Shown: in pieces, positions 1-32,829 of the stretch
How the letters are laid out: every line of letters begins with the position of its first letter
How positions within the stretch are numbered: the stretch's first letter is position 1
Assembly (NCBI RefSeq): GCF_027012695.1
Contig: NZ_JALUYR010000042.1
Coordinates: 1 to 32,829 of the forward strand
From: Thermococcus sp.
GTDB lineage: Archaea; Methanobacteriota_B; Thermococci; Thermococcales; Thermococcaceae
DNA: 32,829 bases
Direction: 5' to 3'
The notes under the pieces: generated by a model
Seen by the model: the letters and a program-made list of their open reading frames with translations, nothing else
Databases searched by the model: none
Told to the model about the DNA's origin: nothing
Made by a program: the position numbers and the translations under genes

Positions 1-90
1 TCCGATTACGTTATAGTCAACGAAGGAACACTTGAGGAGCTTAAAGAGAGGGTCGAGGAAATAATAAAGGACATCGCGGAGAAGGTTTAA
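1..90 (+). CDS. C-terminal end of an unidentified protein, possibly UPF0200/dephospho-CoA-kinase-like
   Basis: The window opens inside a gene: frame 1 is open from base 1 to a TAA at 88-90, giving 29 residues that begin SDYVIVNEGTLEELKERV and end in a charged helix. A beta strand ending in VNEGTLEEL followed by a helix resembles the C-terminus of archaeal P-loop kinases of the UPF0200/dephospho-CoA-kinase-like type. That is recognition from memory on a short piece, so the family is tentative. The stop lies 33 bases before the antitoxin start, and TTTAAAGG at 86-93 overlaps it, so a promoter for the next gene may sit on the end of this one. Confidence 0.55.
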   Translation, partial: SDYVIVNEGTLEELKERVEEIIKDIAEKV

Positions 91-123
91 AGGGAGTTTT
101 ACCAATTAAGCTCTGGTGGAAGC

Positions 124-318
124 ATGGAGACCGTGGAGGCCATTTATGAAGATGGCGTTTTGAAACCTCTAAAAAAGCTTAACCTCAGAGAACATTCACG
201 GGTGAGGATAAAGATAATTCCGGAAGATATAGATGACATTCTGGATTCCCTCCTAATCAAGAAAGTGGAAAACATAGACTACAAGCGTCTGAAGGAGGCT
301 TATTATGAGTCACTCTGA
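124..318 (+). CDS. DUF104-type antitoxin (VapB-like)
   Basis: This 64-residue protein starts [19 protein letters not shown], the short beta-hairpin pattern of the DUF104 (AF2212-like) antitoxins found next to PIN toxins in archaea. The N-terminal half (about 1-35) should be the DNA-binding, swapped-hairpin part. The acidic C-terminal half (about 38-64, with [10 protein letters not shown]) is the likely toxin-binding segment. GGTGG lies 7 bases before the ATG. The end overlaps the following PIN gene by 14 bases, so the two are translationally coupled. By family knowledge, the antitoxin neutralises the RNase and, with it, represses its own promoter. TTTAAAGG at 86-93 is a possible TATA element. 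Confidence 0.85.
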
Positions 319-766
319 GGCCTTTGTTGACTCATCAGTTTTTGTCGGCCTACACTTGGGGGACCCAAGAGCCAAAGAGCTCGTCAAAAAGGCCATAGCC
401 AGAGGATATACTCTTGTCACAAATCCAGTGGTGTTTTCCGAGACAGTTTACAAGGTTATGTTCACACTCGCCATCCAAGATGGACTTAAAGGAACCTATG
501 ACCTCAAGAAACACCTGGAAGAATACACCTTCGTATATGAAAGAGTCAAGTCAGCGTTTGAAGAACTTGGTGAGGCCGGCTTTTTGAAAATTGCCCCCAT
601 CACTGAAAACACAATAGAGCTCGCATCTCAAATTGGGAAAAACTTCAACCTTCTACCAAACGATTCCCTTATCGTTGCAACGTGCAAAGAGCTGGAAATC
701 GGACTAATCCTAACGTTCGACTCGGACTTTAAGAGGGTTCCTTTCTTAAAAATCTTTGAGGGATGA
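305..766 (+). CDS. PIN-domain ribonuclease toxin (VapC-like)
   Basis: This is a 153-residue single-domain PIN protein, of normal VapC length. The acidic metal-binding residues are visible: D9 in [10 protein letters not shown]46 in FSETVYKV, D120 in LPNDSLIVA and D139/D141 in LTFDSDF. The family cleaves RNA (often tRNA or rRNA) with Mg2+ or Mn2+. All expected acidic residues are present, so the toxin is probably active. The start inside the antitoxin gene has a strong GGAGG six bases upstream (294-298). The stop is three bases before the next gene, so the DUF523-like protein is probably co-transcribed. Target RNA cannot be inferred from the sequence. Confidence 0.88.
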
Positions 767-769
767 GCC

Positions 770-1345
770 ATGAACCTCCTGATAATAGCCCCCTGCCTCC
801 TGAGCCCCTTCTACGTTTACCGGGGAGCGAAGGAGAAGGAATACGAGACAGCTAGAAGGTTGAGAAAGCTTCTTGGAGAACTCGGCGAGGAGTGGCAGAT
901 TCTGGCCTATCCCTGCCCGGAGTTCGAGCTAATCGGCTGGCCGCGCGCCCCCGCGAGCAGGGAGGTCTACGAGAGGTTAGGAATGCGCGAGAGAGCTAAG
1001 GTGATAGCGGACTTCATCGGAAGGGTTCTATCTGAGGAAAAGCCGGAGAAAGTTGTTTTCCTGGGTGTTAAGGGTTCGCCCACCTGTGGCGTCTTCCACA
1101 CGAGCTCAAGCGATCCCGACGGATATCCCTACGGGGCGATGGGGGAGTTCTTTTACTTAGGCAAGGAGGAGAGGCTGAAGCGCGCGAAGGAGCTTGTGAG
1201 AGAGCAGGAGTTCAGGCTCGTGAAGATGCCCGGAATACTCTTTGAGATACTCATGGCGAGGTTTCCAGAAGGGACTTACATCGAGTTCGACAAGGATGAC
1301 GTGGAAGAAAGCATAAGAATGTTAAAGAAAATCCTCAGAGTTTAA
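770..1345 (+). CDS. DUF523-like cysteine protein, function unknown
   Basis: This is a 191-residue soluble protein. Three cysteines fall in the order seen in DUF523: C9 in APCLLSPF (compare ACLLG), C49 in YPCPEFE and C106 in KGSPTCGV (compare SRSPSCG). These could bind an Fe-S cluster or metal; DUF523 members include 2-thiouracil desulfurases, but that activity is not claimed here. H110 follows the last cysteine closely. No signal peptide is present. It starts three bases after the toxin stop and shares a TTAA with the convergent phosphohexomutase gene (1342-1345), so both genes end on the same palindrome. A functional link to the toxin-antitoxin pair is unclear. Confidence 0.6.
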
Positions 1346-2691
1346 GCCCTTTTTATAGCCTCCTTCACCAGTCTCTCCGCCTTCTCCATCAGCTCCTTAG
1401 CTTTTTCCTCCGTGTGTGCCTCGAGGGTTATGCGCATTATCGGCTCGGTCCCGCTGGGCCTGAAGAGAATCCACCAGTCGTCGTTCTCTATCCTAATCCC
1501 ATCTATGTCTATCAACCTCTTGTATTCGAAGGTCTTCAGGGCCTCCTTGGCTATTATCTCCATAGCTTTAGCCTTCTTCTCGTTGGGGCAGGGTATCTTG
1601 GCGCGAAGAGTCACGTAGCGCGGGACCTCTTTGGCGAGCTCGCTTATCGGGCCAAGTCTGTCAATCATCTCCAGAACCAGTGCACCGGCGAAGATTCCAT
1701 CCGGGGTGAAGTTCCACTGCGGGATTATCCAGGTTCCAGATGGCTCGCCACCGAAAACGCCACCGTGCCTGACGAGCTCGTCGGCAACTGCCACATCGCC
1801 AACGCGCGTCCTGATGACTTCTCCTCCAAGGGGCCTGACGTAGTCATCGAGTGCAAAGCCCGCATCAACCGTTGTAACTATCTTACCCTTCCCGAACTTC
1901 CTGAGCATGTAGCCCGCTATAAGCGAGAGCATGACCTCGTACTCGACGAAGTTGCCCTCATCGTCAATGACGCCGATTCTGTCCGCGTCTCCGTCGTGCG
2001 CTATGCCTACATCGGCTTTCATCACCCTAACGGTCTTCGCCAAGGCTGAGAGGCTCTTCGCGTTCGGCTCAAGTTCTCTCACAAAGAAGCCACTCGGATG
2101 GGCGTTAAGGCTGATGACCTTATTCCCAAGCTCGCGCTGGAGGTAGGGGCTTAAAATGCTCCCGGCGCCGTTGCCTGAATCTAAAACGACCGTGTAAGAA
2201 CCATCGAGGTGAACCATCCTGAGGGCTTCCCTGATGTAATCCTCCCGTGGATCGGCCTTTCTGACGGTCCTTATCTCGTTCCAGGGGGCCCTTTTGAAGT
2301 TCCCGGAGTCTATTATGGCCTCAAGTTCCGCCTCCATATCGGGTGTGTAGGCCATGCCGTTACTCTGCCAGACCTTTATTCCGTTGTATTCCGGCGGATT
2401 GTGGGAAGCGGTTATTGTAACGCCCGCATCGGCACCGTAGAGCTTTATGGCGAAGCCCGTGAGGGGTGTTGGGGCCAGGCCGATGTCAATAACGTCAACG
2501 CCAGTGCTGAGAAGACCGCTGATAAGGGCATTTTTGAGCATCTCGCCACTCGTCCTCGTGTCCCTTCCAACGACAACGGTTCCACCATTGAGGTGGGTAC
2601 CCAGGGCCATTCCCACCTTCAAAGCCAGCTCAGGCGTCAGCTTTTCGTTGACGACCTCCCTGATTCCGCTGGTTCCAAAGTACTTCCCCAT
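1342..2691 (-). CDS. glmM: phosphohexomutase (phosphoglucosamine/phosphomannomutase family)
   Basis: This four-domain alpha-D-phosphohexomutase interconverts 6- and 1-phospho sugars for nucleotide-sugar synthesis. The phosphoserine loop is [13 protein letters not shown] (S96). The Mg2+ loop is DGDADR, the sugar-specificity loop GGEPSGTW, and the phosphate-binding loop FRPSGTEP lies near the C-terminus. At 449 residues it has the normal length. The family motifs do not separate glucosamine, mannose and glucose substrates, so glmM is a best guess; Thermococcales carry several paralogues. An in-frame GTG lies at 2700, but GGTGG sits eight bases before the ATG at 2691 and the family usually begins MGKxFGTxGxR, so 2691 was chosen. 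A TATA box lies at 2733-2742. Confidence 0.85.
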
Positions 2692-2732
2692 TCCAACCAC
2701 CGCCGGATTGTTTGGGGAAAGTAAAGTGGAAG

Positions 2733-2748
2733 GGATATAACGCTTTCG
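2733..2748 (-). promoter_or_regulatory. BRE/TATA promoter of the phosphohexomutase gene
   Basis: Read on the minus strand the bases are CGAAAGCGTTATATCCC, a GAAAG B-recognition element followed by a TTATAT TATA box. It lies about 45 bases before the chosen ATG at 2691 and ends exactly at the stop of the upstream gene. The mutase is therefore probably transcribed on its own rather than only by read-through. Confidence 0.6.
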
Positions 2749-3132
2749 TCACTTCTTTTCGAGCCTGTATATGCCCACGCTGACCCTGTAGGAGTCCGCG
2801 TTGAGCGGAGCCTTGTAGTCGACCCTGACCTGGAAGGGCCTGCTGGAGCCGTAGAAGAGGCTGTTTCCCTCAGACTCTGTGAGGACGTTGCCATCCTCGT
2901 CGAGTATGACTATTTTCTCCACCCTTCCCTCACTGCTCGCGTTGATGTAGTATTTTCCAGCGGGAAGAAGATGTGAGAGGTAGAATACGTCACCGCTTAC
3001 CGTTTCGGTCTTCACCTCTACTGGAACCTTGTCGTAGGTGGTGTTGTAGTAGTACTGCATCCCGAAGATGCCCGCGATTCCCAGAACAACAAGCAGGAGG
3101 AAAGCGGCGGCCAGTTTTTTAATCAAACCCAT
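2749..3132 (-). CDS. small membrane-anchored protein of unknown function
   Basis: This 127-residue protein begins MGLIKKLAAAFLLLVVLGIAG, a basic end followed by one hydrophobic helix (about 6-26). A beta-rich extracytoplasmic domain follows, with PVEVKTETVSGDVFYL, ILDEDGNVLTESEG and a final YRVSVGIYRLEKK strand. The pattern resembles small beta-sandwich domains but no family was recognised. A longer in-frame reading upstream to 3228 is rejected, because GGGGGTG lies directly before the ATG at 3132 and the extra residues would overlap the preceding gene and look like read-through. It follows the 245-residue gene by four bases and is the last gene of a three-gene operon. Confidence 0.7.
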   Translation of the reverse strand: MGLIKKLAAAFLLLVVLGIAGIFGMQYYYNTTYDKVPVEVKTETVSGDVFYLSHLLPAGKYYINASSEGRVEKIVILDEDGNVLTESEGNSLFYGSSRPFQVRVDYKAPLNADSYRVSVGIYRLEKK

Positions 3133-3136
3133 TTTT

Positions 3137-3874
3137 TCACCCCCTATCACCGCTGAGCTCGATAACGTCAATCTCCCCCGCGAACTCCTCAGGCGAGAGC
3201 TCTCCGGAGAGGGCTTTAAGGAGGGCATCGCTGGGAACTGAAACGCTCACGTTTCTCTCGCCGAGGTAGACTATCTCCACCTTCTCAACCCACGGTGCAT
3301 CTTCGAGGATTGCCAGGCTCATCTTGGCGTAGTCCCTCCAGAATGAATCCCCGTCTGCAAGATACTCGAGGGAAACGCTCGCGGTGTCGTTCGTAACGGT
3401 TACGCTGTGGACGAGAACGTCGAAGAGGCCCAGGTCAGTCTCAATCCTGAACTCAGGCCTTCTAATGTCCTCGAAGGTGGCGTTGTTGAGGTTGCCATCC
3501 TTGACGGTCAGCGCGATTACAGGCTCGTCGTCAAAGTAGGCCTCTACCCTGATGTTCTCGGAGCCGTTTTTATGAGCTCTCTCCGCGAGGGTATAGGCCC
3601 TGCCGAGGAGGTCCCCGTCAATGACGCCTGTCTCGAAGCGTATTACCGTCCAGTTGCCGGAGTTAATCACACTCACGTTCCCTGCTAAGTCCATGCCCGT
3701 TCCATCCGAGGGGGTTTCCGTTGCGGTGGAGGTCTCCCCGAGGTTATCCGTCACGTTCTTGGCGGTATCTATAACCCGCTCAGGACTGATATCGTCGGGA
3801 ACGTGAAAGTCCCCGTTGAAGTAGATGTAGCCGCCTATTAGGATGAGAAGGAGGAGCAGGAGCTTACCCTTCAT
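3137..3874 (-). CDS. membrane-anchored extracytoplasmic protein of unknown function
   Basis: This is a 245-residue protein. An N-terminal hydrophobic segment, MKGKLLLLLLILIGGYIYF, acts as an uncleaved anchor or signal. A Ser/Thr/Pro-rich linker follows (about 47-60, TSTATETPSDGTG), then a mixed alpha/beta domain with N-glycosylation sequons (NVS, NWT, NNAT, NDT, NVS). The repeated theme of ERAHKNGSENIRVEAYFDDEP and SLEYLADGDSFWRDYAKM suggests two related subdomains, but I do not recognise the family. The ATG overlaps the stop of the 461-residue gene (ATGA type), so translation is coupled. Function is probably tied to the two neighbouring secreted proteins. Confidence 0.7.
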   Translation of the reverse strand: MKGKLLLLLLILIGGYIYFNGDFHVPDDISPERVIDTAKNVTDNLGETSTATETPSDGTGMDLAGNVSVINSGNWTVIRFETGVIDGDLLGRAYTLAERAHKNGSENIRVEAYFDDEPVIALTVKDGNLNNATFEDIRRPEFRIETDLGLFDVLVHSVTVTNDTASVSLEYLADGDSFWRDYAKMSLAILEDAPWVEKVEIVYLGERNVSVSVPSDALLKALSGELSPEEFAGEIDVIELSGDRG

Positions 3875-5256
3875 ATTACCCCCTCCTCGTAGAGCTTGTT
3901 GAGGTAGAACCTCACCCTCGCCTCCTGGTTCCTGAAATCACCCTGGGAGTTTCTGTTCATCATGTTGACGCGGTGCATTCCCGTTGTGGTGTCGCCTATC
4001 TCCTCGACCGTGTTCCTGATGATGTCCCTGTACTTCAGCCCGGCCCTCTTGTAGCGGAGGGCTATTTCAGCTGTCTTCTCGAACTCCCAGCGGTAGTCCT
4101 GGGCGAGCGTCTTCTTTATGGCGACACCCATCGAGTTGAGGATAAGCTCTATCGGCTTCGTTTCGACGCTGGAAGGGACGGCGTTTCTGTAGGGCGAGAG
4201 GGCCTTCTCGCGGTTCTCTATGTCCGACATGCCGTTGTAGAGCGACGCGCTTTTCTCGTCCACGTGGAGGTCCTTGGCGGTCTTTCTCACCAGTTCGTCG
4301 TCCGAGAAGACGTTGATGTCCTTGTCGGCCTTGAAGTAGTCCTTGAAGAGGCCCAGCGGTTTTGGCAAGTAGTCCGCCACCCTGTCTATGAAGGAATCAA
4401 GGACCCTGTTGCCGTAATATTTGGCCTTCCAGCCGAGGGCCGTGCCATCGTCGGTGTGGTCGGCCTTTGAGTTGACGAGCCTGATGACCTCTCTCCCGGA
4501 GGTTTCGATGACTAGGAAACCACCCCAACTCCGGCCGAGTTCTCTGAGCTTCTCTTGAGTGGTTTTCATCCTCTCCGCCGCGTCGGGGTTCAGTTCAGGG
4601 GGCTCAAAGTGAGACTCCCCATTCCCCGGTACCTCCACGGAGGAGTTCACCGGAACCCTCACCGTACTGTTTGGGATTCGCTCAAGGTAAATGTTGAGCA
4701 GAATCGGGGCGAGACCTTCGAGGTTGCAGGCGGTGGTTCCCTCGACGTAAACAGCCTTTGCCATGACCCAGTAGTGGCCGTTAACCAAAGCTTCGTATGT
4801 GTGTTCAATGGACACGAACCTGTACCCATCCAGGTACTCCCTGCCGTGAACGGTTCTCAAGTCGGCGTAGTTTGAACCCGTGGTGAGCTCGTAGTGGACG
4901 TACTCCCTTCCTATTTCCTCCCCCACGGAGTTCGTCAGGACGTATTCCCTGTCCGTGTAGTTCTTGGCGATTTTGATGAACCCTTCGAACTGCTCAACGG
5001 CGCCGCTGTCGTTGTAGTAATTGACCAAAACCTCCACGTAGTTGGAGCTGTCCTTGGTATGGTTTGCGCACATGAAGTCTTGATAAAAGAGGACGTAGTT
5101 GAAGTTGGTGCTTCCCCCGCTGTAGGTGAGAACCAGCCCCAGGGACCTCGCCTCCTCCCTGGTTATTGAGGGTAGTTCCTCCGGAAACTGGGAAGCGGAA
5201 ACTGGAAGGGCCAACAACACGATAATCCCCACGAGGGGGGCGAGTTTTTTCAACAT
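3871..5256 (-). CDS. secreted protein of unknown function
   Basis: This is a 461-residue protein with a clear cleavable signal peptide: two lysines, a hydrophobic core and a VSA|S site after residue 21. The first half of the mature part is rich in beta strands and Asn-X-Ser/Thr sequons and has cysteines in DFMCANHT and TACNLEG that could pair. The second half (about 250-461) is mostly charged helices, such as EKTAEIALRYKRAGLKYRDI. There is no C-terminal membrane segment. GGGAGG lies about ten bases before the ATG. It is the first gene of the operon and its two partners are anchored, so an extracellular complex is possible. No known family was recognised. Confidence 0.72.
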   Translation of the reverse strand: MLKKLAPLVGIIVLLALPVSASQFPEELPSITREEARSLGLVLTYSGGSTNFNYVLFYQDFMCANHTKDSSNYVEVLVNYYNDSGAVEQFEGFIKIAKNYTDREYVLTNSVGEEIGREYVHYELTTGSNYADLRTVHGREYLDGYRFVSIEHTYEALVNGHYWVMAKAVYVEGTTACNLEGLAPILLNIYLERIPNSTVRVPVNSSVEVPGNGESHFEPPELNPDAAERMKTTQEKLRELGRSWGGFLVIETSGREVIRLVNSKADHTDDGTALGWKAKYYGNRVLDSFIDRVADYLPKPLGLFKDYFKADKDINVFSDDELVRKTAKDLHVDEKSASLYNGMSDIENREKALSPYRNAVPSSVETKPIELILNSMGVAIKKTLAQDYRWEFEKTAEIALRYKRAGLKYRDIIRNTVEEIGDTTTGMHRVNMMNRNSQGDFRNQEARVRFYLNKLYEEGVI

Positions 5257-5514
5257 CCTACCGACCTCCCAACAAATCCAGAAAACGCCTCGCGGACCTG
5301 AGGGATGGTAAAGCTAACCCAAAGGTGAGGGCAAATTTAATAACCGAGTCAAGACCTCAAAGCCCGTTGGGTGTTTTCCGGACATTCAATCACATCCCGG
5401 CAAAACCATCTCGCGGAAGAGAAAAGCGGGACAGGTCTTGCGTTTTTACGGCAGCTAATTACGCATTAATGGGTAATAAGCCTTTCGGAAAAGAAAATTC
5501 GAGCGAAAAGAAAG
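5257..5514. other. 258-base intergenic region without a recognised gene
   Basis: This lies between the start of the secreted-protein gene and the end of the BtpA gene, both on the minus strand. It is visibly more AT-rich than its surroundings, notably around 5455-5480 (GCTAATTACGCATTAATGG). A minus-strand TTATTAAATT at about 5333-5342 could be a TATA element for the secreted operon, with a leader of roughly 60 bases. No tRNA fold, C/D-box sRNA pair or convincing hairpin was seen by eye. A short plus-strand reading frame here lacks a ribosome binding site and family likeness and was not called. Confidence 0.45.
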
Positions 5515-6306
5515 TCAAGTTAAAGATTTTCGAGAGCGAAGATTTTTCGCGAGCTCAACGAGTTTCCTTGCCCTCTCCGGAGAAACCTCGTTCTCGACAA
5601 TTCCGTCCCGCTTTATCCAGGTCCCCACGATAAAGCCATCCGCATGATTCCAGAGTTGGGGCAGATTCTCGTAGGTTGTCCCCGAGCCAACTACCACCGG
5701 AACGGGAGAGATTTTCTTCGCGAGGGCCAGCTTTTTCAGGTCAACGGGTTTTCCGGTTGCCTTCCCGCTCACGACGATGGCATCGGCTAAACCGCGCTCA
5801 ACGGTATCGCGTATAGCATCCTCAAAGTCGAAGAAGTGAACCGCGTGCTTGACGTGCACATCCGCGAAGACCCTGATCCCGCTTGGGAGGAGTTTCCTCA
5901 GCCTTGCAAGTTCATGGGCGATGCCCTCGATGATTCCCTGGTCCGTGTAAACCACACCGCTCAGCACGTTCACCCGTATGAAATCCGCTTTTATCGCGTA
6001 GGCTATGGAGTAAGCCGCTATCCCGTCGTTTCTCAGAACGTTTATTCCAACCGGAACCGAAACCTCGTCACGGATTGCCTTGGCCACAGCCGTAAAGGAT
6101 GCAACGGTCGTCTTATCCACGTATTTTGGAAACGGCACGTCGCCGAAGTTTTCAACCATAATCGCATCGAAACCCGCTTTTTCAAGCGTTCTGGCGTCCC
6201 TGAGAGCTGACTCAATCACCGTCCCCAGATCGTCGCCGTAGAGGTAGGAGCCGGGGAGCGGCTTCAGATGGACCATCCCTATGAGGGGCTTTCTACCAAA
6301 GTCCAT
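5515..6306 (-). CDS. BtpA/SgcQ family TIM-barrel protein
   Basis: This is a 263-residue protein beginning MDFGRKPLIGMVHLKPLPGS. The IGMVHLxPLPGS opening, the MVENFGDVPF strand, GINVLRND, the FADVHVKHA strand and VVVGSGTTYENL identify the BtpA family (COG0434), (beta/alpha)8 barrels related to phosphoribosyl-isomerase-like enzymes. Cyanobacterial BtpA affects photosystem I stability, and archaeal members have no settled role. It is cytoplasmic, with no signal peptide. A longer start at 6333 is in frame, but GGTGAT lies five bases before the ATG at 6306 and conserved sequence begins there. A weak TATA-like CCCTTAAC lies near 6340 on the minus strand. Confidence 0.82.
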   Translation of the reverse strand: MDFGRKPLIGMVHLKPLPGSYLYGDDLGTVIESALRDARTLEKAGFDAIMVENFGDVPFPKYVDKTTVASFTAVAKAIRDEVSVPVGINVLRNDGIAAYSIAYAIKADFIRVNVLSGVVYTDQGIIEGIAHELARLRKLLPSGIRVFADVHVKHAVHFFDFEDAIRDTVERGLADAIVVSGKATGKPVDLKKLALAKKISPVPVVVGSGTTYENLPQLWNHADGFIVGTWIKRDGIVENEVSPERARKLVELAKNLRSRKSLT

Positions 6307-6373
6307 ACCAATCACCGGATTAAGAACGCACATCCCCAGTTAAGGGTTTTGGCGGGTGAAGATTTACAGTCAT

Positions 6374-6390
6374 GAAAAGCTTTATATAAC
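6374..6390 (+). promoter_or_regulatory. BRE/TATA promoter of the transglutaminase-like operon
   Basis: GAAAAGCTTTATATAAC is a strong archaeal promoter: a purine-rich B-recognition element at 6374-6380, then TTTATATA at 6381-6388. Its centre is about 28 bases before the ATG at 6413, so transcription should begin at or very near the start codon. The first message may be almost leaderless. It drives four overlapping genes to 12498. Confidence 0.8.
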
Positions 6391-6412
6391 ACACCGATGA
6401 AGGGTTTCTGTC

Positions 6413-9400
6413 ATGAGGGTTCGTAAGTACGTAACCTTCTCGTTGATGATCCTGATCTCGCTGCTCATGGCCTCCGCCCTTCTGAGATCGGTTCCCGAGT
6501 TCGCCCCCTCTCCCGTCCCGATCGAGGATCTGCTCGCCAGGAATTCCGGAAACGGTACTGAACCGACAGGATCTTCCCCCGCACCCAATGGAGAGCCGGA
6601 ACTCAGCGTCACCGGGGCGGCCCACATCCATTACCTCCGCACCGCGGTTTACTCCATTTACGTGAACGGGAAGTGGCGGGAGGGAAACGCCACCAGGATC
6701 CCCTCGGGGATAATCGCGAGGCCCGAAATAACAGTTCCCCACCACGAGGAAACAGACACCGTGACCGTTGTCTCATCAGTTCCGCTCAAAACCCTTCCAA
6801 CGGCCCTCCACACGGTCCGGGTCGAGGCTCCAGGGGTTAGTGCCCTCCCGGAGTACGATCTCTTCCAGACGGCCACGAATGTTACATTCTACCGGTTCAG
6901 GGCGATTACTTATACCTTCGATCCCCCCTATCTCCTCAACCTCACGGCCGGGAACCTCACCGATTACCTCAACGCCCCGAACGACCGGGACCTCGCGACC
7001 CTTGCCATGAGGATCACACTGGGGGCGAAGTCCGACTACGAAAAGGCAGAAAGGATAATGTACTACCTTACGGGAAACTACGCGCTCAACGAAAGTGTCG
7101 CACCTCCCAACAACACCGACCGGCTTCGTTGGTTCCTCTTCCACTCGAAGACGGGAAGCTCCTACGACTTCGCCACGGCCTTCGTCCTGCTGGCCAGGCT
7201 GAACGGCCTTCCCTCGAGGCTCGTGGAGGGATTCGGGATAAACGCCACTCCTGAACCGCAGAGAATCACCGGAAAGAACCGCCTCTACTGGGCGGAGGTA
7301 TACTTCAGGGGCGCGGGCTGGCTGACTTTCGACCCCATCAACGACTACACGAACGTTTTCCGGCCCTTTGAAATCAAGCTGGAGGAGAACGAGTTCACGG
7401 TACCCATTAACGGGAGCGTCCTTCTGAGGGTGCACTTCCTGGACGTTGCAAGCGGACTTAACGCCACCCTCCGGATCACCGACTGGACCGGACGGGAGCT
7501 CTTCACCACCACCCGTCCCGGGACCTTCGAAATCCCCGTGGGGCCATTCAAAAGACCCGGGAGTTACGCGCTCTTTGTCAACGCCTCCGCCCGCGATGGT
7601 TCGACGGTTGTTCTTCCGGTAAGGGTGAACGTTATCGGCAGGGCGGCCGTCTACCCCGAAGGGGACTGGATTATCATGAGGTACGGTGAGACCACCAGGG
7701 CTCTGATTCGTGTGAGGGGACTGGAATCGGTTGCGGTGTCCTCGGACTCCCCCCTCGTTGCCGGCACGCTATACCTCTCCTCGGATCCAAAGGACACGGG
7801 GGTCCTCGTTGTCTTTTTGACCGGGAACAGAACCCCTCCCGGATGGCAGAGGGTCGTGCTTGAGCTCAGGGGCAAAGAAGAGAACCAAACCGTCGTCCTT
7901 CCGGTCCTCATCGTTGACCCGCCCGAAGTTGACCCGGTTCTTCCCGTGAGGCTGATGGGTGGAACAGGTTTCGAGATCTCAGGAACCGTCAGGGGACGAG
8001 AGTCCGGCCACCCCCTGGAGAGCGGCCTGGTCTACGCTACCATAGAGAGCGACAGGCTCCACCTCCTGGGAGTCGGAAAGGTCAGCGGCGGGAGGTTCTC
8101 TTTCAACGCCACCGTTCCGACGGAGTTGCCCGGGGGACGGTTCATCCTCGGGGTGACATATCTTCCCCCCGCCGGCGTCCCGGGGGATGGTTCATCCTCG
8201 GGACAGGTCATCGTGATCGGGCTTACAGAGATAACCGTCCCCGAAGAGGTGATCGCCCCTCCAGGAAACGTGACGGTGACCGGGATTCTCCGCGGACGGG
8301 ATGGGCACGGGATAGCGAACGCGACGATAGGGTTCCTCCTCGATGGAGCTCCTGCCGGGGAGCTGAGAACATCCCCAGGAGGAACGTTCCGCGTCACTGT
8401 GCCGGTGGCGGGCGTGGAAGTTCATAGATTGGGGTTCCTCTTCAACGGGACCGACTTCTACGCCGGGAGCTCGGCCCTGACTGTGGTGAGGACGGTGAAG
8501 CTCAAACTCCCGAAAGAGATCAACGTCACCCTGGGAAGTCCCCTTAACCTTAGGGGTGCCCTCGTCGGTGTGGAAAACGCAACGCTGAAGGCCTACATCT
8601 TCCCCGACAGGGAGTACAGGGTGAGGGTTGAGAACGGGAGCTTCTCAGTTGTCATCGAACCCTTCCCGACTGTCGGGGAGAGAACGCTCGAGTTCCGCTC
8701 CGGGGCCCACATCCTGGGGAGGATCGTTCTGAGGGTGGTCTCTCCTGTGGAGATAAGGCTCCTCGGGACCGAGAGGGAGGACGATTCCGCCACGTTAAGG
8801 CTGGGGGTATTCAACCGCCTAGGAGAACCTGTCCCGGGGATGAGGCTGGTGGTGAGGACAGAAAACCTCACTGAAGTCTCGACCACGAACTCCTCTGGGA
8901 TTGCGATCGCCAGGATCCCCGTGGGGGAAGACGCGGAGGTGCTCAACGTGACCGTGATTTTTGAGGGGAGCGGCTACTACCTCCCCGCGAGGGCATCCTT
9001 CAGGGTACCGCTCCACGGGGAAGGCGGACCCTGGGGTATCGCCGCGGTAATCGGTCTTCTCCTGGCAGTTTACGTCGCCACCCGCAGGAAGAACCCGGGG
9101 GTGGGGAATTCCCCGACGGTGGCGTTTCCGGATGGCGTTCCCGTCTACCGGGAGGGGGAAAGGATTGAAGTAACGGCCGGTTGCGACGGAGCCGAGCTGC
9201 TCGTCGACGGGCATTCCCTCGGGGTGGGAAGGAAATTCACACTGGTTCTTCCGGCGGGTGAGCACTGGGTGGAGGTCCGGTGCAGAGGGAAAAGCGAACG
9301 GGTCAGGGTGGTGGTCGTGAGGGACTACGCAGACGCCGTCGGGATGTTCTACGAGAGATGCCTCCTCCCGTGGGCGGGAAACCTCGGGCTGGATGTGGAG

Positions 9401-9583
9401 AAGATGACCCCGAGGGAGATAGCCGGGGCCCTCGCGGAGAAACTCTATCCCCCAAAACCCCTGGACATAATTACAGGGACGTTTGAGAGGGCCAGGTACG
9501 GGACGGGGGGACTCTCAAGGGGAGACTTCATCAGGTTTTACAGGGCCCTCCTCGAGCTGGTGGGGGGTGAGTGCGTTGTTTAA
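6413..9583 (+). CDS. large membrane-anchored transglutaminase-like protein, catalytic Cys and His replaced
   Basis: This is a 1056-residue protein. A signal-anchor covers about 5-25. A transglutaminase-like core covers about 190-320, with FATAFVLLARLNGLPSRLVEGF and WAEVYF..GWLTFDP. Aligned to the family pattern GxCxxFA...HAWxEV...DP, the catalytic Cys position is S250 and the His position L291; only D307 is kept. It is probably a pseudoenzyme. Beta-sandwich, Ig-like repeats with many N-glycosylation sequons fill about 330-870. A transmembrane helix (WGIAAVIGLLLAVYVA, about 873-890) follows. A cytoplasmic tail contains a PEGA-like beta unit (about 905-965) and a DUF4129-like end (MTPREIAGALAE...FERARYG). 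It is the first of four overlapping genes. Ligand binding at the cell surface is only an inference. Confidence 0.8.
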   Translation: MRVRKYVTFSLMILISLLMASALLRSVPEFAPSPVPIEDLLARNSGNGTEPTGSSPAPNGEPELSVTGAAHIHYLRTAVYSIYVNGKWREGNATRIPSGIIARPEITVPHHEETDTVTVVSSVPLKTLPTALHTVRVEAPGVSALPEYDLFQTATNVTFYRFRAITYTFDPPYLLNLTAGNLTDYLNAPNDRDLATLAMRITLGAKSDYEKAERIMYYLTGNYALNESVAPPNNTDRLRWFLFHSKTGSSYDFATAFVLLARLNGLPSRLVEGFGINATPEPQRITGKNRLYWAEVYFRGAGWLTFDPINDYTNVFRPFEIKLEENEFTVPINGSVLLRVHFLDVASGLNATLRITDWTGRELFTTTRPGTFEIPVGPFKRPGSYALFVNASARDGSTVVLPVRVNVIGRAAVYPEGDWIIMRYGETTRALIRVRGLESVAVSSDSPLVAGTLYLSSDPKDTGVLVVFLTGNRTPPGWQRVVLELRGKEENQTVVLPVLIVDPPEVDPVLPVRLMGGTGFEISGTVRGRESGHPLESGLVYATIESDRLHLLGVGKVSGGRFSFNATVPTELPGGRFILGVTYLPPAGVPGDGSSSGQVIVIGLTEITVPEEVIAPPGNVTVTGILRGRDGHGIANATIGFLLDGAPAGELRTSPGGTFRVTVPVAGVEVHRLGFLFNGTDFYAGSSALTVVRTVKLKLPKEINVTLGSPLNLRGALVGVENATLKAYIFPDREYRVRVENGSFSVVIEPFPTVGERTLEFRSGAHILGRIVLRVVSPVEIRLLGTEREDDSATLRLGVFNRLGEPVPGMRLVVRTENLTEVSTTNSSGIAIARIPVGEDAEVLNVTVIFEGSGYYLPARASFRVPLHGEGGPWGIAAVIGLLLAVYVATRRKNPGVGNSPTVAFPDGVPVYREGERIEVTAGCDGAELLVDGHSLGVGRKFTLVLPAGEHWVEVRCRGKSERVRVVVVRDYADAVGMFYERCLLPWAGNLGLDVEKMTPREIAGALAEKLYPPKPLDIITGTFERARYGTGGLSRGDFIRFYRALLELVGGECVV
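8129..8202 (+). repeat. 24-base direct repeat read in two different frames
   Basis: Bases 8129-8152 and 8179-8202 are identical except for one C/T change (GGGGGACGGTTC against GGGGGATGGTTC). The copies are 50 bases apart, which is not a multiple of three. The first encodes PGGRFILG, while the second is read one frame over as PGDGSSSG. It lies inside the Ig-like region of the transglutaminase-like protein, and the second copy yields a Ser/Gly linker. Confidence 0.8.
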
Positions 9584-10526
9584 GCCAGGAACGGGTAGGA
9601 TGATCCTTTACGCGGGAATCGCTATGGCTGCCTACGTCCTATCCCTGGAGCTCGGGACGTTTCCTGTCTTCGCCTCCGCCCTTGTCCTGGTGGCATTCCT
9701 GATAGTGGCAGACCTGGTTGGAAAGACCCCCGGAAGGTTCCTGAGGGTGTTCGGTATTTCCCTTGCATCTGCCCTCATTCTCCCGGAAAACTGGAGCTCC
9801 CTGTGGGAGGCGTTCCTGGGAACCGGACTCGTTCTCCTGGCACCTTCCCTCAAGAACCGTGCAAAACTCGTCCGTGGACTTGGCCTCCTAATGCTCCTCC
9901 ACGGTGTTTCGGGGCTCCCCCCTGTGGGGGGCTATTCCAGGGTTTTTCTCTACACAGGGATCTCCCTCTTCGTGGCCTACGCTCTCTCCGAGCTGGGAAT
10001 CCGGTTCTTTGAAGAAAACGCTCTGGGGTTCGGGATTCTCGGCGGACTGTTCGGACTCTACGCCTCGATGGGGGGCACGCTCCTGGAAACCCACCCTGAA
10101 CTGGTCTTCTACGCCGAGTGGCTGATTCTCTTCCTTGGCGTTCTCATCGCGGGTAACATCGTGTACTCCCTCGTATCAAGAACGGATCCCGAGGAGTACC
10201 TCCTCCGGCTCTGGGAGGAGGGACGACCCTTCGACCCCGAGCTGAAGGCCATCGAGAGGGCCGTGCAGGAGTTCGTGATTCGGGGCAGGAGGGGACCGCT
10301 TGTGGCCTTCCTCGCCTACTACGGCGGAAGGCTCTTCGGGACGAGGGCGGAGTTCGAGGAACTGGTATCGAGAGTGGCGGACTACGAACCCGAAAAAACC
10401 TCCCCTCTGACGCCGGCCTGGATACGGCGAAGGCGCGAGCGGGCGGAGTTAGCAAGAAGGATGAGAATCGTCGAAGAAGTTCTCCACGAGCTCGAAAAAC
10501 TCCTTGGAAGGGGTGGGGAGAGATGA
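9567..10526 (+). CDS. multi-pass membrane protein of the transglutaminase-like/DUF58 operon
   Basis: This is a protein of about 319 residues. Seven or so hydrophobic helices fill the first 190 residues (for example MILYAGIAMAAYVLSLELG, ALVLVAFLIVADLVG, WLILFLGVLIAGNIVYSLVS). A charged cytoplasmic region of about 120 residues ends in basic helices (RRRRERAELARRMRIVEEVL). No named family was recognised. The start is uncertain: GTG at 9567, TTG at 9576 (best spaced from GGGGGGTGA at 9562-9570) or ATG at 9600. All three overlap or abut the end of the preceding gene, so translation is coupled. The stop overlaps the DUF58 gene by four bases. It may form a membrane complex with its neighbours. Confidence 0.75.
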   Translation: MSALFKPGTGRMILYAGIAMAAYVLSLELGTFPVFASALVLVAFLIVADLVGKTPGRFLRVFGISLASALILPENWSSLWEAFLGTGLVLLAPSLKNRAKLVRGLGLLMLLHGVSGLPPVGGYSRVFLYTGISLFVAYALSELGIRFFEENALGFGILGGLFGLYASMGGTLLETHPELVFYAEWLILFLGVLIAGNIVYSLVSRTDPEEYLLRLWEEGRPFDPELKAIERAVQEFVIRGRRGPLVAFLAYYGGRLFGTRAEFEELVSRVADYEPEKTSPLTPAWIRRRRERAELARRMRIVEEVLHELEKLLGRGGER

Positions 10527-11689
10527 AAAAGAGGCTCGTTGGCTACCTCATCTGGGCGATCCTCGTCGGGGTGGCCCTCCTCTCCCCGGGAATGATCGTG
10601 CTGGCGGCGGTTCCCCTCACGATACTCGCGGTCGGCACTCTAATGGACCCACCGGGGGACATAAGGGTTGAGAGGAGCCTCTCAAGGGAGAAAGTGCGTC
10701 AGGGGGAGGAGGTCGAAGTGAGGGTGAGGATCAGGGCCGGGAGGGGAATTGGAACCCTCGTCGTCAGGGATCGTCTTCCCGGAAGCGTTGAGGTTGTGGA
10801 GGGGAGCCCGGTGGGAACCTTCTTCAAGGGCAGAAAATCCCTCCAGGTGGAGTACTCCTATCGGCTGCGGCCCCTCAGGGGCGGTGCCCATACGCTTCCG
10901 GGGAGCGAGGTTATTGCCGAGAATCCTCTGGGAACCAGACACTTCTGGGGGATTCCCGGGGAGAAGCTCAGGATAAGGGTGATCCCGGGTGAAAGGGCCG
11001 GGGTGGAGATGCAAAGACCCCTCCCCAGGAGGGTCCTCAACCGGTGGACGCGATCAATGGAGTTCCGCGAGATAAGGCCCTACCTCCCCGGGGATCCCAT
11101 GAAGCTGATAAACTGGAAGGCCACGGCCAGGCTGGGTGAACCCCTGGTCAACGAACTGGAGGGCGAGGTGAGGGAGGCCGTTCTGTTCATCCTTGACTCG
11201 AGAACCCTTATGATACCCGGGGAAGGGGTCAGCCCCTACGACGTCGGAGCGGCGCTGGTCATCGCCCTGGCAAGGTACCTCCTCGGCAACGACCACCATG
11301 TAGGGCTCTACATTCTCGGTGCCGGTAGATTCCTGCCACCGGCAACGGGTCGGGAGAGACTTCGGGGCATCGTGGAGGCAATGGCCGGGGCTGGCCGGGA
11401 GGTTGACGAGACCCTTCCCGATGTGATCGAGAAACTGAGGGGAACGCTCACGCGCCGCACTCCACTCGTGATCTACGTCTCCAACATCCTCGAAGGAACG
11501 AAGGTGGAAACCAGAAAGGGACTCGTGACCGCGAGAGTGCTCACAGGAAGACGACCGATTCTGGTGGACGTTTCACCGGACCACGGGGACCCAATGATCG
11601 AGCTCGAAAAGAGGGCCATCCTGGGTGAACTCATGGAAACGGCCCGCGTCATCCGCCTGGGATCCAAAGGAAAGGAGGGATCTTCGTGA
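10523..11689 (+). CDS. DUF58 domain protein
   Basis: This is a 388-residue protein. Two membrane helices lie at about 5-40 (LVGYLIWAILVGVALLSPG and the next). A beta-rich domain with RVERSLSREKVRQGEEVEV and VRDRLPGSVEVVEG is the usual extracytoplasmic or linker part. The DUF58 signature follows at about 175-205: FREIRPYLPGDPMKLINWKA then LGEPLVNELEGE. The C-terminal half has a von Willebrand-A-like fold (AVLFILDSRTLM, LVIYVSNILEG). DUF58 proteins are usually paired with a MoxR AAA+ ATPase and transglutaminase-like proteins; here the last is present but no MoxR gene lies in the window. ATG overlaps the upstream stop (ATGA) and the end overlaps the next GTG. Confidence 0.9.
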   Translation: MKKRLVGYLIWAILVGVALLSPGMIVLAAVPLTILAVGTLMDPPGDIRVERSLSREKVRQGEEVEVRVRIRAGRGIGTLVVRDRLPGSVEVVEGSPVGTFFKGRKSLQVEYSYRLRPLRGGAHTLPGSEVIAENPLGTRHFWGIPGEKLRIRVIPGERAGVEMQRPLPRRVLNRWTRSMEFREIRPYLPGDPMKLINWKATARLGEPLVNELEGEVREAVLFILDSRTLMIPGEGVSPYDVGAALVIALARYLLGNDHHVGLYILGAGRFLPPATGRERLRGIVEAMAGAGREVDETLPDVIEKLRGTLTRRTPLVIYVSNILEGTKVETRKGLVTARVLTGRRPILVDVSPDHGDPMIELEKRAILGELMETARVIRLGSKGKEGSS

Positions 11690-12498
11690 AGTTGGCCCGG
11701 GTGAAATCACTCACCGTTGCCTCGGCGGTCGCGCTGGTGGGCCTTGCGTACTCCAGCATCTTCGGGCCATGGATGGCCCTCGCCTCGGCCCTTCTCATCG
11801 CTGGCCTTTTCCTCTCCAGCGGTTCAGCGGGGGGGAGCGTTCTGCTTGCGACCCTTCTCTACACGGTTCCCTACACCCTTGGAACCTCAACCCTTCTGGC
11901 GGCGGCCTTCCCCCGGGTACACGAGTCCCTGGCCGAACCCGTGCTTTCGAGCCCATACTTTTCCTCCATCATCCCGGTACTGGTGCTGATTACCCTTAGC
12001 GTGACTGTGGACTATGTGGAGAGGCTCGAGAAACTGGAAGGGCACTTTGGGAGAGCCTTCAGCCGGAACCTGTTTCCAGGACTGGCGGCGATACTAACAT
12101 CCCCCATCGTAGCAGTCGCCATCGTGTTCTTCGGCCTGAGAATCGCCCTCCCCGGTGGCGTCATCCTGCTTCCAATAGCACTCCTTCTCCTAGGGATAGT
12201 GCTCTCCACTCCATGGGAGTGGCGCCCCAAGAAGATACTCGTGGCTGTGGACGTTTCGGAGGAGGGAAGGGTTTTGGTTGAGACGCACAACGGCAGGAAA
12301 GCGATCCCGGTGAGCGGTTTCTTCCTGGCGGAGTGGGGGACGGCGAGGGTCGAGCTTGAGCTCGATGAGAGGCCGGTGAGGGTTATCTTCGCAGGAGCGG
12401 GGGATGAGAAAATTCTCGAACCGGTGGCCCGGGGTGTTGACGGGGAGACCCTCTACCTCCTCTACCGGGCTGGAGGGAGGGGAGAGACAAGCTTTTAA
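11686..12498 (+). CDS. membrane protein with cytoplasmic beta domain, last gene of the DUF58 operon
   Basis: This is a 270-residue protein starting at GTG (overlap GTGA with the DUF58 stop; AAAGGAGGGATC lies just upstream). The first 180 residues hold about five or six hydrophobic segments, including LTVASAVALVGLAYSSIFG and PVLVLITLSVTVDYVERL. A beta-rich tail of about 90 residues starts KKILVAVDVSEEGRVLVE and contains GTARVELELDERPVRVIF. No family was recognised. Since its expression depends on translation of the DUF58 gene, it is probably a structural partner of that complex. Its stop lies 22 bases before the next ATG. Confidence 0.75.
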   Translation: MKLARVKSLTVASAVALVGLAYSSIFGPWMALASALLIAGLFLSSGSAGGSVLLATLLYTVPYTLGTSTLLAAAFPRVHESLAEPVLSSPYFSSIIPVLVLITLSVTVDYVERLEKLEGHFGRAFSRNLFPGLAAILTSPIVAVAIVFFGLRIALPGGVILLPIALLLLGIVLSTPWEWRPKKILVAVDVSEEGRVLVETHNGRKAIPVSGFFLAEWGTARVELELDERPVRVIFAGAGDEKILEPVARGVDGETLYLLYRAGGRGETSF

Positions 12499-12500
12499 GC
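12491..12500 (+). promoter_or_regulatory. TATA-like promoter element before the PAPS-reductase-like gene
   Basis: GCTTTTAAGC lies on the stop codon of the DUF58 operon, with its centre 25 bases before the ATG at 12521. No ribosome binding site is seen between them, so the transcript is likely leaderless. Confidence 0.5.
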
Positions 12501-12520
12501 AGACAACTCAAACCCGCCCC

Positions 12521-13813
12521 ATGTTCACCGTAATAACCCGGGCCAGAAAAGATGCCAAGGCCCTCCAGTACCTCAACGAGAGGAGCTACGGCGGTTTTTT
12601 GAGTGTGGAGAGCCTCGGCGGGGGAAGGCGGAAGGAGGAGGTCATCGAGAACCTTGAAGAAGTTCTCCGGAAGCCGTACATCCCGATCCTGCTCCTCGGC
12701 GAGAGCGAGAGAGACCTCATGAAGGAACTCCTCCCGATCCTGAGGGAGAGCGGAAAGCCCTTCTACGCGAGGCTCTTGAGGACGAAACGGGTAAGGAACA
12801 TGCGGACGGACGAGCTCCACGCCAACCTGGAGGAGATAAAGGCCCGCTTTCGCCTCGGAATCGAATGGGACGGTGCTTACAAGCTCAACCCCGAGAATCC
12901 CTTCGGAATCGAAATCCATCCCGATTACGACGTCTACCTGGCACTCGGCGAGGGTTTCAGAAGGGCCATGAGGTCAATTCTCAAAGTTGAACTCGGCGAA
13001 AACTCCCTCGTTCTGAGGAAGTTGATGAACCAAGAGGTCTATTTCTCAGGACCGAACAGGGTCGCCGAGGTCAGCAAGAAGCTCGGCTTTCCTACGGAGG
13101 TCCTCTGGAGGTGCCCGTGCACGGAGGACGTCCCCCTCGAATCCATCCTGAAAGCCAACGAGGGATACATAGAGACCTTCGCCGGGGCGAGCAGGGCTTT
13201 CCTGGAGAGGTTTAAGGACTACGACGTGGTCGTCCCCTGGAGCGGCGGCAAGGACTCCACCGCTGCTTTAATCCTCGCGAGGGAGGTCTTCGGCAGGGTA
13301 CGGGCGGTCTACGTCAGGATGGAGTATGAGATGCCGGGGACGGACGAATACGTGGAGGAACTGGCGAAAAGGCTCGGCGTCGAGCTGATAAAGGTCGAGG
13401 TTCCGATGCCCATCGAAAGGTTCGGCATGCCGACCCACTCCAACAGATGGTGCACGAGGATGAAGGTCGAAGCCCTATACAAGGCCGTCGAAGACCTCGA
13501 GAGGCCCTTACTGGTGGTCGGTGACAGGGACGGGGAGAGCGCGAGGAGGAGGCTCAAGCCACCGGTCGTGGTGAGGAGAAACGACATCCTGGGCGAGTTC
13601 ATCGAGGTCATGCCCGTGAAGTTCTGGAGCGGGCTCATGGTCCAGCTCTTCATCCTCTTGAGGGGCTTTGACCTCCATCCCCTCTACTACGCGGGCTTCT
13701 ACCGGCTGGGATGCACTGTTTGTCCGAGCCTGGCGGAGTGGGAGGTCGAGCTGCTCGATAACCTTGGGATGCTTCCGGATGTGATGAAGAGGAGGTCTAA
13801 CCCCTCCTCCTGA
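12521..13813 (+). CDS. PP-loop PAPS-reductase-like enzyme with conserved cysteines
   Basis: This is a 430-residue protein. The adenine-nucleotide alpha-hydrolase loop is VPWSGGKDSTAAL (SGGKDS starts at S241), which binds ATP or a phosphosulfate nucleotide. Cysteines are C198/C200 (WRCPCTED), C311 (RWCTRMK) and C398/C401 (LGCTVCPS), an arrangement suited to an Fe-S cluster or thiol chemistry as in PAPS reductase-like proteins. The first 195 residues precede the PP-loop and have no recognised family. A longer in-frame reading from 12404 overlaps the previous gene and is rejected; the leaderless ATG at 12521 fits the TATA spacing. True substrate (sulfate assimilation, tRNA thiolation or other) is not decided. 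Its last 17 bases overlap the convergent glucanotransferase gene. Confidence 0.82.
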   Translation: MFTVITRARKDAKALQYLNERSYGGFLSVESLGGGRRKEEVIENLEEVLRKPYIPILLLGESERDLMKELLPILRESGKPFYARLLRTKRVRNMRTDELHANLEEIKARFRLGIEWDGAYKLNPENPFGIEIHPDYDVYLALGEGFRRAMRSILKVELGENSLVLRKLMNQEVYFSGPNRVAEVSKKLGFPTEVLWRCPCTEDVPLESILKANEGYIETFAGASRAFLERFKDYDVVVPWSGGKDSTAALILAREVFGRVRAVYVRMEYEMPGTDEYVEELAKRLGVELIKVEVPMPIERFGMPTHSNRWCTRMKVEALYKAVEDLERPLLVVGDRDGESARRRLKPPVVVRRNDILGEFIEVMPVKFWSGLMVQLFILLRGFDLHPLYYAGFYRLGCTVCPSLAEWEVELLDNLGMLPDVMKRRSNPSS

Positions 13814-15953
13814 ACACTACCGTCGCCACGATCAGCAGGAGAACAGCAGGGGCGATGTAGGGGACCGGGTTCGTCCCGATCGGGCTGTGGACGACCGTAG
13901 TCGTGGGGCATACCGGCGGTTCCAGTGTGAGTACCACGGTCCTGCCACCGATCCCGTAGAGGGTGACGTTGAGAGGTTCCAGCTTTTCCCAGGGCAGGCC
14001 GCGGTAGAGTCTGACCGAGAAAACAGTTCCGTTCGGAAGGGGAACAACGGTGAAGTAGTAGCCCCTCGATGACCTCAGGAGCGGCCTAGGTTCGGCAAGC
14101 TCGGAGATGTTGCCCCGTATCCAGAGCTGGCCCCTCAGGTTCGTCCCGTTGATCACGACCAGCGCGGGAACGTCGTTTCCGGAGTAGTAGCGGAGCTTAG
14201 CCGGGTTGCTTCTCTTTCCATTACTCTCGACAGTGACGTTCACCCACGCGGAGGAGGTTTCGACCTTTGGAACGCGGACGAGTATAGCTGTGGAGTTCCA
14301 GGAGAGCACCTCCGCTTCTCTGCCACCAACGATAACCCTCCCACTCTCCCCGAAGCCGGCGCCACCGATGAGGATTTCCTGGCCAGGCCGGGCCGTGGAG
14401 GGGGTTAGAGAACCGATGAGCGGCCTCTCCTGCGGGCGCTCGATGTGGAAGACGTAGAAGCCGTCCTTCTGGAGAGTCAGCGTAGCCGTCCCGTCCTTTA
14501 CAGCCATCTCGGCATTGTAGAGGGCATCGCGATAAACCCCGTCCGGCCAATCGAGGTTTAATGTGAGGTCCCTCGGGGAGCCTTTGTTCATGGTGACGAG
14601 GAGTTTATGCGCCCCAAAGGTCCTCTCAAAGGCCCAGGTGGAGTAGTTGGCATAGAGAGTTCTGAAGTTGCCAAACGCTAAAGCGTCGTTGATCTTCCTA
14701 AGCTCCGCAAGGGTTCTAATGATGCGCGCCGCCTCGGTGGTGTTATTGAAGACCATCATCGGCCTGTTGTAGGGATCGCCCTTCCCGTCCCTGCTCACGA
14801 GGTAGCTCTCGTCGCCGTAGTAGATAACCGGGATTCCGGGGAGCGTCATCGTCAAGGCGAGGGCCATGTGGAAGCGCTCCATTTTGTCCCTCCTGTCTGC
14901 CATGTTGAGGAAGCGGACCAGATCGTGGCTGTCGAGGAAGTTCACCTGCTTGTTCGGGTAGACGAAGAGGGAGTAGTAGGAGGAAAGCTCCTCCGAGAGG
15001 TCCTTCAGACTGCCGAGGAAGGCGAAGGTTCGCGCCATATCACCCCTGATGGGAATCGCGAGGAGGGGTGAGACGTTGGAGTAGCGGTAGAAGTCGTAGA
15101 GATCCGCGGTTCTGTCAGTGGAGAGGGCATAGTACTCGCCGTAGATGAAAAGCGGCCTCTCCGAGTAGAGGCGGAGGTAGAAGCTCTCAAGCCAGCCGAG
15201 GTCCATGTGCTTGGCTGCATCTATCCTGAAGCCGCAGGCGCCGTTCTCGACGAAGAGCCTGGCCCCATCCGTTAAGTAGGAATCCACCCAGGGGTTGAGC
15301 TGGTTGAAGTCGGCTAAACCGTAGAGGTTCGCGTACTTGAGCTGGAAGCCGCGCCACTCCTTTATGTCCCCGTTGTGGTGGTATACCGCCTCCCTGCTTC
15401 CGGTGTATGGGTTGAGCCTTGCCTTCTTGGCGTCCTTGTAATAGTCGGTGACCTTCGTCCCATTGTCATAGAGGGAGCCGAACTCTCCGTCGGTAGCCGG
15501 GCCGGCGTGGTTGGGCACGTAGTCAACTATCACGCAGATTCCCCTCTTTCTCGCTTCCTCAGTTAAACGCTTGAAGTCGCTCCAGTCCCCGAAGTGCTCC
15601 TCTATTCCCTTGTAGTCCCGCGTCCAGTAGCCGTGGTACGGGGCGCTTCCGGAGGCCATCCTGTTGATGTTGTCGTCCAGCGGGGAGACCCATATCATAG
15701 AAACGCCGAGGCTTTTGATGTAGTCGAGCTTATCGATGAGACCCTCAAGGTCGCCGCCCCAGTAGAGGCGGTAGTTCCTGTGGTTCGAATCGTAGAATGG
15801 ATCGTCGTTGCTCTGATTGCCGTCGTAAAAGCGGTCGATCATGACCTGGTAGATTACGCCCCTCTCTGGGACCATGTAAGTATGGGCAGACGCCAGCGGG
15901 GATAGAATGAGTAAAGCAAACAGTAGGGCTACTGGACCCAAGCGCCTTCCCAA
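13797..15953 (-). CDS. cgt: secreted cyclodextrin glucanotransferase (GH13), surface anchored
   Basis: This is a 718-residue GH13 enzyme that makes cyclodextrins from starch. The signal peptide ends ASA (residue 23). Catalytic regions: DYVPNH (144-149), GFRIDAAKHM with nucleophile D245, YGEYY with acid/base E273, and FLDSHD with D344. The KHM after the nucleophile (K248/H249) is the glucanotransferase signature rather than plain amylase. An IPT/TIG domain (about 515-600, SLTPSTARPGQEILIGG) and a starch-binding-like domain follow. A final hydrophobic helix with RRRG suggests a surface anchor. Start: TTG at 15953, with GGTGAT five bases before it; no in-frame ATG fits. The glycolytic motif at 15958-15974 covers this ribosome binding site, so sugar-responsive control is expected. 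Other maltodextrin genes are not adjacent. Confidence 0.88.
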   Translation of the reverse strand: MGRRLGPVALLFALLILSPLASAHTYMVPERGVIYQVMIDRFYDGNQSNDDPFYDSNHRNYRLYWGGDLEGLIDKLDYIKSLGVSMIWVSPLDDNINRMASGSAPYHGYWTRDYKGIEEHFGDWSDFKRLTEEARKRGICVIVDYVPNHAGPATDGEFGSLYDNGTKVTDYYKDAKKARLNPYTGSREAVYHHNGDIKEWRGFQLKYANLYGLADFNQLNPWVDSYLTDGARLFVENGACGFRIDAAKHMDLGWLESFYLRLYSERPLFIYGEYYALSTDRTADLYDFYRYSNVSPLLAIPIRGDMARTFAFLGSLKDLSEELSSYYSLFVYPNKQVNFLDSHDLVRFLNMADRRDKMERFHMALALTMTLPGIPVIYYGDESYLVSRDGKGDPYNRPMMVFNNTTEAARIIRTLAELRKINDALAFGNFRTLYANYSTWAFERTFGAHKLLVTMNKGSPRDLTLNLDWPDGVYRDALYNAEMAVKDGTATLTLQKDGFYVFHIERPQERPLIGSLTPSTARPGQEILIGGAGFGESGRVIVGGREAEVLSWNSTAILVRVPKVETSSAWVNVTVESNGKRSNPAKLRYYSGNDVPALVVINGTNLRGQLWIRGNISELAEPRPLLRSSRGYYFTVVPLPNGTVFSVRLYRGLPWEKLEPLNVTLYGIGGRTVVLTLEPPVCPTTTVVHSPIGTNPVPYIAPAVLLLIVATVVFRRRG

Positions 15954-15957
15954 ACCA

Positions 15958-15974
15958 TATCACCGAAGGTGATA
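15958..15974. promoter_or_regulatory. Thermococcales glycolytic motif (TGM), operator of the glucanotransferase gene
   Basis: TATCACCGAAGGTGATA matches the TATCAC-N5-GTGATA consensus exactly. In Thermococcales this motif is bound by the sugar-responsive TrmB-like regulator (TrmBL1 in Pyrococcus, Tgr in T. kodakarensis). It lies just downstream of the TATA box at 15985-15992, around the expected transcription start. In the family this position means repression when maltodextrins or glucose are scarce and release when they are present. The right arm contains the GGTGAT ribosome binding site. Confidence 0.85.
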
Positions 15975-15984
15975 AAGAAGGGGA

Positions 15985-15992
15985 CTTATAAA
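15985..15992 (-). promoter_or_regulatory. TATA box of the glucanotransferase gene
   Basis: On the minus strand the bases read TTTATAAG, preceded by GTGAGG. The box is three bases from the stop of the upstream DUF257 gene, and its centre is about 26 bases before 15962, placing the start of transcription within the glycolytic motif. Confidence 0.7.
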
Positions 15993-15994
15993 CC

Positions 15995-16639
15995 TCACGG
16001 CACCGGGATTTTGGCGCCTATGATCCCCTCGTCCGCGGCCTTCGGAACCCTGGCAACGTAGCCATCACCGGAGTGTTCGATGGAAACGATGGTCGTGGAC
16101 ACCTCCCTGAAGACGTGATAGCCCCCACAGGAGGGATCGCTTTTAACGACGTCCGCGTTGATGAAGTAAACCGCAATACGATCCCTTCTCCCGACGAAGG
16201 TCGAGATGTTCCGTAAGAGACGGAGAAGCTCCCTGCCCTGAAGACCCAGAAAGAACTTGTAGAATCCCAAAACTGGATTGAGGACGAACTTACCCCCGGA
16301 GACCTTAGCGTAGACCCTTTCGTAGTACTCGGTGTCGAGGAAGTGCTTGTCAACGTCAACGCTCCCGACCACGTTTCCGGCCTTCCAGCGGCCGCCTATC
16401 TTTATGACCGGAACCGAGGAGATTTTTCCAACGTCCTGGGACCTGACTTCAAGCCGCGAGAGATACTGGGGAAAGGTATCGAGGACATCATCCACGACAA
16501 CCGGGATACTCCTCTTCTCCGCCCACGCAAGGAGCTTCGAGAAGAGGATCTCAACCGGAAACTCTGAAGGGTACTCAACCAGAACCGTCTCACCGGGAAC
16601 GAGGTGCGAGAACAGGTCGAAGACGTCTTTTACAACCAT
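15995..16639 (-). CDS. DUF257 family protein
   Basis: This 214-residue soluble protein matches the Thermococcales-restricted DUF257 pattern. The N-terminus VFDLFSHLVPGETVLVEYPS is followed by a RecA-like alternation of strands and helices: IPVVVDDVLDTFPQYL, IKIGGRWKAGNVVG, KHFLDTEYYERVY, and a late strand IAVYFINADVV. No Walker A lysine loop is visible, so ATP binding is doubtful. Function is unknown. It has its own TATA box and a GGTGATGG ribosome binding site before the ATG. It lies upstream of the glucanotransferase gene on the same strand, but that gene has its own promoter and operator. Confidence 0.82.
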   Translation of the reverse strand: MVVKDVFDLFSHLVPGETVLVEYPSEFPVEILFSKLLAWAEKRSIPVVVDDVLDTFPQYLSRLEVRSQDVGKISSVPVIKIGGRWKAGNVVGSVDVDKHFLDTEYYERVYAKVSGGKFVLNPVLGFYKFFLGLQGRELLRLLRNISTFVGRRDRIAVYFINADVVKSDPSCGGYHVFREVSTTIVSIEHSGDGYVARVPKAADEGIIGAKIPVP

Positions 16640-16670
16640 CCGCCATCACCATGGACAGTTAAGTCCCCGG

Positions 16671-16680
16671 ATATATAAAA
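16671..16680 (-). promoter_or_regulatory. TATA box of the DUF257 gene
   Basis: The minus strand reads TTTTATATAT, about 35 bases before the ATG at 16639 and directly after the stop of the TldE gene. It is a strong match to the Thermococcus TATA consensus. Confidence 0.7.
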
Positions 16681-16690
16681 CTAGCGAGGG

Positions 16691-17974
16691 TTACACAACC
16701 CTGGCCACGACCAGAACGCGGGGAGAAACGAAGTCCCCCAGGCGGACGGGGTTCCTCCCAACGGCGGTTATGGACTTCAGAAGCTCGAAGACGTTTCCGG
16801 TGAGCATGTTATCGCGGAAGGGCTTAACATCACCTTTCTCCACGACGTAGCCGAGTCCTATGGTGAGAGAGAAGTCCCCGCTTACCGGGTTGGCCGTATG
16901 CTCGCCGAATACCTCTTTGATGACGACCCCCTCGAAGTCCTCCAGTGATTCCTTTCCCTGTTCAACGACGAGGTTGCTCGTCCCTATGCGCGGCTTAGTC
17001 CTGAAGTCCCTGACCGCGTTGCCGGTGCTCTCCATTCCGAGGAAGGAGGCGTAGGTGTGGTCGAGGAGGAAGGATTTGAGAACGCCGTTTTCAATGAGAA
17101 CCGTCCTCTGACCGGGAACGCCCTCGCCGTCGAAGGGATAGCTCCCGGAACCGGCCGGAAGGGTGGCGTCGTCGAGGATGGTCAGGCACTCGCTTCCCAC
17201 CTCTTCACCAGGCGATGAGAATCTGCTCCTCCCGAAGTAGACGCTGTCGCCAAAGACGTTCTCGAGGAATATCGAGAGAACAGAATGAAAAGCCCCCGGC
17301 TCGAGTAGGACCTCCCCGGAGTGGCCATCAATCGGCTTCGCCCTCGCGCTAAGCTCCGCATCGTGGAGGGCCTCGCGGATGCCTTTTTCGAGTTCCCCGA
17401 GGGGTGGGAGCAAGCGGTAGGACTGGTAGTGGGAGCCCGTCCCTGTGCCGAGGACCGCGTAGACGGAAACACTCATTCCCGTCGAGCGATCCTCCAGCTC
17501 AACACCGTTGGAGTTCAAGAGACCGCGGGCATTCACACCGAAGGCGAGGGAACCTGAGAGGGTAGCATCGCCTTTGAGTTCAACCATCAGTCCCGCGAAG
17601 TCGGAGGCCAATGAATGGGCCTCCTCAAAGGACATCTCCTCTATCCTGCGGTCGTAGAGGTTCTCAACCTTAGCAGGTTTTCCGGGTTCGGGAAAACCAA
17701 CAAAGGGGACCTCACTCACCCTCGCCAGCTTAATGGTTCTCTCCACGAAGTCCTCAAGGGTTTTCCTGTCGTGGTTCAGGCCGGTGATGTAGGAGAAGCC
17801 GAGTTTATCCCCGTAGCCAATCCTGAGACCTATCCCGGAGTAGAACTTCCTCTGGGAGCGCTCAAGGCTCTCGCGCTCTATCCTGAAGGAGCTCACAGTA
17901 CCCCTCTCCCAGTAGATCTCCCATTCAACGTTCTTTCCATCGAGTATCGCGACCAGCCCGTCCATCATCGGCAT
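16691..17974 (-). CDS. TldE/PmbA-like metalloprotease-family protein
   Basis: This is a 427-residue protein of the TldD/PmbA family. GLNHDRKTLEDFV, FGVNARGLLNSNGVEL, GEVLLEPGAFHSVLSIFLEN, DDATLPAGSGSYPFDGEGVP and the final FGEHTANPVSGDFSLTIG are family landmarks. It lacks the HExxxH motif seen in the TldD partner at 18674, so it is the TldE-type, non-catalytic subunit. Bacterial TldD/E forms a heterodimeric protease acting on unfolded or antibiotic precursor peptides. It is cytoplasmic. The minus-strand CCTTTTAAG at 17997-18005 is 27 bases before the ATG, so the message may be nearly leaderless. The partner gene is on the same strand but separated by a lipoprotein gene. Confidence 0.87.
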   Translation of the reverse strand: MPMMDGLVAILDGKNVEWEIYWERGTVSSFRIERESLERSQRKFYSGIGLRIGYGDKLGFSYITGLNHDRKTLEDFVERTIKLARVSEVPFVGFPEPGKPAKVENLYDRRIEEMSFEEAHSLASDFAGLMVELKGDATLSGSLAFGVNARGLLNSNGVELEDRSTGMSVSVYAVLGTGTGSHYQSYRLLPPLGELEKGIREALHDAELSARAKPIDGHSGEVLLEPGAFHSVLSIFLENVFGDSVYFGRSRFSSPGEEVGSECLTILDDATLPAGSGSYPFDGEGVPGQRTVLIENGVLKSFLLDHTYASFLGMESTGNAVRDFRTKPRIGTSNLVVEQGKESLEDFEGVVIKEVFGEHTANPVSGDFSLTIGLGYVVEKGDVKPFRDNMLTGNVFELLKSITAVGRNPVRLGDFVSPRVLVVARVV

Positions 17975-17996
17975 CCCGCATAACTTCCGGCCGGAG

Positions 17997-18005
17997 CTTA
18001 AAAGG
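17997..18005 (-). promoter_or_regulatory. TATA box of the TldE-like gene
   Basis: The minus strand reads CCTTTTAAG, centred about 27 bases before the ATG at 17974, the spacing expected for a start of transcription at the start codon. This supports independent transcription of the tldE-like gene. Confidence 0.55.
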
Positions 18006-18104
18006 TATTCGAGCCGTTGGATGCTCCCCTTCCCATGACTTCAGAGGAGATTGAAGCGATGGGAAGTGTTAAGTGTCCCCTTGGGAACTAAGAAAGGTGG
18101 AACG

Positions 18105-18677
18105 ATGATACGAAAGGTTTATCCTGTCGCGATGATTACCCTAATGCTCCTGGCGGGCGGGTGCATCAGCGGGCCCCGTGGGGACACCACTGAATCGCAG
18201 GTTATCCCTCCAGGCTACGGCGAGTTCAATGCCGGCAACATTCTCATCGGGGATGGCGAGGTCATGATAGACCACTACGGCCTGGCGGTTCCCGTAAACA
18301 GAACTGTCACCCTAAAGGGACTCGTCTTCGCCAGGGAGTATAGGGTCTCGTCCTCCAGCGGGGAAAGCACCACCGGTTACCACCGCGGAAAAGTGGAGCT
18401 CAAAGCCTACCTCGCCGATACGTTTGTCCGATACGCCTGGAACGGTCTGGAGTCGAGGCTTGAGCCGGTTTCCGAGCCGAAGGTCGAGATAAGGCCGGAA
18501 ACTGTTGAGGTGGAACCCGGGAAGAACGGAACCTTCGAGGTGAGGATAGGCACATTAGGAGCAACTCCGGGAAAGACCTACTACCTCTACATCGTCGCCT
18601 TCGGTGAGGACGGCTGGAAGGGCTGGGCGGTCGTTGAAGTAAAGATAGAAGGAAATGAAACGTTAACCTCTCCCTAG
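18105..18677 (+). CDS. lipoprotein of unknown function
   Basis: This is a 190-residue exported protein. The signal sequence ends in a lipobox, LLAGGC with C20, so it should be lipid-anchored on the outer face of the membrane. The mature part is a beta-rich domain of about 150 residues, with VEVEPGKNGTFEVRIGTLG and KTYYLYIVAFGEDGWKGWAVV typical of an Ig-like sandwich. Family unknown. A longer reading from 18051 is in frame, but GGTGG lies just before the ATG at 18105 and the signal peptide starts there. It lies between tldE-like and tldD-like genes on the other strand and shares a CTAG with the stop of tldD (18674-18677). Confidence 0.75.
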   Translation: MIRKVYPVAMITLMLLAGGCISGPRGDTTESQVIPPGYGEFNAGNILIGDGEVMIDHYGLAVPVNRTVTLKGLVFAREYRVSSSSGESTTGYHRGKVELKAYLADTFVRYAWNGLESRLEPVSEPKVEIRPETVEVEPGKNGTFEVRIGTLGATPGKTYYLYIVAFGEDGWKGWAVVEVKIEGNETLTSP

Positions 18678-20035
18678 CGCATGCCCCCAACCAGAGCCCT
18701 CGTGAGGACGTGCGGCCCCCCATCATCAACGGGAACGACCTGTCCCTTGCCGCAGTAGCCGGGGAACTCGATTCTTGTATCGTCTCCAATCGCCCTGATG
18801 TTCTTGAGCACGTCCAATATCTTCCCCGAGAGGGCAACATCCCTCACCTGCGCCTTTATCTCGCCCTTCTCTATGATGTAGCCCTCCTTGGCTCCAAAGG
18901 TGAAGGTTCCCCCTGCCGTATCAACCTGGCCGCCCTTGTCTCCAATCATGTAGAGGCCGTTCTCGACCTCCTCGAGCATCTCGTCAAAGCTCCAGTCGCC
19001 TGGCTCGACGTAGGTGTTACCCATCCTCACGAGCGGCTGGTATGCATAACCCTGGGCCCTTCCGTGGCCGTTGGGCTCGAGGCCAAGCAAAGCGCTCGTC
19101 TCGCGGTCGTTGAGGTAGTTCGCTAAAATTCCGTCCCTTACCAGCTCGACGCGCTTTGCCTTAATCCCCTCGTCGTCGTATATGTAAGAACCGAACTTGC
19201 CCGGCAGGGTTGGATCGTCCACGACGTTCAGGCCTTCAACAGCTATCTTCTCCCCGAGCTTTCCGGCTAAGATGCTGTCGCCGTTCTTAACTGAATCGGC
19301 CTCGACTGCATGACCGAGGGCCTCGTGGATGAAGACGCCGGTGAGTTCCGGATCCATCACAACGTCGAACGTCCCTGAGGGCGGTGCCTGAGCGTGGAGG
19401 AGCGAGAGTGCCTTTTCCTTCACGAAATCCGTCCAGTGGGGGAGGTCTGTTTCCTCGACCAGCTCCCAGCCGGCGGTTCCACCGAAGCTCTTCCAGTAGG
19501 TCTGCATCCCGCCGTTCTCTCTGGCCGTGACCGAGAAGCCGAAGCGTATCCTCGGCACAACCGTCTCTATCTCGCTCCCGAGGGAGTTGAAGTAGAGCTG
19601 TTTCCTGACGCTGTCACCGTAGTAAACGGACCTGTTCGCGATTTTCTCGCCTTTGAGGAGCGAGTCGGTTTCCTTCACGAGGGCCAGCTTTTTCTCGACG
19701 TCGATTTCCGTGAATGGCTTTTTTGCTTTGATCTCGACGCTGTCAACGACGGGGTCTCCAGTGTAAATCCTGGAGTTTCCCTCCGAGAGCTTCGCTATCT
19801 TCATGGCCGTTTCTATGGCCTCCCCCGCCCTGCTCACATCGTTGGCGCTCGAAAAGCCCCACGCACCGTTGAAAGTCCTTACTCCTATCCCCACTTCCTC
19901 GTTGAGGGAGAATTCGTCAAGCTGGCCGTTAGAGGTCACGATGGCCGATTCAATCACCCTCTCGATGCGCATTTCGTAGTAGGATACGCCGTAGTGCCTC
20001 GCAAGTTCATCAGCCTTCCTCAGGAGGTTCTCCAT
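18674..20035 (-). CDS. tldD: TldD-like zinc metalloprotease
   Basis: This is a 453-residue catalytic member of the TldD/PmbA family. The zinc motif FIHEALGHAVEADS places HExxxH at H237-H241. YYEMRIERVIESAIVTSNG, GIGVRTFNGAWGFSS, NVVDDPTLPGKFGSYIYDDE and GRAQGYAYQPLVRMGNTYVEPG are typical family blocks. It probably works with the TldE-like protein encoded at 16691-17974 as a cytoplasmic heterodimer. The start is placed at the ATG at 20035, which has GGTGGTGG just before it; in-frame codons further up overlap the promoter. A minus-strand CATATAAG TATA box at 20066-20073 serves it, facing the divergent regulator gene. Confidence 0.9.
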   Translation of the reverse strand: MENLLRKADELARHYGVSYYEMRIERVIESAIVTSNGQLDEFSLNEEVGIGVRTFNGAWGFSSANDVSRAGEAIETAMKIAKLSEGNSRIYTGDPVVDSVEIKAKKPFTEIDVEKKLALVKETDSLLKGEKIANRSVYYGDSVRKQLYFNSLGSEIETVVPRIRFGFSVTARENGGMQTYWKSFGGTAGWELVEETDLPHWTDFVKEKALSLLHAQAPPSGTFDVVMDPELTGVFIHEALGHAVEADSVKNGDSILAGKLGEKIAVEGLNVVDDPTLPGKFGSYIYDDEGIKAKRVELVRDGILANYLNDRETSALLGLEPNGHGRAQGYAYQPLVRMGNTYVEPGDWSFDEMLEEVENGLYMIGDKGGQVDTAGGTFTFGAKEGYIIEKGEIKAQVRDVALSGKILDVLKNIRAIGDDTRIEFPGYCGKGQVVPVDDGGPHVLTRALVGGMR

Positions 20036-20048
20036 TCCACCACCGGTG

Positions 20049-20085
20049 GACATAAAAGGGGTTCGCTTATATGAGTTCCGCGGAA
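20049..20085. promoter_or_regulatory. divergent promoter region with palindrome, tldD and wHTH regulator
   Basis: Two TATA-like boxes lie close together: CATAAAAG (about 20050-20057) is spaced correctly for the plus-strand regulator, and CATATAAG on the minus strand (20066-20073) is spaced for tldD. A perfect 10-base palindrome, TTCCGCGGAA (20076-20085), ends two bases before the regulator ATG. It is a plausible operator for the regulator, though ten bases is short for certainty. Confidence 0.45.
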
Positions 20086-20087
20086 AC

Positions 20088-20600
20088 ATGACCGGAGAGA
20101 GGAGAAGGGAAATACTCGCGACGATTCAGCGGAAGCCCGGAATAACCTTCAGGGCCCTGGCAAGGGAGCTGGGGCTCGGGATAGGTGACCTGCAGTATCA
20201 CCTGGCGAGGCTCGAGAAGGAAGGCAGGGTGTTTTCAAGGAAAGTGGGAAGGAGACGCTACATCTTTCCGGGGAGAATGGAGGAAGATGCCCAGAGATTG
20301 CTCATAGCGATCTCCACAGAAACCCGGAGGAACATCCTGCTCCTTCTGATGAACCGCCCAATGATGCAGAAAGAACTCGCGGAGGCCCTCGGCATCAGCC
20401 AGCCAACGATCAACTATCATATGAGCGAACTCCTCAAGCTGGGGGTTGTGAGGGCGGAGAAGAAGGGGAGAAACGTGATCTACACGCTTGCATATGATCC
20501 TGAAACGGTGCTAAGGCTCGTGAATGAATACCGGCCCGGTCTGTGGGACAAACTTGCCGATGGTCTGATAGACCTGCTGGCTGGGGGTGGCTGGGAATGA
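20088..20600 (+). CDS. transcriptional regulator with two winged-helix domains
   Basis: This 170-residue protein has two DNA-binding winged helices. The first (about 1-60) reads ILATIQRKPGITFRALAREL...DLQYHLARLEKEGRVFSR and the second (about 72-145) reads RRNILLLLMNRPMMQKELAE...SQPTINYHMSELLKLGVV. This layout fits the COG3398-type archaeal regulators, related to ArsR/MarR. There is no obvious ligand domain. A longer reading from 20046 would run through the promoter, so the ATG at 20088 is preferred. The stop overlaps the ATG of a small membrane protein (ATGA), so the pair is coupled, suggesting that the membrane protein senses or tethers. Targets are unknown; autoregulation and control of the divergent tldD are possible. 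Confidence 0.83.
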   Translation: MTGERRREILATIQRKPGITFRALARELGLGIGDLQYHLARLEKEGRVFSRKVGRRRYIFPGRMEEDAQRLLIAISTETRRNILLLLMNRPMMQKELAEALGISQPTINYHMSELLKLGVVRAEKKGRNVIYTLAYDPETVLRLVNEYRPGLWDKLADGLIDLLAGGGWE

Positions 20601-20851
20601 TGGAGCTGCTCCTCGCGATTGTGACGATGGTCCTTTCACTTCTGCTGGCCTGGGTGTCCTTCGTTGCCTATCGGAAGAGTCATCTGAGGCCCGCACTCTA
20701 CCTTCTGATGGCCTTCATTCTCCTCGCCCTGAAGAAGGTGATAGAGGGCCTCAGTCTCGCCTCATGGATAGAGAGGGACGTTGGCGTTGTAACCGCCATC
20801 CTGGAGGTTATGGTGCTGGGTCTACTCCTCGTCTCGATGTGGAGGCGCTAG
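20597..20851 (+). CDS. small membrane protein coupled to the wHTH regulator
   Basis: This is an 84-residue protein with three predicted membrane helices: LLLAIVTMVLSLLLAWVSFVAY, LRPALYLLMAFILLALKKVIEGL and VVTAILEVMVLGLLLVSMW. It resembles the short hydrophobic proteins encoded next to two-domain winged-helix regulators in several archaea. No catalytic residues are visible. Its start lies inside the stop of the regulator gene, and its own stop shares CTAG with the convergent UspA gene (20848-20851). It may hold the regulator at the membrane or report on envelope state; this is inference. Confidence 0.72.
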   Translation: MMELLLAIVTMVLSLLLAWVSFVAYRKSHLRPALYLLMAFILLALKKVIEGLSLASWIERDVGVVTAILEVMVLGLLLVSMWRR

Positions 20852-21297
20852 CGGACGATCATCACCGGCGGTTCGATGAGACCAACCACGTCCTCGAGGA
20901 GCGATCCTATCCTGGTCTTTCCGCTCCTCCCGTAGGCGCCCATCACGACGAGGGAGTACTGTCCGGAGTTGGCCTCCTCCAGGATTTTTTCCCTCGTTGG
21001 TCCTTCAACCACTCTGAAGGAGCAGTTGACGTTCTGTTTCTGGCAGAACTCGAGCAGGTTGACCATTATGTTTCTGATGCTCTTCTTCATGTCCCGCCAG
21101 ATGGTCTCCTCGAACTTCTGGACATCCTTAAGATTTTCACTGACGAGACCAAGGTTGAAGGCCATCGCCTTGGCCTCTCTGCGGTCCAGTACCGAAAAGA
21201 GTATCACCTTTCCCCCCTTTCGCTTGACTATGGCTATGGCGTGAAGCGCCGCCTTCTGGCTCCACTTTGACCCGTCTATAAGCACGAGTACCTTCAT
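20848..21297 (-). CDS. universal stress protein (UspA family)
   Basis: This is a 149-residue single-domain UspA fold. It opens MKVLVLIDGSKWSQKAALHA, followed by GKVILFSVLD, FRVVEGPTREKILEEA, and the nucleotide loop YSLVVMGAYGRSGKTRIGS near the C-terminus. GAYGRSG...GS is close to the ATP-binding form (GxxG...GS), so ATP binding is likely. Family members regulate transporters and stress responses. It begins three bases after the transporter stop, forming the end of a three-gene operon with the transporter and a second Usp-like protein. Its stop shares a CTAG with the small membrane protein. Confidence 0.9.
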   Translation of the reverse strand: MKVLVLIDGSKWSQKAALHAIAIVKRKGGKVILFSVLDRREAKAMAFNLGLVSENLKDVQKFEETIWRDMKKSIRNIMVNLLEFCQKQNVNCSFRVVEGPTREKILEEANSGQYSLVVMGAYGRSGKTRIGSLLEDVVGLIEPPVMIVR

Positions 21298-21300
21298 GCC

Positions 21301-22587
21301 TCACACCCCTATGTACCTGACCCAGAGGATAGCCATTCCCGCGGCCACGGTGACGATCATCACGACTAAACCAACCTTCAGGAACTCCACAAAGCTGATC
21401 CTGATCCCCTCGCGCGCCGCTATTCCGATTACCACAACGTTCGCGCTCGCCCCTATGGCAGTACCGTTACCGCCGAGACACGCCCCAAGGGAGAGGGCCC
21501 ACCATAGGGGGTAGATGTTCATCGAACTGCCCATCGCCTTTATCAGCGGGATCATCGCGGCAGTGAGGGGAATGTTATCGACTATTGCAGAGGCTATGGC
21601 CGAGAACCAGGTGATTATCACCAGGGCCTCCCCGGTGCTGTGTATATGCCCGGTCACCCAGCTCGCTATCCCGTTTATGACCCCCGTCTCAACCAGCGCC
21701 CCGACGAGGATAAATAGACCGACGAAGAAGAATATCGCCGTCCACTCCACCTTCTCCAGTATCTCGTCTGGCTCCATACCGCTCCATATCAGGAGAACCG
21801 AAGCTCCAAAGAGCGCAACGACTGCCGGCTCCAGACCGAGTTTGTCGTGAACGAAGAAGAGACCGATAACGGCCAGGATGACGATGACCGATTTCCTGAA
21901 GAGTGAATGGTCCCGTATGGCCTCCTCCTCGCGGAGGCTCTCTATAATGGACGTTATGCTGCGCTTCTTCTTCTCATCAACCCTCATCGCCCCGCGGTAG
22001 ATCAGGTATATCAGGCCAAGTGAGAGGACCAGGTCAACGGCCGCTATGGGCCCCATGTTAACGAGGAACTCGTTGAAGCTCAGTCCCGCGGCGGAGCCTA
22101 TCATTATGTTGGGGGGATCACCGATGAGGGTGGCGGTTCCACCGATGTTCGAGGCAAAGACCTCAGCCAGGAGGAACGGGACGGGGTTAACATCCATGAG
22201 CCGGGTTATGTAGAGCAACATCGGCGTAAGGAGCAGGACGGTGGTGACGTTGTCGAGAACAGAGCTAACAAGTGCCGTGACTAGTGAGAACAGAAGGAGA
22301 ACTTTCATGGGGCTCCCCCTGGCGAGCTTTGCCGTTTTTATGGCTATAAACTCAAACAGACCGCTTTCCCTGGCGGTGTTGACTATGATCATCATTCCTA
22401 TGAGGAGGAATAGGGTGTCCAGATCCAGGTACTCGGGGAGTTTATCCCAGGGGACGATTCGAATGAAGAGTATCAGCGCGGCACCGAAAAGCGCCGCAAC
22501 AGTCCTGTGGACCTTTTCGCTTATGATGAGGGCGTATACTCCCAGGAACACAACAACGGCCACGAGCGTCGTAATACCCTGCTCCAT
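21301..22587 (-). CDS. ArsB/NhaD-type ion transporter (IT superfamily)
   Basis: This is a 428-residue integral membrane protein with about eleven hydrophobic segments. The two inverted halves carry the superfamily motifs: LDNVTT with GGTATLIGDPPNIMIG in the first half, and VDNIPLTAAMIPL with GGNGTAIGASANVV in the second. These hairpin loops bind substrate ion or anion in ArsB, NhaD and SLC13 carriers, so an Na+-coupled anion or Na+/H+ exchange role is likely, but the substrate cannot be named. It is flanked by Usp-like genes with gaps of nine and three bases, all co-transcribed. The ATG at 22587 is preceded by GAGGTGA. Confidence 0.88.
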   Translation of the reverse strand: MEQGITTLVAVVVFLGVYALIISEKVHRTVAALFGAALILFIRIVPWDKLPEYLDLDTLFLLIGMMIIVNTARESGLFEFIAIKTAKLARGSPMKVLLLFSLVTALVSSVLDNVTTVLLLTPMLLYITRLMDVNPVPFLLAEVFASNIGGTATLIGDPPNIMIGSAAGLSFNEFLVNMGPIAAVDLVLSLGLIYLIYRGAMRVDEKKKRSITSIIESLREEEAIRDHSLFRKSVIVILAVIGLFFVHDKLGLEPAVVALFGASVLLIWSGMEPDEILEKVEWTAIFFFVGLFILVGALVETGVINGIASWVTGHIHSTGEALVIITWFSAIASAIVDNIPLTAAMIPLIKAMGSSMNIYPLWWALSLGACLGGNGTAIGASANVVVIGIAAREGIRISFVEFLKVGLVVMIVTVAAGMAILWVRYIGV

Positions 22588-22596
22588 GATCTCACC

Positions 22597-23148
22597 TCAG
22601 TAAACCATCGCCGGCTTCACGACGTGCTGGACTATCTTCATGACCACCGGACTCACCGGAGACGTCCTGGAGACCTCGGAGCCGTAGCTCCTGGAAACCA
22701 CGAGGAGATCAAAGTCCCCCTCCTCCATCATGGTTATGACGTCGTCACTCTTGCTCCCTATGAAATACTTCCTCTCCACGCGGAGACCGAGCTTCTCAAG
22801 ACGGGAGGCTATCTCCTCAGAGAGTTTCTTCGCAAACTCCAGCTTTGCCTTCCTGAGCTTTTCTGCCTCCTCCCGTCCAAGGGTCTGCTCTATTATCTCG
22901 AGGGTCTTCCTCTCGGAGATGTAAACGACCGTGACCGAGGCCCCCGGATAGGCGCTCAGGGTCTCGTAAACTCCCTCCGGAATCTCCCCCGAGAACCGAT
23001 CAATGGGCATCAGAACGGAGCTGATCTCCGGGAGTACAAACTCCTCCGGAAGCAGGAGAAACTCGCGGTATCGCCTGAGTACCTCCTCGTACCTCTCACC
23101 CGCAATTCCGCGGAACTTCTTCTGGATGAGTCTGGTGAAGATGTCCAT
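22597..23148 (-). CDS. Usp-like protein, first gene of the transporter operon
   Basis: This is a 183-residue protein. The N-terminal 45 residues (MDIFTRLIQKKFRGIAGERY) are charged helices not found in ordinary Usp proteins. From about 46 a Usp-like fold begins: VLMPIDRFSGEIPEGVYETL, ASVTVVYISERK, EKLGLRVERKYFIGSKSDD, DFDLLVVSRSYGSEV. The nucleotide loop is altered, with SRSYGSEVSRTSPVSPVVMKIV replacing GxxG...GS, so ATP binding is uncertain. The start at 23148 has GGGAGGGAT before it; a GTG at 23160 is possible but poorer. A minus-strand CCTTAAAAA TATA box lies at 23179-23187. It probably modulates the transporter together with the 149-residue Usp. Confidence 0.78.
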   Translation of the reverse strand: MDIFTRLIQKKFRGIAGERYEEVLRRYREFLLLPEEFVLPEISSVLMPIDRFSGEIPEGVYETLSAYPGASVTVVYISERKTLEIIEQTLGREEAEKLRKAKLEFAKKLSEEIASRLEKLGLRVERKYFIGSKSDDVITMMEEGDFDLLVVSRSYGSEVSRTSPVSPVVMKIVQHVVKPAMVY

Positions 23149-23178
23149 ATCCCTCCCCACCCGGGGGAAACGGGGGAG

Positions 23179-23187
23179 TTTTTAAGG
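23179..23187 (-). promoter_or_regulatory. TATA box of the Usp/transporter operon
   Basis: The minus strand reads CCTTAAAAA, about 35 bases before the ATG at 23148, followed by a C-rich leader and the GGGAGGG ribosome binding site. It faces the S16 protease promoter about 90 bases away. Confidence 0.5.
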
Positions 23188-23260
23188 GTTTTGTTACACC
23201 TATCTAAAACATTAGAATTTACCGACGTTTAATTCGTGCGACCTCAATTTCAGGGATGAA

Positions 23261-23278
23261 CCAAAAACGCTTTATTAA
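23261..23278 (+). promoter_or_regulatory. BRE/TATA promoter of the S16 protease gene
   Basis: CCAAAAACGC then TTTATTAA is a standard Thermococcus BRE/TATA pair. The centre is about 33 bases before the ATG at 23308. An upstream ATG at 23278 overlaps the TATA box itself, so it cannot be the start. Confidence 0.72.
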
Positions 23279-23307
23279 TGCCCCCCAACCTGAAACCAGG
23301 TGAGAAA

Positions 23308-25230
23308 ATGAAAAAACTGGCGGTACTGACGTTGGTTCTGATGCTGCTGGCACCCATTTCCGGTTTCACCGCAGCACAGTGCCCGGATGAGGGACACACG
23401 GTCGTTCTCAAGGCACCTGCCGTTTCGAAGACCTCCAGCGGCGAACTCATAGGCGTTGCGACCGACTTCGTCATAACCGTTGCCCCCGGAAGCGGCCACG
23501 TCTACGTTGAAACCTGGCCCCTGGCACAGGTGGACATGCAGGCCAGCGCGAGACTCGCCGCACAGGTCGCGGGCAAGGTTCTGGGAGTTGACATGGGAAA
23601 GTACGACGTTTTTATACAGGTGAAGGCGGACTCCCCGATCATTGGGGGTCCCTCTGCCGGAGGAACGATGACAGTGGGAATAATAGCGGCGCTCAAGGGC
23701 TGGCCCGTCAATCCAAAGGTTATGATGACGGGCATGATAAACCCGGATGGAACCATAGGGCCGGTTGGGGGCATACTGGAGAAAGCGGCCGCGGCCCACA
23801 GCGCCGGCGCGGAGCTGTTTCTAATCCCCGAGGGTCAGAGGATCCAGTACGTCCAGGAGACCCAGAAGAAGGAGATAGGCGGGGTCGTTGAGATACACAC
23901 TCAAACCAGGAGAGTCGACGTGGTCGAGTACGCCAGGGAGCGGTGGGGCCTTCGGGTAATAGAGGTTAGGGATATTTACGAGGCAGTCTACTACTTCACA
24001 GGCCACAGGATACCGAGGCCCCGGGCACCCGCCTACATCAGGATAGATACCTCCTTCCTCAGGGAGGATGCGCTGAAGGACTACGAGAACACGAGCGTAT
24101 ACTACAATGAAACCCTTAGAAAGCTGAAGGACAGTGACGTCGGCTACGGCACCTACGCTACCCTCATGGAGGCCCTCAACGAGGCCAGAGCCATACTCAA
24201 CGAGTCGCGGGAGGCCCTGTCCCGGGGAAGGTACTACACGGCCCTCAGCAGGGATTTTCAGGCGAGGATAATCATAAGGCACGTTGACTGGTACCTCGAC
24301 GTTAAGGATCCGGGGGATGTACAGAGACTGCTCAGGATGACCCAGAAGGAGATAAACGCCTCCGAAAGGATCGTGGAGAGCGTTAAGATCAGGGGGATCA
24401 CCATGCTACAGGCCGTCGCGGCCGCGGAGGAGAGGGTGGAACAGGCAAAGGAACTCCTCGAAGAAGCCTGGAAGTACTACTACTCCAACGACTACTGGAA
24501 CGCCATAGGCGATGCCGCATACTCCTACGAGAGGGCAAAGACATCCGTCTTCTGGACCCGGCTCGGCGAGAGGTTCGCGGGCGGACGGGAGATAAGCAGG
24601 GAGACCGTGAAGGCAACCGCCCGTGAGTACATAGACGAGTCCAGCCTGATCGTAACTTACATAGAGTCAATGTACGGCAGCGTGGGCGGGGATCTGAGCG
24701 ACAGCATCGTCAGGGCGGAGCAGTACTATGAGGACGGAAAGTACTCGGCGGCGCTGTTTACGGCAATGGAGGCACGGGTCAGGGCCCAGGTGTTCCTCGA
24801 TACCCTCGGAATAGACAACTGGACCGTTCTGATGGACAAGCTGAGAACCATGAAGGAGGACGCGAGGGCCGCCATAGGGATGGCCCAGAGCAACGGGGTA
24901 ACGCCGATACTGGCGATGGCCTACTACGAGTTCGCGGAGAGCTACGAGAAAAGGGCCGAGAAGACCCGCAGTCTCGATGATCTCCAGACGGCGATGACAT
25001 TCTATCAGTACGCCAGAGAAACGGCGGGACTCTTCATAGGCGGCTCTTCAAAGCCCCCTGCGAGCGTTCCGCAGGAGAACTCCAGTGAGGTTCCCCCAAT
25101 AGTGATCCCCTCCGGTTCCGGCAACACCCCCGCTGAAACTCCCTCTGCCGGGCAGTCCCCCTGGCCCATCGTCGCGGTCGTCGCCCTGGGGGCCTTCCTA
25201 GTGGGGGCGATAGTAGGGAAGAGACTCTGA
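23308..25230 (+). CDS. exported, membrane-anchored S16 (Lon-type) serine protease
   Basis: This is a 640-residue protein. A cleavable signal peptide covers about 1-22 (MKKLAVLTLVLMLLAPISGF). A Lon-like S16 protease domain occupies about 30-230. Catalytic Ser116 lies in GGPSAGGTM and Lys159 in GGILEKAAAAH, the Ser-Lys dyad of the family. There is no AAA+ ATPase domain, so it does not unfold substrates itself; this matches the archaeal exported group (COG1750). About 230-600 is helical, with coiled-coil-like stretches. A Ser/Pro linker then leads to a C-terminal membrane helix and GKRL, anchoring the protease outside. GGTGAG stands four bases before the ATG. The M20 peptidase gene is convergent. 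Confidence 0.86.
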   Translation: MKKLAVLTLVLMLLAPISGFTAAQCPDEGHTVVLKAPAVSKTSSGELIGVATDFVITVAPGSGHVYVETWPLAQVDMQASARLAAQVAGKVLGVDMGKYDVFIQVKADSPIIGGPSAGGTMTVGIIAALKGWPVNPKVMMTGMINPDGTIGPVGGILEKAAAAHSAGAELFLIPEGQRIQYVQETQKKEIGGVVEIHTQTRRVDVVEYARERWGLRVIEVRDIYEAVYYFTGHRIPRPRAPAYIRIDTSFLREDALKDYENTSVYYNETLRKLKDSDVGYGTYATLMEALNEARAILNESREALSRGRYYTALSRDFQARIIIRHVDWYLDVKDPGDVQRLLRMTQKEINASERIVESVKIRGITMLQAVAAAEERVEQAKELLEEAWKYYYSNDYWNAIGDAAYSYERAKTSVFWTRLGERFAGGREISRETVKATAREYIDESSLIVTYIESMYGSVGGDLSDSIVRAEQYYEDGKYSAALFTAMEARVRAQVFLDTLGIDNWTVLMDKLRTMKEDARAAIGMAQSNGVTPILAMAYYEFAESYEKRAEKTRSLDDLQTAMTFYQYARETAGLFIGGSSKPPASVPQENSSEVPPIVIPSGSGNTPAETPSAGQSPWPIVAVVALGAFLVGAIVGKRL

Positions 25231-25232
25231 CA

Positions 25233-25245
25233 CCTTTTCTTTTCA
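25233..25245 (+). terminator. T-rich terminator between S16 protease and M20 peptidase
   Basis: CACCTTTTCTTTTCA directly follows the protease stop at 25228-25230. Archaeal termination uses T-rich runs, so this probably ends the protease transcript. It overlaps the stop of the convergent M20 gene. Confidence 0.45.
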
Positions 25246-26358
25246 AATCATTGCCCGCAGGTAACTCAAGTAGAACTTTTTAACTCTCTTCACCGAGGAG
25301 ACGCTCACCCACTCGTCGGCGGAATGCCAGTTGCCCCCAATCGGGCCGTAGACAAGGGTTGGCCTGCCAAGGTAGGTTCCGAAGTAGTTGAAGTCTCCGA
25401 CGCTCCTCCCGTAGGTTATCTCAGGATCCCCTCCAAAAAGCGCTCTGTGGACGGAGCGGAAGAGGTTGACGAAGTGACTGTTTCGTCTCACAGTATAGGG
25501 AAGCATCTCAGGAGTGGGCCGCTCGAACCGGCTTATCTCAACGTTCCCCCTGAGTCCAAGCTTCTCCCACAGAGCCAGCAGTTCTCCCCTCACCTTCTCC
25601 CAGTCCTCGCCGGGAACGATGTGACGGTCGATTATCGCCATTGCCTCATCGGGAACGCTCAGACCGTCGGCGGAACCCCCTATGTGGAGCGTGCAGTAGG
25701 ATCCCCTACCCAGTTGTCCGTGTTTCCTGAGCCGGATCCTTCCAAGGCTTCCCACGAAGGCTCCGAGTTCCTCTATCGCGTTTACCCCGAGGTAAGGTCT
25801 GGCGGCGTGCGCCCTCTTACCGATTGCCCTGACCATCACGACGAGCCTTCCCCTCGCGCCCAGCATCAGGCTCTCGCCGGTCGGCTCCGCAACGAGAACC
25901 AGATCGGTCCCCTCAAGCTTCCCGCTCTGTATGAGCTCCCAGGCCCCCCGCGAGTAGCCCTCTTCATCGCTCACAGCTGTAAAGATAACGTTTGGCCTCT
26001 TCTCCAGGGGAAACCTCGACAGTTCAATGAACGCGCCAAGAATGGCCGCCAGACCGCCCTTCATGTCCGCGCTGCCCAGTCCGTAGAATCTGTCACCCTC
26101 AAACTCTCCGAGGGGATCCCTGTTCCAGCCCTCGGATGCCCTGACAGTGTCCATGTGGCCGTTCAGAACCACCGTCGGTCCCCTACCGGGAAGACGTGCT
26201 ATGATGTCATCGCCGAAGCCCTCAACAGGAAGCGTCTCAACGGGGATTCCCTCACCGACGAGAAGATCCTGTATAAAGGCCGATATCTCACCCTCACTCC
26301 CCGTTGGGGATTCTATTGAGACGAGCTCTTTCAGGAGTTTTACCTCCACCCCAACCAC
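25243..26358 (-). CDS. M20 family metallopeptidase (ArgE/DapE-like)
   Basis: This is a 371-residue zinc amidohydrolase of the ArgE/DapE/ACY1/CPG2 family. Metal and catalytic residues: H68 and D70 in NGHMDTV, D98 in GSADMKGG, E132/E133 in SDEEG, E158 in AEPTGE, and a late histidine in GNWHSADEW. Between them is the dimerisation insert (KRAHAARPYLGVNAIEEL). Substrates in this family are N-acyl amino acids or short peptides. No biosynthetic neighbours are present, so the exact reaction cannot be set, and a dipeptidase or deacylase role is most likely. The start is GTG at 26358 or 26349 (MVGVEVKLL); GGTGG lies near both. It is cytoplasmic. Confidence 0.87.
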   Translation of the reverse strand: MVGVEVKLLKELVSIESPTGSEGEISAFIQDLLVGEGIPVETLPVEGFGDDIIARLPGRGPTVVLNGHMDTVRASEGWNRDPLGEFEGDRFYGLGSADMKGGLAAILGAFIELSRFPLEKRPNVIFTAVSDEEGYSRGAWELIQSGKLEGTDLVLVAEPTGESLMLGARGRLVVMVRAIGKRAHAARPYLGVNAIEELGAFVGSLGRIRLRKHGQLGRGSYCTLHIGGSADGLSVPDEAMAIIDRHIVPGEDWEKVRGELLALWEKLGLRGNVEISRFERPTPEMLPYTVRRNSHFVNLFRSVHRALFGGDPEITYGRSVGDFNYFGTYLGRPTLVYGPIGGNWHSADEWVSVSSVKRVKKFYLSYLRAMI

Positions 26359-26403
26359 CGGGAATAGAACTCAACGAAGTCTTAAGGGGTTTCCGGAGAA
26401 GTG

Positions 26404-26481
26404 TGGTGGACCGGGCGGGATTTGAACCCGCGGCCTCCGCCTTGCGAGGGCGGCGCTCATACCAGGCTGAGCTACCGGCCC
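26404..26481 (-). tRNA. tRNA-Ala (anticodon CGC)
   Basis: Read on the minus strand, this 78-base gene begins GGGCCGG and ends CCGGTCC-A-CCA, so the CCA tail is encoded. The acceptor stem has G3:U70, the alanyl-tRNA synthetase identity pair. The D-arm is GCTCAGCCTGGTATGAGC. The anticodon stem CCGCC/GGCGG encloses the loop CTCGCAA, giving CGC, which reads GCG (Ala). The T-arm is GCGGG-TTCAAAT-CCCGC. No intron is present. It lies upstream of the M20 gene on the same strand, with its own TATA box. Confidence 0.95.
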
Positions 26482-26505
26482 ATCCAGTAGTAGAAAAGCG
26501 GGGAG

Positions 26506-26516
26506 GTTTTAAAAAG
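26506..26516 (-). promoter_or_regulatory. TATA box of tRNA-Ala
   Basis: The minus strand reads TTTTTAAAACC, about 30 bases before the tRNA 5' end at 26481. It is preceded by AAAAC, which could be a B-recognition element. Confidence 0.65.
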
Positions 26517-26552
26517 TTTTGGTCCCGGATCGGTTCCGACGGCGGGCTAAAA

Positions 26553-26562
26553 CCTTTATATG
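26553..26562 (+). promoter_or_regulatory. TATA box of enolase
   Basis: CCTTTATATG is centred about 27 bases before the start of the GAGGTGATTGGG leader and about 36 bases before the ATG at 26594. AAAA immediately before it may be the B-recognition element. No TATCAC-N5-GTGATA glycolytic motif is found near this promoter, unlike the glucanotransferase gene. Confidence 0.7.
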
Positions 26563-26593
26563 CTCGGAGAGAATACCCCATGAGGTGATTGGG

Positions 26594-27886
26594 ATGGAGA
26601 ACCCCTTCGAGATTACTGGAGTGATTGCCAGGGAGATACTCGACAGCAGGGGAAACCCGACAGTTGAGGTGGAGGTATACACGCCGGTCAGCATGGGAAG
26701 GGCAGCGGTTCCGAGCGGAGCTTCAACTGGAACCCACGAGGCGGTTGAGCTACGCGACGGCGGGAAGAGATACCTTGGGAAGGGAGTTAGGAGAGCTGTG
26801 GAGAACGTCAACAAGATAATCGCGCCCGAAATAATGGGCATGGACGTCACCTGGCAGAGGGACATAGATACTCTCATGATAGAGCTTGACGGAACGGAGA
26901 ACAAGAGCAACCTCGGCGCTAATGCAATCCTCGGCGTTTCTCTGGCGGTTGCAAAGGCCGCAGCGAACGCTCTGGGTTTACCGCTCTACCAGTACATTGG
27001 AGGAACCAACGCCTACGTTATGCCGGTTCCGATGAGCAACGTCATCAACGGTGGAGTACACGCGGGCAACGACCTCGACTTCCAAGAGTTCATGATAATG
27101 CCTATCGGAGCAGACAGCTTCCGCGAGGCCATAAGGTGGGTTAGCGAGACCTATCACGTCCTCAAGGGTGTCATAGCCCAGAAGTACGGAAGAATAGCCA
27201 TCAACGTTGGAGACGAGGGTGGATTCGCCCCGCCGATGAAGGAGGTAACCGAACCCTTCGAAGTCCTTATCCAGGCCATCGAGGAGGCAGGTTACAAACC
27301 AGGTGACGAGATAGCCTTCGCCATTGATGCGGCCTCGAGCGAGTTCTTCCACCCTGACATCGGGAAATACGTGGTTGCCGGAAAGGAGTACGACAGGGGA
27401 GAGCTCCTCGAGCTTTACAGGGAGCTCGTCTCAACTTATCCGATAGTTTCCATCGAGGACCCGTTCCACGAGGAGGACTGGGAGGGCTTCGCCCTTATAA
27501 CGAGGGAGCTCGGAGACAAGATACAGATCGTCGGCGACGACCTCTTCGTCACCAACCCCAAGAGGATAAGAAAGGGCATCGAGATGGGAGCGGCAAATGC
27601 GCTCCTCCTCAAGGTCAATCAGATAGGAACGCTCAGCGAGGCCATAGATGCCGCCTACACCGCCTTCAGGGCCGGCTACGGTGTCGTTGTCTCCCACCGC
27701 TCTGGGGAGACGGAGGACTCAACCATAGCGGACATAGCGGTTGCCCTCAACTCCGGCCAGATAAAGACCGGTGCTCCAGCGAGGAGCGACAGAAACGCGA
27801 AGTACAACCAGCTGATAAGAATCGAGGAGGAACTTGAGGGAATCGCCTACTATCCCGGAAGGAAGTTCAGGAACCCCTTCCTCTGA
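26594..27886 (+). CDS. eno: enolase
   Basis: This is a 430-residue enolase, interconverting 2-phosphoglycerate and phosphoenolpyruvate in glycolysis and gluconeogenesis. The family blocks are complete: [17 protein letters not shown] at the N-terminus, the [16 protein letters not shown] loop, [29 protein letters not shown] and GDDLFVTN with metal ligands, the catalytic lysine in [13 protein letters not shown], and the [14 protein letters not shown] phosphate loop. The ATG at 26594 has GAGGTGATTGGG just before it and matches the usual N-terminus ([10 protein letters not shown]). An in-frame extension to 26519 would run through the promoter and is rejected. It is cytoplasmic. Confidence 0.97.
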
Positions 27887-27891
27887 GCCCC

Positions 27892-27902
27892 TTTTTAATT
27901 TT
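27892..27902 (+). terminator. T-rich terminator after enolase
   Basis: TTTTTAATTTT begins six bases after the enolase stop. It is only about ten bases before the next ATG, too close to serve as a TATA box for it, so a terminator is more likely. Confidence 0.4.
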
Positions 27903-27912
27903 GGTGGATCCG

Positions 27913-28530
27913 ATGAGGGTTGAGGTCATCCTAAAGCCCCGGCCGCTGCTCATTCTGGCGGAGGTATTCATCCTTCTCGCGTTCATCCTCTCGACGAGGT
28001 CATACAACGGCTCAATAGCCTGCCTCGGTGCCTCAACGATCCTGTACTACGTCGGAATGACCGAGTTCGTGAGAAGAAAGCTCGGCCGGTGGGCGGTTAA
28101 GAGATTCACGGTGGCTTACCTGCTTAGGGCCCTCTCCTGGGTTCTAATGATCGCCTCCGCCTTCTACACCTATTCCGCGGTGGTGAAGAACATCTTTCCC
28201 TTCGGGCCGAGGGAGTTCGTGGTCACATCGGTGGTTGCGCTGATCGGCGCGGCGATCAACTACGTGGCGGTCGGTATACGGAACAGCGTCCTCTGGAAGA
28301 TAGAGGGACTCAGGACGAGTCTCTGGTTCTCCAGGCTTAACTCGATGGTGCTCTTCATCATGGCCGCACTGCCCTTTCTTCCGGCCCTCGCGGAGGCTGG
28401 AGAGATCCGATGGGTGCTGGCTATTCTTTCAGCGCCGGTGCTGGGTTCCTTCACCGTTCTGGCGATTCTCGGGAAGATCTTCTACTGGAGGTTTCTCCTG
28501 GTGATGGAGAACGGGCTAGGATCTCCCTGA
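27913..28530 (+). CDS. six-pass membrane protein of unknown function
   Basis: This is a 205-residue hydrophobic protein with about six membrane helices in three pairs (ILAEVFILLAFILSTRSY, IACLGASTILYYVGMTEFV, LRALSWVLMIASAFYTYSAV, VVALIGAAINYVAVGI, MVLFIMAALPFLPALAEAG, VLGSFTVLAILGKIFYW). The loop RKLGRWAVKRFTVAYL is basic and probably cytoplasmic. No family was recognised. The ATG at 27913 is preceded by GGTGGAT; in-frame TTG/GTG codons at 27901/27904 lie at that site and are less likely. Its last 80 bases overlap the convergent PadR gene in the opposite direction. Confidence 0.68.
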   Translation: MRVEVILKPRPLLILAEVFILLAFILSTRSYNGSIACLGASTILYYVGMTEFVRRKLGRWAVKRFTVAYLLRALSWVLMIASAFYTYSAVVKNIFPFGPREFVVTSVVALIGAAINYVAVGIRNSVLWKIEGLRTSLWFSRLNSMVLFIMAALPFLPALAEAGEIRWVLAILSAPVLGSFTVLAILGKIFYWRFLLVMENGLGSP

Positions 28531-28984
28531 GTCTGTCCCTCTTCGCCTCCAGGAGCGTTATCACCTCGTCCAGTATCCTCAGGTACTCCTCAACGGCCTC
28601 CCTCGCGAGTTCCTTCCCGTAACCCCTCTCCCGGAGCCTCTCCCTCATGAGCTCGTGATACTGAATGGCCGTGTAGAGGGACTTCAGGGCAAGCTCGTTG
28701 GCCTCTCTCAGATAGTTCCAGCCTTTCTCGGTCAGTCTGTATCTGACCAGTCTCCTCTTTCCCCGGTACTCCTCCCTGGGTTCTATCAGCCCCTCCTCGA
28801 CCATCTTGTTGAGCATCGTGTAGAGGTTGCCGTGGCTCGGTTTCCATATCCCTGCCGCTATCTTCTCTATCTCCTTCATTATCTCGTAACCGTGAGTTTC
28901 CCCTTTGAGGCCGATAATGAGGAGTATGAGGTTCTTGAGGGGGACCGTGAAGATGCTCCTAACGATCTTGGCCTCGGCGTCCAT
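28451..28984 (-). CDS. PadR family transcriptional regulator
   Basis: This is a 177-residue regulator. The PadR winged helix (about 15-90) is clear: LIIGLKGETHGYEIMKEIEK, GIWKPSHGNLYTMLNKMVEE and GKRRLVRYRLTEKGWNYL. A C-terminal helical dimerisation arm follows (LREANELALKSLYTAIQY... to about 150). The last 26 residues, rich in Ser, Arg and Pro, are encoded entirely inside the overlap with the membrane-protein gene and look like an acquired tail. A minus-strand CTTATAAA TATA box lies at 29003-29010, with an inverted repeat just upstream at 29013-29033. PadR proteins commonly repress efflux pumps, which fits the divergent MMPL gene. Confidence 0.88.
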   Translation of the reverse strand: MDAEAKIVRSIFTVPLKNLILLIIGLKGETHGYEIMKEIEKIAAGIWKPSHGNLYTMLNKMVEEGLIEPREEYRGKRRLVRYRLTEKGWNYLREANELALKSLYTAIQYHELMRERLRERGYGKELAREAVEEYLRILDEVITLLEAKRDRLREILARSPSPGETSSRRSSRESPER

Positions 28985-29002
28985 GATACCACTTCCGAAA
29001 TG

Positions 29003-29033
29003 TTTATAAGCGACATATCAAAGCCCGATATGT
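29003..29033. promoter_or_regulatory. PadR promoter and inverted-repeat operator
   Basis: The minus-strand TATA box CTTATAAA (29003-29010) is 20-25 bases before the PadR ATG. Two bases further upstream is a perfect inverted repeat, ACATATC-N7-GATATGT (29013-29033). Seven-base arms seven apart put the half-sites 14 bases centre to centre, suitable for a dimeric winged-helix protein. It lies between PadR and the MMPL exporter, so one dimer could control both. Confidence 0.68.
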
Positions 29034-29099
29034 TTGGTATGAACACATTAACCATAGACAGTTTCCTGCAAACTCCTTAAAAAAGTTGGGGTGATCGCA

Positions 29100-32000
29100 G
29101 TGTCCTGGAACGAGTGGATAGCCAGGCATTCTAAAATTGTGGTAATGATCTGGCTGGTCATGATAGTGATAATGACACCTATGGCGATCAGAATAAACAG
29201 CATCACGAGTTACAGCATAGACCAGATGCTCCCGAGCGGCATAGAATCCGTGGAAGTTCAGAAGATAATGGAGAAAGACTTCGCGGGGGCCGTGAACGAG
29301 AACCAGACCTTCCTCATAATCACAAACGTGAGCGTCAACGATCCCCGGGCAGAGATGGCCTACCACCGCTTCAGGGAGAGGGTCGAGGGCAGGTACGCCC
29401 GCAACGTAACCTCCTACTACGACGCCCTGGAAAACCTCGAGGTGAGGAGCCGGACCCTGGCGCTGAACCTCACCAGGACAACGGCCAACGTCACGGGGCT
29501 GCTCTACACAACGGCGCTTGAGACCAACAGGAGCTTCGGACAGTTCCTGGAAAGGGTCTATCTCCTCGCCAACACGACCGAGAACACGAGAGAGCTCCTG
29601 CTCCAGACCGCCAGGGCGTACCTGAGTCTCAGGGAGAACCTCACGGATCTCTACAGCAGGATGAACTCCCTTTCAAAGCTCCTGAAGGATACCGACGCCG
29701 CCTATCTAAAGCTGGTATCGGAGAACCCAAACCTCACCCTTGAAGAGAGGAAGCGGGCCCTCGAAAATCTACTCTACGAACGGGTCAACGGGAGTCTCAA
29801 ACCGCTCGTCCCAGCGGTGGTGGAAACCGTCGTGGCCTACGACCCGGTTCCGAGCGGAACCCTCCTCAAGAACCCCGGGCTCCTGGAGAACGCAACGGTG
29901 GACCTCACATACCGCGTGATGGGCGATCCCAGTCTTCCGAGGGAGGTGCTCCACGCCCTTTACAGGAGCCATGGCGATGAAAGGATCATCGGAAAGATAG
30001 CGGCGGATCTGCTCCGGGAGAAACTCGTCGGAGAGCTCAGGGGGAAGGTCCCAGACCCCGAAAAGACGGCGGAGATAATCGTGGCGGCCGTTGTTGAGAA
30101 CCCCGAGGGGATAGTCAGCGGCAAGACCCTGGAAGATGCCACGGTGTCGACGGTTTTGAAGCTTCTGCCGGAAGAAAGGGCAGGGGCGGAGCTCGAAGAA
30201 CTCGTAAGGGCTCTTTACAGGGGTGCCGATCCGGAGAAGCTTGCCAGGGAAACCTTCCTCAGGGAGTTCGAGAAAAGACTCTCCGAAACAGTTCCCCCCG
30301 GAACGCCGGAGAACGTTAGGAAAGCCCTTCTCTCACTGGCCAGGGAGGTCGTGGAGAGATATCCCCTCAGCGGGAGGGAACTGGAGGCCATGGTGAAGAA
30401 AAAGGTGGCGGAGATACTAGGCTCGTACCTGGCCGGTGGAATCGGGGGAGTTGAGCTCGATATAAACCTTACCAAGCTCGTGGACCTCGCGTACAGGTTC
30501 AGGGACGATCCGAGTGCGATAACCGAAAAAGACGTTGAGCCAGTGGCGGAGGACGTTTACAGGAGCCTCTACTCCATTATGGGGCCCTACATCGAGCACC
30601 TCAAAAGCGAGGACAACACGAGCCTGATGATAATCTTCATTCCAGCCGGGAAGCCCGCGAGGGGGCAGGATGAGTACAGGTACCTCTTCGAGAACGCAAC
30701 CATCGTCAAGAGAACAGCCCTCGAGGAGTTCGGAAGGTACTTCCCGAAGGTTGACGGTGCCCTCGGCGGAAACCCGGTGCAGCTGCACGAGATGTTCGTC
30801 CTGGGGAAGGAGGACAACGAGAAGACGACGAAGTTCAGCGTCGTGGGGGCGCTGATAATCCTGTTCATCCTCATGGGGGCGGCGGTTCTGGCGACGATAC
30901 TGCCATTCACGGGCGTTGGAACCGCGATCCTGACGAGCTTCGGTTTGATATACCTCCTGGCCAAGGGGGACGTGATGAGCGTCGGCAACTGGGCGGTTAT
31001 GCTGACTGTGACTACAGCCCTCGGCCTTGGAATAGACTACGCCACCTATTACCTGCACAGGTTTAGAGAGTATCTGGCGGAAGGCTATGACCACGAGGGG
31101 GCCGTTGCCGAGGCACTGAAGCGCTCAAAGGACGCGGTCTTAGCGAGTGCAGCAACGGACATAATAGCCTTCGCGAGCTTCGTTCTGGCATGGGAGTTCC
31201 CGATGTTCAGGCAGATGGGAATCATCGCACCGCTCGCGGTCGTTGCGGTCCTCCTGGCCAGCCTGACGTTCATCCCCGCCATGACGTCCCTCGTGGGGGA
31301 CAAGCCGATCTTCTGGTGGCCGAGGAAACTCGAGAAACACCTGAAGGACATAAACGTCCACGAGAGGAGCAAACTCGCCGGGTGGGCGGTAAGACATGCG
31401 AGGCTCGTCCTCCTGATCGCACTGCTCTTAGCCGCCCCGGCGACCTACGCCTTCTTCACCTTCGATGGCAGCCACGACATGACCCTCTTCCTCCCCGAGA
31501 ACAGCGAAACCTACCACTTCATCCAGCTGAGCCAGGAGAAGTTCGGGGCAGCGGTGGCCTCGCCCTACTACGTGATCCTGGAGTTCAAGGGACCCCTGAG
31601 CGACCGGGATTTAAGGACAATCGAGAGGATAAGCGAGCACCTCCTGGAGATGGAAGGTGTGACCTCCGTCTACTCCCCGACGATGCCCTATGGAAAGCCC
31701 CTGAAGAACCTCACGCTTGAGGAGATAAAGGCCCTGGGAGGGGACCGCTACATATCGAGGGACGGCAGGATGGTACTCATCCAGGTGAGCGCGAGGTACG
31801 GGGAGAACAGCGAGGAGGCAAAGAGGCTCATAAGGGAGATGCGGGCCTATCTGAGGGAAGAAGTTGAGAGGAATCCAAGGCTCCAGAGCGCCCTCGTCGG
31901 TGGGAACGCGGCCCTAAGCCTTGACCTCAGCGAGAGGATCAACGACGTCTTCTGGCACAGAATCCTGCCGGTAGCTCTTATCCTGATGTTCCTCTCGCTG

Positions 32001-32468
32001 ATACCGACCCTCAGGGGACTGCCAGCGGTGACGACCACCGTCGGCACCATATTCCTGGGCGTCATGACGAGCATCTGGGTATCAACGTGGCTCTTCGAGA
32101 GGGTCTTTGGACAGGAGGTCATGTGGTTCCTGCCGCTCATGGTCTTCGTCGTTCTCATGGGGGTGGGCATAGACTACAACAGCTTCTACCTGGTGAAGGC
32201 CAGGGACGAGTTCGAGAGAAGAGAGCCGGAGGATGCTTTAGTGGTCGCGGCAGGAACCATGGACAAACTCGTGCTCGGGCTGGCGGGGGTTCTCGCGACC
32301 ACCTATGGGGCACTGATCCTCAGCGGCACCTGGGGAATGCGGGAGATAGGCTTCACCCTGGCAACAGGGGTGCTCCTGACCGCAACGCTCGCCGTCTACT
32401 TCATAGGACCGGCCTTCATGAGCCTCTTCGGAAAGAAGGCCTGGTGGCCGTTGTTCAAGGAGAAGTGA
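29100..32468 (+). CDS. MMPL/RND family exporter with a very long first outer loop
   Basis: This is a 1122-residue proton-driven exporter with about twelve membrane helices in two halves. Helix 1 is at about 13-32. A very long extracytoplasmic region (about 33-575) follows, rich in coiled-coil helices and Asn-X-Ser/Thr sequons. Helices 2-6 run about 580-735, helix 7 at about 765-785, a shorter outer loop to about 950, then five helices. The GxxxDY proton-relay motifs are LGIDYATYY (D646) and VGIDYNSFY (D1025), both intact. Substrates may be lipids, drugs or isoprenoids. GTG at 29100 has GGGGTGAT before it and is preferred to the GTG at 29091, which is part of that site. The PadR gene is divergent, 115 bases away. 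Confidence 0.9.
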   Translation: MSWNEWIARHSKIVVMIWLVMIVIMTPMAIRINSITSYSIDQMLPSGIESVEVQKIMEKDFAGAVNENQTFLIITNVSVNDPRAEMAYHRFRERVEGRYARNVTSYYDALENLEVRSRTLALNLTRTTANVTGLLYTTALETNRSFGQFLERVYLLANTTENTRELLLQTARAYLSLRENLTDLYSRMNSLSKLLKDTDAAYLKLVSENPNLTLEERKRALENLLYERVNGSLKPLVPAVVETVVAYDPVPSGTLLKNPGLLENATVDLTYRVMGDPSLPREVLHALYRSHGDERIIGKIAADLLREKLVGELRGKVPDPEKTAEIIVAAVVENPEGIVSGKTLEDATVSTVLKLLPEERAGAELEELVRALYRGADPEKLARETFLREFEKRLSETVPPGTPENVRKALLSLAREVVERYPLSGRELEAMVKKKVAEILGSYLAGGIGGVELDINLTKLVDLAYRFRDDPSAITEKDVEPVAEDVYRSLYSIMGPYIEHLKSEDNTSLMIIFIPAGKPARGQDEYRYLFENATIVKRTALEEFGRYFPKVDGALGGNPVQLHEMFVLGKEDNEKTTKFSVVGALIILFILMGAAVLATILPFTGVGTAILTSFGLIYLLAKGDVMSVGNWAVMLTVTTALGLGIDYATYYLHRFREYLAEGYDHEGAVAEALKRSKDAVLASAATDIIAFASFVLAWEFPMFRQMGIIAPLAVVAVLLASLTFIPAMTSLVGDKPIFWWPRKLEKHLKDINVHERSKLAGWAVRHARLVLLIALLLAAPATYAFFTFDGSHDMTLFLPENSETYHFIQLSQEKFGAAVASPYYVILEFKGPLSDRDLRTIERISEHLLEMEGVTSVYSPTMPYGKPLKNLTLEEIKALGGDRYISRDGRMVLIQVSARYGENSEEAKRLIREMRAYLREEVERNPRLQSALVGGNAALSLDLSERINDVFWHRILPVALILMFLSLIPTLRGLPAVTTTVGTIFLGVMTSIWVSTWLFERVFGQEVMWFLPLMVFVVLMGVGIDYNSFYLVKARDEFERREPEDALVVAAGTMDKLVLGLAGVLATTYGALILSGTWGMREIGFTLATGVLLTATLAVYFIGPAFMSLFGKKAWWPLFKEK

Positions 32469-32496
32469 CCCTCTTCCCCATTTTTGCCCCAAAACC

Positions 32497-32507
32497 GTTA
32501 TATTTTT
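32497..32507 (+). promoter_or_regulatory. TATA box upstream of the radical SAM remnant
   Basis: GTTATATTTTT, preceded by AAAACC, lies 29 bases after the MMPL stop. It would start transcription near 32530, ahead of the remnant at 32556 and the radical SAM gene at 32705. Confidence 0.5.
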
Positions 32508-32555
32508 CCCAACTTTTCTCCAGATGGCCAAAAGAGAACTCGATCGGTGTTCCAG

Positions 32556-32704
32556 ATGACGGAACGAAAAAAGCTCAAAATCTACATCCCCTGCATCAAG
32601 TTCCCCTCGCAGGACCGGGGGGTTTCACCTCCCACGTCCTTGCCAACCCCCTCCCCCCGAGAGTGGGGCTTCGCCCCCTACAACCCCTTTCTGAGGTGAG
32701 TTAA
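32556..32704 (+). pseudogene. remnant of a radical SAM paralogue (N-terminal 15 codons)
   Basis: The reading frame from ATG 32556 opens MTERKKLKIYIPCIKFPS, nearly the same as MKKLKIYIPGIKFPS at the start of the next gene. Over 32568-32609 against 32708-32749, 35 of 42 bases match, and six of the seven changes are silent. The rest (to the stop at 32699, QDRGVSPPTSLPTPSPREWG) has no CxxxCxxC and no likeness to the downstream gene in any of the three plus frames. It probably derives from a tandem copy whose body was deleted. A true short peptide is possible. GGTGTT before the ATG is a weak ribosome binding site. Confidence 0.6.
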
Positions 32705-32829
32705 ATGAAAAAGCTCAAAATCTACATTCCCGGCATAAAATTTCCATCAATCTCGCTCACGGGCAACGCCTGCGCTTTAAACTGCGCCCACTGCGGGAGG
32801 CACTATCTGGAGGGCATGAAGAAGCCCGA
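32705..32829 (+). CDS. radical SAM enzyme, N-terminal part (runs off the window)
   Basis: The visible 41 codons start MKKLKIYIPGIKFPSISLTG and contain CALNCAHC, the CxxxCxxC site that binds the [4Fe-4S] cluster and S-adenosylmethionine. GAGGTGAG lies about six bases before the ATG. The body continues beyond the window, so the product is unknown. The opening resembles Thermococcales biotin-synthase-like radical SAM proteins. From memory, unverified, the archaeal lipoyl synthase subunit LipS1 gene of T. kodakarensis is near its enolase gene, which makes that a hypothesis worth testing. Confidence 0.8.
   Translation, partial: MKKLKIYIPGIKFPSISLTGNACALNCAHCGRHYLEGMKKP

Follow-up and report, generated by a model that had tools for sequence, protein, structure and literature searches.

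Introduction

Operons that join genes for a MoxR ATPase, a DUF58 protein and a transglutaminase occur widely among bacteria and archaea, and to our knowledge their function is largely unknown. The described system closest to the locus studied here is that of TgpA of Pseudomonas aeruginosa (PA2873; PDB 6g49 and 6g4h), which has MoxR and DUF58 as neighbours and ends in a DUF4129 tail. TgpA is critical for the viability of P. aeruginosa (PMC3507681), and the general view of MoxR ATPases is that they are chaperones which help protein complexes to assemble or become active (PMC8430577). The 1056-residue protein encoded at positions 6413-9583 of a 32,829-nucleotide stretch of Thermococcus sp. DNA (contig NZ_JALUYR010000042.1; the whole stretch is referred to as the window) resembles TgpA in the fold of its N-terminal beta domain and transglutaminase core, in being a membrane protein and in being encoded in an operon. 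However, TgpA has a catalytic triad and an activity that has been measured, and a multi-TM domain is fused to it at the N-terminus, whereas the Thermococcus protein has lost the triad, multi-TM proteins are encoded by genes of their own and the head is set off from the membrane by an Ig-like stalk.

Inactive transglutaminase domains have been described in other settings. In polymorphic toxins (PMC3482391) they have lost triad residues, follow a signal peptide or TM helix and in some cases have Ig domains next to them, and they have been proposed to be peptide binders; these are toxin heads, whereas the 1056-residue protein has no toxin domain and lies in a MoxR-DUF58 type operon. EPB42 and FBXO21, inactive animal members of PF01841 or related families, likewise keep a transglutaminase fold without catalysis but differ in cellular location, architecture and lineage (PMC10318531). 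The bifidobacterial PFNA cluster brings a MoxR-type AAA-ATPase, DUF58 and a transglutaminase together with FN3-like surface parts in a proposed sensing role, but has a separate FN3 protein and a kinase, and its transglutaminase is not reported to be dead (PMC8430577). Our literature search, which was of partial coverage, found no paper on the dead archaeal form described here.

Results

Predicted architecture of the surface protein

The gene is an uninterrupted open reading frame with an ATG start and no internal stop (Table 1). Its Transglut_core match scored 76.5 bits against a cut-off of 23, in agreement with the clear transglutaminase core that an earlier note on this DNA had described. 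An AlphaFold2 model of the head (residues 40-345), built from an alignment of 44 relatives, had a mean pLDDT of 90.9 and, when compared with known structures as that note had proposed, gave TgpA as its top Foldseek PDB matches (6g4h, E 9e-14; 6g49, E 3e-13), with the match extending across the N-terminal beta domain as well as the core at a TM-score of 0.61-0.67 over about 280 columns. The profile match to 6g49 had an E-value of 1.7e-19. As modelled, the fold of the head is that of the periplasmic domain of Pseudomonas TgpA in both halves.

Table 1. Features of the surface protein gene and its operon, in window positions.
Feature	Position	Strand	Evidence
Pseudo-transglutaminase surface protein, 1056 aa	6413..9583	+	ORF, translation; 25 orthologues
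N-terminal hydrophobic helix, residues 6-24 (signal peptide or anchor)	6428..6484	+	Hydropathy; model helix 3-25
TgpA-like N-terminal beta domain, residues ~62-190	6596..6982	+	AlphaFold model; Foldseek match to TgpA 6g4h, ~280 columns, covers domain
Transglutaminase core, residues 196-308	6998..7336	+	Pfam PF01841, E 2.3e-21
Ser250 at catalytic Cys position, codon TCC	7160..7162	+	Alignment
Leu291 at catalytic His position, codon CTC	7283..7285	+	Alignment
Asp307, catalytic Asp kept	7331..7333	+	Invariant in 42/42 compared orthologues and intact paralogues
Stalk, ~six Ig-like beta-sandwich domains, residues 320-866	7370..9010	+	AlphaFold secondary structure; weak Big_1, Big_3_5 and CarboxypepD_reg matches
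Transmembrane helix, residues 871-889	9023..9079	+	Hydropathy; model helix 875-890
Cytoplasmic tail: small beta domain 911-969, DUF4129-like helices 997-1046	9143..9550	+	AlphaFold model; PF13559, E 1.4e-5
Operon membrane protein, ~308 aa, start codon uncertain	9600..10526	+	Conserved next gene in orthologous and paralogous operons; no Pfam family
ATGA overlap of membrane-protein stop and DUF58 start; MoxR site in other genomes	10523..10526	+	
DUF58 (vWA-like) protein, 388 aa	10523..11689	+	PF01882, E 4.8e-14
Final operon gene, multi-TM membrane protein, 270 aa	11686..12498	+	Conserved position in orthologous operons; hydropathy

The full-length AlphaFold model (pLDDT 84.8) has about six sandwiches of Ig-like type followed by a TM helix and, on the cytoplasmic side, a small beta domain and a helical terminus, and a whole-protein Foldseek search returned generic Ig and macroglobulin matches only. 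The ectodomain carries 23 N-x-S/T sequons where shuffling predicts 5.1 and the cytoplasmic tail carries none, in keeping with the Ig-like, sequon-rich ectodomain of the earlier note. The tail had been called PEGA/DUF4129-like: the DUF4129 part stands, with a PF13559 match narrowly above the Pfam cut-off that recurs in 31 of 37 relatives, while PEGA is absent from the Pfam families matched and the small beta domain is seen by structure prediction only. TgpA_N, the multi-TM DUF3488 family, was matched in 3 of the 37 relatives and not in the 1056-residue protein, which has a single N-terminal helix.

The long Ig-like stalk and its sequons would suit a purely structural surface protein, an S-layer-associated strut or adhesin in which the dead core serves as a rigid cap or oligomerisation part and binds no ligand, but the conserved DUF4129-like cytoplasmic tail and the DUF58/MoxR operon point to an internal partner, and we regard this explanation as unlikely.

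Loss of the catalytic residues

The triad positions were placed through 16 triad-bearing Thermococcales paralogues and the sequence of TgpA 6g49. This alignment set Ser250 on the Cys, Leu291 on the His and Asp307 on the Asp, exactly as the earlier note had read them, so the Cys-His-Asp triad of an active transglutaminase or protease is absent from the protein. Two further positions differ from the intact paralogues in all 26 orthologous copies (254, Asn to Ala; 292, Ala to Phe or Tyr), which indicates that the site was remodelled by more than a single hit. The only Cys residues of the whole protein (924, 957, 983 and 1054) lie in the cytoplasmic tail and the full extracellular sequence has none; an alternative catalytic Cys or His was sought and ruled out, the sole His of the core (His244) being unconserved. 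A sequencing error was excluded, as the sister genome G061 has the identical Ser, Leu and Asp at the triad positions, and a recent mutation was ruled out with it, as no orthologue has the Cys. Judged from its residues, the core appears no longer capable of thiol chemistry, and the lost triad together with the Cys-free ectodomain favours the non-enzymatic module that had been thought probable at the outset.

Conservation among orthologues and paralogues

Some match to the protein was present in 54 of 94 Thermococcales genomes surveyed. The orthologue set of 26 complete copies, the 1056-residue protein and 25 others, formed a single orthologous clade with support of 98-99 in two trees, and where the genomic context was fetched (for most copies) a BtpA-like gene lay upstream and usually the same two genes downstream. 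Asp307 is invariant in this set and no copy has Cys at position 250, where 23 have Ser, two Ala (G023, G035) and one Pro (G017); as all 25 orthologues lack the Cys, it was lost long ago, and Ser is unlikely to serve as a nucleophile. A serine-based hydrolase, which the earlier note had raised as a weak esterase, would draw on the Ser of those 23 copies and on the possible use of Ser by some papain-like families (PMC10318531). Against it stand the Ala or Pro of the three other orthologues and, in the window's protein, the Leu at the His position with Tyr292 beside it, and we consider a hydrolase of this kind highly improbable.

The His is kept in 16 of the 26 copies and is Leu, Ser, Gln, Trp or Tyr in the other ten; because so many copies still have it, its loss is secondary and recurrent across the orthologues. 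The complete triad is intact in 16 paralogues of the same order and in four outgroup proteins, so the loss is a derived state. Other copies without the Cys were found in G055 and G064 (a second copy), G089, G021, G030 and G069; the minimum number of changes was 2 with the outgroup, and a single non-Cys clade was also compatible with the data (p-AU 0.39).

In ten close orthologue pairs dN/dS was 0.13-0.26 over the gene, and in the transglutaminase core it was below 0.15 in eight pairs and above 0.2 in two. Against sister G061, where synonymous sites are near saturation, the core had the lowest pN of the gene (0.19). These substitution patterns show that the transglutaminase domain is under purifying selection.

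Heads without the Cys were also seen in operons of the same type in other Thermococcales (L049, L050, L051, L047, L033 and L034); in these heads the Cys is replaced by Ser, Pro or Asn, and the His position holds Thr, Ala or His. Five of the operons retain MoxR and DUF58 (L049, L050, L047, L033, L034); in L051 the transglutaminase and MoxR frames are split and DUF58 was not found. The only other Transglut_core protein of the window's genome is a 538-residue probable lipoprotein (G000:C82:49013-49303; L079, 8572-10185, minus strand) with relatives in most Thermococcales genomes, a family in which both the Cys (Tyr or Pro instead) and the His are missing from all 16 copies aligned. No PF01841 protein with a triad was found in the assembly.

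Operon organisation and loss of MoxR

The gene stands first in an operon which, in orthologous loci, runs in the order transglutaminase protein, membrane protein, MoxR, DUF58, membrane protein; neither of the two membrane proteins matched a Pfam family. Triad-bearing paralogues sit in the same order of transglutaminase, membrane protein, MoxR and DUF58. The operon is an archaeal counterpart of the MoxR-DUF58-TgpA module of bacteria. This context, the retention of the His in part of the clade and the absence of MoxR from the window all lie beyond the earlier note.

In the window no MoxR gene is present between the membrane-protein gene and DUF58, where the two frames overlap by ATGA. A complete MoxR gene stands in 18 orthologous operons and in two others the end of the record truncates it, and the operon MoxR genes are otherwise 81-96% identical among orthologous operons. 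The gene was lost repeatedly across lineages: cleanly in the window (10523-10526), by a large internal deletion in G015 (L070 11380-11741), with a relic left in G017 (L072 8388-8552), and with no gene in G055, G057 and G060. As the contig of sister G061 ends with the beginning of a MoxR gene, the loss in the window probably postdates the split from that genome.

These losses bear on a second explanation, namely that the module is decaying: the enzymatic job would have been lost, then the His and then MoxR, under relaxed constraint and heading to loss, with the protein kept mainly as a surface stalk. Besides the six MoxR-less or MoxR-damaged operons, this is favoured by the faster evolution of MoxR-less copies, whose paths to the root of the clade are longer (medians of 1.05 and, in the other copies, 0.76; Mann-Whitney p 0.01, a rank test that ignores relatedness), and by the window's own path of 1.13 against 0.78 in G061. 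The His is missing in 5 of 6 MoxR-less and 5 of 20 other copies, which are too few independent events for a claim. However, the reading frame is full-length, the transglutaminase core is still the most constrained part and the residues of the fold are retained, so that we hold decay to be rather improbable, though less so than a purely structural role.

Three MoxR genes and three further DUF58 loci lie elsewhere in the genome. One paralogous operon (L078 5393-10385; G000:C82) encodes MoxR, a 646-residue protein, a membrane protein and DUF58; the 646-residue protein has Ig-like, TM and DUF4129-like parts, the same kind of tail and stalk, and no transglutaminase domain, and the head therefore looks exchangeable.

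The DxSxS metal motif of the window's DUF58 protein is irregular (DSRTL), with DAREA in most copies. A link between the dead head and a dead DUF58 metal site was considered and dropped, as most Thermococcales copies share this irregularity, whether or not MoxR accompanies them.

Discussion

Inactive transglutaminases and this type of operon were already known; what is new is their combination and its stepwise decay. With the catalytic residues lost and the fold and operon partners long kept, the dead core is most likely a binding or sensing part and not an enzyme. We think it reasonably probable that the protein is a pseudo-transglutaminase whose head binds a ligand, stands on an Ig-like stalk and is coupled across the membrane to the DUF58 system. 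Our data show the fold, the lost triad, the conservation and the operon; the ligand and the coupling we infer. Inactive transglutaminases beside Ig domains, proposed to be peptide binders, offer a precedent (PMC3482391). In an archaeal module of MoxR-DUF58-TgpA type the protein would be the subunit at the surface, a TgpA-like extracellular head carried by the stalk and joined by one membrane helix to the DUF4129-like cytoplasmic tail. The dead core most likely binds a cell-surface peptide or glycopeptide in what was its substrate cleft, and the tail would report binding to the DUF58 protein or be assembled by it, a DUF4129-DUF58 contact being assumed from gene order alone. In the window's organism MoxR may act from another genome locus; alternatively, the module may be losing function. 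The differing replacements of the His in 10 of 26 copies and the loss of MoxR in several lineages count against a ligand-binding head and also fit a decaying module.

More broadly, we tentatively propose, as a possibility we rank below the ligand-binding head itself, that the Thermococcales MoxR-DUF58-TgpA module serves for sensing across the membrane and can dispense with transglutaminase catalysis; its head would have turned into a pseudoenzyme receptor, perhaps on more than one occasion, and could even be swapped out or manage without a MoxR of its own. The operons form a natural series, with an active, a dead or no transglutaminase head and with or without MoxR, that separates the roles of catalysis, binding and the ATPase, and this series occurs in Thermococcus, a genus with working genetics.
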